Assembly (NCBI RefSeq): GCF_017573505.1
Contig: NZ_JAGEOJ010000019.1
Coordinates: forward strand, 124,001-188,000
Source of the DNA: Actinomadura barringtoniae
GTDB taxonomy: Bacteria > Actinomycetota > Actinomycetes > Streptosporangiales > Streptosporangiaceae
Length of the DNA: 64,000 bases
Direction: 5' to 3'
Shown here piece by piece: positions 1 through 64,000 of this stretch. Below the pieces are notes generated by a model, which searched no databases, was not told where the DNA came from, and was given only the letters and a program-made list of their open reading frames with translations. The translations under genes and the position numbers were made by a program. Each line of letters starts with the position of its first letter. Position 1 is the first letter of the stretch.

Positions 1-823
1 GGTGGAACGGGAGGAACACGCCGTCGAACTCGGGCATCGGCACCTCGACGGTGACGTTGTCGGAGGCGACGGCGGCGGCTCGTCGGGCGTGCAGCCATTC
101 GGCGCACCGCCAGCTCAGTCCCGAGGTGAACGCCGACCTGTCGCCGGTGCGGCGGAAGTTGTCCCACCAGCCGGTTCGGACGATCACGACGTCCCCCTGC
201 TCCACAGCCACCCCCTGCCGGTCGGCGACCTCGTCCAGCTCGTCGGGCGTGACGGGCCGGTCGGGATCGAGGTGGACGTCGTCGCCGCGGTGGGCGACGA
301 CGTCGAGCAGGACCCCCCGCGTGGTGATCCCTTTGTCGATGACCTTGTCGATCCCGCAGCGGGTCGCTCCCTGGCTGGTCACCGCCGACGCGGGGAAGCC
401 GTTGTAGAGCAGGCCGTCGTAGTAGGTGTGGGACAGCGCGTCCCATTGGGTGGCGGCCTGCAGCGGCATGATGATCATGTCGTCGTTGAACCGGAACGGG
501 TTGTCGGCGAAGTACTGGCCGATCTGCTCGGCGACCGGGTTCGCGCTCCAGCCGCGGGAGTGCTCGACGAAGTGGTCGGCGTCGCCGCCGTCGACCGTCA
601 TCAGGTGGATCGGGTTGGGGCGGAACAGGTAGTCGCCCTGCGGTCCCTTCGCCCCGAACTCGACGCCCAGCGGGAACACCGAGCCCTTGCGCACGAGCCC
701 GGCGGAGGCGCGCACCTTCTCCGGAGTGATCAGGTTCAGGGTTCCGACCTCGTCGTCGTCACCCCATCGGCCCCAGTTGCGGACCTGCTCGGCGACGGCG
801 CGGAACTCGGTGATCGAGGACAC
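1..823 (-). CDS. Cyclase-family protein, 3' end beyond window
   Basis: Read leftwards from a GTG at 823 that sits seven bases after GGGAGAG; it runs off the left edge, so about 274 N-terminal residues are present. The metal-site block of the putative-cyclase family (PF04199, kynurenine formamidase fold) is recognisable as TQWDALSHTYYDGLLYNG at about residues 125-142, with the conserved Asp and His. Members hydrolyse or dehydrate amide and ring substrates, usually with a bound divalent metal; the substrate here is unknown. It is divergent from the mhpB operon and shares its 290-base promoter region, which suggests a role in the same aromatic pathway. The family call is firm; the role is inference. 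Confidence 0.8.
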   Translation of the reverse strand, partial: MSSITEFRAVAEQVRNWGRWGDDDEVGTLNLITPEKVRASAGLVRKGSVFPLGVEFGAKGPQGDYLFRPNPIHLMTVDGGDADHFVEHSRGWSANPVAEQIGQYFADNPFRFNDDMIIMPLQAATQWDALSHTYYDGLLYNGFPASAVTSQGATRCGIDKVIDKGITTRGVLLDVVAHRGDDVHLDPDRPVTPDELDEVADRQGVAVEQGDVVIVRTGWWDNFRRTGDRSAFTSGLSWRCAEWLHARRAAAVASDNVTVEVPMPEFDGVFLPFH

Positions 824-873
824 GGTTGGCTCTCCCGGGGTGGTCGGGTGCGTCGAGTGCAGTGCTGTGTAAA

Positions 874-895
874 TAACGCTCATAAACGAGCGTTA
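874..895. promoter_or_regulatory. Palindromic operator between cyclase gene and mhpB operon
   Basis: TAACGCTC-N6-GAGCGTTA has two perfect 8-base arms. It lies 51 bases upstream of the cyclase start and 216 bases upstream of mhpB. The size and placement fit a TetR-family operator controlling both directions. No TetR gene is in the window, so a regulator would have to lie beyond the left edge. A TTGACA hexamer at 971-976 may be the -35 element of the rightward promoter. Confidence 0.55.
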
Positions 896-1110
896 GCTGC
901 ACGATATGCCTGAGTCTCAACGCGTGGAGACGCGAATGTCAAGCGCGAAAGCCAAGGCGGCCGGAGGGGGTTGACAAAGGCGCACGCCGAGGAAGAGGGT
1001 CGATGACATGCATTTATCGCACTGAGAAGTACATTATTTGCACACGTCGGCTACGGACGGCGTCTCCCGCGCGCTCGCCAACGCCTTGCCACTCGACCCT
1101 GGAGAGCACG

Positions 1111-2115
1111 ATGCCACTGGCCCTGTGCTGCATGTCGCACAGCCCGCTTCTGGAGATCACCCGGCAGCGGGCGGAGCTCGAAGCGGACATCGACTCGGCG
1201 ATCGGCTCCGCGCGCCGCTTCGTCGCGGACTTCGGCCCGGACGTGGTCGTCGTCTTCGTTCCCGATCACTACAACGGGTTCTTCCACCGGCTGATGCCGC
1301 AGTTCTGCATCGGGACGCGGGCACGGACGGTGGGCGACTACGACAGCGCGGCCGGCGCGCTCGACGTCCCCGAGCAGCTGGCCGCCGATCTCGCGCGCGG
1401 CGTTCTCGACGCGGGTGTCGACATCGCGTTCTCCCGCCGGATGGAGCTCGACCACGCGACCGCGCAGCCGCTCACCGCACTGTTCGGCGCGCTGGACGCC
1501 CGCCCGGTCGTCCCGGTCTTCGTGAACGCCGCCGCCGAACCGCGTAGTCCGCTGCGGCGGTCACGGGCCCTGGGCGCGGCCATCGGCGGCTTCTTCGCCG
1601 ACCGGCCGGAAAAAGTGCTGGTCCTGGGCTCGGGCGGGCTGTCGCACGATCCGCCGATGCCCACCCTGGAGACGGCTCCGCCGCCGATCCTGGAGCGCAT
1701 TGTCGAGGGCCGTCCTTTGACACAGGCAGAGGCGGAGGGCAAGCACGCCGGCGCGATCGCCGAAGGCGCCCGGCTCGCCGCCGGGACCAGTGAGCGGATG
1801 CCGCTGTCCCCGGACTGGGACCGGGCTTTCCTGGACCTGCTGGCGGGGCCCGGCCTGGACGAGCTCGACCAGTGGACCGACGAGGACATCGGCCGGCACG
1901 GGTGCGGCGCGCACGAGATCCGCACCTGGGTCGCCGCGCACGCCGCGCTCGCCGAACACGGCCCGTACGAGGTCATCGACCGTTACTACCGGCCCGTTCC
2001 GGAGTACATCGCGGGATTCGCGGTGACCACCGCCCGCCCGCGCGAGGCGGCGCGATCCGGGGGAGCCGCGCGACCGAGCGGCAGCGCACCTTCGCGAGAG
2101 GAAGAATCCGTATGA
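1111..2115 (+). CDS. mhpB: 2,3-dihydroxyphenylpropionate 1,2-dioxygenase type extradiol dioxygenase (MhpB)
   Basis: A 334-residue class III (LigB-type) extradiol dioxygenase that should open a catechol ring next to the hydroxyls using Fe(II) and O2. It aligns end to end with E. coli MhpB from memory: CMSHSPL near the start, PDHYNGFF at about 51-58, LDHATAQP with His115 and SGGLSHDPP with His179, both at the same numbers as the E. coli metal and catalytic histidines, and YYRPVPEYIAGF at the end. The ATG at 1111 follows GGAGAG; longer starts upstream lack the family N-terminus. The stop overlaps the next start (ATGA). Ring-cleavage type is secure; the natural substrate may be a larger catechol than dihydroxyphenylpropionate. 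Confidence 0.9.
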   Translation: MPLALCCMSHSPLLEITRQRAELEADIDSAIGSARRFVADFGPDVVVVFVPDHYNGFFHRLMPQFCIGTRARTVGDYDSAAGALDVPEQLAADLARGVLDAGVDIAFSRRMELDHATAQPLTALFGALDARPVVPVFVNAAAEPRSPLRRSRALGAAIGGFFADRPEKVLVLGSGGLSHDPPMPTLETAPPPILERIVEGRPLTQAEAEGKHAGAIAEGARLAAGTSERMPLSPDWDRAFLDLLAGPGLDELDQWTDEDIGRHGCGAHEIRTWVAAHAALAEHGPYEVIDRYYRPVPEYIAGFAVTTARPREAARSGGAARPSGSAPSREEESV

Positions 2116-3809
2116 CCCACCCCGTCAACGAGACCTACGACGTCAACGAGACCTACGACGTCAACGAGACCTACGACGTCAACGAGACCTACGACCTCGT
2201 CGTCCTGGGCACCGGAGCCGCCGGCCTGTCCGCGGCGGTGACCGCCGCCGCGCAAGGGGCGTCGGTGGCCGTGCTGGAGAAGACCCCGAAGGTCGGCGGG
2301 ACGACCGCGGTGTCCGGTGGAGTCGTGTGGGTGCCCGCCCACGAACGTCCGGACGCGCCGGTACCGCTGCCCGTCGAGGACGCGATGGCTCATCTGCGGG
2401 CACTCGCGAACGGCACGATCGACGAGCACCTGGCCGAGGCGTTCGTCCGCTCGGCGGCCCCGGCGGTCGAGTTCCTCGAAGCGCACACGCCCCTGCGGCT
2501 CTCGGTCGCCGACGGGTTCCCCGACTACAAACCCGAACACGACGGCGGCAAACCGGAAGGCGGCCGGTCGTTGAATCCGGCACCGTTCGACTTCGCCGAT
2601 CTCGGCGCCTGGTCCGGCCGGGTGACGGCGTTCCCCAACGACTACAGCAACGTCGGCTTCGACGCCGAGACGCAGGATCGGCTCTGGGGCGGCCGCGACA
2701 CCGGAGACGAAGCCGCCGGCGGTGGCGATGTGCGCGTGGCCGGACAGGCCCTGGTCGGAGCGCTGCTGCGCGGGCTGCTCGATCTCGGAGTCGAACCGCG
2801 GACCCGCGCACGCGCGGTCGAGCTCATCGTCGACGACGGCGCGGTCACCGGTGTCGTGGTGGAGAGCCCGGAAGGCCGGTGGGAGGTGCGCGCCCGGCGA
2901 GGCGTCGTCATCGCGACCGGCGGGTTCGAGTGGGACGCCGAGCTGGTCCGGACCTTCCTGCGCGGGCCGATGAACGGGCCGACGTCCCCGCCGAACAACA
3001 TGGGCGACGGACTGAGAATGGCGATGAAGGCCGGCGCCGCGTTGGGCAACATGACCCAGGCCTGGTGGGTGCCGATCGTCCAGATCGCCGGTGACACCCT
3101 CGGGGGCCACCAGCGCAACCGCAGCGTACGGCTGGAGCGCACCCGGCCGCGCAGCATCATGGTCAACCGGCACGGCCGGCGGTTCACCAACGAGGCCGGC
3201 GACTACAACAGCATGGGCGGAGCGTTCCACCAGTTCGACCCGGCACTCTTCGAGTACCCGAACATCCCCGCGTGGATCGTGTTCGATCACGAGCACCTGG
3301 CCCGGTACGGCTTCCTCGGAGTCACCGCCGACGACGCGATCCCGGAGTGGTTCCACGAGTCCGCCGGCATCGCCGAACTGGCGTCCGCGACCGGAATCGA
3401 CGGGCCGTCACTCGCGTACACCCTCGGCACGTGGAACCGCCACGCCGCCGACCTGCATGACCCGGACTTCCAGCGGGGCCAGAGCGTCTACGACGGTCAC
3501 TGGGGTGACACCGCGGCGCCGACGCTCCCCGAGCGCACGCTCGGGCCGATCGACACCGCGCCGTTCTACGCCGTGCGCGTGGACATCGGCTGCATGGGCA
3601 CCAAGGGCGGCCCGCGTACGGACGAGAACGGGCAGGTGCTGGACATCGACGGCCGGCCCATCAAGGGCCTGTACGCGGCCGGCAACGCCATGGCCGGGAC
3701 GACGGGAATGGCCTACGGAGGCGCGGGCGGGACGATCGGCCCGGCGGTCACGTGGGGTCACCGGGCCGCGCACCACGCGGTCACCGGGACGAAGGCGGCG
3801 ACGCTGTGA
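2112..3809 (+). CDS. FAD-dependent dehydrogenase, 3-ketosteroid-delta1-dehydrogenase/fumarate-reductase family
   Basis: 565 residues. The dinucleotide-binding motif is LGTGAAGLSAAVTAA at about residues 33-47, followed by the EKTPKVGGTTAVSGG block of the FAD_binding_2 family, a central flavin segment ending GVVIATGGFEWD, and the C-terminal GLYAAGNAMAGTTGMAYGGAGGTIGPA flavin cap. These families insert or reduce C=C bonds next to a carbonyl. Residues 5-28 are four copies of VNETYD, absent from typical relatives, encoded by a perfect 18-base tandem repeat. The gene overlaps mhpB by ATGA and the hydrolase by GTGA, so it belongs to the same transcript and probably acts on the same catabolite. Confidence 0.8.
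   Translation: MTHPVNETYDVNETYDVNETYDVNETYDLVVLGTGAAGLSAAVTAAAQGASVAVLEKTPKVGGTTAVSGGVVWVPAHERPDAPVPLPVEDAMAHLRALANGTIDEHLAEAFVRSAAPAVEFLEAHTPLRLSVADGFPDYKPEHDGGKPEGGRSLNPAPFDFADLGAWSGRVTAFPNDYSNVGFDAETQDRLWGGRDTGDEAAGGGDVRVAGQALVGALLRGLLDLGVEPRTRARAVELIVDDGAVTGVVVESPEGRWEVRARRGVVIATGGFEWDAELVRTFLRGPMNGPTSPPNNMGDGLRMAMKAGAALGNMTQAWWVPIVQIAGDTLGGHQRNRSVRLERTRPRSIMVNRHGRRFTNEAGDYNSMGGAFHQFDPALFEYPNIPAWIVFDHEHLARYGFLGVTADDAIPEWFHESAGIAELASATGIDGPSLAYTLGTWNRHAADLHDPDFQRGQSVYDGHWGDTAAPTLPERTLGPIDTAPFYAVRVDIGCMGTKGGPRTDENGQVLDIDGRPIKGLYAAGNAMAGTTGMAYGGAGGTIGPAVTWGHRAAHHAVTGTKAATL
2124..2195 (+). repeat. Four perfect 18-base tandem repeats at the 5' end of the FAD dehydrogenase gene
   Basis: The unit GTCAACGAGACCTACGAC occurs at 2124, 2142, 2160 and 2178 without a mismatch and encodes VNETYD each time. 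It starts 12 bases after the ATGA overlap with mhpB and ends just before the Rossmann fold, so copy number can change without breaking the frame or the core enzyme. Confidence 0.95.
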
Positions 3810-4645
3810 GCGCAACACCGACCGTGTACAGCAGAACCGTCGAGGTCGACGGCCTCACCACCGGATACCTGGACGCCGGCGACGGCGAACCGGTCGTGCT
3901 CCTGCACGGGGGAGAGTTCGGCGCCGATGCCGAAGTCTCGTGGGAGCACACCATCGCGGCGCTGGCGAAGACGTACCGTGTCGTGGCACCCGACCAGCTC
4001 GGCTACGGACGGACCGCCAAGGTCATCGACTTCGCCGACGGCCGAGGCATGCGGATCCGCCACGTCGCCCGATTCTGCGAACTGCTCGGGATCACCGGGG
4101 CGACGTTCGTCGGCAACTCGATGGGAGCGGTCAACATGCTCGTCGACGCCGCGTCCGCCGCCCCGCTGCTCCCCGCTCGGCGGCTCGTGGCGATCTGCGG
4201 CGGCGGTGAGATCCTGCGCAACGAACACGTCTCCGCCCTCTACGACTACGACGCCTCGCTGCCCGCGATGCGCAGCATCGTCGCGGCGTTGTTCCACGAC
4301 CAGGCCTACCCGGATGATGACGCGTACGTGCGACGCCGGTACGACTCGAGCATCGCCCCGGGCGCCTGGGAGGCGATCGCGGCGGCGCGCTTCCGCCGCC
4401 CCCGGGCCCAGCGACCGGCGACTCCGGAGCCGGAGTACGAACGCATCAGCGTCCCGGCATTGTTCATCGAAGGCGGCGCGGACAAGCTCAAACCGCCCGG
4501 CTGGGCGAAACAGCTGGCCGAACGGGTCGTGCACGGCCGCAGCGCGGTGGTCGACGGCGCCGGGCACTGCCCGCAGATCGAGCGCGCCGGGGTCGTCAAC
4601 GACCTGCTGCTCGGCTTCCTCGCCGCGGACTCGGAGGGACGATGA
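3806..4645 (+). CDS. Alpha/beta hydrolase, meta-cleavage product hydrolase type (MhpC-like)
   Basis: 279 residues from a GTG overlapping the previous stop. It has the oxyanion-loop HGGEFGADAEVSW, the DQLGYGRT segment shared with MhpC/BphD-type C-C hydrolases, the nucleophile elbow GNSMG with Ser105, an acidic residue in IEGGADKLKPP and the catalytic histidine in GAGHCPQIE near the end. Enzymes of this type split the ring-opened product of an extradiol dioxygenase into a hydroxydienoate and a short acid. Its position two genes after mhpB in the same overlapped operon supports that job; the leaving acid is unknown. Confidence 0.82.
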   Translation: MSATPTVYSRTVEVDGLTTGYLDAGDGEPVVLLHGGEFGADAEVSWEHTIAALAKTYRVVAPDQLGYGRTAKVIDFADGRGMRIRHVARFCELLGITGATFVGNSMGAVNMLVDAASAAPLLPARRLVAICGGGEILRNEHVSALYDYDASLPAMRSIVAALFHDQAYPDDDAYVRRRYDSSIAPGAWEAIAAARFRRPRAQRPATPEPEYERISVPALFIEGGADKLKPPGWAKQLAERVVHGRSAVVDGAGHCPQIERAGVVNDLLLGFLAADSEGR

Positions 4646-5466
4646 CCACAGGCGACTACTCCGGCCGCCGCGTCGTGGTGACCGGCTGCGCGTCGGGCAT
4701 CGGCGAGCGGCTCGCGGCGCAACTCGCCGACCGCGGCGCGCAGGTCATCGGCCTCGACCGCCGGCGCCCCCGCGTCCACGTGGAGTCGTTCCACCCGGTC
4801 GACCTCAGCGACTCGGAGTCCATCGGAGCGGCGGCCACCGCCATCGACGGTCCGGTCGACGCGCTGTTCAACGTCGCCGGGATCTCGGGCACGGTCGGCT
4901 CCGCCGCCATCGTCGGGGTGAACTTCGTCGGCACACGCGAGCTCACCGACGCGCTCCTGCCCCGCATGCCGGCCGGCGCCGCCATCGCGAACACCGGGTC
5001 GATCGCCGGCTCGCACTACCAGCGGCGCCGTGATCTGGTCACCGGCCTCCTGGCCACCACCACCCGCGACGGCGCGCGACGCTGGTGCGACGAGCACGCC
5101 GACGAGCTGGGCACCGGCTACTCGGTCTCCAAGGACGCGGTCATCTGGTACACGCTGCACCGGTCGGTCGAGCTGGCCGAGCGCGGCATCAGGATGAACT
5201 GCGTCTGTCCCGGTCTCACCGAGACCCCGATCCTCGCCGACTCCCGGCGCGCACGCGGTGCGGCGTTCCTCGACGGCATCCCCATGCCGCTGGGCAGAGT
5301 GGCCGAGCCGGCCGAGCAGGCCTCGGTCCTGGCGTTCGTCAACAGCCCGGGCGCGAGCTACCTGAACGGCCAGGTCCTGTGGGTCGACGGCGGCTACATG
5401 GCCGGAGTCCAGACCGGACGGCTCCCCAACACCACCGGCGCGGCGGGCAAGGCCGACGGCTCATGA
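4642..5466 (+). CDS. SDR, 3-alpha-HSD/coniferyl-alcohol-dehydrogenase-like
   Basis: 274 residues, classical short-chain dehydrogenase. Visible are the nucleotide-binding TGCASGIG at about 14-21, NVAG in the beta4 region, a serine in TGSIAGS and the active-site YSVSK. The long insertion between the Ser and Tyr motifs (ARRWCDEHADELGTGYSVSK) and the ending VLWVDGGYMAG resemble the 3-alpha-hydroxysteroid dehydrogenase/carbonyl reductase and coniferyl alcohol dehydrogenase subgroup. It should oxidise an alcohol or reduce a carbonyl with NAD(H). ATGA overlaps at both ends place it in the mhpB operon. Confidence 0.8.
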   Translation: MTTGDYSGRRVVVTGCASGIGERLAAQLADRGAQVIGLDRRRPRVHVESFHPVDLSDSESIGAAATAIDGPVDALFNVAGISGTVGSAAIVGVNFVGTRELTDALLPRMPAGAAIANTGSIAGSHYQRRRDLVTGLLATTTRDGARRWCDEHADELGTGYSVSKDAVIWYTLHRSVELAERGIRMNCVCPGLTETPILADSRRARGAAFLDGIPMPLGRVAEPAEQASVLAFVNSPGASYLNGQVLWVDGGYMAGVQTGRLPNTTGAAGKADGS

Positions 5467-6239
5467 CCCGCTACACCGACCTCCTCCGCCTGGACGGCCG
5501 AACGCACGTCGTCGTCGGCGTCGGCCCGGGCATCGGCCGCGAGACCGCGTGCGCGCTGGCCGCCGCCGGCGCGCACGTCGTCTGCGTCGACATGGACCCG
5601 GCCCAGGCGTCGGTGGTCGCCGAGTCCATCGGCGGAACGGCGGCGGCCTGCGACATCACCGACCACGGGCGGTTCGCCCAGGTCCTGTCGGACATCGGCC
5701 GCATCGACGGCGTCACCGATGTCGTCGGGCTCGTCCGCTGGACGCCGCTGGCGGAGACCGGTGACGACGACTGGGCCTGGCAGGACGGGATCGTCGCCCG
5801 GCAGGCCCTCGCCGTACTGCGGACCGCGGTCCCGTACCTGCGCGACAACGGCGGCGGATCGTTCACGTTCATCGCGTCGGTGTCGGCCCTGGCCAGCGCA
5901 CCCGGACACGGCCTCTACGGAATGTCCAAGGCGGCACTGCTGTCGATGGTCCGTACCGCCGCCGTCGAGCTCGGCCCCCTGGGCATCCGGGTCAACGCGG
6001 TGTCGCCCGGAGCGACCCTGACACCGCGCATGGTCGCAGACCCACGCTTCACCGACGCGATCCGCACCAACTCCGCGCGAACCCCGCTGGGAAAACTCGC
6101 CTCACCAGCCGACATCGCCGCCGCGGCACTGTTCCTGACCAGCGGCCTAGCCACCCACGTGACGGGACACAACCTCGTAGTCGACGGAGGCCTGAGCATC
6201 ACCTGGCCCCTGGCCCGCCCCGACCACTCGACCATCTGA
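5463..6239 (+). CDS. Short-chain dehydrogenase/reductase, last gene of mhpB operon
   Basis: 258 residues, ATGA-overlapped with the preceding SDR. The cofactor motif is GVGPGIG at about 19-25 (first Gly in place of the usual Thr-Gly pair), the catalytic serine lies in FIASVSALAS, and YGMSK supplies Tyr and Lys; VTGHNLVVDGG is the usual C-terminal signature. Substrate unknown. A mutated partial copy of the same gene lies at 63153-63374, with 12 mismatches over about 145 bases. No clear terminator follows. Confidence 0.8.
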   Translation: MTRYTDLLRLDGRTHVVVGVGPGIGRETACALAAAGAHVVCVDMDPAQASVVAESIGGTAAACDITDHGRFAQVLSDIGRIDGVTDVVGLVRWTPLAETGDDDWAWQDGIVARQALAVLRTAVPYLRDNGGGSFTFIASVSALASAPGHGLYGMSKAALLSMVRTAAVELGPLGIRVNAVSPGATLTPRMVADPRFTDAIRTNSARTPLGKLASPADIAAAALFLTSGLATHVTGHNLVVDGGLSITWPLARPDHSTI

Positions 6240-6580
6240 CCGCACGCGGCCAGGGCCGGCATCCCGATCACGCAACGCACCGTCGGCCCCTCACTGAGCC
6301 ACGGTCTGGTGTGAGGGCTGCCAGCTCAGCAATGCGGGCCTCGGCGGCGTGCAGCTTGGTCCGCCATGCGGCACTTCCCTGCGCAGCGTCCGCACTAGGG
6401 TGGCGCGGTCGGCCTGGCCCTCGCTGTTGTCGGGTCGGCTGACCTGCGCACGCCCGTCACTGCACCGGCGTAGCCCTGAAGATCATTCCGCGCATGTTCC
6501 GGATCTTGAAACACCCGGCTCGCGCTGCTGACACCCGTGGCGACTGGCCATCGGCGCGCTCACTCCACAGGGTGGAACGA
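6240..6580. other. Non-coding stretch, possible decayed coding on minus strand
   Basis: No complete gene is visible. Two short minus-strand frames around 6300-6450 read like coiled-coil coding sequence (for example RTKLHAAEARIAELAAL) but are joined by frameshifts and lack a start. This may be the tail of a decayed gene; no family can be named. Confidence 0.3.
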
Positions 6581-6904
6581 TCACCGTTGCCAGAACTTCC
6601 AGCGTGAGGGGCGCTCGATCGAGGCGCTGGCCTCCGCATCCTTGACCAGGTCGGGCAGCTTGGTGCTCATGGACTTGTAGAGCTCGGCGGCCTCGGCCTG
6701 CTGTGCGGGGTTGAGATCGGAGACCGCTTCGTCCATCTGAGGGTCGTAGGCGATCAGCCCCGTTTCCTCCTGGACGATGATGGCGAGCTTGAAAACCTTG
6801 TCGATCAGCTGACCGGCCAGCTCGCCCGTATGCCAGTTCCTCCCCAGGCCCGCCGAGACCTGAACTGAGCGGCGGTCGGGTTCTGTCAGGGCCTTAAGCC
6901 ACGG
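6581..6904 (-). pseudogene. Truncated unknown gene (C-terminal fragment)
   Basis: An open frame of 107 codons ends at TGA 6581-6583 and begins right after an in-frame TAG at 6905-6907. It has no ATG or GTG at its beginning, and the protein starts mid-domain (ALTEPDRRSVQVSAGLG). Codon use is normal for the region and the end SRWKFWQR looks like a natural terminus. I read it as the 3' part of a gene whose 5' end was lost. Family not recognised. An unusual internal start would be the alternative. Confidence 0.4.
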
Positions 6905-6936
6905 CTATCTCATCGGGTCGCGTATAGAGACCGGCG

Positions 6937-8310
6937 TCAGCCGGGGAGTGGGGTAGGGGACCGTTCGCCGGGGCCGGGGCCGGGGCCGGGGCCGGAGCAG
7001 CGGCATGCGGGGTGGTGCTTGGGTGGGTGGGGGTGCTTCTTCCTCGGCTTGGTCGGCTTGGGGTTCGGCTTCGTGGTGGGGGTTGGGGTGCGGTCTTCGA
7101 CGTCGGTGTCGGCGCAGGAGGCGTTGTCTCTCATGTGCGCGTCCCGGACGGTGGTGTGCGTTGTGGCGCAGTTGACGATGTGCGTGCCCGCTTCGGTGCC
7201 GGCGTTGACGTGTTCGGTGATGGTGATCGTCCTGCTGGCGCCGGCTTTGAGGGTGCCCAGGTCGCAGACCAGGGTGGAGCCGCTCTGCCTGCACTCCTCC
7301 GGGTAGTCGGTCAGTGTCACATGCTCGTCGATGGGGTCCATGACGATGATGTCGGGGGCCGGGGAGGAACCCTCGTTGACCACCTTCAGCTTGTAGGTGA
7401 TCGTGCCGTCGGGATTCACGGTCGCTGGGCCGGTCTTCTCGATCGACAACTGGGCGGCGTTGGGGCCGGGCGGCCCGACGATGGTGTCCATGCACGAGTT
7501 GTTGTTGTCGGTGTCGGTCTCTCGGCTGCCGGTGTAGACCATCGCGCAGTTGGCGATCGAGGTGCCGTCGTTCACGCCGGCGTTCACTTTGACGGTGAAC
7601 GTGAAGGTCTTGGTCTCGCCGGGACCGAGCCTGCCCAGCGGGCAGGTGACCGTCAGGCCGCTGGCGGGGCACTCGGCGGGAAGGTCGACGATGGTCGTCA
7701 GGTTCCCGTTCGTCGGGTCCTGCACGGTGACGTCGACGGCGTCGGACGGGCCGTGGTTGACGACCTTGATCGTGTAGGTGATGGTGCCGTCGGGGTTCAC
7801 CGTCGCCGGGCCGGTCTTGGTGATCTCGACGTCGGTCAGTGTCCGGGTCTGGCTGATCAGCTGGGTGCCCTGGGCCTGCGCTCCCGGCGTCGAGGTCGAG
7901 ACGTCGGCGCGGCTGGTGAGGTTGGTCCCGTCGGACAGGCTCGGGTCGACGGTGACCGGGATCTGGTACGTGATCGAGCCGCCCGCGGGCACGGACACGC
8001 CCGTTCCCCCGCAGGTCACCTTCTGCCCGGAGACGGCACAACCGCTGGGCGCTGTGCCGACGGTGACCTCGCTCGGGAGGGCGTCGGTGACCGTCACGTC
8101 AGAGGCCGCGCTGTCACCGCTGTTGGTCACCGTCACCGTGTAGACGGCCTCGGCGCCGATGGTCATCGGGTCGGGCGACACCGACTTGGTGACCTGAAGG
8201 TTGGCGTTGCGCGCTTCCCGGGTGACCGCGTCGGCCATCCCCGTCGCGGTGAGCGTCGTGATCAGCGCGGAGGCGGCGACCCCGGCCACCACCGTGAGAA
8301 GTCCCGCCAT
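6937..8310 (-). CDS. DUF11 repeat surface protein
   Basis: 457 residues: a hydrophobic N-terminal segment (LLTVVAGVAASALITTLTATGMA) that should act as signal peptide or anchor, then three DUF11 (immunoglobulin-like) modules at about 36-150, 160-280 and 285-405, then a Lys/Pro/Gly-rich tail ending in GPGPGPGPG. Modules two and three share the phrase KTGPATVNPDGTITY almost exactly, showing internal duplication. Each module carries cysteine pairs. DUF11 proteins are wall or spore-surface components; no LPXTG motif is present, so attachment would be non-covalent or through the tail. Monocistronic by position. Confidence 0.8.
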   Translation of the reverse strand: MAGLLTVVAGVAASALITTLTATGMADAVTREARNANLQVTKSVSPDPMTIGAEAVYTVTVTNSGDSAASDVTVTDALPSEVTVGTAPSGCAVSGQKVTCGGTGVSVPAGGSITYQIPVTVDPSLSDGTNLTSRADVSTSTPGAQAQGTQLISQTRTLTDVEITKTGPATVNPDGTITYTIKVVNHGPSDAVDVTVQDPTNGNLTTIVDLPAECPASGLTVTCPLGRLGPGETKTFTFTVKVNAGVNDGTSIANCAMVYTGSRETDTDNNNSCMDTIVGPPGPNAAQLSIEKTGPATVNPDGTITYKLKVVNEGSSPAPDIIVMDPIDEHVTLTDYPEECRQSGSTLVCDLGTLKAGASRTITITEHVNAGTEAGTHIVNCATTHTTVRDAHMRDNASCADTDVEDRTPTPTTKPNPKPTKPRKKHPHPPKHHPACRCSGPGPGPGPGERSPTPLPG

Positions 8311-9301
8311 CCCCGTCCCCCAGCCATGCCGTGTCTACGGGGAGATCGTCTCCGATGGGGGGCCCAGGTCATGATCAAGTCGCGGCCCAAGTGTGGTTCC
8401 TTGTCCCGCCCTTGGCCATCCGCAGAAGCGCTTGCTGAACTCCGGGGCGACCGACTGCCAGGTGCAGAACAGACGGCCGAAGGACTCGAGGGCTACGAGG
8501 CTCCAGACTTGAGGAAGGTGCGAACTGCTCAGAGCGACGGCGGCGAACGCGTCGTAATCGTGACGACGTCTTGGGCCGCTCGTAGGCCACGGTGATGCTC
8601 TCCTCGCAAGGCTGCAAAGCGATTTGGTGACTTCGCCGTTTGGCCGACTGTGCCCGAGATCGGCGAGTGCCTGGCCGCTGGCTTCCCAAGGTGGTGGCGG
8701 TGCTCACGGCCGCCTGGCTCGCGGTCTCCACGGTGCGGGCAGTTCAGCTGGCGAGCCCGTCCGGCCGTTCCGCGGAGGTGGGCACCACTGCGGGAGTTTC
8801 CGCTGCGGGTCAAGATCCATACGGATCGCGCGGCAGGAGGAGACACCACCTCCCTCGAGCGCGGGGGAGGACCCACCCCAGGCCAGGGCGGATGGTGGGC
8901 TGGGAGTCCCTCAGGGAAGAACGACCTTGGCGCGAGCCAAATTGGTCCTGGCAGGCGACGACTACATGCCGTTTGTTCTGGCGGGCGTACACCTCCCACG
9001 GCGGGCCGTCCGGGTCGACCACCCAGGCCTTCTCCTGGCGGACGCCGCAGCAGACACCGCTGTCGGAGGCGATGTCCAGGCCCACGTCGCGTAGCCGGGT
9101 GGCGGCCGCGAGCGACTCTCTGACGCTCACCAGCTCGACCCCCAGGTGATCCCAGGGCAGTCCTTGCGGAGACCCGCCCGGCCGACCCGTACAGCAGCGA
9201 GATCAGGGCCAGGCCGACCGGCCATGGGCAGCTCTTGCGGCGGGAGTGATCTTGCCACCAAGATCGTTAAGCGCTTTCCCCTCGCACCAGAAAGGCTCTT
9301 C
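8311..9301. other. Long gene-poor stretch with a cadI-like remnant
   Basis: Apart from the cadI-like fragment (8956-9151) no convincing coding sequence is visible; the open frames here have poor third-position bias and no family motifs. The last 60 bases before 9302 contain the AGAAAGG ribosome binding site and presumably the promoter of the SapA-like gene. Confidence 0.5.
8956..9151 (-). pseudogene. Remnant of ArsI/CadI-family metal-resistance dioxygenase-fold gene
   Basis: On the minus strand the translation DHLGVELVSVRESLAAAT...SGVCCGVRQEKAWVVDPDGPPWEVY matches the C-terminal half of the CadI/ArsI glyoxalase-fold proteins, which bind Cd(II) or cleave the C-As bond of organoarsenicals. The vicinal cysteines of the metal site (VCC) and the DPDG-WEVY block are intact. 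The N-terminal half is not found in any frame upstream, and the frame runs on into unrelated sequence, so it is a fragment, not a working gene. Confidence 0.65.
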
Positions 9302-9757
9302 ATGATCACTCGAACGAAGATGATCCCGGCCGTTCTCGCCGCCTCCGCGTTGACGGCGGCGCTGTCCGTCACGACGGCGGGCCCCGCGCTCGCCTCCGGC
9401 GGCTCCTGCGCCTCCGGTTACAACTTCCTCGACTCCTACAAGCTCACCAACAACGTCGAGAACGAGATCGGCGGCTACCTGAGCCTCTACTACAACCCCT
9501 CCACCGGCAAGAACTGCGCCATCACCCGCGCCAAGGCGGCCTGGGACGGCAAGGCCAGCCAGATCTACGTCTCGCTGAGCGACGGTGACGCCCACATCGT
9601 CCGTGACCCGAGCCTGTCCAGCAACGCCAACTACCACTACTACGCGGGTCCGGTCTACCTGGCCCTGAAGAACAAGTGCGCCTACATCCACGGCAGCCTG
9701 CACTACGGCGGTGACGTGTACTACACCCGCGTGGACACCGGCGTGCACTGCGGCTGA
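9302..9757 (+). CDS. Secreted SapA-like (spore-associated) protein
   Basis: 151 residues from ATG 9302, preceded by AGAAAGG. A clean signal peptide (TKMIPAVLAASALTAALSVTTAGPALA) is followed by a mature domain of about 120 residues rich in Tyr, Ser and Asn with four cysteines. The pattern (CxxGYxxxDSYxL, SLYYNPSTGKNCAITR, YYAGPVYL, ending THC/VHCG) resembles the spore-associated protein A family of streptomycetes, small extracellular beta-proteins of unknown function. No adjacent partner. The SapA link is from memory of the motif pattern and is moderate; secretion is secure. Confidence 0.7.
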   Translation: MITRTKMIPAVLAASALTAALSVTTAGPALASGGSCASGYNFLDSYKLTNNVENEIGGYLSLYYNPSTGKNCAITRAKAAWDGKASQIYVSLSDGDAHIVRDPSLSSNANYHYYAGPVYLALKNKCAYIHGSLHYGGDVYYTRVDTGVHCG

Positions 9758-9779
9758 GCGACCCCCCGGCGAGCGGCGA

Positions 9780-9800
9780 CCGCACGGCGATACCGTGCGG
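9780..9800 (+). terminator. Hairpin after SapA-like gene
   Basis: CCGCACGG-CGATA-CCGTGCGG has two perfect 8-base GC-rich arms and starts 22 bases after the stop. There is no U-tract, as is common for actinomycete terminators. Confidence 0.6.
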
Positions 9801-10157
9801 ACGCCGTTCAGCATCACCGGCCGACCAGCCCTCGCCGGGAACTGCCACGACGAGATCCACCGGAAATCAATCCCGCGCGAAGTACTGATATCAACTCCGC
9901 GCACAACAGACCGCCCCGTCACATGATTCCGAAGCAGCCTCTGTGGTCGCCGTCCACATCAGCGCGCGGCGGCCACACTCACCTGCATACACAGCACCTA
10001 CGAAAGGCGCTTCGACCGAACACCTCGGACCAGGCCGTCGCAACGTGCCTTACGTGCCAGAAAAGATCAACGCTCATTGACCTGCAAGGAGAGCCTGTAC
10101 TCGCCGGTGAGTCGCCGCGAGATCGTTCTGTCGGAGTCAGGTCCTACGGTCATCACC
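9801..10157. other. Intergenic, nothing recognised
   Basis: No coding bias, family motif or RNA structure is visible. It probably holds the promoter of the small gene at 10158. Confidence 0.4.
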
Positions 10158-10373
10158 ATGAGCGACAGCATCGTCGGCCTGCATGCTACGACCAGGCAAA
10201 ACACACTGGGGACCGGACGGGCCCGCGCACTGCCGCGGATCCTTACCTTGATCCTCATGGTCATCTGCTCCACCGTCTGCGCTGTGCTGACAGCTAGGGA
10301 TGCCACTGGCCCGGCTGGGCTCTTTCTTGTCGTCTTGGTCGCCCTCCTGGCCGCATACCGAGCCTGTCGTTGA
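10158..10373 (+). CDS. Small two-helix membrane protein, unknown
   Basis: 71 residues if started at ATG 10158. A polar N-terminus of about 28 residues precedes two hydrophobic helices (ILTLILMVICSTVCAVLTA and PAGLFLVVLVALLAAYRA) separated by a short loop. The ribosome binding site is weak, and an upstream in-frame start at 10077 would add 27 residues. No family recognised and no operon partner. It could be a genuine small membrane protein or a chance frame. Confidence 0.4.
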   Translation: MSDSIVGLHATTRQNTLGTGRARALPRILTLILMVICSTVCAVLTARDATGPAGLFLVVLVALLAAYRACR

Positions 10374-10691
10374 GGAGGGCGCCGGCTGGGCGAGCGCGAT
10401 GCATTGACGCCAAACGAGAGTCTGGCCGACATGGCTGCAAGGCGCTGACCACAGGCACGAGGACGAGTTCGGCTTAGAGGGCAGCACCTCCTCAAACACA
10501 CTGCCAATCAGCGATGAAACCCTTCCCAGCCACCAGTGCCATGGCTCTGTTGGCCCATCGAGAGACAGGAGTGGAGCAGTGGGCCGCGGTCGTAAGTAAG
10601 CGTCTGGCAGCCTGATCGCGGCCATCATTTGGCCGCCGAGGTTCTAGAGACGACGCAGATCCGCTTTGACGATCAGAAGACCTGATCATCT
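10374..10691. other. Intergenic, nothing recognised
   Basis: Convergent space between the small membrane gene and the LuxR regulator. No conserved coding or strong hairpin. A stretch at 10593-10609 (AGTAAGCGTCTGGC) resembles part of the 11-base-phased promoter element found at 18226 but lacks its second unit and a gene downstream. Confidence 0.4.
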
Positions 10692-11363
10692 TTACCGTCT
10701 ATGCGGCGTGAGTCCGGTCTGGAAGGCGATGATCGCCAGGTGGACGCGGTCCCGGGCCTCGAGTTTGGCGAACAGACGCGCGACGTGGGTCTTCGCCGTC
10801 GCCGCGCTGATCACCAACCGCTCGGCTATCTCTGTGTTCGACAGTCCCTGTCCGACCAGTGCCAGTACCTCGCGCTCGCGGTCGGTGATCCCCGCGATGA
10901 GGCTTGAGTCCGCGGCGGGCTCGGGGGCCGTGGGGCCGGGCGTTCCGGCGAAGTCCGCGATCAGCCGTCGGGTCACGCTCGGCGCGATCAGCGCGTCGCC
11001 GGCCGCCACCACGCGGATCGCGTCCAGGATCGCGTTCAGGGCCATGCTCTTGAGCAGGAATCCGCTGGCCCCGGCACGCAGCGCGCCGTAGACGTACTCG
11101 TCGTCGTCGAAGGTCGTCAGCACCAGCACCTTGGGCGGGTCCGGCTCGGCGGTCGCCTGCCGGGTCGCCTCGATCCCGTCCATGCCCGGCATCCGGATGT
11201 CCATCACCACGACGTCCGGCCGCAGCTCACGCACCAGGCGCACCGCCTCGCGGCCGTCGCGGGCCTCGCCGGCCACCTCCAGGTCGTCGGTGTCGCCGAT
11301 CAGGATCCCGAGCCCGACCAGCATCAGCGGCTGGTCGTCGACCAGTAGCACCCGCACGCTCAT
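10692..11363 (-). CDS. NarL/LuxR-family response regulator
   Basis: 223 residues. Receiver domain 1-120 with the acidic pocket DDQ, phosphoacceptor Asp55 in VVMDIRMPG, Thr in LTTFDDDEYV and Lys in GFLLKS; C-terminal LuxR helix-turn-helix at about 155-215 (LTDREREVLALVGQGLSNTEIAERLVIS). Its ATG overlaps the stop of the upstream kinase gene (ATGA), so the two form one operon. The pair is divergent from a MacB-like ABC exporter, which is its likely target, as in antibiotic-sensing Bce/Lia-like systems of actinomycetes. Confidence 0.9.
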   Translation of the reverse strand: MSVRVLLVDDQPLMLVGLGILIGDTDDLEVAGEARDGREAVRLVRELRPDVVVMDIRMPGMDGIEATRQATAEPDPPKVLVLTTFDDDEYVYGALRAGASGFLLKSMALNAILDAIRVVAAGDALIAPSVTRRLIADFAGTPGPTAPEPAADSSLIAGITDREREVLALVGQGLSNTEIAERLVISAATAKTHVARLFAKLEARDRVHLAIIAFQTGLTPHRR

Positions 11364-12547
11364 GCCGGGAGCCTCGCCGCCACCCGGAATCCGCCCTCCG
11401 GACGCCGGCCCGCGCTGAACTGGCCGGACAGCAACGCCACTCGCTCGCGCATGCCGAGCAGGCCGAAGCCGCTCCCGCCGGCCGCGGAGAGCCGCGAACG
11501 GCCTGGCCCGTCGTCCCCGTCGTCCACCACCTCGATCGTCACTCCTTTCGGCTCGTAGCCGACCGCGACCCGGCACGTTCGCGCCCCGGAATGGCGCACC
11601 ACGTTCGTCACCGACTCCTGGATGATCCGGAACGCCGACAGTTCGATCTCCGGCGGCAGCGGACGCTGCTCGCCCTGCCAGCTCACCTGGACCCGCACCC
11701 CGGCGTCGGCGGTGCGTTCGGCGAGCTGCGGGACGTCGGCCAGGCTGCCGGCCGGCGCCAGCGGAGCGGCCTGCGGCATGGCGTCGTCCGGCTCGGCGCG
11801 GCGTAGCGCCCCGAGCATGCGCTGCAGCTCGAGCAGCGTCTCCCGGCTGGTGGTCTCGATGCCGGTCAGCGCCTGCCGCGTCTGCTCGGGCTTGGTCTCC
11901 ACGACCCGCGCCGCCGCTCCTGACAGCACCGTGATGATCCCGATGCTGTGCGCGACGCTGTCGTGCAGTTCGCGGGCGATCCGCAGCCGCTCGGTCACGA
12001 TGGCGTGGGCCGCGGTCTGCTCGCGCAGGGCTTCGCGGTATTCACGGCGTTTGCGGTTCACCCTCCCGAAGACCCACGCGACCGCGACCCACAACGGGTA
12101 CTGGCCGGCCCATTGGACCGCGTCGCCGACGGACTGCCCGGGGACGTGCATGTCGTTGACGAACGCGGCGGCGACGGCCGCGACGGAGCCGACGGCGGCG
12201 GCCTTCGGGCGCCGGACGGCGAGGTACCCGCCCAAGGCGATGATCAAGAAGAACACGATCGAGGGCCGTGCGCCGAGGATGTCGCCGAGGATCGATTCGC
12301 CCAGGACCGTCGCGAAGACCACCGTCGGCAGACGGCGCACCAGCAGAACCGGAAGGGCGAGCACGACGCACAGCCCCATCGTCTGGAAGGTCCCGAGGCC
12401 GGAGAACTGGTAGTGGTCGTCGTAGTGCGCGACCATCGACTTGTAGAGCGCCAGCGCGTAGAGGCAGGTGGTGGCCAGCACCACGGCTTGTGACATGAGC
12501 CAGATCACGGGCTTCGATGTCGAGAGACGCTGGAGAAGCTCTTCCAT
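11360..12547 (-). CDS. Sensor histidine kinase, HisKA_3 (NarL/LiaS-like) type
   Basis: 395 residues. About five transmembrane segments occupy residues 15-160, with little extracellular sequence between them, so it probably senses within the membrane. The phosphorylated His195 lies in RIARELHDSVAHS; N-box SVTNVVRH and G-boxes VDDGDDGPGR and GFGLLGMRERV form the ATP site. Start ATG 12547; the stop overlaps the regulator start. Divergent from the ABC genes at 12689 across 141 bases that contain a short palindrome. Confidence 0.88.
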   Translation of the reverse strand: MEELLQRLSTSKPVIWLMSQAVVLATTCLYALALYKSMVAHYDDHYQFSGLGTFQTMGLCVVLALPVLLVRRLPTVVFATVLGESILGDILGARPSIVFFLIIALGGYLAVRRPKAAAVGSVAAVAAAFVNDMHVPGQSVGDAVQWAGQYPLWVAVAWVFGRVNRKRREYREALREQTAAHAIVTERLRIARELHDSVAHSIGIITVLSGAAARVVETKPEQTRQALTGIETTSRETLLELQRMLGALRRAEPDDAMPQAAPLAPAGSLADVPQLAERTADAGVRVQVSWQGEQRPLPPEIELSAFRIIQESVTNVVRHSGARTCRVAVGYEPKGVTIEVVDDGDDGPGRSRLSAAGGSGFGLLGMRERVALLSGQFSAGRRPEGGFRVAARLPA

Positions 12548-12594
12548 ACGGAGATCGTATTCAGCGGCGTCGGCTCCGCGCGTCGCCCCGGGGA

Positions 12595-12608
12595 TGTACG
12601 CGGGTACA
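12595..12608. promoter_or_regulatory. Palindrome in divergent promoter, possible response-regulator site
   Basis: TGTAC-GCGG-GTACA lies between the kinase start (12547) and the ABC ATPase start (12689). Such short inverted repeats are typical binding sites of NarL/LuxR-type regulators, so it is a candidate site for the regulator at 10692. Confidence 0.4.
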
Positions 12609-12688
12609 CCGCCGGGCCGATGACCTGGGGAACGGTGACATCCCCCGGCCGACGCGACGGACGGCGGTCCGTTCGTAGCTTCAGGGCC

Positions 12689-13450
12689 ATGACGAACGCA
12701 CCAGTGATCGATCTTGTCGACACGACGAAGAGATACGACGACGGCCCGCCCGCGCTGGCCGGTGTGACCTTGTCCGTGGCGTCCGGTGAATGCGTGGCGA
12801 TCCTCGGCCATTCCGGCAGCGGCAAGTCCACCCTGCTGAACCTGATCGCCGGTCTGGACAGGCCCTCCAGCGGCACCGTGACGGTCAACGGCACGCGCGT
12901 CGACCGGCTCGGTGAGGCCGGTTCGGCGAAGTACCGCCGGGCGTCCATCGGCATGATCTTCCAGTTCTTCAACCTCCTGGACGATCTGACCGTTCTGGAC
13001 AACGTCATGGTCCCGGCGCAGCTGGCCGGGATGGGCAAGGGCGAAGCGAGGCGCCGGGCCGTCGAGCTGCTCGGCTCGCTGGGCATCGAGCGGCATGCCA
13101 GGGCCTATCCGCAGCGGCTGTCGGGTGGTCAGCGGCAGCGGGTGGCGGTGGCCAGGGCCCTGATGAACAAGCCGGCGCTGCTGCTGGCCGACGAGCCCAC
13201 CGGCGCGCTCGACTCGAACTCGGCCGAGGGCGTTCGCCGGCTGTTGCTGGACCTTAACGGCGAGGGCCAGACCATCCTGCTGGTGACCCACGATGTGCAG
13301 CTGGCCGCGAGCACCGCGCACCGCACGATCGAGTTGGTGGACGGTGCGGTCGAACGCGACGTCGTCAACAGCGGCAGCGGCAGCAGCGGCAGCGGTGCCG
13401 GGCCGGCCGCCCGCACGCCGCTGACCCGTCCGGCGGGAGCGGCCGGATGA
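12689..13450 (+). CDS. ABC transporter ATPase, MacB/LolD type
   Basis: 253 residues. Walker A GHSGSGKST at about 40-48, Q-loop FQFFNLLDDLTV, signature LSGGQRQRVAVARAL, Walker B LLLADEPTGALD, His-switch VTHD. This is the pattern of ATPases that power MacB/FtsX-type permeases, used to expel antimicrobial peptides or move lipoproteins. The C-terminus carries a Gly/Ser-rich tail. The stop overlaps the start of a 39-codon frame that in turn overlaps the permease start. Confidence 0.9.
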   Translation: MTNAPVIDLVDTTKRYDDGPPALAGVTLSVASGECVAILGHSGSGKSTLLNLIAGLDRPSSGTVTVNGTRVDRLGEAGSAKYRRASIGMIFQFFNLLDDLTVLDNVMVPAQLAGMGKGEARRRAVELLGSLGIERHARAYPQRLSGGQRQRVAVARALMNKPALLLADEPTGALDSNSAEGVRRLLLDLNGEGQTILLVTHDVQLAASTAHRTIELVDGAVERDVVNSGSGSSGSGAGPAARTPLTRPAGAAG

Positions 13451-13566
13451 CGCTGCGCACGCCTCCGCTGCCCCGGCGCCTCGTCGAGGTCGGATTCCAC
13501 GTTGTCGGACTCCACGTTGTCGGATTCCACGTTATGGCCCGACTGCCGCTGGCGGTGAGCCGGTGA
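13447..13566 (+). CDS. 39-codon coupling frame between ATPase and permease genes
   Basis: An ATG at 13447 overlaps the ATPase stop (ATGA), and its own TGA at 13564-13566 overlaps the GTG of the permease (GTGA). It encodes MTLRTPPLPRRLVEVGFHV... with three repeats VGF/LHV coming from a 15-base tandem repeat. No family. Its exact start-stop geometry suggests that ribosomes pass through it to reach the permease, even if the peptide has no role of its own. Confidence 0.45.
   Translation: MTLRTPPLPRRLVEVGFHVVGLHVVGFHVMARLPLAVSR
13489..13533 (+). repeat. Three 15-base tandem repeats in coupling frame
   Basis: Unit GTCGGATTCCACGTT at 13489, 13504 (one base different) and 13519. The repeats keep the reading frame between the two overlaps. 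Confidence 0.9.
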
Positions 13567-15971
13567 GCGCCCTTGGCAAGGTCGTACGCTCCGGCGTCGG
13601 ACGACGTCGGGTCCAGACCCTCGTCATGGCCCTGACGACGTTCGCCGCAGTGACGTCGTCAGTGCTCTCGCTCGGCCTGCTGACCGTCGTACAGGCCCCG
13701 TTCGAGCGCGCCTTCACTGCTCGGAACGGGGCGCACCTGGCGGTCCAGTTCAACGGTACGAAGGTCACGGTCGCGCAGGCCGCCGCCACCGCGCACGCCG
13801 CCGGCGTCACCGAGGCGGCCGGACCGTACCCGATCGCCGCCGCCCTGGACACGACCATCGGCACCGACTGCCCCAAGGCGGCTTGGGCCGGTCACGACAA
13901 CGGTCCGATCACCGTCACCACCAGGCCCGACCTGGGGAGCACCTCCGGGATGGACCAGCTGGCGCTGACCCGGGGGCGCTGGCCGACCGGCCCTGGCGAG
14001 ATCGCCCTGCCGGGACAGAACTATGCCCTCGCCTGCTTCGGCGATTCGGTGGTGTTCTCCTCCCTGCCGGGCAGGCCGTCGTTCAGGGTCGTCGGCTTCG
14101 CCGACTCGGTGACCAGCAGCGCGACCGCCTTCGCCACCGCCGACGGCTTCGCGCGGCTCACCGCCGCCGGGGCCACATCCGACCAGCAGATGCTCTACCG
14201 GTTGGCCAAGGCCGGGACCGACGCCGACATCGCCACCGGCAGGCGGGCGGTGGCCGCCGCCGTGCCACCCGGCACGGTCGAGGCCGGACAGTCGTACCTG
14301 ACCGCGCAGCAGCAGGTGACCGGCAACGCCAAGGCCTACGTGCCGTTCCTGGTCGCCTTCGGGATCTTCGGGCTGCTCCTGTCGGTGCTGATCATCTCGA
14401 TCGTGGTCAGCGGGGCCGTGGCCGCGGGAGTCCGGCGCATCGGGATTCTGAAGTCGTTGGGCTTCACCCCCTCGCAGGTGGTCCGCGCCTACACCGCGCA
14501 GGCCATGATCCCGGCGACACTCGGCGTGGTGCTCGGCACGGTCTTCGGCAACCTCCTGGCCGTGCCGATCCTGGGCGGGGCCACCGAGCAGTTCGGCGCG
14601 GCCAGCGCCACGATTCCGTTGTGGGTCAGCGCCGTGGTGGCGCTGGGCACCCTGCTGGTCGTCGGCGTCACGGCTTCGATCCCGGCACTGCGGGCCGGCC
14701 GCATGCCGGCGGTGCAGGCCCTGCTCGTCGGCCGCGCCCCCAGGGCCGGCCGCGGTCGGACGGCGCAACGCCTGGCCTCACGGCTGCCGCTACCCCGGGC
14801 CATGTCGCTGGGACTGGCACAGCCCTTCGCGAAACCGGCCCGGGCCGTACTGGTCGGGGCGGCGGTGCTGCTCGGCGCGGTGAGCCTCACCTTCGCGGTG
14901 GGGCTGGAGGCCGGGTTCAGCAAGTACGTGGAAGCCACCACCTCAGGCTTCAACCACGCGTCGGCGTACGTGATACCCACAGCCGACGTAGGCAAGCCGT
15001 GGGGCCTCTACGGCCCCAACGACCCGCGCCACCGGTACCTGGACGCCGCCAAGGTGGCCGCCGCGCTCGCCGAGACCCCGGGCACGAAGGCCGCGTTCGG
15101 CTGGGGCGACAGCGGCGCGACCATGGTCGGCGCGCCGCCCGGCGGCGAAACGCCGAAGGTGTTCACGATCAGCGGTGACTTCTCCTGGACGAACCTGGAG
15201 CTGCTGTCCGGCCGCTGGTACTCCGCGCCCGGCGAGGCCGTCGTCGGCGACAAGCTGGCCACGGCGGCAGGGGTCCACGTCGGTGACGACGTCACCGTGA
15301 TGCAGCGGAACAAGCGATCGTCACTGAAGGTCGTCGGTATCAACTTCGACACCAACTTGGGCGACTACACGGTCATGACGGATGCGGATACCTTCAGCGC
15401 CGCCGGTCTGACCCCGCGCATCGACCAGTTCAACGTCGAGCTGGCCTCGAACGTCAACGGATCGGACTGGTCCACCTCGGCCGCCGCCGCGCTGACCCCG
15501 CTGAACGCCTCGGTCCAGCCGAGCTCGGGCGGGCTCGGTAACCTCGTGGTGATCACCATGGGCGCCCTGGTGGCCACGCTCACGCTGATGCTGATCGCGG
15601 TCGCCGCGCTCGGGGTGCTGAACACCGTGGTGCAGGAAACCCGGGAGCGGGTCCATGACCTGGGGATCTTCAAGGCCCTCGGGATGACGCCCAAGCAGAC
15701 CATCGCGATGGTTCTGACCTCGGTGACGTTCACGGGCCTGATCGCCGGGCTGATCGGGGTACCGATCGGCGTCGCGGTGGAGAAGGCGACGCTGACCCCG
15801 ATGGGGAATGCGATCGGCCGCCACCTGCCGCCGAGCGTGACCCACACCTACACGCCCGGGCTGCTGCTCCCCCTGCTGGCCGGCGGGATCGTGATCGCCC
15901 TGCTCGGGGCGCTGCTGCCGGCCACCTGGGCGGCACGCTCCCGGACCGCCACTGCGCTGCGGACCGAGTAG
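13563..15971 (+). CDS. FtsX/MacB-type ABC permease
   Basis: 802 residues from a GTG. One N-terminal helix is followed by a large extracellular domain (about 50-255), then three helices of a first FtsX domain (about 260-385), a fourth helix at about 430, a second extracellular domain (455-650), and a last FtsX domain with three helices including the conserved VLNTVVQETRERVHDLGIFKALGMTPKQ. Two FtsX halves in one chain are typical of actinobacterial and firmicute BceB-like exporters. Partner of the ATPase at 12689; likely controlled by the divergent two-component pair. Confidence 0.9.
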   Translation: MSALGKVVRSGVGRRRVQTLVMALTTFAAVTSSVLSLGLLTVVQAPFERAFTARNGAHLAVQFNGTKVTVAQAAATAHAAGVTEAAGPYPIAAALDTTIGTDCPKAAWAGHDNGPITVTTRPDLGSTSGMDQLALTRGRWPTGPGEIALPGQNYALACFGDSVVFSSLPGRPSFRVVGFADSVTSSATAFATADGFARLTAAGATSDQQMLYRLAKAGTDADIATGRRAVAAAVPPGTVEAGQSYLTAQQQVTGNAKAYVPFLVAFGIFGLLLSVLIISIVVSGAVAAGVRRIGILKSLGFTPSQVVRAYTAQAMIPATLGVVLGTVFGNLLAVPILGGATEQFGAASATIPLWVSAVVALGTLLVVGVTASIPALRAGRMPAVQALLVGRAPRAGRGRTAQRLASRLPLPRAMSLGLAQPFAKPARAVLVGAAVLLGAVSLTFAVGLEAGFSKYVEATTSGFNHASAYVIPTADVGKPWGLYGPNDPRHRYLDAAKVAAALAETPGTKAAFGWGDSGATMVGAPPGGETPKVFTISGDFSWTNLELLSGRWYSAPGEAVVGDKLATAAGVHVGDDVTVMQRNKRSSLKVVGINFDTNLGDYTVMTDADTFSAAGLTPRIDQFNVELASNVNGSDWSTSAAAALTPLNASVQPSSGGLGNLVVITMGALVATLTLMLIAVAALGVLNTVVQETRERVHDLGIFKALGMTPKQTIAMVLTSVTFTGLIAGLIGVPIGVAVEKATLTPMGNAIGRHLPPSVTHTYTPGLLLPLLAGGIVIALLGALLPATWAARSRTATALRTE

Positions 15972-16012
15972 GAGCCGCCGGTCGCCGCAGCAACAGCGGT
16001 GCCGAACGCTGC

Positions 16013-16186
16013 ACGCCCATCCCCATCGGCCTGTGTGGTCTGGCCGGGGTGGCGTTCGTCTCCCCGGACACCTTCCGGGCCATTGAGAACGGTCCGCTGC
16101 CCCTGCTGTTCTCCGCTGCGTGGATTCTGCTCGGGCCGGCCCTCGTTCCGCACGATCACACACCTCGGACACGACCGACCGTCTAG
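16013..16186 (+). pseudogene. Membrane-protein C-terminal fragment
   Basis: A 57-codon frame without a start codon reads IPIGLCGLAGVAFVSPDTFRAIENGPLPLLFSAAWILLGPALVPH, two clear membrane helices with natural codon bias, ending at TAG 16184-16186. It looks like the tail of a lost membrane protein. Family not named. Confidence 0.4.
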
Positions 16187-16189
16187 TGC

Positions 16190-16335
16190 GATCGCCGCAC
16201 TCGCCGAAACCGTTGGTGGCTTCTCCGGCGCGGCGGCCTGGTTCGAACAAGGTGTCGCGGAACCAGGCGGGCACGCCGGGTCCGTCGTCGCTGACGATCA
16301 CCCTTGCGTCGGCTGTGCATTCGACGGATCCGGGG
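16190..16335 (-). pseudogene. Histidine-kinase ATPase-domain fragment
   Basis: Minus-strand translation VECTADARVIVSDDGPGVPAWFRDTLFEPGRRAGEATNGFG is the G1 box (DDGPGVP) and ATP-lid region of a sensor kinase HATPase domain. The N-box upstream and the end of the domain downstream are missing. It directly abuts the membrane fragment at 16013, so two unrelated gene ends were joined here. Confidence 0.6.
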
Positions 16336-16374
16336 CGTTCCGCCGCCGCGTCCTCTGCCTGTGTCACACGACTG

Positions 16375-17358
16375 TCAGAGGACGCGGCGGCGGAGCAGAT
16401 ATGCCAGCACGAAGCCACTGGGCAGTAGCGGCGCCCACACCGTGATCAGCCGGTAGGCCAGCACGCTCCCGAGCGCGGCGGCGGATGGGACGTTCACTGC
16501 GGCGAGTCCTGCCACGAGAGTCACGTCCAGAGAACCGAAGCCGCCGGGTGAAGGCACCAGCGCCGACACCGATGACGCCACCAGATACACGGCGAAAGCC
16601 GTGGCCATGGAGATCTGGACGTCGAGTCCGCGCAGCACGGCGAACAGGATCAGCGAGTGCAGCAGCGGCATCGCGAACGAACCGAGCCACAGCGCCGTCG
16701 CCCGAGCCGGATCGCGTGCGACGTCCGCCAGGATTCGCGCCTCCTGCACCACCAGCTTGAGCGCCTTCCTCCGGAAACGCCACAGCGACGCCGCACCCGC
16801 GAGGAGCAGTGCCGACACGCACAGCAGGGCGATCAGACTCCCCGGCCCGAGGCCGGGCTGCCATCCGTGCCAGGGTGTGGCCACCCCGCTCATTGAGGCA
16901 GGGCTGAGCAGCAGGACGCCTGCGAGCAGCATCAGATGGGTGATGGCTCCGGCAGCCGAGTTGAGCCCGAGTGCCCCGGCCGCCGACGCTCGGCTGAGCC
17001 CGTTCATCGTCAGGAAGCGCAGATTCACGGCGATGCCGCCGGCGCCGGCGGGCAACACGTGGTTGGCGAACGATGCGGCCACCTGGACGGCGAACAGGCG
17101 CCGGACCGATATGGGGACAGAGATCGAACCGAGCTGGCTGACCGTGCCCGCTCCCCACAGCGCCACCGCGCAGAGCGATGCGAGAGCGATCCACTCGCCG
17201 TCCGCGGTGCTCAGCTGATCGCTTCCGGCGTCGACGGTCGTCCAGTGCCGCACGCCCAGGGCCGCGACCACCGCGACGACGAGCAGTGCCGGAAGGAGCC
17301 TGGCCACCGGCACGATCCGGCCCGGTCCGTCTGGCGGAACCCCCACCGGAACCCCCAT
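16375..17358 (-). CDS. LPG-synthase-type (UPF0104/AglD-like) membrane protein
   Basis: 327 residues with about eight transmembrane helices and the pattern of the lysylphosphatidylglycerol-synthase transmembrane family (PF03706): VAASFANHVLPAGAGGIAVNLRFL, the LNSAAGAITHLML helix, and SVSALVPSPGGFGSLDVTLVAGLAA. It lacks the soluble aminoacyl-transferase domain, as in stand-alone members that act as lipid or glycolipid flippases next to glycosyltransferases. ATG 17358 follows GAGGGG. A TACA-N4-TGTA-type operator lies 62 bases upstream. The glycosyltransferase, PAP2 and deacetylase genes nearby suggest a shared glycolipid route. Confidence 0.8.
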   Translation of the reverse strand: MGVPVGVPPDGPGRIVPVARLLPALLVVAVVAALGVRHWTTVDAGSDQLSTADGEWIALASLCAVALWGAGTVSQLGSISVPISVRRLFAVQVAASFANHVLPAGAGGIAVNLRFLTMNGLSRASAAGALGLNSAAGAITHLMLLAGVLLLSPASMSGVATPWHGWQPGLGPGSLIALLCVSALLLAGAASLWRFRRKALKLVVQEARILADVARDPARATALWLGSFAMPLLHSLILFAVLRGLDVQISMATAFAVYLVASSVSALVPSPGGFGSLDVTLVAGLAAVNVPSAAALGSVLAYRLITVWAPLLPSGFVLAYLLRRRVL

Positions 17359-17370
17359 CGGAGCGCCCCT

Positions 17371-17400
17371 CGTCTTCGTCCAACGCGTCTTCGTCCAACG
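17371..17400. repeat. Two perfect 15-base tandem repeats in the 5' leader of the LPG-synthase-type gene
   Basis: CGTCTTCGTCCAACG is present twice back to back, immediately upstream of the ribosome binding site of the minus-strand gene starting at 17358. Confidence 0.9.
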
Positions 17401-17420
17401 CGGCGCGCCACATCGACTGG

Positions 17421-17442
17421 CTTCTACATTCTAGTAAAAGTT
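17421..17442 (-). promoter_or_regulatory. TACA-N4-TGTA-family operator over the -10 of the LPG-synthase-type gene
   Basis: Read on the minus strand, the site has the core TACTAGAATGTAGAAG and matches 21 of 22 bases of the operator at 37192-37213. It contains TAGAAT, a good -10 hexamer, so a bound protein would block polymerase. Sites of this shape (TACA/T-N4-TGTA) are bound by BlaI/MecI/CopY-type repressors; a BlaI-family gene lies at 46633. The assignment of the regulator is inference. Confidence 0.6.
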
Positions 17443-17488
17443 CACATAAGGCCAGCATGTGGACTGGGTGCCTCGCCTGGCGGCAGGC

Positions 17489-18193
17489 TCACTTGAGAAA
17501 CCTCCTGGTCACTGCGACGGCCGCGAATGCCCAGGTGATTCCGAACAGGCAGCCGCCGAGGGCATCGGTCGGCCAGTGTGCGCCGAGGTAGACGCCGGTC
17601 AGGGCGACGGCCGCGGCCCACAGGGCGACCAGTACGCGGGCCGCCGGTCGAGTGAACGCCGTGGCAAACAAGATCGCGACGATGGTGGCGGCGGTCGTCT
17701 GGCTCGAGGGGAAGGCCCATCCGTCGGCGGCGTCGATCCAGTCACGGGCAAGGGGTGGAGGGCGGCCGATCGCGGCCGAGATCAGTCCGCGTACGGCCTG
17801 CCCGACAACGAGGATCAGCACTCCGATCAATGCGGCGTCCACGCGCTGACGTCGCCCCAGGCAGGCACCTGCCGCCGCCGCCAGGAGATAGGTGGCGATG
17901 CCCGTTCCCGTCAAAGTGACCAGGCGTGCGGCCGCAGTGAGGCCCGCTGCCCGGTGGAGCATCGCCCAGTGGTGAAGCCACCCGTCAGCGAGCACCGGTC
18001 GTCCATGCGTGCCGATGACCAGGCCGGTGAAGACCGCGAACAGAGCGGCGGCCAGAACTGCGGTGACCGGACGTGCTGCCCGATCAGGCAAAAGGCGCAC
18101 GCCGGAGATCCAGGGTGTTCGGCGGTGTCGGCGCGGTGGCGGTGACGGTGACGATCGGCATGGGGGGTGCTTGTCGATTCCGGTTGTGAGCAC
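17489..18193 (-). CDS. PAP2-family membrane protein with altered catalytic motifs
   Basis: 234 residues from GTG 18193, about six helices. The PAP2 (lipid phosphate phosphatase) motifs are recognisable but changed: motif 1 ends in GRPPP without the usual upstream Lys, motif 2 reads FPSSQTT where active enzymes have PSGH, and motif 3 reads GVYLGAHWPTD with Gly in place of the SR arginine while the nucleophile His and Asp remain. It may be inactive or act in transport or binding. Its promoter carries the 11-base-phased element at 18226 and a TACA-N4-TGTA palindrome at 18318. The exact start is uncertain. Confidence 0.75.
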   Translation of the reverse strand: MLTTGIDKHPPCRSSPSPPPRRHRRTPWISGVRLLPDRAARPVTAVLAAALFAVFTGLVIGTHGRPVLADGWLHHWAMLHRAAGLTAAARLVTLTGTGIATYLLAAAAGACLGRRQRVDAALIGVLILVVGQAVRGLISAAIGRPPPLARDWIDAADGWAFPSSQTTAATIVAILFATAFTRPAARVLVALWAAAVALTGVYLGAHWPTDALGGCLFGITWAFAAVAVTRRFLK

Positions 18194-18225
18194 GGGCGAT
18201 GGCGCATCCGTTCAACGGAAGTCGC

Positions 18226-18263
18226 GCTCACGGTAGCCAGTGCAAGGTAAGCGTCAGGCCAAC
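18226..18263 (-). promoter_or_regulatory. 11-base-phased direct-repeat promoter element (site A)
   Basis: On the minus strand: GTTGGCC, then GCTTACC 11 bases later, then exactly 17 bases from the start of GCTTACC to the -10-like TACCGT. The same arrangement occurs upstream of 34504, 39399 and 45368. The start of the PAP2 gene (18193) is 36 bases past the -10. Direct repeats with 11-base period are the normal target of OmpR-type regulators. Confidence 0.6.
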
Positions 18264-18317
18264 GTGGATCCCCTCTTGCAGGAACATCTGGACCTCTCGC
18301 CGTCCCCCGATCTATCT

Positions 18318-18333
18318 TCTACAGTTCTGTAGA
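18318..18333. promoter_or_regulatory. TACA-N4-TGTA palindrome upstream of PAP2 gene
   Basis: TCTACA-GTTC-TGTAGA has perfect 6-base arms. It lies between the 3' end of the deacetylase gene and the PAP2 promoter, 125 bases upstream of the PAP2 start, and belongs to the same family as the sites at 17421, 36000, 37193, 49047 and 49158. Confidence 0.6.
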
Positions 18334-18358
18334 TGTTGGGGTAGGGTTCCGTATCGGG

Positions 18359-19174
18359 TCATGAGGGGCGGGGGAGGCTGGCGAAGATGTCGTCGAGCAG
18401 CGGCCGGGCCGCGACGCGCCCGTGTTCGACGTACCACTCGTGGCCGAGGACCCACCTGAACACCGGGCCGGGAAGCCGCAGCAAGAAAGCCAGCGTCCGC
18501 AGCCCGGAACCGCCACCGGCCTGGCTGACATGCGCGGCCATCGCGGCTCGCTTGAGGCAGCTGAAACGGCGAACGTCGACCCGGTGGGTGAGGCGTTCAG
18601 GGGCGGTGTACGCCGAGGCGAACCGGGCCGGAGCGAAGTCGCGCGGGACGCCTGGCAGAAAGCAGACCAGGCGCAGCGCACGCAGGAGCAGACGGCGGTC
18701 CAGCGTGGCCTCCAGCACGACGGGCGTGCCTGCCAGCTGTGCTGCCAGGACTCCCACGTCATGGACGCGGATGTGGTCGGGATGACCGTAGCCACCTGCC
18801 GGATCGTAGATCGTCAGTACGTCTGCCCGTTCCTCCCGCAGGATCCGCGCGAGCCGCTGCGCGGCCTCCTCACGGTCGGCGTGGGCGAAGGCGTTCGCCG
18901 CCTTGGCAGGGGCCCGGGCCATGCCGGAGTCGTCATAGCCGAGGCATTCGACGCGGGCGCAGCCGAGGACCGCCGCGGACCGCCGCAGTTCCGCGAGGCG
19001 GCGTTCGGCCAGATCGGTCCCGGTGAGATTCGCAGCGGCCAGGCCGGCCGCGCCGGAGGTGGCGACGACGATCACCGCGCGATGCCCCTCGGCCGTGACC
19101 CGAGCCAGCGTTCCTGCGGTGAGCAGGGCCTCGTCGTCGGGATGGGCGTGGAACGACACCAGAACATGCGGCAT
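18359..19174 (-). CDS. PIG-L family N-acetylglucosaminyl deacetylase
   Basis: 271 residues from ATG 19174. The zinc site is in AHPDDE (about 8-13) and GHPDHIRVHDVG; both are intact. Family members de-N-acetylate GlcNAc-inositol compounds (MshB in mycothiol, PIG-L in GPI anchors) or antibiotics. It is divergent from a GT4 glycosyltransferase with 70 bases between the starts, so the two are probably co-regulated: a glycosyltransferase adding GlcNAc followed by a deacetylase is the classical first pair of GPI and mycothiol synthesis. Not MshB itself by context. Confidence 0.85.
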   Translation of the reverse strand: MPHVLVSFHAHPDDEALLTAGTLARVTAEGHRAVIVVATSGAAGLAAANLTGTDLAERRLAELRRSAAVLGCARVECLGYDDSGMARAPAKAANAFAHADREEAAQRLARILREERADVLTIYDPAGGYGHPDHIRVHDVGVLAAQLAGTPVVLEATLDRRLLLRALRLVCFLPGVPRDFAPARFASAYTAPERLTHRVDVRRFSCLKRAAMAAHVSQAGGGSGLRTLAFLLRLPGPVFRWVLGHEWYVEHGRVAARPLLDDIFASLPRPS

Positions 19175-19244
19175 GGCTGCAGTCTTGCGCACCTGCCACC
19201 GGCACACGGCCGACGATCGCGAACACCCCCGGAGGCGGCCGCGC

Positions 19245-20417
19245 ATGAGGATCGCCCACGTCACCGACTTCTACCTGCCTCGGCTCGGCGGCATCGAGGT
19301 GCATGTTCACGACCTCGCCGAGAGGCAGTCGGCGGCCGGCCACGATGTCGAGATCATCACGTCGTCGCCGCTGGGGGATAGGGCCTGCCGGGAGCGGAAC
19401 GACCGGGAACGGTACGCCCGGGAACGGTACGCCCCGGACGCGGGACCTCGTGTGCACCGTCTGACCGGAGGCGGCGTTCTTCGTTCGGCGCTCAATCCCC
19501 AGGCATCCTGGAGAGGGCGGCGGCTACTGCGAGAAGGCCGCTACGACCTGGTGCACGCCCACGCGGGGGTCGTCTCGCCGTTGGCGTTGGGGGCTGTGGC
19601 GCTCGCCCACGAGATCCCCGTCGTGGTGACCCAGCATTCTCTGCTCTCCTACGCCGAACCCGCCTACCAGGTGCTCAACGCCGCGGCACGCTGGTCGGAA
19701 CTGCCCGCCGTATGGACAGCGGTCAGCTCCGTGGCCGCCGAACCGGTGCGGCGGCTGGTGCACCCCGCGCCCGTGCAGGTCCTGCCGAACGGCATCGACG
19801 CCTGGCGATGGCGGATCGATCCGGTTTCTCGGGAGCCCCATCAAATGGTGGTCGTGGCGGTGATGAGGTTGGCCGTGCGCAAACGGCCGCTACCGCTCCT
19901 GCGCATCTTGCGGCAGGCGCACCATGCGCTGGGCGATCAAGTCGACCTACGCGCAGTGATCGTGGGCGATGGTCCGGAGCGCGCGCTGGTCGAGCGATTC
20001 CTCAGCCGGCACCGCATGGACCACTGGGTGAGCCTGCCCGGGCGCTTGTCGCGGCACCAGATCCGGGCGCTGTTCGCCCGTGCCGATGCCTTCGTCGCTC
20101 CGGCGACGCTGGAGTCGTTCGGCATCGCCGCGCTGGAGGCCCGATGCGCCGGCCTGCCGGTGATAGCACGGGCCGAGGGCGGCATCGGCGAGTTCATCAG
20201 CGACGGCAAAGAAGGCATCCTGGTGGGCGGAGACGGGGCCATGGCCGAGGCGATCGTTCGGCTGGCCCGTGATCCCGCGGAACGAGAACGGATCATGGAG
20301 CACAACCGGGAGACGCCGACCTCGATGGACTGGTCGGATGTGCTTCCCCTCACCATCGAACTGTACGAGAGGGCGCTCCGGCGGGAACGCCCTCGACCGG
20401 CCCGGGCGGGGAGTTGA
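19245..20417 (+). CDS. Family 4 glycosyltransferase (GT-B fold)
   Basis: 390 residues from ATG 19245, nine bases after GGAGG. N-terminal acceptor domain begins RIAHVTDFYLPRLGGIEVHVHDLA, the Gly-rich loop of GT4 enzymes such as MshA and PimA. The C-terminal donor domain has VIVGDGPER, LPGRLSRHQIRALFARADAFVAPATLESFGIAALEARCAGLPVIARAEGG, with the EX7E nucleotide-sugar motif (E-SFGIAAL-E). A small in-frame repeat RERYARERYA sits at about 47-56. Cytosolic side of the membrane. Overlaps the next gene by TTGA, so the two products are made together. Confidence 0.88.
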   Translation: MRIAHVTDFYLPRLGGIEVHVHDLAERQSAAGHDVEIITSSPLGDRACRERNDRERYARERYAPDAGPRVHRLTGGGVLRSALNPQASWRGRRLLREGRYDLVHAHAGVVSPLALGAVALAHEIPVVVTQHSLLSYAEPAYQVLNAAARWSELPAVWTAVSSVAAEPVRRLVHPAPVQVLPNGIDAWRWRIDPVSREPHQMVVVAVMRLAVRKRPLPLLRILRQAHHALGDQVDLRAVIVGDGPERALVERFLSRHRMDHWVSLPGRLSRHQIRALFARADAFVAPATLESFGIAALEARCAGLPVIARAEGGIGEFISDGKEGILVGGDGAMAEAIVRLARDPAERERIMEHNRETPTSMDWSDVLPLTIELYERALRRERPRPARAGS

Positions 20418-21265
20418 CGGGGGCCGCGGCGCGCCGCCGCCCCAGGCTGGTGGGCGAGCTGGTCGTCGTTCTCGCCCTGGTGAAGGTCTATGACTACGTT
20501 CGGTCGCTGGCCGCCGAGCGTGAGCCGCTCGCCCGTGGCCATGGCGAGCACCTCCTCTCGGCGGAACGGCTGCTCGATCTCGATTGGGAGCATGCGGGCA
20601 ACCACTGGCTGGCCGGCCATCGGACGCTGGGGCTGGCCGCCGCGTACTGGTACCAATTCGCCCACATCGGGGTGACTCTTACCGTGCTCGTCTGCTGCTA
20701 TGTCGCCCAGCCGAGCCGCTACCGACCGGCTCGCAACGCCCTGGTGGTCACCAACCTCGTGGGCATGGCCGTGTTCTTCACCTTCCCGGTGATGCCGCCC
20801 CGGCTGCTGCCGGGCGGCGGTTTCACCGACTCCGTCGCGGCGGCCGGATTCGGCTCGGAGCACGGCGGCCCCATACCCGCCGATCAGTTCGCCGCGATGC
20901 CCTCACTGCATCTGGCCTGGGCCACCTGGACCGGGCTGGTGGCCGCGGGGTTGCTGTCGAACAAGCTCGCCCGGACGTTGTGCCATGCCTATCCGGTCGC
21001 GACGGCCCTGGTCGTCGTCGTTACCGCGAACCACTACGTTCTGGACGTCGTCGCCGGTGTCGTCGTGGCCCTGGCCGCGGTGTGGACCACCAGCCGCAGA
21101 GCCGTTCGGCAGCAGGCGGCCTCGGGCGGGACCGGCTCGGGCGGGACCGGCTCGGGTGAGACCGACTCAGCGCCTTTCCGAGATGAACGCGAGCAGGCAG
21201 CCCCTCCGGCTGAGGAAACGGGCACTGTAGATGCGATAACCGGCCGCTTGCCTTCGCCTCCCTAG
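20414..21265 (+). CDS. PAP2 superfamily, inositolphosphotransferase (Aur1/Ipt1-like) type
   Basis: 283 residues from a TTG overlapping the GT4 stop, with GGGGAG just upstream. About six helices. Motifs MPSLHLAWATW and NHYVLDVVAG are those of the PAP2_3/inositolphosphoryl-transfer subgroup, where the first His is the general acid and the second the nucleophile. In actinobacteria such proteins sit in lipoglycan and inositol-lipid gene sets. A Gly/Thr/Ser repeat (GGTGSGGTGSG) precedes a charged cytoplasmic tail. Together with GT4 and PIG-L it points to an inositol-containing surface lipid; this is inference. Confidence 0.75.
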   Translation: MTGAAARRRPRLVGELVVVLALVKVYDYVRSLAAEREPLARGHGEHLLSAERLLDLDWEHAGNHWLAGHRTLGLAAAYWYQFAHIGVTLTVLVCCYVAQPSRYRPARNALVVTNLVGMAVFFTFPVMPPRLLPGGGFTDSVAAAGFGSEHGGPIPADQFAAMPSLHLAWATWTGLVAAGLLSNKLARTLCHAYPVATALVVVVTANHYVLDVVAGVVVALAAVWTTSRRAVRQQAASGGTGSGGTGSGETDSAPFRDEREQAAPPAEETGTVDAITGRLPSPP

Positions 21266-21275
21266 CCTGCTCGGC

Positions 21276-22055
21276 ATGACGATCGCACGTCGCCAGATGC
21301 TGGAAGCCGGGCTCGTGACGCTGGCGGGACTCACGGCGGCCTGCTCTTCTCCGCACACCGACACCAAGCAAGCCGAACGCACTGGGCCGACCTCGCCCAG
21401 TGTCCCCGCGACCTCCCCGAGCACCGATGGGCCGGCCTCGACACGGAAGGGCAGGGGCGGTGAGGTGGTGCACGGCCCAAGGTCCCGCCGCGAAGTCGCG
21501 CTCACCTTCCATGGCGCCGGAGAAGTCGCTCTGGCCGAACGGCTCCTCACAGCGATCGAGCAAGCCAAGGCAACGGTCACCGTGATGGCCGTCGGGACAT
21601 GGCTCGACTCCAGCCCTCACATGGCCTCCCGGGTGCTGCACGGAGGACATGAGCTGGGAAATCACACTCAGCACCACCTGGACATCAAGGCGATGAGCGC
21701 CGCTCAGGCGCAGGCCGAGATCAGTGAGTGCGCCCGCCGGCTGAAAAGCCTCACCGGAACGATAGGCGCCTGGTTCCGGCCATCGCAGACCCGTCACGCA
21801 CCTCTGAACCTGCAGCGCGAAGCCGCACGCATCGGCTACCAGGCATGCCTGTCGTACGACGTCGACTCGCTGGACTTCACCGATCCGGGGCCAAGGGCCG
21901 TGGCCCGCAACGTCCTCACCAAAGTTCAGCCGGGCTCCATCGTCAGCCTGCACTTCGGGCATGCGGGCACGATCCAGGCGATGCCCGTGATCCTCGATGG
22001 CCTGAAGGCACGCGGGCTCACCCCGGTCACCGTTTCGCGCCTGCTGAGGTCGTGA
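21276..22055 (+). CDS. Lipoprotein with NodB polysaccharide-deacetylase domain
   Basis: 259 residues. The N-terminus is a twin-arginine-like RRQ followed by a hydrophobic stretch and lipobox LTAAC at Cys34, so it should be membrane-anchored outside the cell. The NodB domain starts at EVALTFHGAG (variant of TFDDG, His in place of one Asp), then the metal-binding NHTQHH, the WFRPSQTRHAP motif 3 and the final VSLHFGHAG. This variant set is typical of an actinomycete subgroup and is probably active on acetylated glycan. The next gene starts on its stop codon. Confidence 0.8.
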   Translation: MTIARRQMLEAGLVTLAGLTAACSSPHTDTKQAERTGPTSPSVPATSPSTDGPASTRKGRGGEVVHGPRSRREVALTFHGAGEVALAERLLTAIEQAKATVTVMAVGTWLDSSPHMASRVLHGGHELGNHTQHHLDIKAMSAAQAQAEISECARRLKSLTGTIGAWFRPSQTRHAPLNLQREAARIGYQACLSYDVDSLDFTDPGPRAVARNVLTKVQPGSIVSLHFGHAGTIQAMPVILDGLKARGLTPVTVSRLLRS

Positions 22056-23173
22056 TGCGCAGATCAGCCGCCGTCGCGGCCGTTCTCCTCGCCGCCGCGT
22101 GCAGCGGCAACACGACCAGTACCCGGGTGCCGCGTCGGGCCGATGCCCCACAGACGGGTGGTCCACCGCGATCCCAAGCCATCGATGTCTACGCCCATGA
22201 CCGCCCAGGAATGCTCAGCCCCGTCACCAAGAGCTTCCCCGCGCGCATCTACGTGCCTGACAGCGGGAGCAACGACGTCATCGTCATCGACCCGCACTCG
22301 TTCAAGAAGATCGCGCGCTTCAAGGTCGGGCGCCGCCCCCAGCACGTGGTGCCTTCCTGGGACCTGAAGACACTGTGGGTCAACGACAACGACTCCAACG
22401 ACCTGGTCCCGATCAACCCTGCCACCGGCAAACCCGGCCGGAAGGTCCACGTCACCGACCCGTACAACCTGTACTTCACCCCGGACGGCCGCTACGCCAT
22501 CGTGATGGCCGAACGCAACGACACCCTCGACATCCGCGACGCCCACACGATGAAGCTCGTCCGTCAGGTGCGGCTCCCGTGCAGGGGCATCAACCATGCC
22601 GACTACACCGCCGACGGCACCGGCTTCATAGCGACCTGCGAATTCTCCGGCCAGGTCCTCAGATTCGATGACCGCGACTGGAAGCTCACAGGCGAACTGC
22701 TCCTGAGACCCGGTGCCATGCCGCAGGACGTCAAGGTCTCGCCAGATGGCAAGACCTTCTACGTCGCCGACATGGCCGGCAACGGCGTATGGACCATCGA
22801 CGCCGCAACGTTCCGCAAGACCGGTTTCATCCACACCGGCAAAGGCGCACACGGCCTGTACGTCAGCCGCGACGAAACCCGCCTCTACGTCTCCGACCGC
22901 GGCCAGGGATCGGTCTCCGTCATCTCGTTCGCCGATCGCCGCGTCGCCACCCGCTGGAAGATCCCCGGCGGCGGCTCGCCGGACATGGGCGGCATCTCCG
23001 CCGACGGCAAGGTCCTCTGGCTGTCGGGCCGCTACAACTCCGTCGTGTACGCGATCTCCACCACCGACGGTCACCTGATCAAGAAGATCCACGTCGGCGC
23101 AGGCCCGCACGGCCTGTGCGTCTACCCCCAACCCGGCCGCTACTCCCTAGGCCACACCGGCTCCTTTCGCTGA
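22055..23173 (+). CDS. YVTN-type beta-propeller lipoprotein
   Basis: 372 residues from ATG 22055; an in-frame GTG at 22052 overlaps the upstream TGA. Lipobox LLAAACSG puts an acylated Cys at about 14-16. About seven 40-residue blades follow, each with the D-G-x-x-x-Y/V-V pattern (PDGRYAIVMAERNDTLDIRD, PDGKTFYVADMAGNGVWTID, RDETRLYVSDRGQGSVSVIS, ADGKVLWLSGRYNSVVYAIS). Such propellers are binding scaffolds at the cell surface. Its last 34 bases overlap the convergent response-regulator gene. Confidence 0.82.
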   Translation: MRRSAAVAAVLLAAACSGNTTSTRVPRRADAPQTGGPPRSQAIDVYAHDRPGMLSPVTKSFPARIYVPDSGSNDVIVIDPHSFKKIARFKVGRRPQHVVPSWDLKTLWVNDNDSNDLVPINPATGKPGRKVHVTDPYNLYFTPDGRYAIVMAERNDTLDIRDAHTMKLVRQVRLPCRGINHADYTADGTGFIATCEFSGQVLRFDDRDWKLTGELLLRPGAMPQDVKVSPDGKTFYVADMAGNGVWTIDAATFRKTGFIHTGKGAHGLYVSRDETRLYVSDRGQGSVSVISFADRRVATRWKIPGGGSPDMGGISADGKVLWLSGRYNSVVYAISTTDGHLIKKIHVGAGPHGLCVYPQPGRYSLGHTGSFR

Positions 23174-23811
23174 CCGGAGAGCGGCTGCCCGAGGCCGGAG
23201 CGGTGGGCGAGGATGACCAGCTGGATGCGGTCGCGGGCCTTGAGCTTGCTGAGCAGCGCGGCGACGTGGGTGCGGGCGGTGCCTGGGGCGATGTCGAGGT
23301 GCACGGCGATCTCGGCGTTCGACAGGCCCTCGGCCACCAGGAGGAGGACGTCACGTTCTCGCGCGGTGAGGTTGGCGAGGGCCGCTGAGTCAGGCGGGAT
23401 CGGGCGGGTGGTGAACGCGGTGATGAGGCGTCGGGTGATGGCAGGGGACAAGAGCGCGTCACCGCGGGCGATGGTCCTGATCCCGTCGAGGAGTTCGCGG
23501 GGCGGGGTGTCTTTGAGGAGGAAGCCGCTGGCTCCGCCACGTAGGGCTGCGTAGACGTACTGGTCCAGGTCGAAGGTGGTCAGTACGAGGACGCGGGAGC
23601 CGGTGATCTGCCGGGTGGCCTCAAGCCCGTCCACGCCAGGCATCCGGATGTCCATGATGACGACGTCGGGCTGTAGTTCGCGTGCGAGCGCGACGGCTTG
23701 TGCGCCATCGGCCGCCTCGCCGACGGCCTCGAGATCGGGGGCCGTGCCGATGATCCCGACGAGGCCTGCTCGCACGAGCGCCTGGTCGTCGGCGACGAGG
23801 ACGCTGATCAT
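23140..23811 (-). CDS. NarL/LuxR-family response regulator
   Basis: 223 residues from ATG 23811. Receiver with DDQ, phosphoacceptor Asp54 (VIMDIRMPG), LTTFDLDQYV and GFLLKD; LuxR helix-turn-helix LTARERDVLLLVAEGLSNAEIAVHL at about 150-210. ATGA overlap with the kinase upstream. The C-terminus (SGQRKEPVWPRE) extends beyond the usual end and overlaps the propeller gene on the other strand by 34 bases. Likely target: the divergent ABC operon at 25112. Confidence 0.9.
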   Translation of the reverse strand: MISVLVADDQALVRAGLVGIIGTAPDLEAVGEAADGAQAVALARELQPDVVIMDIRMPGVDGLEATRQITGSRVLVLTTFDLDQYVYAALRGGASGFLLKDTPPRELLDGIRTIARGDALLSPAITRRLITAFTTRPIPPDSAALANLTARERDVLLLVAEGLSNAEIAVHLDIAPGTARTHVAALLSKLKARDRIQLVILAHRSGLGQPLSGQRKEPVWPRE

Positions 23812-24947
23812 GTCGGCAGCGGCAGGATCGCCGTGACCTGAAAGCCGCCCTGGGGGAGTGGAACGGCCTCGAGGGTGCCGCCGTGGGTGAGCGCGCGTTC
23901 TCGCATGCCGAGCAGGCCATGGCCGGGGCGGTGCCCGCGCGCCGGTCCGTTGCCGTTGTCGCTGACCTTGATGGTGAGGTCGGCTGGTGTTCTTGTGATC
24001 AGGAGGTGTGCGTGCTCGGTGGCGGCGTGCTTGATCACGTTGGTGAGGGCCTCCTGGGTGATGCGGTAGGCCGAGAGCCCGACGGATGCGGGCAGATCGT
24101 CGAGCGTGCCGTTCAGCTCGACCTCGGCCTGAACGCCTGCGGCGGCGGTCCGTTCGATCAACTGCGGCAGATCGCTCAGGCTGGGCGCGGGTTCCATGTC
24201 GATGCCGGTCGACGCCGGGCGCAGTACCTGGAGGAGCGCGCGCAACTCGGTGAGTGTGGCTCGCCCGGCCGTCTCGATCGTGGCCAGCGCGGCCTGGGCC
24301 TGGTGCGGCTGGTCCAAGGCGATGAGGGCGCCATAGCCGGCCTGGACGGTGATCACGCTCATGCCGTGCGCGAGCAGGTCGTGCATCTCGCGGGCGATCC
24401 TGAGCCGTTCCTCCGTCGCCGCCTGCTCCGCGCGGTGCCGGGCTTGGCGGCGCTGAATGCCCAGCGTGTGGCCGACCGTCCAGATCACCAGGTAGAGGAC
24501 GGTGAACGCGGTCGCGGCGCCTCGGTGCCGGAAGTCGGGCAGCGCCGTCGCCCAAGCGCAGGTGAGGGAGAGTGCGAGCGCGGCGTAGGCGTACGATCCG
24601 GATGCCAAGGGCCACAGGACATAGCCGAAGGCCACCAGCCCGGCCATCGTCGAGGGCGGGTCCACCGCGCCGACCAGGCACAGCCCGGTCAGAAGCAGGC
24701 CGAGTGATGGCAGCGGCCGCGCTGCGAGAGCGACGGCCAGCGAGAACAGCACGGCGCCGGCCGTGAGCCCGAGTGCCTGGGCCACGCCTCGGTCTGCGTG
24801 ATTGAGCATCATCAGCGTCGCGGGCACTGAGAACGTGATCGCCGCCAAACGGTCTCGAGCGGGAGGCGTCAGGCAACCGGCCAGCCGATCCCGCACGCGC
24901 ACATAGGTCTGATCTCGTGCGGGCGAGAGCACCGGACGACCGTTCAT
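23808..24947 (-). CDS. Sensor histidine kinase, HisKA_3 type
   Basis: 379 residues from ATG 24947. About five to six transmembrane helices between 35 and 165 without a large outer domain, then a coiled linker, the phosphorylated His189 in RIAREMHDLLAHGMS, N-box EALTNVIKHAA and G-boxes VSDNGNGPARG and GHGLLGMRERA. It forms an operon with the regulator at 23140 and is divergent from a BcrAB-like ABC transporter, the arrangement used for peptide-antibiotic response. Confidence 0.88.
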   Translation of the reverse strand: MNGRPVLSPARDQTYVRVRDRLAGCLTPPARDRLAAITFSVPATLMMLNHADRGVAQALGLTAGAVLFSLAVALAARPLPSLGLLLTGLCLVGAVDPPSTMAGLVAFGYVLWPLASGSYAYAALALSLTCAWATALPDFRHRGAATAFTVLYLVIWTVGHTLGIQRRQARHRAEQAATEERLRIAREMHDLLAHGMSVITVQAGYGALIALDQPHQAQAALATIETAGRATLTELRALLQVLRPASTGIDMEPAPSLSDLPQLIERTAAAGVQAEVELNGTLDDLPASVGLSAYRITQEALTNVIKHAATEHAHLLITRTPADLTIKVSDNGNGPARGHRPGHGLLGMRERALTHGGTLEAVPLPQGGFQVTAILPLPT

Positions 24948-24998
24948 CGCCCCAGCGTAAGAGCGCTTTCGTGGCTTTCACATCCCTCCAGAGGCCTA

Positions 24999-25010
24999 TG
25001 CCTGCAGGCA
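24999..25010. promoter_or_regulatory. Perfect 12-base palindrome in divergent promoter
   Basis: TGCCTGCAGGCA is a perfect palindrome 51 bases upstream of the kinase start and 102 bases before the ABC start. It is a candidate binding site for the regulator at 23140. Confidence 0.3.
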
Positions 25011-25111
25011 GAGACACCGGCCTCCAGACAGAGCGCTGAGACCACTCCCGTAGCGGACGCGGCCGATGAGTCTCGACGGCCACCGTTGAGACATCTGCGA
25101 AGGAGACACGA

Positions 25112-25828
25112 ATGCTCGAAGTACGCGAAGTCACCAAGACGTACGGCAGAACCACCGCCGTCGACGAACTGTCGGTCACGATCCATCCGGGGCGGGTCAC
25201 GGGTTTCCTTGGGCCCAACGGCGCGGGCAAGACCACGACGATGCGGCTGCTGCTCGGCCTCGAACGGCCGGACGCCGGTAAGGCGCTGGTGAACGGCCGG
25301 CCGTACCGTGCGCTGGCCCGCCCCCTCCACGAGGTCGGGGCGCTCCTGGACGCGGGGGCGGTTCATCCTGGACGGACCGCTCGCGCTCATCTCGGTTGGT
25401 TGGCTGCCGCGGCGGATCTGAAGGGCACACGGATCTCGCAGGTCCTGGAGCTCACCGGGCTGACGGCCGTCGCGGGTCGACGGGTCGGCGGCTTCTCGCT
25501 GGGCATGCGGCAGCGACTCGGCCTGGCCGCCGCGCTGCTGGCCGACCCGCGGATTCTCATCCTGGACGAACCGGTCAACGGCCTGGACCCCGAGGGCGTC
25601 CGCTGGATCCGCGACCTGCTGCGCGGCCTGGCGGCGGAGGGCCGGACCGTCCTGGTCTCCAGCCATCTGATCAGCGAGATGGCGCTGACCGCCGACCATC
25701 TGGTGGTGATAGGACGCGGGCGGCTGCTCGCGGACACGCCATTGACGGCTCTGGGCGACGGCCCGCTCGAGGACGCCTACCTTCGGCTGACCGAGCAGTC
25801 CGTCGAATACCGGGCGGGTGACCGGTGA
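25112..25828 (+). CDS. ABC transporter ATPase, BcrA/DrrA-like
   Basis: 238 residues from ATG 25112 with an excellent GAAGGAGA ribosome binding site. Walker A GPNGAGKTT at about 37-45, signature FSLGMRQRLGLAAALL, Walker B ILILDEPVNGLDPEG, H-loop SSHLISEM. It is shorter than DrrA-type proteins because the C-terminal regulatory extension is missing, which is the BcrA pattern. Partner permease overlaps by GTGA. A close relative is the ATPase at 49383. Confidence 0.9.
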   Translation: MLEVREVTKTYGRTTAVDELSVTIHPGRVTGFLGPNGAGKTTTMRLLLGLERPDAGKALVNGRPYRALARPLHEVGALLDAGAVHPGRTARAHLGWLAAAADLKGTRISQVLELTGLTAVAGRRVGGFSLGMRQRLGLAAALLADPRILILDEPVNGLDPEGVRWIRDLLRGLAAEGRTVLVSSHLISEMALTADHLVVIGRGRLLADTPLTALGDGPLEDAYLRLTEQSVEYRAGDR

Positions 25829-26637
25829 GGGCCGCACTGAGGGCCGCACTGAGGGCCGCACTGAGGGCCGCACTGACGGCCGCTCTGAGGGCCGAGTGGA
25901 TCAAGCTGCGAACGGTCCGCTCGATCGCCCTGGTCCCGGCCATCGCGGTCGTGTTCGGAGTGGGCGTCGGGTTCCTGGACGTCTCCTCGATCGACTGGAC
26001 GACCACCGACCCGGCCACGCTCGACCCGGTCAGCGAGTCGTTCGCGGGATTCCAGTTCGCCGAACTGGCGTTCGCGGCGCTCGGCGTCCTGGCGATCAGC
26101 TCCGAGTACGGGACAGGCCTGATCGACACCACCTTTCTGGCCATGCCTCGCCGGGGCATGACCTATGGAGCCAAGGTCGTCGTCCTGGCGGCGTTCGTGC
26201 TGGTCATCTGCGTGATCAGCGCATTCACCGCGTTCTTCCTCGGCCAGGCCGTCCTGTCCCGCCATCACGCGTCGGTCTCGCTCGCCGACCATGGAGTGCT
26301 GCGGGCCGTCGTATGCGCGGCGGTGTACATGACCGTGGTGACCCTGGTCGGATTCGCGGTCGGCGCACTGATCCGGCATACCGCTGGGGCGATGGGGGCC
26401 ATGTTCGGGCTGGTGTTCCTCGCCTGGCCGTTGGCCCGTGCGGTCGAGGGGGTCTCGACGCTGCCCAGCAAGCTCCTGCTGGTGAACGCCGCGCAGGCAC
26501 TGACCACGATCCGCCCGATCACCGGTCCTCCGGCCGCACGAGTCCCCTCCCCGGGGCAGGCCGCCCTGATCCTTCTCGGCTACGTCGTCGTCTTCATGGC
26601 AGCCGCGTACTGGAGGTTCACCAGCGACCGAAGGTGA
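25825..26637 (+). CDS. ABC-2 type permease with Ala-Arg-Leu repeat N-terminus
   Basis: 270 residues from a GTG overlapping the ATPase stop. The first 20 residues are a run of (R/T)AAL repeats encoded by a 12-base tandem repeat; the conserved start of the family, RAEWIKLRTVRS, follows. Six helices are visible, with the EYGTGLIDTTFLAMPRR loop between helices 2 and 3 that is typical of BcrB/ABC2_membrane_3 permeases. Works with the ATPase at 25112, probably exporting a peptide or lipid-like compound. Confidence 0.86.
   Translation: MRAALRAALRAALRAALTAALRAEWIKLRTVRSIALVPAIAVVFGVGVGFLDVSSIDWTTTDPATLDPVSESFAGFQFAELAFAALGVLAISSEYGTGLIDTTFLAMPRRGMTYGAKVVVLAAFVLVICVISAFTAFFLGQAVLSRHHASVSLADHGVLRAVVCAAVYMTVVTLVGFAVGALIRHTAGAMGAMFGLVFLAWPLARAVEGVSTLPSKLLLVNAAQALTTIRPITGPPAARVPSPGQAALILLGYVVVFMAAAYWRFTSDRR
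25828..25887 (+). repeat. Five 12-base tandem repeats at permease start
   Basis: AGGGCCGCACTG is present at 25828, 25840, 25852 and 25864 without mismatch, and a variant at 25876. It begins one base after the GTG start codon and encodes repeated Arg-Ala-Ala-Leu, a basic amphipathic extension ahead of the permease. Confidence 0.95.
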
Positions 26638-26757
26638 GCGATCTCGTCGCGAAGCTCCCCGCTCTGCACGGCCTCCTCGAAGCCAGCCGCGGACGAAACG
26701 GGTTTCCCGAACGCTGTCCCACCAGTGGGCGATCCGGTGAACTTACTGGTCAGAGTG

Positions 26758-27084
26758 CTAGGCCTCGGAATCTTCGACCTGCTGGATGAGGCGTTTGAGG
26801 TTGGAGATCTCGTCGCGGAGAGCCCGTTCTCCGGCCTTGGTGAGGTTGATCCATGTGCGGGGGCGGCGCCCTTCGTAGCCCTTTTCGATGCTGACGAGCC
26901 CGGCCTTTTCCAGGACGGTCAGGTGCTGGCCGAGGTTGCCGGCGGTGAGATCGAGCGTGGTGCGCAGAAAGCCGAACTCGACGCGTCTGGCCTGATGGGC
27001 GATGGTGAGGACGCCGAGACGGACCCGCTGGTGGACGACGTCGTCGAGATCGGTGGCCGGGTGCCCGACTGGTTGATCGGTCAT
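26758..27084 (-). CDS. Winged-helix transcriptional regulator (HTH_34 type)
   Basis: 108 residues. The MarR/ArsR-like winged helix reads RLGVLTIAHQARRVEFGFLRTTLDLTAGNLGQHLTVLEKAGLVSIEKGYEGRRPRTWINLTKAGERAL, as in one-domain actinobacterial repressors that are encoded with a membrane protein. The C-terminal helix LRDEISNLKRLIQQVED could dimerise. Starts seven bases after the stop of the upstream membrane gene, so the two share a transcript; it probably controls that operon. Confidence 0.82.
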   Translation of the reverse strand: MTDQPVGHPATDLDDVVHQRVRLGVLTIAHQARRVEFGFLRTTLDLTAGNLGQHLTVLEKAGLVSIEKGYEGRRPRTWINLTKAGERALRDEISNLKRLIQQVEDSEA

Positions 27085-27091
27085 GGCGCGG

Positions 27092-27829
27092 TCAGCCGTC
27101 TCCAGCGGGGCGTCGTACGGATTGGGCCAGGGCGAAGCCGACGCTGCCGAGCAGCAGCAGGGCGGCGGCGATGGTCAGGTGGGGAAGGAAGAACCAGGGC
27201 GAGGGACGGGCGATCGTCCACCCGAAGGTGACCGGGACCAGCACGATCGCCAAGTAGAGCAGAGTGAACGCCGCCAGTGCCAGGTTGCGCTCCACCCACG
27301 ACAGAACCAGCAGTGCCAGGCCGATGGCGCCGGCCGGAGCGGCCAAGCGGTAGAGAAATGCCGTCACGCTGGATTGCGGGTCGAGACGCAGTCCCCAGAT
27401 CTCGTGCGAGAGACCCGGCGGGTGGTGGACCGCCCAGATCGCAGCCGCGGTCAATGCGGCAGCGATGCCGATCCCCGCTGCGATGTACGGGCGGACGGCG
27501 GTCCCGACACCGCGAGCCCGGGAACGGCGCACAGAGAAATAGGCGATGACGGCATAGGCGAGCACCAGCGCGGTCGTCCAGTAGATGAACGACCAGGTGT
27601 CGGAAATGGTGCAGACCTGACCGCCGACGTCACCTCGACGGAAGCTCTGGCACGTGGCCGTGTAGTGGCCGTACCTGTCGGCGGGGATCGCGCCCAAGGT
27701 GAGCAGTCCGAGCAGCCCGAGCGGGAACCAGGCGCCCCGCTGAGCCTCGCGGACCTGGCGGGTCAGTCGGTGAACGGAGTCTAGGAGTTCGTGAGGGGTG
27801 CCCGGCGACGGCACCGGTCCGTCTGTCAT
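27092..27829 (-). CDS. Unknown six-helix membrane protein
   Basis: 245 residues from ATG 27829. A charged 35-residue N-terminus (HELLDSVHRLTRQVREAQRG) precedes about six helices; a loop after helix 1 carries two cysteines (CQSFRRGDVGGQVC) that could form an outer disulphide. No enzymatic motif. The pairing with a winged-helix regulator is common in actinomycetes, where such proteins are of unknown function. Confidence 0.7.
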   Translation of the reverse strand: MTDGPVPSPGTPHELLDSVHRLTRQVREAQRGAWFPLGLLGLLTLGAIPADRYGHYTATCQSFRRGDVGGQVCTISDTWSFIYWTTALVLAYAVIAYFSVRRSRARGVGTAVRPYIAAGIGIAAALTAAAIWAVHHPPGLSHEIWGLRLDPQSSVTAFLYRLAAPAGAIGLALLVLSWVERNLALAAFTLLYLAIVLVPVTFGWTIARPSPWFFLPHLTIAAALLLLGSVGFALAQSVRRPAGDG

Positions 27830-27995
27830 GGCAACAGCTTTGCATTACAGACCTATCGGATCCAGAGACTAATCTGGCCATGAGCGGACGCTGACAGAAC
27901 CGATGGGCGGCGCCGACGCCGTTCCAAGGCATGCTCGAAGGCTCGGAACACCGTTCACGCGCCGTGGGCTGTGGCCGGCAGCGGCAGGTGGTCGG

Positions 27996-28754
27996 CTACC
28001 GGCAGGCGCGCAGGACCGGGACGAAGGCCGGGATGACCGCGAGGACCGCCGCCGAGAATCCGAGCGCGGGCAGCTCGGGGTGCGTGATGGTGGAACCGAG
28101 CAAGGTCGCCGCTTCGATCCCTGCACCGGTGATCAGAACCCAGGTGCCGAGCCGGAGCCGGCCCGGCCGAGGCGGGATGACGAACCGGGCACCGAGTTCG
28201 GCCGGGATCCGGCACGTGCGCAGGGCACCGACGGCCAGGGCCGTCCACCAGCCGGCGAGCAGGATCCCGCGAAGGAGAAGAGGAGCCTGACCATCGACTC
28301 CGAGATGAACCGCGGCGACGGCGACCATGCCCATCGACGCCGGGAGCGTGTACGCGGCGGCGGCAGCACGGGCCAGGGCGAGGAGCCCGGCGACGCTCGG
28401 CCGCGGCAGGGGAGCGATCAGGACGAGCCCGGCCACCATGAGGATGAGCCCGGCCGACAGGGGGAGGGAATGGCCGGCGGCGCGCGACAGGCCGGTGTCG
28501 GTCTCGAGGCCCACATGGCCGACGAACCAGCAGAGCGCCGTCAGCGAGATGGCCGAGGTGGTGATTCGCAGCCGTCGCTGGGCGTGGGAGCCCGCAGGCC
28601 ATAGCGCGGGATGGAGCCACATGTCGGCGATGCCCAGCAGGGTGTTGGGCCACGACCGCCATCCCGCCATGACGATCTCGGCCTCGAGATCGGGTCCCCA
28701 TTGCTCCCGGAAAGCCGCCGGGTACATCCGCACGAGGGCACGGGCGGGTGTCAT
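27996..28754 (-). CDS. Unknown membrane protein linked to PadR regulator
   Basis: 252 residues from ATG 28754, overlapping the PadR stop by ATGA. The N-terminal 45 residues (ARALVRMYPAAFREQWGPDLEAEI...W) are the short soluble motif often seen in PadR-linked membrane proteins of actinobacteria, followed by about seven helices. No catalytic motif is visible. Presumably it is controlled by and functionally linked to the PadR protein. Confidence 0.72.
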   Translation of the reverse strand: MTPARALVRMYPAAFREQWGPDLEAEIVMAGWRSWPNTLLGIADMWLHPALWPAGSHAQRRLRITTSAISLTALCWFVGHVGLETDTGLSRAAGHSLPLSAGLILMVAGLVLIAPLPRPSVAGLLALARAAAAAYTLPASMGMVAVAAVHLGVDGQAPLLLRGILLAGWWTALAVGALRTCRIPAELGARFVIPPRPGRLRLGTWVLITGAGIEAATLLGSTITHPELPALGFSAAVLAVIPAFVPVLRACR

Positions 28755-29050
28755 GTCGGCGACACCCCGAGGTTGCGCAGGCCGACGGCGGCCACATGGG
28801 CCATGGCCCGCAGCTCCTCTTCCAAGGCTCGCCGGCCCTCGGCGGTCAACCGGACCGGCTGCTGGCGGCCCTCACCTTCGAGCGGCTCGATGAAGTTCTT
28901 GTCCTGCAGGCGAGCCAGCGCACCGTACAGACTGCCCGGGCCGAGCCTGGTCCCGGTGAGCTGCTCGATCGCGGTGTTGATGGCGTAGCCGTGCATCGGC
29001 CCGTCGGCCAGCACGCACAGAACGAGCGTCTGTGAATCGTTGACCTGCAC
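28751..29050 (-). CDS. PadR-family transcriptional regulator
   Basis: 99 residues from ATG 29050 after GGAGGGGG. The winged helix has the family signature LCVLADGPMHGYAINTAIEQLTGTRLGPGSLYGALARLQDKNFIEPLEGEGRQQPVRLTAEGRRAL. It is the short PadR form with only a brief C-terminal helix for dimerisation. First gene of a two-gene operon with the membrane protein at 27996. Confidence 0.88.
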   Translation of the reverse strand: MQVNDSQTLVLCVLADGPMHGYAINTAIEQLTGTRLGPGSLYGALARLQDKNFIEPLEGEGRQQPVRLTAEGRRALEEELRAMAHVAAVGLRNLGVSPT

Positions 29051-29120
29051 GAGTCCCCCTCCGCTCCACGACGATTACTACGTGGCAAGTATTACTCCAT
29101 CGTCGGCCATCGCGCCAACG

Positions 29121-29177
29121 CGCCAACGTGTACTCAGCTGTTGACGTCCCGCCAACGTGTACTCAGCTGTTGACGTC
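29121..29177 (-). repeat. 29-base tandem duplication at the 3' end of the ABC permease gene
   Basis: The 28-base sequence that holds the last codons and stop of the permease gene (reading DVNS-stop) occurs at 29150-29177 and again at 29121-29148, with one base between them. Part of a third copy (CGCCAACG) precedes them at 29113-29120. Confidence 0.9.
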
Positions 29178-29855
29178 GCGGCGGAGGAACAGCGCGAGTG
29201 CCACGGCGTCGAGGACGATGAAGGGCAGGGCGGCGTGGAGGGCGGCGCCGAGCGGCGTCATGCCGTGCTGGAGCTGGTTGCGGGTGATGTCCTGCGTGAC
29301 GTTGCCGGGCAGCCATGCGTCGAGGCCGCCTGAGTGTCCCTGCAGGCCCTTCTCCGCGGGCAGGATCCACACGAGCGTGAGTGTCAAGGCGACCGGGATC
29401 GACCGGGTCAGGACGCCGGCCGCGTGACCGAAGAACGTCAGGACGCCCGCCGCGAACGCGAGCTGCCCGGCCGCCACCAGCATGGCGCCGACGCTGGGCA
29501 CCGCGCCCATCGTGCCGCTCAGCGCGTAGCAGGACAGGCTCGTGGCGGCGGAGGTGATCACTGCGAACGACAGGGACGCGGCGAGCTTGCCACTGAAGAC
29601 CTCCGCGCGGTTCGGACGCGAGATGAGCCAGGCGCGGATGGTCCCGCTGCTGAAGTCGCCGGAGGCCAGCACCGCGGCGCGCCCCATGAGCAGGGTCGCG
29701 GTCAGGATGCTCATTTGCCTGAAGCCCCAGAGCGGGGTCTGGTGCTGTGGACCGGCGTTGCTCATGGAGAAGAGGGTGGCGCCCACGCACAGCAGGATCA
29801 TGGCGGCCGACGACCGGTTGACGAAGCGGATGAGTTCGGCGCGGTAGGACTTCAC
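29163..29855 (-). CDS. ABC-2 type permease
   Basis: 230 residues from ATG 29855, overlapping the ATPase stop by ATGA. It begins MKSYRAELIRFVNRSS and has six predicted helices, with the SGDFSSGTIRAWLISRPNRAEVFSGK loop typical of ABC2_membrane permeases that partner CcmA-like ATPases. The last codons are duplicated downstream by a 29-base repeat. Substrate unknown. Confidence 0.82.
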   Translation of the reverse strand: MKSYRAELIRFVNRSSAAMILLCVGATLFSMSNAGPQHQTPLWGFRQMSILTATLLMGRAAVLASGDFSSGTIRAWLISRPNRAEVFSGKLAASLSFAVITSAATSLSCYALSGTMGAVPSVGAMLVAAGQLAFAAGVLTFFGHAAGVLTRSIPVALTLTLVWILPAEKGLQGHSGGLDAWLPGNVTQDITRNQLQHGMTPLGAALHAALPFIVLDAVALALFLRRDVNS

Positions 29856-30763
29856 GACTGTGCTCCTGCGGTGGTCGCGGTTCGGAAGGCTTCTTCGAGA
29901 GTCGGGGCGACGTGGCTCAGCTCGGTCAGGCGGATGTCCGCGCCGGCGGCGGCACTGAAGACGCGCTGGGCGATCTGATCGCCCTCACCGTCGCCGTCTT
30001 GCTTGATATGGATGGCGGGACCGTTGATCTCGCCCTGAATGCCGTCCCTCTCCAGCAGGCTCATGAGGGTGCGGGTGGAGTCCTCGCTGGTGGCGCGCAC
30101 ACGCAGACTGGGCGGGCCGACGAATGCGCCGAATGGGCCGTCATAGCGGATCCGGCCCTCGTGGATCAGGGTCAGGGCGTCGGCGGTGCCCTCCAGTTCG
30201 CGCAACTGGTGGCTCGAGACGATCACGGCGGAACCCTCGTCGGCGATCTGCCGAATGAGCCCGCGCAACTGTTGGATGGCCTCGGGGTCCAGGGCGTTGG
30301 TGGGTTCGTCCAGCAGCAGGATGCGGGGCCGGGCGAGCAGCGCGACGGCGATGGCGAGCCGTTGCCGGTAGCCCTGCGACAGGGCGCCCACCCGACGGCC
30401 GAGAACCTCGTTCACACGAGCCAGTTCGGCGACCCGCTCGACCTCGCCCGCGCCCGCGCCGGTGAGGGCCGCGTGCAGGCGCAGGTTGCGGCGTGCGGTG
30501 AGGCCGCCGAACAGGGCAGGGGCCTCGATCATCGCCGACAGCGCGCGGCCGTTCTGGGGCGCGCTGATCGATACCCGTCCCTCCGTGGGGCGGACGAGGC
30601 CGGTGATGACCCGCATGAGGGTGGACTTGCCCGCGCCGTTGAGGCCGACGAGCGCGGTCACCCGGCCGAGCCGTGGAGCCCAGGAGACCGACTGGACGGC
30701 GGCGGTGGTGCCGAACCTCTTGGTCACGTTGTCGAGCACGACAGGAACGTCACGTGTAGTCAC
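29852..30763 (-). CDS. ABC transporter ATPase, CcmA/BcrA-like
   Basis: 303 residues from GTG 30763. Walker A GLNGAGKST at about 41-49, signature LSQGYRQRLAIAVALL, Walker B ILLLDEPTNALDPEA, SSHQLRELEGTADALTLIHEGRIRYDG. A C-terminal extension of about 80 residues follows the ATPase core. An upstream open frame exists but lacks coding character. Its start is 40 bases from a divergent membrane-protein gene; the gap holds repeated AGTAC/GTACT palindromes. Confidence 0.88.
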   Translation of the reverse strand: MTTRDVPVVLDNVTKRFGTTAAVQSVSWAPRLGRVTALVGLNGAGKSTLMRVITGLVRPTEGRVSISAPQNGRALSAMIEAPALFGGLTARRNLRLHAALTGAGAGEVERVAELARVNEVLGRRVGALSQGYRQRLAIAVALLARPRILLLDEPTNALDPEAIQQLRGLIRQIADEGSAVIVSSHQLRELEGTADALTLIHEGRIRYDGPFGAFVGPPSLRVRATSEDSTRTLMSLLERDGIQGEINGPAIHIKQDGDGEGDQIAQRVFSAAAGADIRLTELSHVAPTLEEAFRTATTAGAQS

Positions 30764-30785
30764 GAGCGAGATAGTACACGCCGCG

Positions 30786-30804
30786 TAGTACGATGCGCGT
30801 ACTA
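30786..30804. promoter_or_regulatory. AGTAC/GTACT inverted-repeat operator in divergent promoter
   Basis: TAGTACGATGCGCGTACTA has 7-base arms and ends on the A of the ATG at 30804; a second TAGTAC lies at 30772. This spacing resembles operators of YtrA-type GntR repressors, which commonly control ABC/membrane operons. No GntR gene is in the window. The rightward mRNA would be nearly leaderless, so binding would block it directly. Confidence 0.5.
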
Positions 30805-31811
30805 TGACGAACGAAGAACTCTTCGGCGAGAACTCGCCGGACACCTCAGACAAGAACGTGACGCGGGCCTGGAGCGCGATCGTGGCGAGCCTGGGCGTGG
30901 CGGGTCTGTTCGAGGTGCTCACGGTGCTGGCGACCCAGGACAAGGCGGTCAGGGCGGTGAGCCCTTGGCAGGACGACCCGTACGACGCCGTGGTCTCCCT
31001 CTGCCAGTTCGCGGTGCCGATGCTCGCGCTGGTGATCGTGCTGCGGCTGCTCGTCTGGCACGCGCCGGGCGCCCCGGATCGTGCGCAGCAGACGGTGCGG
31101 GCGGCGGGCGCTATGAGCACGCTGGTCGGGCTCACCCTGATCGCCGAGTGGAGCGCCGTCATCGCGGGGGAGCACAAGCCGTTCTGGCACGGGTGGACCG
31201 CGGTCCTGATCGGCGGCCTGGCCGTGAACTCGGCGCTCGTCGTCGGGGCGGCGGCGCTGCTGTGGCGGGCGCGGCGATCGCCCGGCCCGTCTCGAGGATG
31301 GCGGCACGACTGGCTCGGCGACGTCGTTCTGCTCGCCGAACGGACACCGCTGCCGCGACGCTGGATCGGCCCGGGAATCGTCGCCTGGGTGCGCAGCCAC
31401 GCGATGACGGTGTTCTTCTCGGCGAGCCTGATGGCCGCGATCGGGATCACCGGCATGCAGGCGATCGGCGAACGATGGACCGACCCTCTGCTGATCGCCT
31501 GGATGCTGGTGGTGGAACTGGCCTCCTACCTGGCCTTCTGTGTGGTCAGCAATGCCATCGCCGGATTCATCGCCCGTCCTCCGGCCGGTAGGACCCGCCG
31601 GGTGGCCGAAACGTCGGTCGTCGTCGGGAGCATCGCGCTCCACCTCACGATCGCCTTCCGTGAGGCACTCTGGCCGGGATCAAAGCCGCTCTCGTCAGTT
31701 TCTGAACTGGCGTTGTTCACCCTCGGTACCGGGCTGATCGTCGGTCTGGCGACCGCGGGGCTTCAACTCGCGCGCACACGCCGTCCCGGCTTGCCGGCAC
31801 GCCCGAGCTGA
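30804..31811 (+). CDS. Unknown multi-helix membrane protein
   Basis: 335 residues from ATG 30804. A polar N-terminus (MTNEELFGENSPDTSDKN) leads into about eight hydrophobic segments with a soluble loop near 160-195 (RRSPGPSRGWRHDW...ERTPLPRRW). No known motif is visible. Its divergent arrangement with the ABC pair at 29163-30763 and the shared 40-base operator region suggest co-regulation with that transporter. Confidence 0.7.
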   Translation: MTNEELFGENSPDTSDKNVTRAWSAIVASLGVAGLFEVLTVLATQDKAVRAVSPWQDDPYDAVVSLCQFAVPMLALVIVLRLLVWHAPGAPDRAQQTVRAAGAMSTLVGLTLIAEWSAVIAGEHKPFWHGWTAVLIGGLAVNSALVVGAAALLWRARRSPGPSRGWRHDWLGDVVLLAERTPLPRRWIGPGIVAWVRSHAMTVFFSASLMAAIGITGMQAIGERWTDPLLIAWMLVVELASYLAFCVVSNAIAGFIARPPAGRTRRVAETSVVVGSIALHLTIAFREALWPGSKPLSSVSELALFTLGTGLIVGLATAGLQLARTRRPGLPARPS

Positions 31812-31871
31812 GCGGGCGGCTCAGGCCGCGCGGGGTTCGGGTTCGGACTCCTGGGGCGGCACTGTCGCGGT

Positions 31872-34085
31872 CTATGGCTTGCGAGGTTGGTTCAGGAAGA
31901 CGCGGCGGACGGCGCGTTCGGCGGCGTGGCCGTCGTCCCAGGGGCAGTGGCGGGTGCGGAAGGCGTCGCGGGCCTTGGCGGTGGTGTCGGCCCAGGGCGT
32001 GCGGTGGCGGAACGCGTCGAGTAGTTCGTCTTCGGTGCGGGTGAGGATGCCGGGTGGGTGGGCGGTGATGTCGAGGTTGACGCCGCGGGTGAGCCGGTAG
32101 GTGTCCCAGTCGTTGGCGAGGATGACGATGGGGCGGTCGTCTAGGAGGGCGTAGTCGAACATGACCGAGGAGTAGTCGGTGAGGAGGGCGTCGGAGGCGA
32201 TGCTCAGGTCTTCGATGCTGGGGTGGTCGGAGACGTCGATGACGTGTTGGGGGTCCCAGTCCTGCTTCTCCGGTGTGTAGAAGTAGTGGGCGCGGACGAG
32301 GAGGACGTAGTGGTCGCCGAGTTCGCGGGTGAAGCGGCCGATGTCGAACATGGGGCGGTAGGAGTCGCGGTATTCGCGGTGGGTGGGGGCGTAGAGGATC
32401 GCGGTCTTGTCTTGGGGGATGCCGAGTTGTTCGCGCAGTGTGTGGCGTTCGGCGGGGGTGGTGTGGACGAGGCGGTCGTTGCGGGGGTAGCCGATCTCCA
32501 GCATTTCGTAGTGGCAGGGGTAGCCGCGTTCCCAGGCTTGGGTGGACAGGGGGTTGGAGGAGATGAGGTAGTCCCAGCGGTCGGAGCGGGTGATGAGTTT
32601 GTGGAAGTCCATTTCCTGGGCGCCGACGGGGAAGTCCAGCTGGTCCAGGCCCATCTTTTTGAGTGGGGTGCCGTGCTGGGTCATGAGGTGGACTTGGCCG
32701 GGGCGTTTGATGAGGTTGTTGGGGAAGTTGACGTTGTTGACGAAGAACTTCGCGCGGGCCATCAGCCGCTGGTAGGCGAGTGTGCCCTGGATGACGTAGT
32801 CGATGCCGTCGGGGACGGCCTTCACGTTGTCGCGGGTGATGACCCAGACGCCGTGGATGTCGGGGGCGATCTCGCGGGCTTTGTCGTAGATGGCTTTGGG
32901 GTTGCAGGCGACGCCGCGGAACCAGTACGCGCCGTACACAGCGAGATGCTCGTCGATCGGGCGGAGGAACTGCGTCCGGTAGTAGAGCCGCAAAGCCCGG
33001 CGCCTGCCGTACCTCAGCCCCCGCCGGGCCAGACGCTTAGCGGAGGCGAATCGCCTCCTGGCCCATCGTCGGGCGGCCGCTAGGCGGAGAACGAGCTCGT
33101 AACGGCGGCGGTCATTGTTCGCGATGAGTCGATACTTGATCTTCATCAGGCGGCCGCCTGGCGGCTGGTGATCGACGGGTCGATGACGGCGGTAGAGGGA
33201 CGAGAGCTGGCCGAAGAAGTCGGCGCGGTCCCGGGGGAGTATGCGGTCCTGTTCAAGGATGACGAGGGCATGCCCGATCAGCCGATCGAACATCACCGAC
33301 CGGAACGGATCGGTGCCGCCATGTTCGGCCATGAACGAGAACACCCGCTCGTACTGAGGGACCGCGGCGAAGTGGCGGCGGGACGAGCTCTTGGTGATGG
33401 CGCCACTGCGGCGCTGCCGGTATACGTAGCACACCCTGTGGAGAAGGCTGATTCGTTCGGCCATCATCAGGACGGGGAAGGTGAGATTGATGTCCTCGTA
33501 GTAACCCCGGCTGAAGTACAGCCCGAGATCGAGCAGGTACTCACGGCGGATCACCTTGCTCCAGGTGGTCATCATGGTCCCGAGCACGCTGGGCCGCTCC
33601 GCGCAGGTGAAGACGTCCGGCGCGCCCTCGAAACGGTGCTGCGCCGTGCCCGTGCGCCGGCCGTCCCAATGCTCGCGGACGTGGTCCACCACCAGCACAT
33701 CGGGCCAGGTGTCCTTCAGACGGCCGCGGATGGCGCGGATCGCACCGTCGGTTGCGTAGTCGTCGCTGTCGAAGAACCACACGTACTCGCCGGTGGCCAT
33801 GCCGAGGCCTATGTTGCGGGCCTCGCCGAGCCCGACGTTACTGGCCAGGTGCAGGACGTGGATGCTCGGGTCGCGTTCGGCGAACTCGTCCAGGACTGCG
33901 CCGCAGTTGTCGGGCGAGGCGTCGTCCACCGCGACGATCTCCACATCCGTCAAGCTCGGATCCAGAAGCGATTCCAGGCACTGGGGGAGGAAGCCCTGCA
34001 CCTTGTGAACGGGGACGATGATGCTGAGCAAGGGGCGTGTCGGGGGAGGTGAGACCACCGGTGTCCTCGGGTTTGTTCGCAGCAT
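31872..34085 (-). CDS. Glycosyltransferase 2 - CDP-glycerol glycerophosphotransferase fusion (teichoic-acid type)
   Basis: 737 residues from ATG 34085. Residues 18-250 form a GT-A family 2 domain (SIIVPVHKVQGFLPQCLESLL, VDDASPDN, NVGLGEARNIGLGMATGEYVWFFDSDDY). After a very basic linker (about 340-370, rich in Arg) residues 380-735 match TagF/TarF-like CDP-glycerol glycerophosphotransferases: MTQHGTPLKKMG, GYPRNDRL, ILYAPTHREYRD, LTDYSSVMFDYALLDDRPIV. The second domain would add glycerol- or ribitol-phosphate units to a lipid-linked chain. The basic linker should bind membrane. The preceding DedA-like fragment lies on the same strand. Confidence 0.88.
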   Translation of the reverse strand: MLRTNPRTPVVSPPPTRPLLSIIVPVHKVQGFLPQCLESLLDPSLTDVEIVAVDDASPDNCGAVLDEFAERDPSIHVLHLASNVGLGEARNIGLGMATGEYVWFFDSDDYATDGAIRAIRGRLKDTWPDVLVVDHVREHWDGRRTGTAQHRFEGAPDVFTCAERPSVLGTMMTTWSKVIRREYLLDLGLYFSRGYYEDINLTFPVLMMAERISLLHRVCYVYRQRRSGAITKSSSRRHFAAVPQYERVFSFMAEHGGTDPFRSVMFDRLIGHALVILEQDRILPRDRADFFGQLSSLYRRHRPVDHQPPGGRLMKIKYRLIANNDRRRYELVLRLAAARRWARRRFASAKRLARRGLRYGRRRALRLYYRTQFLRPIDEHLAVYGAYWFRGVACNPKAIYDKAREIAPDIHGVWVITRDNVKAVPDGIDYVIQGTLAYQRLMARAKFFVNNVNFPNNLIKRPGQVHLMTQHGTPLKKMGLDQLDFPVGAQEMDFHKLITRSDRWDYLISSNPLSTQAWERGYPCHYEMLEIGYPRNDRLVHTTPAERHTLREQLGIPQDKTAILYAPTHREYRDSYRPMFDIGRFTRELGDHYVLLVRAHYFYTPEKQDWDPQHVIDVSDHPSIEDLSIASDALLTDYSSVMFDYALLDDRPIVILANDWDTYRLTRGVNLDITAHPPGILTRTEDELLDAFRHRTPWADTTAKARDAFRTRHCPWDDGHAAERAVRRVFLNQPRKP

Positions 34086-34147
34086 TCAGGAGAGCAGCCG
34101 GTCGGCTGCCCGGGGGCGGCATGGTCTTCGCGCGTCGCGGTGCGCTC

Positions 34148-34504
34148 TCAGCAGGAGCGATCGGCACGAGAGATAACGGCGATGACTCCCACGATGGGCA
34201 ACAAATACTTGTCGATTCCCGGGATCGAACTGCCCAACAGGTAGCCTGCGACGACGATGCTCACGGCCCATAGCAGGCCGCCGAGCACTTGCCAGAATGT
34301 GAAGACCCTCGCTGGAACGTCCAAGGCTCCGGCGATGGGGTTGAGAACTGTTCTCACAATCGGAATGAACCGAGCCGGCACACTGGCCTGGAGCAGCCCG
34401 GTTTCGGCGAACAGGATCGCCACGATTCCCACCGTGCCGAACGCCGCCAAGAGCGAATGGGCATCGAGGGGATTCAGCGTGAGAACGGTCATGCACCAGT
34501 CCAT
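34148..34504 (-). pseudogene. DedA-family gene with internal deletion
   Basis: 118 residues. The start (LLAAFGTVGIVAILFAETGLL) and the later part (ARFIPIVRTVLNPIAGALDVPARVFTFWQVLGGLLWAVSIVVAGYLLGS) are those of DedA/SNARE-associated membrane proteins, but they are fused directly: the middle of about 70-90 residues, with the FFLPGDSLL region and re-entrant loop, is missing, and the last helix is cut. Normal length is about 200. The frame is open, so a short protein may be made, but it should not work as an undecaprenyl-phosphate flippase. ATG at 34504 or 34492. Confidence 0.7.
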
Positions 34505-34522
34505 TCAACGAAGACGGTGCTC

Positions 34523-34556
34523 ACCGTAACCAGCGCAAGGTAAGCGTCAGGCTAAC
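34523..34556 (-). promoter_or_regulatory. 11-base-phased direct-repeat promoter element (site B)
   Basis: On the minus strand GTTAGCC is followed 11 bases later by GCTTACC and 17 bases after that by TACGGT. The whole stretch and the leader to the start codon resemble the PAP2 promoter at 18204-18263 over about 55 bases, indicating a duplicated promoter as well as a shared operator. Confidence 0.6.
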
Positions 34557-34633
34557 TCAGATTTCCGTGTATTAGCCCGATTCGGATCAGCTCACCTCTG
34601 AATGGTGCGCCTTGATCAGCGGGCGCCGGATCA

Positions 34634-35869
34634 TCATGCCTGGACCGGGGTGTCGCGATAGGAGCGCCAGACCGTGAGGTCGTAGCCGAGTCCGAGTGCC
34701 GCGCCGATCAGGAGCGGGCCTCCGAGCGCGGCGAGCGGGCCGGTCAGCAGGGTGGTCGCCGCGATCGGGCTGACCGACACGGCGATGCTGCGGGCCAGGC
34801 TGGTCATGCTCGCCGCGGCGGTCCGGTGGGCCGGGCCGACGATCGCCGCGGTGAACGTCTGCCGCGCAGGCACGTCGATCTTCGAAAGAGCCTGGCGGCA
34901 CAGCAGCAGTGCGACCGCCATGCCCAATGTCGGCGCGAACGGAATGAAGGCCAGCAACAGGTTGGCGCCCGCGTGGGGGAGGAGCATCGCGGCCAGGAGC
35001 CCGCGGCGTGCGGCGAGCAGCGGAGCGGTCAGCTGCGCGAGGGCGGGCAGGAGGTTCGCCGCGAAGAAGATCAGCCCGAGCTGGGCGGTGGTGGCACCGA
35101 AATGATGGGCGAACCACCAGGCCAGCACGGCCTGCACCGCGAGCCCGCCGGAGAACGCGTCCAGCGCGAACAGCCCGGCCAGCCGCTTGACGTGGCCCGG
35201 CAGACGGACCGGGGGCAGGTCCGGTTCCGCGCTGGAAGGGGTGGTCGGCACGGTGGGCGCCTCGGCGTCCGCGGGCAGGTGCCAGAAGAGCAGCACGCTG
35301 ACGGCTGCCAGCAGCGAGTAGAGCGCGAACGCCGCGTCGCCCGCGGAGACGCCGTGCTGCAGGCCGAGACCGGCCGCGGCCAGCCCGCCGAGTGCGCCGG
35401 TGGCCAGCGCGGCCACGTTGTAGCAGGTGAAGACCTGGGTATGGCGCTCCGCCGGGCAGGACTGCGCGAGGATCGACTGCTCGACCCCCGAGAAGGGGGT
35501 GTTGTCGTTGGTCGACGGTGAGATCGTTCCGATGAACGCCGCCGCGACCAGGACGGGATAGGACTCCGAGACCGCGAACAGGATGCCGGACGCGGCCATC
35601 AGGCAGCTGCAGGCGATGAGGACGCGGCGGCGGCCCCACACGTCGGCGAACAGGCCGAGCGCCAGGCTCGCCACGACCGATCCGGCCGACGCGACGGCCA
35701 GCAGCAGACCGGTCTGCCACGGCGCGTCGCCGTCCTCGGTGAGCATCTGGGCGAGCAGGACGCTGGTGCATCCGTACCCGAACGTGCGCAGCGCGCGCGT
35801 CGCCACCACCAGCCGCCCGGTTCGCCCGAGCCCGCTCCAAAATGTCGTCCTGACCTGCGTCGATGTCAC
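34634..35869 (-). CDS. MFS exporter, probably siderophore or drug efflux
   Basis: 411 residues from GTG 35869 with twelve predicted helices. The helix 2-3 loop reads LGLFADVWGRRRVLIA, the MFS motif A variant; the central loop (about 195-225) is short and acidic. Nothing fixes the substrate. The only upstream control signal is a near-perfect iron box 109 bases away (35978), so iron-dependent expression and siderophore export are the simplest proposal; the box may instead serve the efe side. Confidence 0.78.
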   Translation of the reverse strand: MTSTQVRTTFWSGLGRTGRLVVATRALRTFGYGCTSVLLAQMLTEDGDAPWQTGLLLAVASAGSVVASLALGLFADVWGRRRVLIACSCLMAASGILFAVSESYPVLVAAAFIGTISPSTNDNTPFSGVEQSILAQSCPAERHTQVFTCYNVAALATGALGGLAAAGLGLQHGVSAGDAAFALYSLLAAVSVLLFWHLPADAEAPTVPTTPSSAEPDLPPVRLPGHVKRLAGLFALDAFSGGLAVQAVLAWWFAHHFGATTAQLGLIFFAANLLPALAQLTAPLLAARRGLLAAMLLPHAGANLLLAFIPFAPTLGMAVALLLCRQALSKIDVPARQTFTAAIVGPAHRTAAASMTSLARSIAVSVSPIAATTLLTGPLAALGGPLLIGAALGLGYDLTVWRSYRDTPVQA

Positions 35870-35977
35870 ACGTCATGATGAGCCACCGGCTCACCGCCCC
35901 GTGCACTGACGGCGACTTGTCCGTGTCGTCCGGGCGGTCTGGCGGGTGAAGCGTCGGCTTGTTGCGGTCTGGCCAAC

Positions 35978-35996
35978 TTAGGCTAGTCTAACCTAA
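35978..35996. promoter_or_regulatory. DmdR/IdeR iron box
   Basis: TTAGGCTAGTCTAACCTAA matches the 19-base actinobacterial iron box (TTAGGTTAGSCTAACCTAA) at 17 of 19 positions and is an inverted repeat. Iron-loaded DtxR-family repressor binds such sites. It lies between the divergent MFS gene and the efeO remnant/efeU genes. Confidence 0.88.
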
Positions 35997-35999
35997 AAT

Positions 36000-36013
36000 C
36001 TACATGCCTGTAG
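36000..36013. promoter_or_regulatory. TACA-N4-TGTA palindrome beside iron box
   Basis: CTACA-TGCC-TGTAG begins four bases after the iron box. It has the same form as the sites at 17421, 18318, 37193 and 49158, suggesting a second layer of control on the efe region. Confidence 0.55.
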
Positions 36014-36095
36014 TTGTTGGCAGGGTGAGAGCCCCTTCCCCCCTGGAGTCGCTCGATGGTGGGTGCCGCCGTGCCGGCAGGCTCAGGATCGATCT

Positions 36096-36257
36096 GTGAT
36101 CGAGCCGGCGTCGCTCCTCAACCGGTATCGGACCGGACGTGGAGCCGTCGACCTCATCTCCTACGACAAGGTCTCGGCCGCCGACCGCAAGGAACTGTCG
36201 GACCAGGTCAACGCCTTGGCCGAGCCCCTATCCAGGCTCGCCGCCGCCGTGGCCTGA
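36096..36257 (+). pseudogene. C-terminal remnant of efeO (imelysin/M75 iron-binding lipoprotein)
   Basis: The 53 codons read SLLNRYRTGRGAVDLISYDKVSAADRKELSDQVNALAEPLSRLAAAVA, the conserved end of EfeO proteins, where ELSDxVNALAEPLS is typical. The signal peptide, cupredoxin part and the HxxE metal site of the M75 domain are missing; only about 80 bases separate it from the promoter region. The gene has lost roughly seven eighths of its length, while efeU next to it is intact. Confidence 0.75.
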
Positions 36258-36296
36258 TCGCGCTCACCGACCTGACCCGCCCCTCTTGGAGGACGC

Positions 36297-37136
36297 ATGA
36301 TCGGCAACTATCTCATCGGGCTGCGGGAGGGGCTGGAGGCCAGCCTCGTCGCGTGCATCCTGATCGCCTACCTCGTCAAGACCGGTAACCGGAAGGCGCT
36401 GGTACCCGTCTGGGGCGGCATCGCCCTGGCCGTCGCGATCAGCCTGGGCTTCGGCGCCGCACTGCAGTTCGGCTCGTCCACCCTGACCTTCCAGGCCAAG
36501 GAGGCGCTCGGCGGTGGCCTGTCGATCCTTTCCGTCGCACTGGTGACCTGGATGGTGTTCTGGATGCGCCGAACGGCTCGCCACCTGCGCTCCGATCTGC
36601 AGGGTCGCCTGGACACCGCTCTGGCCGGTGGCGCGGCCGCGCTCGTAGCGACCGCGTTCCTGGCCGTGGGGCGAGAAGGACTGGAGACCTCGCTGTTCAT
36701 ATGGACGGCGGTCCAGGCCACGGGCCAGGGCTGGCAGCCCCTCCTCGGTGCCTCGCTCGGTCTGCTGACCGCCGTCGCACTCGGCTGGCTCTTCTATCGC
36801 GGGGCGCTGCGGATCAACCTGGCGCGCTTCTTCACCTGGACCGGTGTGATGCTCGTCGTGGTAGCCGCAGGCGTGCTCGCCTACGGCTTCCATGACCTGC
36901 AGGAGGCCGACTTCGTGCCCGGGCTGCACAGCCTGGCCTTCGACATCAGCGAAACCGTGCCCCCTGACAGCTGGTACGGGACCCTGCTCAAGGGGATCTT
37001 CAACTTCCAGCCCAATCCGACCGTGCTCCAGGTCGTCGTCTGGCTGCTGTACCTCGTTCCGACCATGACGTTCTTCCTGCTGCCGACCCGAACCAGCCCA
37101 GCCCCTCAGAAGACCCAGGCGCCCGTCTCTCCATGA
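36297..37136 (+). CDS. efeU: FTR1-family iron permease (EfeU)
   Basis: 279 residues from ATG 36297 after TTGGAGG. Seven helices; the two iron-relay motifs REGLE are present at 10-14 and 126-130. The length equals that of E. coli EfeU (276). EfeU imports iron with EfeO and the peroxidase EfeB; here efeO is a remnant and no efeB is seen, so the permease may work alone or with partners elsewhere. Upstream are an iron box and a TACA-N4-TGTA site. Confidence 0.9.
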   Translation: MIGNYLIGLREGLEASLVACILIAYLVKTGNRKALVPVWGGIALAVAISLGFGAALQFGSSTLTFQAKEALGGGLSILSVALVTWMVFWMRRTARHLRSDLQGRLDTALAGGAAALVATAFLAVGREGLETSLFIWTAVQATGQGWQPLLGASLGLLTAVALGWLFYRGALRINLARFFTWTGVMLVVVAAGVLAYGFHDLQEADFVPGLHSLAFDISETVPPDSWYGTLLKGIFNFQPNPTVLQVVVWLLYLVPTMTFFLLPTRTSPAPQKTQAPVSP

Positions 37137-37192
37137 GCTCGCCGCCGATCCCGGCGTCCATCGCCCGTTCATCAGTTTCACCCCCTCTCGTA

Positions 37193-37214
37193 ACTTCTAC
37201 TAGAATGTAGAAGT
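37193..37214. promoter_or_regulatory. Perfect-arm operator overlapping the PAP2 start codon
   Basis: ACTTCTAC-TAGAAT-GTAGAAGT has two perfect 8-base arms; the centre TAGAAT can serve as -10 hexamer, with the transcript then starting about at the GTG of the gene (37213). The mRNA would be leaderless and fully blocked by a bound repressor. The site is identical at 21 of 22 positions to the one at 17421. Confidence 0.65.
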
Positions 37215-37818
37215 GTTGAACTTGACGGCGGCTGGGATCGACGGGTCGGAGTACCGGGCCGTGGTCTCGTTCGCCCAGCACACGGCCTGGCTCCAGCCCG
37301 CGATGAAGGTCTACACCTCCGCCGGGCTGGTCGCGCTGTGCGTCATGGCGGTGCTCGCCTGGTGGAGAGCGCGCCGGAGCGCTGACATGGCCGCCATGGC
37401 CGTGATCGCCTGGATCGCCGCGGGCACGGGGGTGTCGGTCGCCGTTGGACTGGGATTGAAGCAGGTCTTCGCCGAAGCCCGGCCGTGCCTGGCGATCCAT
37501 ACCGCGACCGTGGAGGCCTGCCCCGGCCCCGGCGACTACTCGTTCCCCTCCGACCACACGATCGTCGCCGCCGCCTTGGCCGCGGGAATCTGGCTTGCCG
37601 ACCGGCGCCTGGGCATCCTCGCCGCCGTCCTCGCGCTTCTGGAGGCGTTCTCCCGCGTCTACCTGGGCCAGCACTACCCACACGACGTGGTGGCCGGTGT
37701 CGTTCTGGGAGCCCTGATCATCCTGGCCGGCTGGCCGTTGGCCCGCCACCCGCTCGCCGCCCTGACACGCACGCTCTCCCGCAGCCCGCTACGGCTGCTC
37801 ATCACCCGCGATAACTGA
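37213..37818 (+). CDS. PAP2 phosphatase, BcrC-like undecaprenyl-diphosphatase type
   Basis: 201 residues from GTG 37213. All three PAP2 motifs are intact: KQVFAEARP (Lys and Arg of motif 1), FPSDHT (acid His of motif 2, in the PSDH form seen in BcrC) and SRVYLGQHYPHD (Arg, nucleophile His, Asp). Five to six helices. Enzymes of this type recycle C55-PP to C55-P for wall synthesis and give bacitracin resistance. The operator over its start suggests induction by wall stress. Confidence 0.85.
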   Translation: MLNLTAAGIDGSEYRAVVSFAQHTAWLQPAMKVYTSAGLVALCVMAVLAWWRARRSADMAAMAVIAWIAAGTGVSVAVGLGLKQVFAEARPCLAIHTATVEACPGPGDYSFPSDHTIVAAALAAGIWLADRRLGILAAVLALLEAFSRVYLGQHYPHDVVAGVVLGALIILAGWPLARHPLAALTRTLSRSPLRLLITRDN

Positions 37819-37909
37819 CCACGGCTCGCACGAGCCTTCTCCTCATCGCTGCCCGATCAGGCTGGCGGGCCGAACGGGCTGGCGTGCCGGTGGCGTGCCG
37901 AACGGGTGG

Positions 37910-39187
37910 CTAAGGCGTTGTTGGGGGGAGCAGGAGGGTGAATGTCGTGGGTGCTTGGCTGCTCAAGGTCAGCCGGCCGCCTTCGGCCTCGGCGAGCGCT
38001 CGGGCCATGGCCAGTCCGATTCCGTGGCCGTCGGGCCCGCCGGTACGGCGGAACATGACATCGGTGTCCTGCCCGGTCACGTCGCCCTGGTCGGCCACGT
38101 CGATCGCGAGGGCGCCGGTGGCCTCTCGCGCGCGCAGGCTGACCGTTCCGACGCCGTGCTGAAGAGCGTTGTCGATCAGAACGGCCAGGATCTGCCGGAC
38201 GGCTGCCTCGGACGCGGCGGTCTCGGGCAGGGACGCGGTGGTGACACGGAGCGGGCGTGTCTGGGCGGCGAGCGCACCGTGCCAATGCCGCTCGAGTTCG
38301 TCGAGCAGCGCCCGGATGTTCAGCGGCTCACCCGAGCGGGGCAGGTCGCGGGCAAGGGCCAGCAGGTCCGTGATGGTGGTGTCCAGACGGTCCGCGGCCG
38401 CCGCGGCCGCTTCGAGCGCAGGGCGTTGCGAGGCCTCGTCCTGCAGGGCCGCGTCCAGGATGAGCTTGAGGCCGGTGAGCGGGGTGCGGAGTTGATGAGA
38501 GGCATTGGCCGAGAAGGCCCGCTCGCGTTCCAGCACCTCGCCCAGACGACGGGCCGTCGCCGACAGGGAGGCGCCGGCCGCGTCGACTTCGCCGATGCCG
38601 GTGGCCGGTGTGGTGATGGTGAAGTCGCCGTCGCCGAGGCGGCGGGTCGCGCCGGCGAGGTCCTCGACCGGTGTGGCGAGGCGGCCGGCGAGGCGACGGG
38701 CCAGAATCCAGGTGATCCCGAGTGCCGCGAGCGCGATGGCCAGCATCAGACCCCAGGTGCTGGCGATCTTCGAGTAGACGTTGCCGCGCGGGACCGCCGC
38801 ACGGACGACGGCGGTGACCTTCTCTTCGTCGGTCACGGGGACGGCCGCGACCAGATCGCCGTGCGAGTCCCCGGTGATGACGCGGGCCTGAAGGGCCTCC
38901 TGCACGGGGCCGTCGGCCGTCGCCGGTCCCTTGCCGCTGATCAGCTTTCCGGCGGGGTTGTAGATCCCCACCGCCATCTCCGGTTCCGATTCGGGGAGTT
39001 CGGAGGTGTCACGGCCGCGCAACAGGTCCGCCGAGACCGCGATCGTCGCCTCCGCTGCGACTCTTTCCAGTTCGCCCTGCTCATCGGTGAAGTAGTAGTG
39101 GGCCGCCCCGGCCGCCAGCGGGACCCCGAACAAGACGATGGCCACCGCGGCGGCCAGAACGCACAAAGCGGTGATCCGTGTGCGCAT
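37910..39187 (-). CDS. OmpR-type sensor histidine kinase
   Basis: 425 residues from ATG 39187 after GGAAGG. First helix at 8-30, an extracellular domain of about 115 residues (30-145), second helix at 148-168, HAMP to about 215, HisKA with His231 in SANASHQLRTPLTGL, N-box LIDNALQH, G-boxes ADQGDVTG and GHGIGLAMARALAEAEGG. No regulator gene is adjacent; the only OmpR-type regulator in the window is at 44530, at the far end of the lipoprotein/ABC operon, and is its likely partner. Divergent from the lipoprotein gene. Confidence 0.88.
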   Translation of the reverse strand: MRTRITALCVLAAAVAIVLFGVPLAAGAAHYYFTDEQGELERVAAEATIAVSADLLRGRDTSELPESEPEMAVGIYNPAGKLISGKGPATADGPVQEALQARVITGDSHGDLVAAVPVTDEEKVTAVVRAAVPRGNVYSKIASTWGLMLAIALAALGITWILARRLAGRLATPVEDLAGATRRLGDGDFTITTPATGIGEVDAAGASLSATARRLGEVLERERAFSANASHQLRTPLTGLKLILDAALQDEASQRPALEAAAAAADRLDTTITDLLALARDLPRSGEPLNIRALLDELERHWHGALAAQTRPLRVTTASLPETAASEAAVRQILAVLIDNALQHGVGTVSLRAREATGALAIDVADQGDVTGQDTDVMFRRTGGPDGHGIGLAMARALAEAEGGRLTLSSQAPTTFTLLLPPTTP

Positions 39188-39312
39188 GCCCTTCCTTCCG
39201 CTTGGCTTCGTGGTCTCGCATGCCTCAGTCTGCCCGTCCGCCATGGCGCCTCCGGCCGCCGAAATGCGTTCGGCCAGAGTTTCGGTCTTCGCCAGCGGCG
39301 CGTTTGCCGTGC

Positions 39313-39357
39313 GCTGACTTTCGTCGAACGGGGCGTTATCCCGGGCTTGCCTAGCTT
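39313..39357 (+). promoter_or_regulatory. 11-base-phased direct-repeat promoter element (site D)
   Basis: GCTGACT at 39313 and GTTATCC at 39335 are 22 bases apart, and the hexamer TAGCTT starts 17 bases after the second unit. The geometry is the same as at 45287. It should drive the lipoprotein/ABC operon at 39399. Confidence 0.5.
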
Positions 39358-39398
39358 GAGCCCCAGGAGTGAACACACGGCTCCGGAGGAGGACGGTC

Positions 39399-40046
39399 AT
39401 GGGAACAGCCGGTGGGAAGATCGCCGTGATGGTCGCCGGGACGCTCCTCGTCCTCGCGGCTGGCTGCGGCCATGGCGGTGGAAGCGGCCCGTCCCTTCCC
39501 GCGGCGGGCGGCAGCGGCACCGGATCAGGTACGGCGACGGACGACACCGAGCCGCCGACGCCCGGCGTCACCGAGTCCAACCCGGCCGGTGACATTCCTG
39601 ACAACCAGGTCTACGTGCCGTTCACCGCGCCGGGCGGGCTGGTGGAGGTCCGGGTCCCGGAGGGGTGGGCCCGAACCTCGAACGCGGGCGAGACGACATT
39701 CACCGACAAGCTCAACTCGGTCCGCATTCAGGTGGTCCCGGCGGCGACGGCTCCGACGGCCCGGTCGGCGCAGCAGGACCTTGCCAAGATCAGGGTCACG
39801 GCGCATGGATTCACGGGCGGCCGCGTACGTTCGGTCACCCGGAAGGCCGGGCCGGTCACGTTGACTCAATACCAGGCCGACTCGGCGCCTGACCCGGTCA
39901 CCGGCAAGGTCGTGGTGGACGCGGTCGAGCGGTACGCGTTCTGGAAGAACGGTCAGGAAGCGATCGTCACGCTCTCCGGACCGCGCGGAGCGGACAACGT
40001 CGACCCGTGGCGCACGGTGAGCGACTCGGTGCGATGGCTGAAGTGA
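39399..40046 (+). CDS. Lipoprotein, first gene of ABC operon
   Basis: 215 residues from ATG 39399 with a strong GGAGGAGG site; the GTG at 39369 is less likely. Signal peptide with lipobox LAAGC (Cys26). A Gly/Ser/Thr-rich linker follows, then a compact domain (about 70-215) with the phrase FTAPGGLVEVRVPEGWARTSNAGETTFTDKLNSVRIQV, reminiscent of small secreted PsbP/LpqN-like folds, but no family is certain. Located outside the membrane, it could present a ligand to the sensor kinase or the exporter. Confidence 0.75.
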   Translation: MGTAGGKIAVMVAGTLLVLAAGCGHGGGSGPSLPAAGGSGTGSGTATDDTEPPTPGVTESNPAGDIPDNQVYVPFTAPGGLVEVRVPEGWARTSNAGETTFTDKLNSVRIQVVPAATAPTARSAQQDLAKIRVTAHGFTGGRVRSVTRKAGPVTLTQYQADSAPDPVTGKVVVDAVERYAFWKNGQEAIVTLSGPRGADNVDPWRTVSDSVRWLK

Positions 40047-40780
40047 GCCGGGGCGAACCCGCGCTGAGCCGGCGCGAGGCTGAGTCGGGCCGACGCGAGG
40101 CTGGGCTGAGCCAGGGCGAGCCCGTGCTCGAAGCTCGGTCGCTGTATCGATTCTTCCGTGCGGGTGATGAGGAGACGCTGGCTCTGCAAGGAGTCTCGCT
40201 CTCGCTGAGCGCAGGGGAGTTCGTTGCCGTGTCAGGCCCGTCGGGCTCGGGCAAGTCGACGCTGCTGGCTTGCCTGGCAGGACTGGACGATCCAGACGGT
40301 GGAACGGTCCGGATACTGGGCGAGCGGCTCAGTCACCGGCCCGAACCCGAGCGGGCACGGCTCAGATCGCGCCGGATCGGCGTCCTGATGCAGACCGGCA
40401 ACCTCCTGGCCCACCTGACACTCGCACAGCACATCGTGCTGTGCCGGCGCCTGGCTGGTCGGCCGCAGCGGCGGCGCAGCAGTGTGAAGGAACTGCTGGC
40501 CTCCGTGGGCCTGGCCGATCACGAACACGCCTATCCAGGAAGGCTCTCCGGCGGAGAGGCCGCGCGGGCGGGACTCGCGGTGGCCCTGGCCAACGACCCG
40601 GCCGTCCTGCTGGCCGACGAGCCGACCGGCGAGCTCGACACCGCCACCGAACTGCAGATCCTGGCCCTCTTGGAGGAACGCCGCAGCCGAGGCCGGGCGG
40701 TCCTGGTCGCCAGTCACAGCCCCGCGGTGACCGCGGCGGCCGGCCGGGTGCTCAAGCTCAGAGACGGGAAGGCGATCTGA
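40034..40780 (+). CDS. ABC transporter ATPase (LolD-like), first of two
   Basis: 248 residues if started at ATG 40034; a GTG at 40043 would give the GTGA overlap typical of this region. The N-terminal 30 residues are imperfect SRGEP/SRREA repeats. Walker A GPSGSGKST, signature LSGGEAARAGLAVAL (Gln of the usual LSGGQ replaced by Glu), Walker B VLLADEPTGELD, ASHS in place of the usual THD His-loop. The changed signature and the lost Asp suggest a degenerate ATP site paired with the second ATPase. Confidence 0.85.
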   Translation: MAEVSRGEPALSRREAESGRREAGLSQGEPVLEARSLYRFFRAGDEETLALQGVSLSLSAGEFVAVSGPSGSGKSTLLACLAGLDDPDGGTVRILGERLSHRPEPERARLRSRRIGVLMQTGNLLAHLTLAQHIVLCRRLAGRPQRRRSSVKELLASVGLADHEHAYPGRLSGGEAARAGLAVALANDPAVLLADEPTGELDTATELQILALLEERRSRGRAVLVASHSPAVTAAAGRVLKLRDGKAI

Positions 40781-41673
40781 TGGCTCCGCACGCTCCAGCC
40801 GGGCCGCCAGAAGGGCCGTACACGCCAGAAGGGCCGCACACACGGACGGTCGCGCGCTGCACGGGCGCCGGCCGCACCTACGGTGCCGGACCGACCGCCA
40901 CCGTCGCCGTTCACCGGGTGAACTGCGAGGTCGAGTCGGGTGCCCGGATCGCCGTCGCGGGCCCCTCCGGGTCGGGCAAGTCCACGCTGCTGCATCTGAT
41001 CGCGGGCCTGGAGACCCCGACGGCCGGGACCGTGAGCTGGCCGGTGCTGGAAGGCCATCCGCTGAGCCGACCCGGCACGGTCGGGCTGATCTTCCAGGGC
41101 CCCAGCCTGCTGCCCGCTTTGGACGTGACCGAGAACGTGGCGCTGCCGCTGTTGCTGGCAGGGACGTCGGAAGAGGCTGCCGCGCGGCAGGCTCGCGAGG
41201 CCCTCCGGCGCCTGGACATCGGTGAACTGCAGGACCGGCTTCCGGGTGAGTTGTCGGGCGGGCAGGCGCAGCGGGTCGCGGCCGCGCGTGTGCTGGCGGG
41301 GCGGCCGGTGCTGATCCTCGCCGACGAGCCGACCGGGCAGCTCGACCAGCTGTCCGGCGCCTTGGTGATCTCAGCGCTGATCCAAGCCGCCGACGAACTC
41401 GGCGCCGCGCTCATCGTCGCCACGCACGACCCGCTGGTGGAGGAACGCCTGGAGAGGCACTGGCGCATGCGCGACGGCGCGCTCATCGGCGGCGGCGCAG
41501 TCGATCCCAGGCCGGCAGTCGATCCCGGATCGGCAGTCGATCCCAGGCCGGCAGTCGATCCCAGGCCGGCAGGCGACCCCAAGGCGGCAGGCGATGCCAA
41601 GGCTGCAGCCGATCCCGGGGCGGCAGTCGATCCCGGCGGGGCGAAGATCCAGGAGAGCGAAGGATCGTCATGA
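40780..41673 (+). CDS. ABC transporter ATPase (LolD-like), second, with repeat tail
   Basis: 297 residues from ATG 40780 (TGATG overlap). Walker A GPSGSGKST, signature LSGGQAQRVAAARVL, Walker B LILADEPTGQLD and THD switch are canonical. The N-terminus has EGPYTPEGPHT repeats. The C-terminal 55 residues are eight copies of a six-residue unit (AVDPRP and variants) encoded by an 18-base repeat. Together with the first ATPase it probably forms a heterodimer driving the permease at 41670. Confidence 0.87.
   Translation: MAPHAPAGPPEGPYTPEGPHTRTVARCTGAGRTYGAGPTATVAVHRVNCEVESGARIAVAGPSGSGKSTLLHLIAGLETPTAGTVSWPVLEGHPLSRPGTVGLIFQGPSLLPALDVTENVALPLLLAGTSEEAAARQAREALRRLDIGELQDRLPGELSGGQAQRVAAARVLAGRPVLILADEPTGQLDQLSGALVISALIQAADELGAALIVATHDPLVEERLERHWRMRDGALIGGGAVDPRPAVDPGSAVDPRPAVDPRPAGDPKAAGDAKAAADPGAAVDPGGAKIQESEGSS
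41497..41640 (+). repeat. Eight 18-base tandem repeats at the 3' end of the second ATPase gene
   Basis: Unit GCAGTCGATCCCAGGCCG, first at 41497 and then every 18 bases to 41640. The first, third and fourth copies are identical; later copies drift. The array encodes the Asp/Pro/Ala tail and ends 30 bases before the permease start. Confidence 0.92.
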
Positions 41674-44465
41674 TCAGGGTCTGGCTGAACGGTCTGGTAC
41701 GCCGCCGGAGCGCGCGGATGGCGGGCGCCGCCCTGGGCATCGCGGTGGCGGTCGCGCTGCTCGCCTCGCTGGGCTCTTTTCTGGCGGCGTCCAAGGCGAC
41801 CATGACCGAACGTGCCGTGGCGGGGGTGGCAGTCGACTGGCAAGTCCAGGTGGCCTCGCCCGCCGACGGTGCCGCGCCGGGTGCGGCCGGTCGTGCGGGG
41901 CCGGCCGCACCCGGTGGCGCGGACCCGGAAGCAGTACGGCGCGCCGTGGGTTCGACCCCCGGAACCCTCCGAGCGCTGACGGTGCCGTTCGCCGCCACCA
42001 CCGGGCTGACCAGCGCCACCGCCGCCCAACCGGGCTCGGCACCGACCACGCAGACCACAGGCCCCGGCGTCGTGCTCGGCCTGCCCGCCGACTATCGGCA
42101 GGCGTTCCCCGCCGAGTCGAGGACGCTCGCCGGCCCCGGCGGCGGCGTGATGCTGGCCCAGCAGACGGCCGCCAACCTGCACGCCAAGCCGGGCGACACG
42201 ATTCAGGTCGGCCGCGCGGGACTGCCCTCCTGGCGGATCCGCGTCGACGGCGTCGTCGACCTGCCCCAGGCCGACTCGCTTTTCCAGAAGGTCGGGGCAC
42301 CGCCGGGTTCACAGCCGTCGGCGCCACCCGACAACGTCCTCCTGCTCCCTCCGGACCAATGGCACCAGGCGTTCGATCCGCTCGCCAAGTCACGCCCCGA
42401 CCAGGTCTGGTGGCAGATCCATGCTGCCCGCAGCCACCGGCTGGCGGCCGACCCGGCTGCCGCGTACGCCCACGAGACGGCCGCCGCGCGCAACTTCGAG
42501 GCACGCAGCACAGGTGCCGCGACCGTCGGCGACAACCTGGGCGCGGCCCTGGACGCGGCGCGCAGCGACGCCGCCTACGCGCAAGTGCTCTTCGTGTTCC
42601 TCGGCATCCCCGGTGCCGTGCTGGCGGCCTTGCTGACCGCCGCGGTCATCGCCTCAGGAGCCGAACGACGCCGTAGGGAGCAGGCTCTGCTCCGCGTGCG
42701 GGGCGCGGCGGCACGCCAGCTCCTGGTCCTCGCCACGGCCGAGTCGGTCCTGACCGGCCTGGTCGGCGTCGTCCTCGGCCTGGCGGGCGCCGCGATGGTG
42801 GGATGGGCGGCGTTCGGGTCCTCGAAGTTCGGCGCGTCCTCTGGGGCCGGGGCCGGCTGGGCAACGGCCGCGGCTGTGACAGGGCTCGCCATCGCCGTGG
42901 CCACGGGATTTCTCCCCGCGCGGCGAGACCTCCGGTACTCCACCATCGCCGCCGCGCACACAGGGACGCCTCGCCTTTCAGCCGGTGCGTCAGCCGGTGC
43001 CTCAGCGGGTGCCTCAGCGGGCGCCGCGTCGCGTGCCCGTGGTCCGTTCTGGCTGCGGTACGGCCTCGACGGAGTCCTGCTCGTTCTCGCGCTGGTCGTC
43101 TTCTCTGCGACGAGTAAGAACGGCTACCAGTTGGTGCTCGCGCCGGAGGGCGTGCCGTCGGTGTCGGTGTCGTACTGGGCCTTCGCCGGACCGGCGTTGC
43201 TGTGGGCCGGGGGAGCGCTGCTGGCCTGGCGGCTGGCGGACCTGCTCCTCGGTCCTGGACGGCGTGGTGTGGCGCGGGCCTTGAGGCCCCTTGCCGGTCG
43301 GCTGTCGGGCGTCGTCGCAGCCGGGATGTCCCGGCAGCGAGGCGGCCTCGTCCGCGCGATCGTGCTGCTGTGCCTGGCTGTCGCGTTCGCCTGCTCCACG
43401 GCGACGTTCAACGCGACCTACCGGCAGCAGGCCGAAGTGGACGCCCAGCTGACCAATGGCGCCGATGTGACGGTCGTACCCGCGCCCGGCGCCGCCCCGG
43501 TCCCCGGCCTCGCCGACCGGCTCGACCATGTGAAGGGAGTCCGGTCGGTCGAACCGATCCAGCATCGTTTCGCCTACGTCGGCACCGACCTTCAAGACTT
43601 GTACGGAGTGCGCCCGGACACCATCACCCGCGCCACGGCCCTGCAAGACACCTACTTCACAGGTGGAACGGCCCGGCAGCTGCTCCGCACCCTCGCCACC
43701 CGGCCCGATTCGATCCTGGTGTCGGCGGAGACGGTCAAGGACTTCCAGCTGAACACCGGCGACCTGATCAACCTGCGCCTCCAGGACGCCCGCACGAAAC
43801 AGTTCACCACCGTGCCGTTCCACTACGTCGGAGTCGTCAAGGAATTCCCGACGGCACCGAAGGACAGCTTCTTCGTCGCCAACGGCTCGTACGTCGCCGC
43901 CAAGACGGGCAGTGATGCGGTCGGCGCCTACCTGGTCGACACCGGCGGGCACCACATCGGCGCGGTCGCGAACTCGGTCCGTTCCCTGGTCGGAACATCG
44001 GCCGCCGTGACCGAGCTCACCGCAGCCCGTTCCCAGGTCGGCTCGAGCCTCACCTCGGTCGATCTCGCCGGGCTGACGCGGGTGGAACTGGTCTTCGCGC
44101 TGGGCCTGGCCGTCGCCGCCGGCGGGCTGGTCCTCGGCCTCGGCATGGCCGAACGGCGCCGCGCCTTCGCGATCACCGCTGCGCTCGGTGCGACCGCGCG
44201 GCAGATGCGGGCGTTCGTCTACTCCGAATCGCTGGTGCTGGCGGTGGGTGGCCTGGCCTTCGGCGCGGCACTCGGCGTCGCGCTTTCGACGATGCTGGTC
44301 AAGGCGCTCACCGGTGTCTTCGACCCGCCACCGTCCGTGCCGGCCGTTCCGTGGAGCTACCTGATGCTCGCTCTGGCCGCCACGATCACGGCGCTCGCCG
44401 TGGCCTCCGCGTTGACCGTCCGCCGGGCGCGCAGACCAGCGATCAGTGTTCTGCGCCAGCCTTGA
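41670..44465 (+). CDS. Large FtsX-type ABC permease
   Basis: 931 residues from ATG 41670, ATGA-overlapped with the ATPase. First helix at 18-38, an extracellular domain of about 250 residues with two Ala/Gly/Pro-rich inserts, an FtsX core with helices at about 305-420, a low-complexity linker (SAGASAGASAGA, from a 12-base repeat at 42979), further helices at 460-520, a second outer domain (580-790) and a final FtsX core ending VRRARRPAISVLRQP. It resembles actinobacterial permeases with two fused halves. Substrate unknown. Confidence 0.88.
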   Translation: MIRVWLNGLVRRRSARMAGAALGIAVAVALLASLGSFLAASKATMTERAVAGVAVDWQVQVASPADGAAPGAAGRAGPAAPGGADPEAVRRAVGSTPGTLRALTVPFAATTGLTSATAAQPGSAPTTQTTGPGVVLGLPADYRQAFPAESRTLAGPGGGVMLAQQTAANLHAKPGDTIQVGRAGLPSWRIRVDGVVDLPQADSLFQKVGAPPGSQPSAPPDNVLLLPPDQWHQAFDPLAKSRPDQVWWQIHAARSHRLAADPAAAYAHETAAARNFEARSTGAATVGDNLGAALDAARSDAAYAQVLFVFLGIPGAVLAALLTAAVIASGAERRRREQALLRVRGAAARQLLVLATAESVLTGLVGVVLGLAGAAMVGWAAFGSSKFGASSGAGAGWATAAAVTGLAIAVATGFLPARRDLRYSTIAAAHTGTPRLSAGASAGASAGASAGAASRARGPFWLRYGLDGVLLVLALVVFSATSKNGYQLVLAPEGVPSVSVSYWAFAGPALLWAGGALLAWRLADLLLGPGRRGVARALRPLAGRLSGVVAAGMSRQRGGLVRAIVLLCLAVAFACSTATFNATYRQQAEVDAQLTNGADVTVVPAPGAAPVPGLADRLDHVKGVRSVEPIQHRFAYVGTDLQDLYGVRPDTITRATALQDTYFTGGTARQLLRTLATRPDSILVSAETVKDFQLNTGDLINLRLQDARTKQFTTVPFHYVGVVKEFPTAPKDSFFVANGSYVAAKTGSDAVGAYLVDTGGHHIGAVANSVRSLVGTSAAVTELTAARSQVGSSLTSVDLAGLTRVELVFALGLAVAAGGLVLGLGMAERRRAFAITAALGATARQMRAFVYSESLVLAVGGLAFGAALGVALSTMLVKALTGVFDPPPSVPAVPWSYLMLALAATITALAVASALTVRRARRPAISVLRQP

Positions 44466-44513
44466 CCTCTGCGCTGGCCTTGACCTCTGCGCCGGCCTTG
44501 AACTCTGTGCCGG
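44460..44513. repeat. Three 18-base tandem repeats after the permease gene
   Basis: Unit CCTTGACCTCTGCGCTGG at 44460, 44478 (one change) and 44496 (few changes). It begins over the permease stop codon and fills the gap to the convergent regulator gene. Confidence 0.88.
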
Positions 44514-44529
44514 CCTTGTGATCGTTCGG

Positions 44530-45228
44530 TCAGCTGGGAGGGCCTTCCAACCGGTAGCCGTGCCCGCGCAACGTCACGATCTGGGGGATGACCGCGCCGG
44601 ACGGCTCCGCGGCCTCGGCCAGGCGGCTTCGTAGCGCGGCGATGTGGACGTCCAGGGTCTTGGTGGACCCCGACCAGTTGATGTCCCACACGTCGTCGAT
44701 CAGCTGTTCGCGGGTGACGGCGGCGTCGAGGTCTTCGGCGAGGCGGGCGAGCAGGTCGAACTCCTTGGGGCGCAGCTTCACCTCCTGCCCGGCGACCGTG
44801 CTGCGGCGGGCGGCGGTGTCCACGACCAGGTCGCCGATCACGATGGTGTGGCGAGGTGCTGCGGGCACCCCGCGGCGCAGGTGGGCCCGTACGCGCGCGA
44901 TGAGTTCGGTCAGCCCGAACGGCTTGGTGAGGTAGTCGTCGGCGCCCGCGTCCAGGCCGACCACGACGTCCATCTCCTCCTGGCGCGCCGTGAGCATGAC
45001 CAGCACGCAGCCCGGCTGCGCCTGCCGCAGCTGGCGGCACACCTCGACCCCGTCGACGTCGGGCAGACCGAGGTCGAGCAGGACCAGGTCGAACTCCGTC
45101 ATCGCCGCTTCCCGGACCGCCGTACGTCCCGCGCGGACCCAGGTGACCTCGTGGTCCTGCATGCGGAGCTGCGATTCCAGCAGAGCGCCGATGGTCTCGT
45201 CGTCCTCCACCACCATCAGCCTGGCCAT
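44530..45228 (-). CDS. OmpR/PhoB-family response regulator
   Basis: 232 residues from ATG 45228. Receiver 1-118 with EDD pocket, phosphoacceptor Asp52 in LVLLDLGLPDVDG, and KPFGLTEL; C-terminal winged helix about 130-230 (LRPKEFDLLARLAEDLDAAVTREQLIDDVWDINWSGSTKTLDVHIAALRSRL). Convergent with the permease of the ABC operon. Site C (45287) lies upstream of it, so it could be autoregulated. Likely partner of the kinase at 37910. Confidence 0.92.
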   Translation of the reverse strand: MARLMVVEDDETIGALLESQLRMQDHEVTWVRAGRTAVREAAMTEFDLVLLDLGLPDVDGVEVCRQLRQAQPGCVLVMLTARQEEMDVVVGLDAGADDYLTKPFGLTELIARVRAHLRRGVPAAPRHTIVIGDLVVDTAARRSTVAGQEVKLRPKEFDLLARLAEDLDAAVTREQLIDDVWDINWSGSTKTLDVHIAALRSRLAEAAEPSGAVIPQIVTLRGHGYRLEGPPS

Positions 45229-45286
45229 GCGCTCATCGTACGTGCGCGGAGAGCATTCGGGGCGCTCCCGCGGCCGCCTTCCAAAC

Positions 45287-45331
45287 GCTTACCTTGCAGG
45301 TCCGGGGCGCTAACCTGCCGCTGCCTAGCGT
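45287..45331 (+). promoter_or_regulatory. 11-base-phased direct-repeat promoter element (site C)
   Basis: GCTTACC at 45287 and GCTAACC at 45309 are 22 bases apart; TAGCGT starts 17 bases after the second unit, and the gene at 45368 begins 37 bases further on. It lies in the divergent region between the OmpR-type regulator and the GT-C-like gene. Confidence 0.6.
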
Positions 45332-45367
45332 GGCTCCTCCGACCACAGCCTCGGGGGAGGAGCCGGG

Positions 45368-46519
45368 ATGCCAGCCGCCTTCGGGGAGCCTCGAATCCAG
45401 GCACGGGCGTGGTGTCTGCTGTGGAGCTGGGCGATGGCCTGGTCGCTGGTGCACGCCTGGCACGCCGGAGGTTCGTGGCACTGGTTCACCCAAGGCAGCC
45501 AGGTTCTGTTCGACGACGATCCCGGGACGAACCTGCACCTGTACGCGAGGCATCCCGAGTTGCAGATCGGACCGCTGGCATTCGTGGTGGCGGCCCCGAT
45601 GCTGCTGTTCCAGGCCGGCACGGCACGTGTGGTGGCGATTGCTCTCATGAGCACCAGCGGCCTTGTGCTGCTGGCAGGCCTGTGGGCTCTCGTTCCGCCG
45701 AGGCGCCGCAGCGAGGCCCGCTTGCTGTGGGCCGGGGCGACGCTGCTGCCGGTCTGGGCCGAGTTGGCCACCCGCGCCGGCCACCTGGACGACGTGCTGG
45801 CGCTGGCCTTCGCCGTCGCCGCCATGCGCGCGTTGGTACGTGGGCATCCCTTGCTCACCGGAGTGTTCCTGGCGGCGGCCGTCGACTCGAAGCCCTGGGC
45901 GCTGGCCTTCGCGCCCATGCTCCTCGCCCTGCCCTGGCGTCAGTGGTGGAAGGCCGCGGTCGTGCTGGTCACAGGAGTCCTTGCGGCCTGGCTGCCGTTC
46001 CTGCTCGCCGACCCGAACACGATGGCGGCGGCACGTTTCACGATCCGAACGTCCGCGTTCTCGGGCCTGAGAGCGATGGGTTTCACCGATCCAGCGACAC
46101 CGCCCTGGGACCGGCCCGTTCAACTGCTGCTCGGCGGGGTTCTGGGAACGCTCGCAGTTTTCAGAGGACGGTGGCCGGCCGTCATCCTCCTGGCGACCGG
46201 CGCTCGGATCCTGCTGGATCCCAAAACCTACGGCTACTACACCTCAGGCGTCCTGCTCGGTGCGCTGGCCTACGACCTGATGTGCGGCCGGAGCCAGTGG
46301 CCGCGCCTGACCTGTCTGGGCTTGATCATGCTCTATCTCCCGCAGGTCTTTCCGCCCGCCGGCAACCCGTTCCCGCCGCAGCTCGCCGGGATGCTCCGCG
46401 TCATGTACGTGGCCATCGCGGCGGGAGTCGTACTTCTGTCGCCGCGAAGACCGGACGCCGAGCGCGACAAGGCCACTGACACGACCCCGACACCGCGCGT
46501 ACCAGCGCCCGCCTCATGA
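45368..46519 (+). CDS. GT-C-fold (GT87-like) membrane glycosyltransferase candidate
   Basis: 383 residues from ATG 45368 with GGGGGAGGAG upstream. About nine helices; the first outer loop has TNLHLYARHPELQIGP, and further on RAGHLDDVLALAFAVAAM and ILLDPKTYGYY occur, with acidic pairs like those in actinobacterial polyprenyl-phosphate mannosyltransferases of the GT87/DUF2029 type. It would move a sugar from a polyprenyl carrier outside the membrane. Assignment rests on topology and a few motifs, so it is moderate. Promoter site C links it to the OmpR-type system. Confidence 0.65.
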   Translation: MPAAFGEPRIQARAWCLLWSWAMAWSLVHAWHAGGSWHWFTQGSQVLFDDDPGTNLHLYARHPELQIGPLAFVVAAPMLLFQAGTARVVAIALMSTSGLVLLAGLWALVPPRRRSEARLLWAGATLLPVWAELATRAGHLDDVLALAFAVAAMRALVRGHPLLTGVFLAAAVDSKPWALAFAPMLLALPWRQWWKAAVVLVTGVLAAWLPFLLADPNTMAAARFTIRTSAFSGLRAMGFTDPATPPWDRPVQLLLGGVLGTLAVFRGRWPAVILLATGARILLDPKTYGYYTSGVLLGALAYDLMCGRSQWPRLTCLGLIMLYLPQVFPPAGNPFPPQLAGMLRVMYVAIAAGVVLLSPRRPDAERDKATDTTPTPRVPAPAS

Positions 46520-46632
46520 TCATATTGATGGCGCCGACTATCCTTCTACTGGCTGAAGCAGGTGTCAGGCTCTCTGCGGCCCGAAGATCACTAGCGGCTC
46601 AGGGGCGACGACTCGCCGGAGGGACGAAGGAT

Positions 46633-46995
46633 ATGACCGAGCCGAGCGAGCGTCGTGCCTCAGGCGCCCTTGAGGGCGAGGTCATGCAGGCCCTCCAGCA
46701 GGCGGCCGAGCCGCTGGCGGCGGGAGACGTCCAGACACGGCTGAGCGGCGACCTGTCCTACAGCACCGTGGTGACGATCCTGTCGCGCATGTACGCGAAG
46801 GGCCTGCTCAAACGCAAGAAGGCCGGGCGCGCGTTCGTCTACTCGCCGGTGAGCGATCAACCGGGCCTGGCCGCCCTGCAGATGCACAGGGTGATGGACT
46901 CCGAGCCCGACAGCCGTGCCGTCCTGGCTCGGTTCGTCAGCTCGCTGTCCGAGCAGGACGAACGCATCCTGCGCGATCTTCTCCAAGATCCGTGA
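46633..46995 (+). CDS. BlaI/MecI/CopY-family repressor
   Basis: 120 residues from ATG 46633; upstream in-frame starts lack family similarity. The winged helix reads ALEGEVMQALQQAAEPLAAGDVQTRLSGDLSYSTVVTILSRMYAKGLLKRKKAGRAFVYSPV, and the C-terminal helices (ARFVSSLSEQDERILRDLLQDP) dimerise. Such repressors are cleaved or released when an M56 protease senses a signal; an M56 gene follows 30 bases downstream. No beta-lactamase gene is in the window, so its targets must be other genes. A half operator (CTTCTACT) lies at 46543-46550. Confidence 0.9.
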   Translation: MTEPSERRASGALEGEVMQALQQAAEPLAAGDVQTRLSGDLSYSTVVTILSRMYAKGLLKRKKAGRAFVYSPVSDQPGLAALQMHRVMDSEPDSRAVLARFVSSLSEQDERILRDLLQDP

Positions 46996-47025
46996 GCGCC
47001 ATGCGCCCGGCGCCGGGGGGAACGC

Positions 47026-47997
47026 ATGGATCTTGACCAGTACGTGCCCCTGGTCGCTCCCGTCAGCGCGGCACTGGCAGCCCGGCCGCTGGCCTGGCGA
47101 CTGCCACCGCGCGCCGCGACATGGCTGCTCACGGCCGGTGCGGCGATCATGGGCCTGGCCACGGTCTGCTGTCTGGTTCTCCTCACCTCGGGCGGTCTCC
47201 TGCACATCTCGTGGATCGCCGCGCTGGCGGACATGGCGCCAGGGGAGCTTCCGAGGTCTCCGGAGACGAACGTCCCGATGGCCACCGTCGCCGGCGTGCT
47301 CCTGGTCGTGTCCCTGGCGATGGCGACGCGTGCTGCTCTCGTCCAGGTCCGGGGTCTGCGCTCCAGCGCGCGTGCCGCACGGAACCTGCCGGGACGCGAT
47401 GTCGTCGCGATCGTCGAAGACGACCAGGTCGACGCCTACGCACTTCCAGGGCGCCCGGGCCGGGTGGTCGTCTCTACGGGAATGCTCGAACTCCTCACGC
47501 CGATCGAACAGGGCGCACTTCTCGCCCACGAGCGGTCGCATCTCTCCGCCAGGCACCACCTGTTCCGCGGCGTGACCGCGGTGGCCGTGGCAGCCAACCC
47601 TCTTCTGTGGCCGTTGAGAGACGCGGTGGTCTTCAGCACCGAACGCTGGGCGGACGAGTTCGCAGCACGCACCATCGGTGATCGCACACACCTGGCACGT
47701 GCCATCGGGAAAGCCTCCCTGGCCGGGCCCTCCGGGCGCCTCGCTGAGGGTGCCGGAGGCATGAGCATCATCGGCGGGACGCGAAGGCCCCGGCTACGCC
47801 GCGATCCACGTCCCGGCCCGGTCCCTCGCCGGGTGATGGCACTGATGCGGCCCCGCCGGGTGCGGCGCAGTGCGATCTTTCTCGCGCTGCTGACGATCGC
47901 CGTGCCCACGTTCACGGCCACCCAGCAGGTCGGTGAAGCCGCCCAAGAACTGCACGGCCAGGTCGAGTTCGCGCAGGAACAGGCGCCGACCCGCTGA
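47026..47997 (+). CDS. M56 (BlaR1/MecR1-like) membrane metalloprotease
   Basis: 323 residues from ATG 47026. Three helices (about 8-20, 30-60, 85-105), a cytoplasmic zinc-protease region with LLAHERSHLSARHH (HExxH at 168-172, Glu of the third ligand in FSTERWADEFAART), and a last helix at about 285-300. It lacks the penicillin-binding sensor domain of BlaR1. Partner of the BlaI-type gene immediately upstream: the protease should inactivate the repressor on an envelope signal. Confidence 0.88.
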   Translation: MDLDQYVPLVAPVSAALAARPLAWRLPPRAATWLLTAGAAIMGLATVCCLVLLTSGGLLHISWIAALADMAPGELPRSPETNVPMATVAGVLLVVSLAMATRAALVQVRGLRSSARAARNLPGRDVVAIVEDDQVDAYALPGRPGRVVVSTGMLELLTPIEQGALLAHERSHLSARHHLFRGVTAVAVAANPLLWPLRDAVVFSTERWADEFAARTIGDRTHLARAIGKASLAGPSGRLAEGAGGMSIIGGTRRPRLRRDPRPGPVPRRVMALMRPRRVRRSAIFLALLTIAVPTFTATQQVGEAAQELHGQVEFAQEQAPTR

Positions 47998-48038
47998 ACA
48001 CCTCGCCCCGCCGGTCGTCAAGCTGGGCCGCAACAGTG

Positions 48039-48971
48039 CTATCTGTCGGGCGTCGAGCCGGCGGTGGGCCTGGCGGTTTCCTGATGTCCTGCCGGAGCGA
48101 GCACGACCGCGCCGTTCGGGGTCAGCGCTCGGCCGGTACGGCGATCGATCGGGTAAGGGAGCGGCGGGAGCGGGTGCCGGCGTACGTGCCAGGCCTGGTA
48201 GGCGACGAGCGTGAGGAGTACGGCCAGCAGAGCGGCGGACCCCCGCAGGGTGCCCCAGCCGAGGCCGCCCTCGTCGACCGGTTTGATGAGCGAGTCGCCT
48301 CCGGCCGCGCCGAGCGGACGGGTGAGGACGAACGCCACCCAGAACAGGAGCGTGGTGTTGATGCCGGTCAGGTAGTGGGCGGCCAGGATGAGGACCATGA
48401 CCGCCGCGATGATCAGGAAGGCGTTGCGGAAGCCGAGGCCGGTGTCGTCGGAGAGCCAGTCGCCGCTGGCGGTGCCGAGGGTGTTGGAGACCAGGATGGC
48501 GATCCAGTAGAGGATTTCGCCGGTGCGGCTGGAGACGTTCTCCACGTCGTAGCTTTGGCCGGTGCGCCACCAGACCAGGAAGACGACGGCGAGCAGGCCG
48601 GTGAGGATGAGGGCGCCCCAGCCGTAGCCGACGCCGTTGGCCGCGCTGCCGTGGCCGGGGCCGCGGTCGAGGAAGTCCGACATCTCGGTGCCGACCATGC
48701 TGGTGCCGAGCACGACCGCCCAGTAGAGGGCGGGCCGGAACCGGGGGGCCTTGAGCTGGAGGACCAGGACCACCAGAAAGTAGCCGAGGAAGATCACTTC
48801 GGTGCCGATGTAGCCGATGGCGAGCGTGATGCCGAACAGGTCGCCGGCCGTTTCGCCGAGCGTCACCGCGACGATCTTGATCACCCAGAACAGCGCCGTC
48901 ACCTGCGGAAGTTTCCGCATCACGTAACGGACGCCGAGGTCTGCCGGCACTCCAGAGGTCTCCGTGGACAC
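48039..48971 (-). CDS. COG4705-type membrane protein with fourfold internal repeat
   Basis: 310 residues from GTG/ATG-type start at 48971. Eight or more helices arranged as four repeats, each with the aromatic-led motif FW/YW...T/N-x-x-G-x-x-x-x-D: FWVIKIVAVTLGETAGD, YWAVVLGTSMVGTEMSD, YWIAILVSNTLGTASGD, FWVAFVLTRPLGAAGGD. The conserved Thr/Asp pairs could line a cation path. The family is uncharacterised as far as I know. A TACA-N4-TGTC site lies 76 bases upstream, next to the BlaI/M56 genes, which suggests control by that pair. Confidence 0.8.
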   Translation of the reverse strand: MSTETSGVPADLGVRYVMRKLPQVTALFWVIKIVAVTLGETAGDLFGITLAIGYIGTEVIFLGYFLVVLVLQLKAPRFRPALYWAVVLGTSMVGTEMSDFLDRGPGHGSAANGVGYGWGALILTGLLAVVFLVWWRTGQSYDVENVSSRTGEILYWIAILVSNTLGTASGDWLSDDTGLGFRNAFLIIAAVMVLILAAHYLTGINTTLLFWVAFVLTRPLGAAGGDSLIKPVDEGGLGWGTLRGSAALLAVLLTLVAYQAWHVRRHPLPPLPYPIDRRTGRALTPNGAVVLAPAGHQETARPTAGSTPDR

Positions 48972-49382
48972 CTGCGCTCCCCAGCTCGAGGATGACTACT
49001 TAACGTGACGAGACGCTAGCAGTCTGGAGCTGTGGATCTCGCGTATTTCTACAAGACTGTCGAAGAAGCGCGTTCGCATCACCGCGGGGCCTGCTCGGTC
49101 TTCCGTCGGCGCGGACCGCGCACGCCGTTGCCGGGCAAGCGTGGATGCCATCAAAAACTACACGCGTGTAGATACCGGGCTAAGCTTGCACGAGTTGGCC
49201 GGCCGAGTGTGATGATCCTGCTCTTAGGCCTACGGCGTAGTTCTTGATATGTACCTGCCTACATCTGGTTGTTCAGCATGGCTCACGGGAGTCTCCGACC
49301 TCGGGGCGAAGACTCCAGGACCCTGCTGACCGTAGCGTTTCAACGCCGAGCGAGATGCCGAGTGAAACGGCGGGATATTCAC
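48972..49382. promoter_or_regulatory. 410-base divergent control region with two TACA-N4-TGTA sites
   Basis: No gene is visible. It contains TTCTACA-AGAC-TGTCGAA at 49047-49065 (one mismatch between arms), a perfect CTACA-CGCG-TGTAG at 49158-49171, and ATGTA-N6-TACAT at 49247-49262. The first should act on the COG4705 gene, the second on the ABC operon at 49383. Confidence 0.5.
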
Positions 49383-50309
49383 GTGATCGAAGCCAGAGGC
49401 CTGACTAAACGGTATGGAACAAAGCTGGCGGTGGACGATCTAACGTTCACTGTGAAGCCAGGTGTCGTCACCGGATTCCTCGGCCCCAACGGGGCGGGAA
49501 AGTCCACGACCATGCGCATGATTCTCGGGCTGGATCGGCCCACGGCCGGAACGGTGACCGTCAACGGGCGACCCTACGCCGAGCATCGCGCACCGCTGCG
49601 CGAGGTGGGCGCGCTCTTGGAGGCCAAGGCCATTCACACCGGGCGTACCGCCACCAACCACCTGCTGGCCCTGGCTGCCACGACCGGCATCCCGCGCAGC
49701 CGGGTCGAGGAGGTCATCGACCTGGTCGGGCTGCGGGAGGTCGCACGGCGCCGGGCGGGCGGTTTCTCGCTCGGCATGGGGCAGCGGCTCGGCATCGCCT
49801 CGGCGATGCTCGGAGACCCCAAGACGCTCATCCTGGACGAGCCGGTCAACGGCCTGGACCCGGAGGGGATCCTCTGGATTCGCACCCTGCTGAAGGAGCT
49901 GGCGTCCGAGGGCCGCACGATCCTGGTCTCGTCGCACCTCATGAGCGAGATGGCGCTGACCGCCGAGCACCTCATCGTGATCGGGCGAGGTCGGCTGATC
50001 GCCGACACCTCGGTGAAGGAGTTCATCGAACGAGCCTCCACGGGCAGTGTGAAGGTCCGTTCGCCTCAGGCCGCAAAGCTGCGCGAGCTGCTGAGCGGAC
50101 CGGGCGTGACAGTGGCCAGTGGTGAGGAGAGCACGCTGGAGGTCATCGGGCTGACCAGCGACGAGATCGGCCAGATCGCCGCGGACCATGCGCTCGTCTT
50201 GTTCGAACTGGCGCCTCAACGCACCTCGCTCGAGGAGGCCTTCATGGCGCTCACCAGTGACGCCGTCGAATTCCGTGCCGGGCGTCTGACCGAAGGGGCT
50301 GCGGCATGA
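49383..50309 (+). CDS. ABC transporter ATPase, BcrA/DrrA-like
   Basis: 308 residues from GTG 49383. Walker A GPNGAGKST, signature FSLGMGQRLGIASAML, Walker B LILDEPVNGLDPEG, SSHLMSEM. Unlike the related ATPase at 25112 it keeps a C-terminal regulatory extension of about 75 residues (VKVRSPQAAKLRELLSGPGVTVASGEE). First of four overlapping genes (ATPase, permease, kinase, regulator), so sensor and transporter are made from one transcript. Confidence 0.9.
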   Translation: MIEARGLTKRYGTKLAVDDLTFTVKPGVVTGFLGPNGAGKSTTMRMILGLDRPTAGTVTVNGRPYAEHRAPLREVGALLEAKAIHTGRTATNHLLALAATTGIPRSRVEEVIDLVGLREVARRRAGGFSLGMGQRLGIASAMLGDPKTLILDEPVNGLDPEGILWIRTLLKELASEGRTILVSSHLMSEMALTAEHLIVIGRGRLIADTSVKEFIERASTGSVKVRSPQAAKLRELLSGPGVTVASGEESTLEVIGLTSDEIGQIAADHALVLFELAPQRTSLEEAFMALTSDAVEFRAGRLTEGAAA

Positions 50310-51124
50310 CCGCCGTGACGACCGAGCCGGTGCGCGTCGACGGAGTCTCGTTGCCGCGGGTCCTGCGTTCGGAATGGATCAAGTTGTGGACGCTGCGCTC
50401 CACGTTTTGGACGCTGTTCACCGCGATCGTGGCGACCGCCGGGCTGGGCATGTTGTTCAGCTGGGGGTTCGCCGGCCACGCCAACGACCCGAAGGACCCG
50501 ATTCCCAACGCCGCCATCCGGGCGGTGACCGTGCCCTTGCAGCCGTACGTGATCGCCCAGCTGGCCATCGGTGTCCTCGGCGTAATGATCATCACGGGGG
50601 AGTACTCCACCGGCATGATCCGGGCGACCCTCGCGGCCGTGCCGACCAGGCTGCCGGTGCTGTGGGCCAAGGCCGCCGTGTTCTCGGTCGTCGTTCTGGT
50701 GCTGATGGAGGTCATGGCGTTCGTGGCCTTCTTCTGCGGTGAGGCGATCATTTCCACGCACCACATCCAGGCGTCGCTGTCCTCCCCACAGGCACTGCGG
50801 ATCGTGCTCGGCGTCGGCCTCTACCTCACCGTCGTGGGGCTACTCGGCACCGCGCTGGGGGTCATCATCCGCAGCACCGCGGGCGCGATCGCCGCATTGT
50901 TCGGGATCCTGCTGGTACTCCCGCTCCTCGGCGAAGTCCTCAACCTGACTTCATGGGGAAAGCACATCACCCCGTACCTGCCCTCCAACGCGGGCGGAGA
51001 CCTCCTCACCAACATGCCCGACCCCGGCTCGCTGAGCCCCTGGACCGGATTCGGGCTGTTCTGCCTGTACACGGCGGCCGCGATGGCAGCGGCGGCCTAC
51101 CTACTGCATCGCAGGGACGCTTGA
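50306..51124 (+). CDS. ABC-2 type permease
   Basis: 272 residues from ATG 50306 (ATGA overlap). Start LRSEWIKLWTLRSTFWTLF is typical of BcrB-like permeases, followed by six helices and the EYSTGMIRATLAAVPTR loop. The end LLHRRDA is followed directly by an array of 8-base repeats leading to the kinase start. Works with the ATPase at 49383. Confidence 0.88.
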   Translation: MTAVTTEPVRVDGVSLPRVLRSEWIKLWTLRSTFWTLFTAIVATAGLGMLFSWGFAGHANDPKDPIPNAAIRAVTVPLQPYVIAQLAIGVLGVMIITGEYSTGMIRATLAAVPTRLPVLWAKAAVFSVVVLVLMEVMAFVAFFCGEAIISTHHIQASLSSPQALRIVLGVGLYLTVVGLLGTALGVIIRSTAGAIAALFGILLVLPLLGEVLNLTSWGKHITPYLPSNAGGDLLTNMPDPGSLSPWTGFGLFCLYTAAAMAAAAYLLHRRDA

Positions 51125-51156
51125 AGCGGATGAGCGGATGAGCGGATGAGCGGATG
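51125..51156 (+). repeat. Four 8-base repeats, each carrying an ATGA start-stop
   Basis: AGCGGATG occurs four times between the permease stop (51122-51124) and the kinase ATG (51159). Because the unit is 8 bases long, each copy presents its ATGA in a different frame. Confidence 0.92.
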
Positions 51157-51158
51157 AG

Positions 51159-52373
51159 ATGAGCGGCTTGAGCCTGGTCAGGAACCGCGAGGCGCTTTCG
51201 CTGCTTCGCGGCTCATGGCCGCATCGCGTCGCCGAACGCCACCCTCTGGTGGTCGACGCCCTCCTGGCAGCGGTGCTGTTCGCGGCGGCGATACCACGCG
51301 AGATCCATGAACCCGCTCGGCCGGTCGCACTGGGCTGGGTCCTTCAGGCGGGCCTGGTACTCCCGCTGGCCTGGCGACGAGTCGCCCCGCTCACGACCTT
51401 TGCGGTCGTGGCCGCGCTCGCCTTCACCCAGTGGCAGAACGGGGTCCTCGTACCCACCGGAGACGTAGCAGTCCTCATCGCCCTTCACGCCGTGGCCGCC
51501 CACACCACGCTACGGAAGCTGGCCCTGGCCTTCACGGTGGCAGAGCTCGGCGTGACCCTGGCAGCGATCCGATGGGCTCCGAATCACGAGACCTTCAAGG
51601 CGTTCGTCCTGCTGTCCGGACTGACCACCGCCGCGGCGGTACTCGGCCTGAACCAGCGGACCCGCAAGGCCTACACCGCGTCACTGGAGGACCGCGCGGC
51701 CCGGGCCGAACGTGAACGCGACCAGCAGGCCCAGATCATCGCCGCCGAGGAACGTGCCCGGATCGCCAGAGACGTCCACGACATCGTGACGCACAGTCTG
51801 TCGGTCATGATCGCCCTCGCCGACGGCGCCGCATACGCACTTCCCACCGCTCCCGACCAGGCCGCGGACGCGATCGACAAGGCATCGACCGTCGGGCGCC
51901 AGGCCATCGCGGAAATGCAGCGCGTTCTCGAGGTACTGCGTTCCGGTGCGGACGACCTTCCCGCACGCCGTCCCCAACCGGCGCTCCAGCAACTCGACGG
52001 CCTGATCGCCGAGGTCCGCGCCGCCGGGCTCCCGGTCGAGATCATCGTCGAAGGCAAGGCCCCCGCCATGCCCTCCGGCGCCGAACTGACCATCTACCGC
52101 GTCGTACAGGAAGCGCTCACCAACACGCGCAAGCACACCGCGCCCGGCACCGCGGCCCGCGTCCGGATCGCCTACGACCCCGAGACCGTCGACATCGAGA
52201 TCGTCGACGACGGAACGGCGTCACCGCCGGAACGACCCCACGGCCACGGCCTCACAGGGATGCGCGAACGGGTGGCGGTGTACGGCGGCCGCCTCGAGGC
52301 CGGGCCCCGCCCCTCCGGCGGGTGGCGGGTGCACACGACGTTGAAACCCGCCGAACTCCGGAGCGCACCGTGA
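51159..52373 (+). CDS. Sensor histidine kinase, HisKA_3 type
   Basis: 404 residues from ATG 51159. Five or six helices between 30 and 165 with almost no outer sequence, a coiled-coil linker (SLEDRAARAERERDQQAQIIAAEE), phosphorylated His207 in RIARDVHDIVTHSLS, N-box EALTNTRKH, G-boxes VDDGTASPPE and GHGLTGMRERV. It belongs to the ABC operon and overlaps the regulator by GTGA. The expected signal is a peptide antibiotic or the flux through the transporter. Confidence 0.88.
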   Translation: MSGLSLVRNREALSLLRGSWPHRVAERHPLVVDALLAAVLFAAAIPREIHEPARPVALGWVLQAGLVLPLAWRRVAPLTTFAVVAALAFTQWQNGVLVPTGDVAVLIALHAVAAHTTLRKLALAFTVAELGVTLAAIRWAPNHETFKAFVLLSGLTTAAAVLGLNQRTRKAYTASLEDRAARAERERDQQAQIIAAEERARIARDVHDIVTHSLSVMIALADGAAYALPTAPDQAADAIDKASTVGRQAIAEMQRVLEVLRSGADDLPARRPQPALQQLDGLIAEVRAAGLPVEIIVEGKAPAMPSGAELTIYRVVQEALTNTRKHTAPGTAARVRIAYDPETVDIEIVDDGTASPPERPHGHGLTGMRERVAVYGGRLEAGPRPSGGWRVHTTLKPAELRSAP

Positions 52374-53035
52374 TCAGTGTCCTGCTCGTCGACGACGAGC
52401 CACTCCTTCGCCTGGGGTTCCGCCTGGTCCTGAACACCCAGCCCGACCTGGACGTCATCGGCGAAGCAGGCGACGGAGCCGAGGCCGTCCGGCAGGTCGC
52501 GGACCTGGAACCCGACGTCGTGCTGATGGACGTACGAATGCCGGGCACCGACGGCATCGAGGCCACCGAGCAGATCGTCCGAAGCCACGCCACGACACGC
52601 GTCCTCATCCTCACGACGTTCGACCTGGACGAGTACGCCTTCGCCGCCCTGCGCGCCGGCGCGGCCGGCTTCCTGCTCAAGAACGCCCAGCCCGCCGACC
52701 TCATCGCGGGCATCCGCACCGTCGCGTCCGGCGACGGCGTCGTGGCGCCGCGCGTCACCCGGCGGCTGATCGAAACCTTCGTCGGCGCCGGCACCCCCCA
52801 GAGCCTGGCGGCCCAGACCGAGAACGCCCGCCTGGGCCGCCTCACCGACCGAGAACGTGAGGTCCTCGTAGCGATGGCGCGCGGACGCTCCAACGCCGAG
52901 ATCGCCCACGAACTAGGCCTATCCGAAGCCACCGTCAAAACCCACGTCAGCCGCATCCTCCCCAAACTCGGGCTCCGCGACCGAGTCCAGGCCGTCGTCC
53001 TCGCCTACCAAACAGGCCTGATCCGCATCGTCTGA
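52370..53035 (+). CDS. NarL/LuxR-family response regulator
   Basis: 221 residues from GTG 52370, overlapping the kinase stop. Asp54 in VLMDVRMPG, LTTFDLDEYA and GFLLKN in the receiver; LuxR helix-turn-helix LTDREREVLVAMARGRSNAEIAHELGLSEATVKTHVSRILPKLGLRDRVQ. Last gene of the operon. Its own target is probably the operon promoter upstream of 49383. Confidence 0.9.
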   Translation: MISVLLVDDEPLLRLGFRLVLNTQPDLDVIGEAGDGAEAVRQVADLEPDVVLMDVRMPGTDGIEATEQIVRSHATTRVLILTTFDLDEYAFAALRAGAAGFLLKNAQPADLIAGIRTVASGDGVVAPRVTRRLIETFVGAGTPQSLAAQTENARLGRLTDREREVLVAMARGRSNAEIAHELGLSEATVKTHVSRILPKLGLRDRVQAVVLAYQTGLIRIV

Positions 53036-53716
53036 GCCAACCGCGAAGCGTTCGCGCCCTTTCCGTGCGGTCGCACGACCAACGGACCTGTGACGGCCTT
53101 GTCCGCGTTCTCGCGGATGGTCTGGCCTAGTCCAAGAACTTGCAATCCGCGTAAGAGATCGTCCGCCCCCAGGCAATCTCGAAGGCGGCGACAACTGGCC
53201 GGACCGGGAGAGATCTGTGAAGCCCCTCCCGCCTTGACGGAAGAACTGTGAGTTATCCGTGCCGCTGGGGACGCGACATTGGGCGAGGCGACCCGACCTG
53301 CTGGGAGAGCCCGCGCTGACCTTGAGCCCGACCTGCACGCCGACCGCCGCTCCGCGGCCCCTGGCCGCCGCCCAGGCATACCGGCTGCGCATGACCGGGC
53401 CCGGCGGGCCGCAGACGACGTGCCCTCCCCGGCAGCGGCCGCCATTCTCCGCGGATTCGTGTCCACGGTCGCAGCCCCCGCCGTAATCGGCGATCTCCGT
53501 TGAAGGCCTCTCGCACCTCTCGCGCGTAAATTAAAGGGGCGCACGATAAACCTCGCCAAATGAGAAATTCATGAAGATCCACAGATAAGGGTGACCTTAC
53601 TTTGACCGGAGACGGACAGTTGATCTGCGAATAGTTTTCATGTGATGGGCGGTGTGAAACAGTGACCCTCGTTCGGCCTCCGGTCGAATGCCATTGGTAT
53701 GCGAGGGGAGTTTCGC
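53036..53716. other. Long intergenic region before the M28 peptidase gene
   Basis: No credible gene. The right part (about 53530-53700) is clearly more AT-rich than its surroundings and should hold the promoter and a leader of the peptidase gene. I see no known riboswitch motif. The left part shows only weak shadow frames. Confidence 0.45.
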
Positions 53717-55405
53717 ATGTCACATCATCGCTGGATGCTGCGCCCGTTCACGGTCTTGGCGGCGGGTGCCGCTCTCGTCACGATGGTCATCACCGCCCCC
53801 GCCGGGGCGGCCCCTGCGCCCGCGGGCGCGGGCCAGGGGCCGAGTTCTGCCGGGTGCGCAAATCGCGTCAACGACACGCCGCGCAAATTGATCGAGTGCA
53901 TCCAGACCGAGGACCTGTGGCGCCATATGCGGGCGTTCCAGGCGATCGCCGATGCGCACCCGGGCGCGGACGGTCACCCCTCTCGCAATTCCGGCGAGCC
54001 CGGCTATAAGGCGTCGGTCGACTACGTCGCCAAGCTGATGCGCCAGGCCGGATACGACGTCAAGATCCAGAATTACAAGTTCTTCTACTTCGCCTTCACG
54101 GCGCTACCGACCTTCCGCGAGGCCTCGCCGACGCCGCACGACTACACCGTGGCCACCGACTGGAACCCGGGCCAGAGCACCGGTGCCGCTTCGGCGGCCC
54201 TCCAGCCCGCGGGCGGCATCGTCATCCCGCCGACCTCGTCGCCCAGCTCGACCAGCGGCTGCGCGGCGGCCGACTTCACCGGCTTCACCGCGGGCCGGGT
54301 CGCGCTCGTCCAGCGCGGCGGCTGCAACTACGGCGTCAAGGTCCAGAACGCGCAGGCGGCCGGCGCCACCGGAGTGATCGTCTTCAACGAGGGCAACCCC
54401 GGACGCACCGATCTCATCAACGGCAGCCTCATCGACGCCGCGGGCAACCGGATCGTCCCGACCATCCCCGTCGCCTTCACCTCGTTCGCGACCGGCAGCG
54501 ACCTGCTCACCCAGTACGACCAGGCCGTCCAGAACGGCACGGCACCGCCGGTCATGAGCCTTGAGATCAAGGCGAAGGTCAACCCCAACGCCGACGACTA
54601 CAACGTCATCGCCGACTCCAAGGGCGGCGACCCGAACCACACCGTGGTCGTCGACGCCCACCTCGACGCGATCTACGGCGCCGGAATGCTCGACAACGCG
54701 TCCGGCTCCGCGACGATCCTGAACATCGCCCAGCTGATGCGCAAGGTCAAGCCCCGCAACAAGCTGCGGTTCATCTGGTTCGGTGGCGAGGAGCTGGGCG
54801 AGCTCGGCTCGGCGTTCTACGTCAACAACCTCGCCCCCGCCGACCTGGCCAAGATCGGCTATGACCTGGACGCGGACGTGACGGCGACCCCGAACTACGT
54901 GGTCGGCGTGCTCGACCCGGCGGGCGTCGACCTGTTCACCCGCACCGTCTCGACGCAGTTCCCGCCGCAGGTGTACGAGCCCTCGAAGGTCGCCAGGGAC
55001 CTGGGCATCCAGTACTTCAGCTCCATCGGGAAGAACCACATCCTGTTCTCTCCGGTGGGCACGGACGCCGAGCAGTTCAACCAGGCCGGCGTTCCCGCGA
55101 GCGGCGTGCTCACGGGGCAGGACTGCTGCAAGCTCCAATCGGACGTCGACCTGTTCGGCGGCGTCACCGGCAACTTCGAAGGAAAGATCCCGAGTACCGA
55201 CGGCGGATGCGTCGACAACCCGTTCCGCTGGTGCGACAACCTCGCGAACAACGACAAGAAGGTCCTCACCTTCATGTCCCGGGGATTCGCCAACATGGTG
55301 GTCAACATGGCCTTCGACACGAAGGTGCTGTCCGCGGCCGCCAACCCGCGAGTCCACGCCCAAGCCCGGCCGTCGCCCCACACCACAGGAGCCCCGTCCC
55401 GCTGA
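53717..55405 (+). CDS. Secreted M28-family aminopeptidase with PA domain
   Basis: 562 residues from ATG 53717, seven bases after GAGGGGAG. Signal peptide with cleavage near APAGAAPA (about 33). A protease-associated (PA) domain lies at about 150-265 (GRVALVQRGGCNYGVKVQNAQAAGATGVIVFNEG), inserted before the zinc domain. Zinc ligands are in VVDAHLDAIYGAGMLDNASGSA, FGGEELGELGS, and a late His in the IGKNHILFS region; six or more cysteines stabilise the C-terminus. It should remove N-terminal residues from peptides outside the cell. Monocistronic, with a strong hairpin after it. Confidence 0.9.
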   Translation: MSHHRWMLRPFTVLAAGAALVTMVITAPAGAAPAPAGAGQGPSSAGCANRVNDTPRKLIECIQTEDLWRHMRAFQAIADAHPGADGHPSRNSGEPGYKASVDYVAKLMRQAGYDVKIQNYKFFYFAFTALPTFREASPTPHDYTVATDWNPGQSTGAASAALQPAGGIVIPPTSSPSSTSGCAAADFTGFTAGRVALVQRGGCNYGVKVQNAQAAGATGVIVFNEGNPGRTDLINGSLIDAAGNRIVPTIPVAFTSFATGSDLLTQYDQAVQNGTAPPVMSLEIKAKVNPNADDYNVIADSKGGDPNHTVVVDAHLDAIYGAGMLDNASGSATILNIAQLMRKVKPRNKLRFIWFGGEELGELGSAFYVNNLAPADLAKIGYDLDADVTATPNYVVGVLDPAGVDLFTRTVSTQFPPQVYEPSKVARDLGIQYFSSIGKNHILFSPVGTDAEQFNQAGVPASGVLTGQDCCKLQSDVDLFGGVTGNFEGKIPSTDGGCVDNPFRWCDNLANNDKKVLTFMSRGFANMVVNMAFDTKVLSAAANPRVHAQARPSPHTTGAPSR

Positions 55406-55425
55406 GCCGCACTTCCACACAGCCC

Positions 55426-55457
55426 TCAGGCCCCAGGAACGCGTTCCTGGGGCCTGA
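55426..55457 (+). terminator. Perfect 32-base palindrome after M28 gene
   Basis: The 16-base half TCAGGCCCCAGGAACG is followed directly by its exact complement, giving a very stable hairpin 21 bases after the stop. It is probably an intrinsic terminator without U-tract. Confidence 0.75.
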
Positions 55458-55481
55458 CCCCTGGGCGCCGGGCGGGCGCGG

Positions 55482-55817
55482 GTGGGCGCGGATGGCATCG
55501 CCTGTGCTGCGGAGACAGGACAGAAGCGGGGGTCTTGGCTCTCGCCGGACGGGGCCGCACGAGCCCTTGCCGAAGACACCATGTCCCGCTGCGATCGCAC
55601 CCTCGGCCCAGACCACCCGTTCACCCTGCGCACCGCAGGCTCACTGGCCATGGGTTTCCACGCTCTCGACCGCAGTGAGCAGGCGTCACACCTGGTCTCC
55701 AGCCTGCGCCTCCAGGATGTGGACGACGCAATCCACCAGGCCGACTTCCATTGGGACTCTGGCCTGGCCTTGAACGCACTGTCGCCGCACTACGGCGACC
55801 GCATCACCCTGAACTGA
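55482..55817 (+). pseudogene. TPR-repeat fragment of an NB-ARC/FxSxx-COOH-type protein
   Basis: The segment ARALAEDTMSRCDRTLGPDHPFTLRTAGSLAMGFHALDRSEQASHL is one and a half units of the actinomycete tetratricopeptide repeat (A..LAEDTL.R.RR.LGPDHPDTL.SA.NLA). Full proteins have an NB-ARC ATPase and many such repeats over 800 or more residues. Here only the tail is present and nothing of the ATPase precedes it, so it is a remnant. Confidence 0.6.
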
Positions 55818-55905
55818 CAGCGATCACCGCGCCGCCCACAGAGTTTCAGGCAGTCCCTCGCGGCCGTCTGCGTGGACGATGGGCTGTGCCTTCTACGGCA
55901 CTGGA

Positions 55906-57504
55906 TCATTCGGGGGCGGTGGGTTGGGCCCGGCCGATGGCGGTATGTGCAGGGGGGCGATCGAAGCGCGCCAGCAGGAACGTTGTTTGGAGAGGGATCT
56001 CGTCGCCGGAGTGCTGGAGCAGATCGCTCTGAATGCCGTCCAGTAGCACCGCAGGCTCGTCCGTCTGCAAGGAAGAGATCCGTTCCGCGAGCGGATAACC
56101 GTGCTTTTGACCGGCCTCGCTCGCGCCGTGGGTGCACAGCAACAACCGATCGTCGGGACGGACGGGGACAGTGGTCGTCTCGCACCAGTGATTGGTGAGG
56201 TCGAGCAGGCTCAGCGGCGGGTAGGTCGGCAAGGACTCGATGGGAAGCGCCCGGTTCTCGCGCAGCAAAAGGGGTGGGGGATTCCCGCAGCACACCATCT
56301 CGGCGCGCCCGTCCTCCGGGTGCAGGGTGATGAGGACGGCGGTGACGAACTCTTCGGTCTTCATCTTCGGGCCGAGTGCCGCGTTCATCCGTTCGGCCAC
56401 TCCCGACAGGGGCCGTTCGTTGACCGCCAGCTGCCGGAACACGTCGACCACTCCGGCCGCCGTCTCTTCGGCCGACTCGGTCGCCCCGAGGACGTCGCCG
56501 ACCAGAATCCGGGTTCCGTAGGGCGTCGGCACGACGGCGTGGAAGTCCCCCTTGGTCCGGGTCGTGGACAGGAGTCGGCGCACTTGGGTCCGGGCCGTTC
56601 TGGTGTGCGGGCCGGTGCCCGCGACCGGCTTCGGACCGTAGTCCTCGCGAAGGATCTCCTGGAGGGCGTCAGGGGTGGACCCCGGGGGCGTGCCCTGCAC
56701 GCACAGTTGTTCCATCACCTCGAGGTAGTGGTCGACCTCATCGGACCTGTCCAGATACAGCGCACCGGTGAGGTTCTCCAGGTAGACCACGTCGGGCACG
56801 TCGTGCTCGGGGAAGCGCAGGATGCTGAACGCGCCGGCCTCCGCACGGTGGGCTCCGGAGCGGAACGACATCAACTGGATCGTGGTGCCGGGTCGGCCGC
56901 ACTGGGCGACGAGGTGCTCGATCTGGCCGCTCATCACCTCGGGACCGCCGATCGGGCGGCGCAGCGCGGCCTCATCGATGACGGCCCACAGCCGTGGGCG
57001 GCGGGGACCGGTGAGCCGTTCCTGGCGCTGTAGCCGCAGGTCGACCCGGTGGTCCAGCTCGGCGGGGGAAGCGCCGGGATTCCCGAGCGCGATGATCGCG
57101 CGGGCGTACTCGGGGGTCTGCAGGAGCCCGGGGATGAACTGGATCTCATACGTCCGGATGAGCGACGCCGATTCCTCGAGGCCCAGGTAGTTCTGGAACC
57201 AGCCGGGCAGCACATCGTTGTAGCCATGCCACCAGCCCGGCGTGTTGGCCTCGCGCGCCCACGTCAGCAGCAGCGCCCGCTGGCCCTCGTCGGTCACGGC
57301 GTAGAGGGTGAGCAGATCTGCCACGTCGCGTTCCTTGAAGCTGACGCGCCCCAACTCCAGTCGGCTGATCTTCGACTCCGACGACCGGATGCTGAAGCCG
57401 GCCTGCCGGCGCGTCAGCCCGGCCGCCTCGCGCAGGCGGCGCAGCTGTGCCCCGAGGAGGATGCGGCGCACCGTCGACCCTGAACCGGGTCGTTCAATGG
57501 TCAT
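55906..57504 (-). CDS. XRE regulator (DUF5753) fused to PPM/SpoIIE-type phosphatase domain
   Basis: 532 residues in one uninterrupted frame from ATG 57504. Residues 15-70: helix-turn-helix (LGAQLRRLREAAGLTRRQAGFSIRSSESKISRLELGR). About 95-280: DUF5753/Scr1 domain (YEIQFIPGLLQTPEYARAI, PGTTIQLMSF). About 310-515: PP2C/SpoIIE-like domain with LLSTTRTKGDFHAVVP, ILVGDVLGATESAEETA, NAALGPKMKTEEFVTAVLITL, CCGNPPPLLL. Ordinary DUF5753 proteins end near 280. The usual TDG metal residue reads THG (LLCTHGASEA), so activity is uncertain. Divergent remnants and an FAD gene flank it. Confidence 0.85.
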   Translation of the reverse strand: MTIERPGSGSTVRRILLGAQLRRLREAAGLTRRQAGFSIRSSESKISRLELGRVSFKERDVADLLTLYAVTDEGQRALLLTWAREANTPGWWHGYNDVLPGWFQNYLGLEESASLIRTYEIQFIPGLLQTPEYARAIIALGNPGASPAELDHRVDLRLQRQERLTGPRRPRLWAVIDEAALRRPIGGPEVMSGQIEHLVAQCGRPGTTIQLMSFRSGAHRAEAGAFSILRFPEHDVPDVVYLENLTGALYLDRSDEVDHYLEVMEQLCVQGTPPGSTPDALQEILREDYGPKPVAGTGPHTRTARTQVRRLLSTTRTKGDFHAVVPTPYGTRILVGDVLGATESAEETAAGVVDVFRQLAVNERPLSGVAERMNAALGPKMKTEEFVTAVLITLHPEDGRAEMVCCGNPPPLLLRENRALPIESLPTYPPLSLLDLTNHWCETTTVPVRPDDRLLLCTHGASEAGQKHGYPLAERISSLQTDEPAVLLDGIQSDLLQHSGDEIPLQTTFLLARFDRPPAHTAIGRAQPTAPE

Positions 57505-57558
57505 CTCCCACCCCCTTCAGCACGTACGACATCGCTTCAATACCGGCCGGCGGCCCGC

Positions 57559-58914
57559 TCAAGGAGAGAGCTCGTCGGGGCCGATGGGCTGCCGTGCGCG
57601 CATGGTGGCGGCGCGCCAGAGCACGTCCGGCATGAACAGGGACTGGGGCTGCGCGTGGAGCGACAGCACGCTGATGAGCCGATCGCATACACGCTGGTCG
57701 ATGTTGGCGAGAGCCTGGACCCGGTCGACGTATCGGTTGAGGATCCGGGTCTGCAATCCGGCCGACGCGCCCTCTGTGGTGGCGTAGCGGAGGTCCTCGC
57801 CGGTGGCCACGAGCCAAGGGCCCGCAGCGTTCTTGACCACGCGCCGGTGGAAGCGCCGTGCCAGCCCGTCGAGGTCCCCGTCGCCGCGCAGGCAATCGTC
57901 CAGCGTCAGCGCGGACTTGGCCGCGACGCTCATCCCCTGGCCGTAGAGCGGGTTGAAGGCGCACAGCGAGTCGCCCATGGCCATGAGGCGCTTCGGCCAG
58001 CGCGACATCCGCTCGTAGTGATGCCGGACGTTGGAGGTGCGTCGATAGCTGAGGATGGGCGTGAGCGGCTCGGCCTCCCGGATCGCCTCGTAGAGCACTG
58101 GGCTGCGCAGGCTCTTGGCGAACTCCAGGAAACCTTCCTCATCGGTCGGTGGGAAGTCTCGCCCGACCCCGAACAGGCTGACGATCCAGCGTCCGCCCTC
58201 CTGGGGGAACAACGCTCCGGTGCGCGTGCCCGGTGCCCTGGCCTGGAGATACAGCGCCTTCCATCCGGGGTCGAACCCCGCAGGGATCGCATAGGTGCGG
58301 CTCGCGTACCCCAGCAGGGGATCGATCAAGGTCCGGCGTGCGGCGGGGTAACCGAGCTTCTCCAGCCACTCGGGAGTCTTCGAACTGCGCCCGGTGGCGT
58401 CGATGATCAGATCGGCCGTCAGCGTCTCACCCGGCTCGGTGGTTCCGCGCTCGCGGATCGTGAGCCCGGTGACGGTGCCGTTCTCGGCGACGAGGTCGAC
58501 CGCCTCATGACCATCGAGCACCTGGAGATCCCCGAGCTTGGCCAGCCTGGAGCGCACGGTCCAGTCGAGCAGGTCGCGGCTGAAGGTCATCAAGCGGGTG
58601 GAGTCGAACCGGCGGCGCCACCCCGCCGGGGTCATCCACAGCAGATCGGCGGGGATCCGGACCTCCGGTACGCCCGCGACGCGCAGTTCCTCCTCAAGCC
58701 CCGGGAACAGCTGCTCGGCGATCTCCAGGCCCCGGCTCCAGAACACGTGCAGGTGCCGCGCCTGGCCGAGGCCCGGACGGGAGGCGACCGTGTCGGGGAA
58801 CCTGTCCCGCTCGACCAGGGTGACCCGGTCGAAATGGTCGCTCAGGACCCTGGCCGCCAGCAGTCCGGCCATGCTGCCGCCGATGACGATGGCGTGCTCG
58901 CGGGACTCGCTCAC
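57559..58914 (-). CDS. FAD-dependent monooxygenase/oxidoreductase
   Basis: 451 residues from GTG 58914. FAD-binding GGSMAGLLAARVLSDHFDRVTLVERD at about 12-37, the DG-like middle motif LIIDATGRSSKTPEWLEKLGY, and the C-terminal flavin motif MAMGDSLCAFNPLYGQGMSVAA. It resembles the UbiH/PHBH-related actinobacterial group that includes epoxidases and geranylgeranyl-reductase-like enzymes. Substrate unknown; it lies on the same strand as the NB-ARC protein (49 bases upstream) and the XRE fusion (54 bases downstream), so the three may be transcribed together. Confidence 0.82.
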   Translation of the reverse strand: MSESREHAIVIGGSMAGLLAARVLSDHFDRVTLVERDRFPDTVASRPGLGQARHLHVFWSRGLEIAEQLFPGLEEELRVAGVPEVRIPADLLWMTPAGWRRRFDSTRLMTFSRDLLDWTVRSRLAKLGDLQVLDGHEAVDLVAENGTVTGLTIRERGTTEPGETLTADLIIDATGRSSKTPEWLEKLGYPAARRTLIDPLLGYASRTYAIPAGFDPGWKALYLQARAPGTRTGALFPQEGGRWIVSLFGVGRDFPPTDEEGFLEFAKSLRSPVLYEAIREAEPLTPILSYRRTSNVRHHYERMSRWPKRLMAMGDSLCAFNPLYGQGMSVAAKSALTLDDCLRGDGDLDGLARRFHRRVVKNAAGPWLVATGEDLRYATTEGASAGLQTRILNRYVDRVQALANIDQRVCDRLISVLSLHAQPQSLFMPDVLWRAATMRARQPIGPDELSP

Positions 58915-58963
58915 AGTGCTTCCTCACAGTTCGGACGGATGTGGGACGCTCGGACCACCGGTG

Positions 58964-61111
58964 TCAACGATGGTGACGGGATCCGTCCGGGAACGGCAGG
59001 CGTCCGCCGCTCTCGCCCATCGCGAAGGCGACCGCCTGATCGAGATCAAGATGCGTGCCGTCCTCGAAGTACCGCTCGTAAGCCGCCTCGCCCAGCGACT
59101 GGCGGGCGAGCGCCTCTCCCTGCTCGTGCGGGGCGTTGAAGAACGCGGAACCGAAGAGCGGGAGCCCGACGGTCCGCCAGACCCCCTTGGCCGCCCCCTG
59201 CAGCGTCGACGCGTCCTCGGGGCGGCCGCCCGAAGCCTGGAAGAGGGCGAGCAACTCGACGGCGAGGACCGCGCACACGAGATCGTGGAAGGTACGGCTG
59301 AGCGTGAGGCTCTCCCGCGCGAGCGTGATCGCCTCCTCGGCCTGGCCCCTGGTCCAGGCCGCGAAGGCCAGAACGTAGAGCGCGTAGGCCTTGACCCACC
59401 CCTCACCGTGCTCCTCGCAGATGGCGCGCACGCCCTCGCACAACTCGACGGCGTAGGGCAGGTCACCCTGGAACGCGTTCGTCATGGCGAACTCGACCCG
59501 GGCCATGATGACGGTGGTGTTCAGCTCACCGAGGGCGTCGTAACGGGCGAGCGCGTCCTTGAACAGCACGGCCGCTCGTGCGTGGTCGTCGGTCACCAGG
59601 GAGACACAGCCCAGCCGGTGAATCGCGTTCGCCAGCGCCACCCGGTCGCCGGTCCGCTGCGCCTGGGCCTGGCTCGCCTCCAGCAGTGCGGCGGCCCTGC
59701 CGGTGTCGCCCTGCTTGATGGCGATGTATCCGTTGACCCAGAGGGCCGCGGCCCGTTCCCGAGTCGGCGCGGAGTCGAGGGCCAGCGCTCGGTCCAGCCA
59801 GCAGCGCCCCTCGTTGAGGAAGCCGCAGCCCAGCCAGTAGAAGTACATCGTGGCGGCCATGTGCAGGCCGGCCCGCACTTCACCGGGTGCGGTGAGGCTG
59901 TATTCGAGCGCGGCGCTCAGGTCGGCGTGCACGCCGCGCATGCGCTGGAAGATCTCCGCCTGCCCGGCGCCGAACCACGCCCGCTCGTGCTCTTCGACCA
60001 GCCGCACGAACCAGTCCCGGTGCCGGCGCCGCAGGTCGTCTTGCTCGCCCAACTCGCGGAGCCATTCCGCGCCGTACTGGCGCAGGGTGTCCAGCAACCG
60101 GTAACGGACGCCCGATCCGTTGTCGACGCGTGTCAGGATCGACTTGTCGGTCAGGCTCACCAGTGTCGCGGGCACGCGGTCCGAGGGCAGCACGTCGTCA
60201 CAGCAGATGTGTTCGGCCGTCTTCTGGTCGAAGTCTCCGGCGAACACCGACAGCCGGGCCCACAGGAGCCGTTCCTCCTGCGTGCAGAGCTCGTGGCTCC
60301 AGCCGACCGTCGTACGGAGCGCGTCGTGGCGGGAAGCATCCGCGGGGCTGGTCGCCAGGTCTTCGTCGACCAGTACCTGGAACCGGTCGTCCAGCCGATC
60401 AAACAGATCGTCCAGGGAAAGATGCCGCAACTGTCCGGCGGCGAGCTCCAGCGCCAGCGGGAGTCCCTCCAGGCGCCGGCACAGGCGTGCCACGGTGCGC
60501 CAGTTCCGCGGGGTGAGATCCAGTCCGCCCATGACGGTCGCGGCGCGCTGCTCGAACAGAGCGAAGGCCGGAGGCCGCACGGAGGTGTCGACGGGCATCA
60601 CCTCGGGGTCGGTCATGGCCAGCGGTGCGAGCGGGAGCACGTGCTCGGCACCGAGGCCGAGGGCCTGCCGGCTGGTGGCGAGGACGCACAGCCCCGGGGC
60701 GGCGGCGAGCAGTACCTCGGCCACGCCCGCGGAGGCCTCCCTGAGATGCTCGCACGTGTCCAGGACCAGCAGGAGCCGCCTGCCGGCCAAATGATCGGCC
60801 AGGACGTCGAGCTGCGGTCGTGCGGTCTGGTCGACGACCCGCAGCGTGCGGGCGATCGCATGGCCCACCAGCTCAGCGTCCCGCAGGGCGGACAGATCCA
60901 CCACCCAGACGCCGTCGGGGAAGTCCTCCCGGGACTCCCGTGCAGCCTCCAGCGCCACCCTGGTCTTGCCGACACCGCCGACACCGGTCACCGTCACCAT
61001 GGAGCCCGGTCGACACAGCCGCCTGAGCTCGGTCATCTCGGCCTGCCGACCGACAAGAGCGGTCAACCCGAGAGGCAGATTGCCCCTCCTACGCGCAGCG
61101 AACTCGGCCAC
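58964..61111 (-). CDS. NB-ARC/AAA ATPase with TPR repeats (LuxR-large-regulator relative without DNA-binding domain)
   Basis: 715 residues from ATG 61111. Walker A GVGGVGKT at 43-50, Walker B RLLLVLDTCEHL, sensor LATSRQALGLGAEHVLPLAPL, GLPLALELAA, then a winged helix and tetratricopeptide-like helices from about 420 to 680. Close relatives of this layout end with a LuxR helix-turn-helix; here the chain stops at about 715 (FAMGESGGRLPFPDGSRHHR) with no such motif. It may act as a signalling ATPase through protein contacts. Likely partner genes: the FAD enzyme and XRE fusion downstream. Confidence 0.83.
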   Translation of the reverse strand: MAEFAARRRGNLPLGLTALVGRQAEMTELRRLCRPGSMVTVTGVGGVGKTRVALEAARESREDFPDGVWVVDLSALRDAELVGHAIARTLRVVDQTARPQLDVLADHLAGRRLLLVLDTCEHLREASAGVAEVLLAAAPGLCVLATSRQALGLGAEHVLPLAPLAMTDPEVMPVDTSVRPPAFALFEQRAATVMGGLDLTPRNWRTVARLCRRLEGLPLALELAAGQLRHLSLDDLFDRLDDRFQVLVDEDLATSPADASRHDALRTTVGWSHELCTQEERLLWARLSVFAGDFDQKTAEHICCDDVLPSDRVPATLVSLTDKSILTRVDNGSGVRYRLLDTLRQYGAEWLRELGEQDDLRRRHRDWFVRLVEEHERAWFGAGQAEIFQRMRGVHADLSAALEYSLTAPGEVRAGLHMAATMYFYWLGCGFLNEGRCWLDRALALDSAPTRERAAALWVNGYIAIKQGDTGRAAALLEASQAQAQRTGDRVALANAIHRLGCVSLVTDDHARAAVLFKDALARYDALGELNTTVIMARVEFAMTNAFQGDLPYAVELCEGVRAICEEHGEGWVKAYALYVLAFAAWTRGQAEEAITLARESLTLSRTFHDLVCAVLAVELLALFQASGGRPEDASTLQGAAKGVWRTVGLPLFGSAFFNAPHEQGEALARQSLGEAAYERYFEDGTHLDLDQAVAFAMGESGGRLPFPDGSRHHR

Positions 61112-61713
61112 GATCGCCTCAACTCCCCACCGGTGGCCGCCACAACACGGCCCCCAGGCCCCACTCTAACTAAATGATCTCTGAAGATATGCCGCATTTG
61201 GCAACTAAGCGAGTGCAACCCGAAATGGTGCGTCTTATCTATAGATGGGACCTATTCGTATGTCCACATCTGGTCTGCACCCGCTTGCGAGGGTCGCCGA
61301 CGCCTATTCGGCAGGGACGCTCTCCCCGGCTTCTCACCCGCCGGCCGCAACCATTACCAACGGTGACCCACCTGGCCTCGCGTGAGGGCGGGCCTGGACG
61401 GTCACCGCGGGTCTCGCGGGCGATGAACGCGACCCCCATGACAAGGATCTGGGTATCGTCGGCGGCGAACGCCTGGGCAACACAGGCGCAGTCGCACCAG
61501 GCCCGGCCGTGGCCAGATGTGCCTGGCCGTCACTGCAGCGTTGGAGCACTACACCGCGACCCTCGCGCAGTTGTTGATGACCGAGGCTGAGCTGCAAGAG
61601 ATGTTCTGCGAGACCCGGCCACCTACCGTGTGAGCAAGACGATCGCCGGCTTCCGGCGCTTCCGCCGTCTGCCGCTGTCCAAGAGCGCCTGAGCCGGCCT
61701 TTCATCGGCTCTT
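61112..61713. other. Gene-poor stretch with unrecognised short frames
   Basis: A lower-GC patch at about 61160-61260 is probably the promoter of the NB-ARC gene. Around 61515-61630 a plus-strand frame reads MCLAVTAALEHYTATLAQLLMTEAELQEMF, which looks like a helical fragment but is only 37 codons long; no family recognised. Confidence 0.35.
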
Positions 61714-63082
61714 CTATCGCCGGCGGAGGGTGAAGTGCATTTCGAAGGCGATCACGTGGTCTCGGACCGGCGGGGCGGCCAGCCCGTTCAGCCGGTCCAC
61801 CAGAGGCCGCACGACTTCACCCGCGAGGCCGCCGTTGACCGCGGCCTGAACGTAAAGCGGTCGCTCGGGAGCGAGTTCGACACGGACCACTAGTTCCCCG
61901 CCCGCGCGGGCGGCGCCGGCCAGTTCGGTGTCGACGGTCGTCATCACCGTGTCGCAGAACGCCGCGAACCCGTCCCTTGGGATCTCGTCTCCGATCACCT
62001 CCGGCTCGGTCAGCAGGACGATCTTCGATGCCTCGACGTTGCGCAGGTCACGCCGGGGCTGACCGGCGGGGCGGTAGTGGCGCGGCGGCTCGTCGAAATG
62101 GACCGTACCCAGTGGCGAGGCGTAGTCGGTCGCGGCCATCGACACCTCGACCTCGACGTCCCGCGCGCGCCAGCGGTAGCTCTTTCCGGACTCCAGTGCC
62201 GTTAGCAGTTCTGCCACCACCTGCTGGGATGCGATCAGCCCGTACCCGTCCTCGATGCGCTTGACCTCGGGTTGCCCGGGCTGCTCGACGAGCACCATGA
62301 AGTTGCCGGCGATCAACGGATCCCCTGGCTGCGGGACGCCGATCGCGGTCGGGCCGCGCTGGTCCCACACGTACCGCTGCATGGCGGTCGAGTGCGAGGC
62401 CGCCGTCAGCAGCCCGATCACACCTTGGTTGTGCTGCCGGCCAGCCGGCCAGCCGGGCCGCCTGATCCTGACGGACCGCGATGGTCACCTGCCTCGCGTT
62501 GCCCGCGACCTCGACCTCTGGAGTGTGCAGGAGCGGCGTCCGCGCCAAGATGGTGGCCGCCGAGTGCGCATCGAACTCGACCACCGGTGCTCGCCTCCGA
62601 TCGAAATAGACCGGGTAGGGGAACACCCCCGATTGGGCGCCCAGCAACGTCAGCACCCGGCCGGGGCCGAATGCCGAGGCCACTCTGGCCTCATCGTGCA
62701 GCAGCGGTACGGCGACCAGCGGCGGCAACCCGTCCGGATACAGCGAGGCGTAGTCGGAGCCGCGGTCGTAGGTGAACCCTGTGATCCCCAGCCCCCACCC
62801 GGGTGTCCGGAGGACGGTGTTACCGCCCGGCTCGACGACGGCGCCACCGACGGCCTGCCGGTGCATCTCCCTCATCAACCACAACGCGTAGTCCGACGCC
62901 TGCCGCTGGCCCGGTTCGCAGAGCTCGTGCAGCACCACCTCCCGTTGCCCGAGCCGCAGCAGGCCCTGGCTGGCGTACGTCCAGATCGTCCTGCCACCGG
63001 CGGCGGCCAGGCCGTCGTAGACAACGGCCGACAGCTCATTCGTGATCAGGTCGACCGACTGGATGCGGCGCCACGGTCCCAT
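61714..63082 (-). pseudogene. Frameshifted gene, SARA-C/DUF3480-like protein
   Basis: Two long minus-strand frames join near 62430: the first (from 63082) carries TIWTYASQGLLRLGQREVVLHELCEPGQ and continues to RQDQAARLAGWPA; the second resumes at GVIGLLTAASHSTAMQRYVWDQRG and runs to 61714. The total length is not a multiple of three, and the break lies in the tandem GCCGGCCA sequence at about 62440-62458, a slippage-prone spot. The W-T-x-G-L-GQ-E-V pattern resembles the C-terminal domain of SARA/ZFYVE9 proteins (DUF3480). It could also be an assembly error in an intact gene of about 456 residues. Confidence 0.6.
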
Positions 63083-63110
63083 GGCCGATCACCTCGAATC
63101 CCTCTGTCAA

Positions 63111-63128
63111 ATGAACATCACTGTTCAT
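63111..63128. promoter_or_regulatory. Perfect-arm operator upstream of the frameshifted gene
   Basis: ATGAACA-TCAC-TGTTCAT has perfect 7-base arms in a short AT-rich patch 29 bases upstream of the start at 63082. This is the form of a TetR-family operator. The SDR remnant begins 25 bases to the right. Confidence 0.55.
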
Positions 63129-63152
63129 ATTAGAGGACTCGCCGACTCTCGG

Positions 63153-63374
63153 CGCGCACCCGGACACGGCCTCTACGGCCTCTGCGGAATGTCCAAGGCG
63201 GCCGCCGTCGAGATCGGCCCCGCAGGCATCCGGGTCAACGTGGTGTCGCCCGGAGCGACCCTGACGCCGCGCATGGTCGCAGATCCACGCTTCATCGACG
63301 CGATCCGCGCCAACTCCGCGCGAACCTCACTGGGAAGACTCGCCCCGACCATCCGACCGTCTGACGGCGCGGAC
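63153..63374 (+). pseudogene. Deleted second copy of the SDR gene at 5463
   Basis: From GCGCACCCGGACACGGCC on, the sequence follows 5896-6090 with 12 mismatches in about 145 aligned bases, but with a 9-base duplication (CCTCTGCGG) before AATGTCC, a 24-base deletion (LLSMVRTA lost), and a jump of about 125 bases near 63340 to the sequence matching the old gene end (CGCCCCGACC...TCTGACBGC type). The first 144 codons are absent and the final stop is out of frame. Confidence 0.8.
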
Positions 63375-63385
63375 CGCCTCAGGCT

Positions 63386-63964
63386 TCAAGGCGTCGGCAC
63401 ATCGCCGGGTTCAGGGTCGGACGACCATCTGTGCAGTGAGGGGTCGAGCAGGGTGTGGAGCGCCGATTCGGGGGCCCACGCGAGCGTTTCGAGGAGCAGC
63501 GCGTCGAAATCGGCGGTGCGGCCGGTGTTGTTGTCCAATGATCTGTTGTTGTCGACTGATCCGCAGGCTGGTCGTCGACACGGTGGTCCTGCTGATACGG
63601 CCGGCCGGGTGCCGTCCCGGGAGTCGGCGTGCTCCTCGACCAGCGGAGCGATCCAGGCCTGTCGGTCGTGGAGGACGGCGCACCGGTCGGCGCCGATCGC
63701 GGGCAGGCTCGCCTGGGTCATCGTCTCGACTCGGACGACCGCGATCATCAGGTCTTGGTCTCGGTCGGTTGTGGGCATGAAATCGTGCCAGACGCTGGCA
63801 GAGAGCCGCACGGGTGTGCCGGAGATGGACACGCTCTCGGGAACGGTCCGCAGAGCGGCCAGCGTCGAGTCGCTCACCTGCTCGATGGCGGGTACCTCAT
63901 GCCCGTGAAGCCACTGTGCTGGCTCGTCCTGGACGCCGTCCGGCGTGGCGCCATCGGTCGTCAT
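63386..63964 (-). CDS. Hypothetical protein, unknown
   Basis: 192 residues from ATG 63964. No family recognised. The N-terminal 110 residues read like a compact alpha/beta domain (VPAIEQVSDSTLAALRTVPESVSISGTPVRLSASVWHDFMPTTDRDQDLMIAVVRVET), whereas residues 115-150 (SRDGTRPAVSAGPPCRRPACGSVDNNRSLDNN) look non-natural and may reflect a compensated double frameshift; the last part is again regular. It might therefore be a slightly decayed gene. No operon partner is visible. Confidence 0.5.
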   Translation of the reverse strand: MTTDGATPDGVQDEPAQWLHGHEVPAIEQVSDSTLAALRTVPESVSISGTPVRLSASVWHDFMPTTDRDQDLMIAVVRVETMTQASLPAIGADRCAVLHDRQAWIAPLVEEHADSRDGTRPAVSAGPPCRRPACGSVDNNRSLDNNTGRTADFDALLLETLAWAPESALHTLLDPSLHRWSSDPEPGDVPTP

Positions 63965-64000
63965 GCCGGGATCGTAGCCAGCGCCAACCGGCGCCAGGTA

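What the first reader, a model, noticed from the sequence alone, without database searches (positions are those of the whole stretch)
55906..57504. XRE-DUF5753 regulator fused to a PPM/SpoIIE-like phosphatase
DUF5753 proteins normally end after the ligand-like domain. This one continues in frame into a phosphatase fold typical of SpoIIE/RsbU. Direct fusion would let a DNA-binding protein control an anti-sigma cascade or be controlled by phosphorylation. One metal-binding Asp (TDG to THG) is changed, so it may have become a sensor domain.
Basis: partly seen in the sequence, partly recalled or inferred. Interest (0 to 1): 0.62.

Follow-up and report, generated by a model that had tools for sequence, protein, structure and literature searches.

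The report
DNA-binding regulator carrying a dead phosphatase
A gene-control protein of soil actinomycetes has acquired a protein-phosphatase domain that has lost key metal-binding residues, probably turning it into a built-in switch or docking module in place of the separate partner proteins its relatives use.

Summary
The ORF is real: 532 aa, an XRE helix-turn-helix, a DUF5753 domain and, in one open frame, a SpoIIE-type PPM fold. It is not a missed stop: at least 9 of 65 genomes of the genus, own included, encode the full-length fusion. The front half belongs to the Sco1979 family. The equivalent of SpoIIE D746 is gone in 9 of 9 fusions and that of D795 in 8 of 9, while both are present in 34 of 34 relatives. 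It is best read as a pseudophosphatase related to actinobacterial membrane SpoIIE phosphatases. It lies in a cassette with an NB-ARC/TPR ATPase and an FAD monooxygenase-like gene in 8 of 9 fusion genomes. The usual partners are missing: a DUF397 gene was found near 65 of 78 ordinary relatives and 0 of 11 fusion loci; a HATPase match lies within 2 kb of 24 of 47 DUF5753 matches of this genome, but none was found on the fusion's contig. Most likely the pseudo-PPM replaces those partners as an in-cis, non-catalytic module, as the pseudo-PP2C of RssB works. Function is inferred. New variant of a known kind.

The parts
55906..57504 (-). XRE-DUF5753-pseudoPPM fusion gene, 532 aa
   Evidence: 9 of 65 genus genomes give a near full-length match
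57274..57456 (-). HTH_31 (XRE) DNA-binding domain, residues 17-77; within it SESKISRLELGRVSFKERDV is identical to the ordinary paralogue of the same genome
56659..57198 (-). DUF5753, residues 103-282
55957..56559 (-). SpoIIE-type PPM fold with an incomplete metal site, residues 316-516 (Pfam match 330-513)
56494..56496 (-). Asp337, equivalent of SpoIIE D628, kept (D in 7 of 9 fusions)
   Evidence: SpoIIE ligand numbers from passages of PMC5468089
56128..56130 (-). His459 in place of the TDG Asp (equivalent of SpoIIE D746); D in 0 of 9 fusions and 34 of 34 relatives
55987..55992 (-). Leu505-Gln506 in place of an Asp-Asp pair; 505 is the equivalent of SpoIIE D795 (D in 1 of 9 fusions), 506 is D in 0 of 9; both D in 34 of 34 relatives
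   Evidence: register from the alignment
57559..58914 (-). FAD monooxygenase-like protein (FAD_binding_3), 451 aa, cassette gene
58964..61111 (-). NB-ARC/TPR ATPase, 715 aa, no DNA-binding domain found by Pfam, first gene of the cassette

Best explanation
A Sco1979-family XRE-DUF5753 regulator (WhiJ/Scr1 kind) has fused to a PPM domain related to actinobacterial membrane-type SpoIIE phosphatases (shown). The PPM domain has lost one Asp metal ligand in all nine copies and a second in eight, and is most likely non-catalytic (ligand loss shown, inactivity inferred). It probably works as an in-cis protein-interaction or conformational switch that controls the DNA-binding half, in place of the separate DUF397 and HATPase partners that many ordinary relatives have beside them (absence of partners shown for the stretches searched, replacement inferred). 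The signal probably comes through the co-encoded NB-ARC/TPR ATPase, and the co-encoded FAD monooxygenase is an output or signal-maker (inferred from conserved neighbourhood alone).
For: Domains. Whole fusion conserved in 9 of 65 genus genomes. By the front half 8 of 9 fusions form one supported clade, and one clade of all 9 is not rejected (AU p 0.7). Ligands: position 459 Asp in 0 of 9 fusions, 505 in 1 of 9, 506 in 0 of 9, all three Asp in 34 of 34 relatives. Relatives of the PPM half: 30 of 34 have 1-4 hydrophobic segments; the four without are weaker own-genome matches. Purifying selection on the PPM half: dN/dS 0.38-0.52 in the six pairs among L121-L124, against 0.10-0.31 for the front half and 0.36-0.97 for the linker. 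Cassette: ATPase at 61% identity or more in 8 of 9 fusion genomes and 0 of 56 others; ATPase and FAD relatives beside 0 of 78 ordinary loci; in G009 a contig end falls between the FAD gene and the fusion. DUF397: 65 of 78 against 0 of 11. HATPase: within 2 kb of 24 of 47 DUF5753 matches, about 4% expected by chance, none on the fusion's contig.
Against: No experiment. Selection on the PPM half is weaker than on the front half: dN/dS 0.81 in the close pair L119-L120 and about 0.5-1.1 in pairs with the two divergent fusions L125 and L126 (a crude counting method on GC-rich codons), so decay is not excluded. Asp320 and Asp337 are kept in 8 and 7 of 9 copies, and the G001 copy keeps Asp at 505, so some metal binding may remain. 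The G001 fusion has no cassette. Gene order differs in G055. In the first tree well-supported branches put the G055 fusion apart from the rest; this went away when three long paralogues and a duplicate were left out. 23 of 47 DUF5753 matches of the genome also lack a near HATPase and 13 of 78 ordinary loci lack a DUF397 in the held flank, so absence of partners is not unique to the fusion. The structural model is of modest confidence.
Confidence: 0.58

Rival explanations
1. The PPM half is an active phosphatase with an unusual metal site, acting on a STAS or HATPase partner elsewhere in the cell, so that DNA binding and a partner switch are coupled.
For: PPM fold; Asp320 in 8 of 9 and Asp337 in 7 of 9 copies, Asp505 in the G001 copy; the own genome has 106 HATPase_c_2 matches.
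Against: The equivalent of SpoIIE D746 is gone in 9 of 9 copies (H, Y, F, Q or N) and that of D795 in 8 of 9 (L or R). No partner gene found nearby.
Confidence: 0.1
2. The PPM half is a passenger from an accidental fusion, slowly decaying, and the protein works as an ordinary Sco1979-type regulator.
For: Weaker purifying selection on the PPM half: 0.81 in L119-L120, about 0.5-1.1 in pairs with the two divergent fusions; position 459 varies freely (H, Y, F, Q, N).
Against: Kept in 9 genomes; core stretches such as CCGNPPPLL and TPFGTRILIGDVLG are kept in most copies; dN/dS 0.38-0.52 in the six pairs among L121-L124; no DUF397 gene found at any fusion locus, which suggests replacement rather than a neutral addition.
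Confidence: 0.22
3. It acts as a competitor of the ordinary Sco1979 paralogue: same recognition helix, so it occupies the paralogue's operators under a different control signal. This can hold together with the best explanation.
For: A 20-residue helix-turn-helix stretch identical to the own paralogue; the paralogue's promoter carries TGCACGTGCA, found upstream in 77 of 99 ordinary loci, while 0 of 8 fusion loci have it upstream.
Against: That the palindrome is the operator is itself inferred, and the 99 loci are related to each other; in the own genome the ten-mer is not enriched (23 sites, 32 for the reversed control). The first helices of the DNA-binding domain differ.
Confidence: 0.3

Closest known systems
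Sco1979 / WhiJ / Scr1 family XRE-DUF5753 regulators
   Same: HTH and DUF5753 halves; matches NF058600 above cut-off; 65-70% identity to the ordinary copy in each of the nine fusion genomes
   Different: About 245 extra residues with a PPM fold; no DUF397 gene or HATPase match found beside it; no TGCACGTGCA upstream
Actinobacterial membrane-type SpoIIE PPM phosphatases
   Same: Nearest relatives of the C-terminal half, PPM fold
   Different: No hydrophobic segment in the fusion; TDG Asp and Asp-Asp pair lost
RssB (receiver plus pseudo-PP2C adaptor)
   Same: A regulator half joined to a PP2C fold, whose role is described as adaptor and not phosphatase (passages of PMC5468089); P. aeruginosa RssB is among the top structural matches
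   Different: The other half is a receiver (recalled), not a DNA-binding domain; it delivers a sigma factor to proteolysis
XRE / DUF397 / HATPase (whiJ-bldB-abaA) clusters
   Same: Same class of DNA-binding protein
   Different: There the modulators are separate genes (passages of PMC10294661); here a PPM-like domain is fused and neither gene was found nearby

Membership tests
Sco1979 family (NF058600) | Whole-protein score above the NCBIfam cut-off of 350 | tested here: met
   385.1 bits over residues 9-287
XRE-DUF397 pairs | DUF397 gene beside the regulator | tested here: not met
   0 of 11 fusion loci (9 genomes), 65 of 78 ordinary loci
Sco1979 family | Protein ends after DUF5753 (about 288 aa in ordinary copies) | tested here: not met
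   532 aa; 245 residues follow the front half
SpoIIE/RsbU PPM phosphatases | PPM fold | tested here: met
   PF07228 1.6e-25; VIA Z 15.5, rmsd 4.2 over 193 residues
SpoIIE/RsbU PPM phosphatases | Asp metal ligands equivalent to D628, D746, D795 | tested here: not met
   window protein has the D628 equivalent only; over 9 fusions Asp in 7, 0 and 1
SpoIIE/RsbU PPM phosphatases | Metal-dependent phosphatase activity | not testable with these tools
   needs an assay
Pseudo-PP2C adaptors (RssB-like) | PP2C fold used for protein binding without need of phosphatase activity | not testable with these tools
   works-like argument only; needs binding assays

The most novel reading that the evidence does not exclude
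A transcription factor in which a pseudo-PPM domain has taken over, in cis, the job of the DUF397 and HATPase partners of WhiJ-type regulators, so that a STAND-type NB-ARC/TPR ATPase talks through a dead phosphatase to the operator of the ordinary Sco1979 paralogue. It would suggest that the whiJ-bldB-abaA clusters are partner-switch-like devices.
Probability: 0.2. Interest if true: 0.7.

Novelty: new variant of a known kind. Interest (0 to 1): 0.5.

Why it matters
How DUF397 and HATPase partners control WhiJ-type regulators is an open question in actinomycete development and antibiotic control. A natural fusion found without both partners and with a SpoIIE-like fold added is a ready-made construct for testing whether these clusters use partner-switch logic, and it would add a DNA-binding case to bacterial pseudo-PP2C signalling proteins.

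Tried and rejected
Missed stop or frameshift: rejected, full-length homologues at 50-66% identity in eight other genomes. Common architecture: in 297 genomes of the order the listed full-length matches are all in the genus (list truncated). In 396 genomes of the phylum one match besides the own one reached across the junction (G429, model positions 48-219); fetched and looked at, it is a 397-aa membrane-type PPM with three hydrophobic segments and no match to the front half, so it is not a fusion. Only a few candidates per genome were scored (4, 7), so distant independent fusions are not excluded, and 9 of 65 is a lower bound (22 candidates scored per genome, list truncated). Of the loci held, only those of the nine known fusions had both halves in one frame.

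DNA site upstream of the cassette: alignment of six upstream regions gave no clear conserved site; TGCACGTGCA is absent there (8 loci, best 2-4 mismatches, chance level), and its 12-base form in the window is at chance. Position 323 (GGDxxD) was considered as a further lost ligand and dropped, since 11 of 34 relatives also have Ala there. The gene caller was crude and missed the FAD and ATPase genes at L122; one search found them. Of 35 fetched relatives one (L184) gave no matching frame and was left out of the 34; one of the 34 (L183) aligned badly at two motifs. In one search one fusion locus (L120, contig start) was dropped for lack of upstream sequence; the shuffle was of single bases. In one search four rows of the first tree (three long paralogues and a duplicate) were left out. 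A first HATPase count used 58 of 106 matches; one search repeats it with all 106.

Print: searches for SpoIIE+XRE+Actinomadura (0 papers), DUF5753 (3 papers), SpoIIE+pseudophosphatase (1 paper, on PHLPP) and a five-term fusion query (5 papers) showed no report of this architecture in their listings; most subscription papers are not held, among them Zhu et al. 2020 on SCO1979. RssB+pseudophosphatase gave 0 papers.

Full report
What is there. The ORF at 55906-57504 on the minus strand encodes 532 residues with HTH_31 (17-77), DUF5753 (103-282) and SpoIIE (330-513) matches, all above the Pfam cut-offs. The front half scores 385 bits against NF058600, the Sco1979 family, with a cut-off of 350. By sequence alone the back half matches solved structures only weakly (E 0.18 to SpoIIE). 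A model built from 29 sequences (mean pLDDT 63.1, pTM 0.39) finds PPM structures: SpoIIE 5mqh by Foldseek at 1.7e-6 with rmsd 8.5 and, by VIA-align, 3ke6 (RsbU/RsbW domains of Rv1364c) at Z 15.5, rmsd 4.2 over 193 residues, and RssB 3eq2 at Z 13.8.

It is a conserved fusion. A scan of named genomes (80 best of 571 candidates kept) found full-length relatives in Actinomadura livida and A. darangshiensis. Of 65 genomes of the genus, 9 (own included) hold a match over nearly the whole length, 51-67% identical in the other eight; each of the nine also has an ordinary copy without the back half, 65-70% identical to the front half. In 297 genomes of the order the listed full-length matches are all in the genus (list truncated). 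In 396 genomes of the phylum the only other match across the junction proved to be a membrane-type phosphatase without the front half. By the front half, eight of nine fusions form one supported clade; the ninth (G055) falls beside an ordinary copy (support 83), and in that first tree well-supported branches keep it apart. Without three long paralogues and a duplicate this is no longer forced, and one clade for all nine is not rejected (AU p 0.7).

The phosphatase half has lost part of its metal site. SpoIIE's putative Asp ligands are D628, D746 and D795 (passages of PMC5468089). The window residues at these places are D337, H459 and L505; the last was placed through the ungapped end of the alignment. 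Against 34 relatives with Asp at 459, 505 and 506 in 34 of 34, the fusions have Asp at 459 in 0 of 9, at 505 in 1 of 9 (G001), at 506 in 0 of 9; the D628 equivalent is Asp in 7 of 9. The closest listed relatives outside the genus, and the nearest in the own genome (391 aa on contig C39, L180), look like membrane-type SpoIIE phosphatases: 30 of the 34 have one to four hydrophobic segments, the fusion has none. Counted dN/dS in the six pairs among L121-L124 is 0.10-0.31 for the front half, 0.38-0.52 for the PPM half and 0.36-0.97 for the linker. The PPM half reaches 0.81 in L119-L120 and about 0.5-1.1 in pairs with the divergent fusions L125 and L126, which tells for the decay rival.

Its company. 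The fusion is the third gene of a same-strand set: an NB-ARC/TPR ATPase without a DNA-binding domain found by Pfam (58964-61111), an FAD monooxygenase-like protein (57559-58914) and the fusion, 54 bases behind it. An ATPase at 61% identity or more occurs in 8 of 65 genus genomes, all of them fusion genomes; the next best is 47%. The three genes are adjacent in the window and in L119, L121, L122, L123 and L124, in another order in L125, and split by a contig end in G009. In G001 (L126) the fusion stands without them. Neither the ATPase nor the FAD gene turned up near any of 78 ordinary loci (flanks up to 6 kb, some cut short by contig ends). Apart from the cassette, few gene families are shared between the flanks, so the set behaves as a unit.

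What is missing. WhiJ paralogues are commonly neighbours of a DUF397 gene (BldB kind), of an AbaA gene with a HATPase_c domain, or both. [quoted passage not shown] of PMC6262351; of PMC10364602). A profile grown from own and related DUF397 sequences finds one in 65 of 78 ordinary loci, in the Thermomonosporaceae loci looked at typically directly behind the regulator, and in 0 of 11 fusion loci from 9 genomes, the whole 64-kb window included (L120 starts at the fusion, so only one side was seen there). In the own genome a HATPase_c_2 match lies within 2 kb of 24 of 47 DUF5753 matches (about 4% expected), the nearest ordinary paralogue included; none of the 106 matches lies on the fusion's contig. 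The other 23 DUF5753 matches also lack one, so this absence alone is not special. Where many relatives have separate partners, this protein has a PPM-like domain in cis.

DNA binding. Twenty residues of the helix-turn-helix (SESKISRLELGRVSFKERDV) are identical between the fusion and the own ordinary paralogue, while the first helices differ. Ordinary loci carry an exact TGCACGTGCA within 350 bases upstream in 77 of 99 cases, against 0 of 1980 single-base shuffles; the loci are related, so they are not 99 independent cases. 0 of 8 fusion loci have it, nor do the 8 regions upstream of the cassette or fusion. It is the likely autoregulatory site of the ordinary family (inferred; SCO1979 is named as binding upstream of its own gene in a passage of PMC12565409). 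The fusion may therefore act at the paralogue's promoter in trans. Genome-wide the ten-mer is not enriched (23 against 32 for the reversed control), so no regulon is claimed.

Mechanism, with status. Shown: fusion, ligand loss, cassette, and no partner gene in the stretches searched. Inferred: no catalysis; the PPM half as a docking or switch module, as PMC5468089 describes for RssB, whose pseudo-PP2C serves as an adaptor under control of the switch helices (passages); the ATPase as input.

Verdict. A real, conserved variant of a known regulator family, so far seen in one genus only; function untested.

Noticed in passing
L011-L088 and L098-L118, upstream of the ordinary Sco1979-family genes: Exact palindrome TGCACGTGCA within 350 bases upstream in 77 of 99 loci, none in 1980 single-base shuffles; likely autoregulatory operator of the family. 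Whether it is published could not be checked.
   Followed up: partly
G000, 47 DUF5753 matches: 24 of 47 have a HATPase_c_2 match within 2 kb, so the WhiJ-AbaA neighbourhood known from Streptomyces is common in this genome too.
   Followed up: partly
L125:10335-10911: A broken-looking SpoIIE phosphatase gene (two overlapping frames, Pfam match in the first) with TDG and DD present lies divergently upstream of the fusion in G055.
   Followed up: no
window 55482-55817 (+): Short ORF with a partial TPR_12 match (just under the cut-off) between the 568-aa ORF at 53699-55405 and the fusion, possibly a gene remnant.
   Followed up: no
L120, L121, L122, L124 downstream of the fusion: S-adenosyl methyltransferase genes (PF04672 by Pfam in L121 and L122, by BLAST similarity in L120 and L124) lie near the fusion in four genomes.
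   Followed up: no
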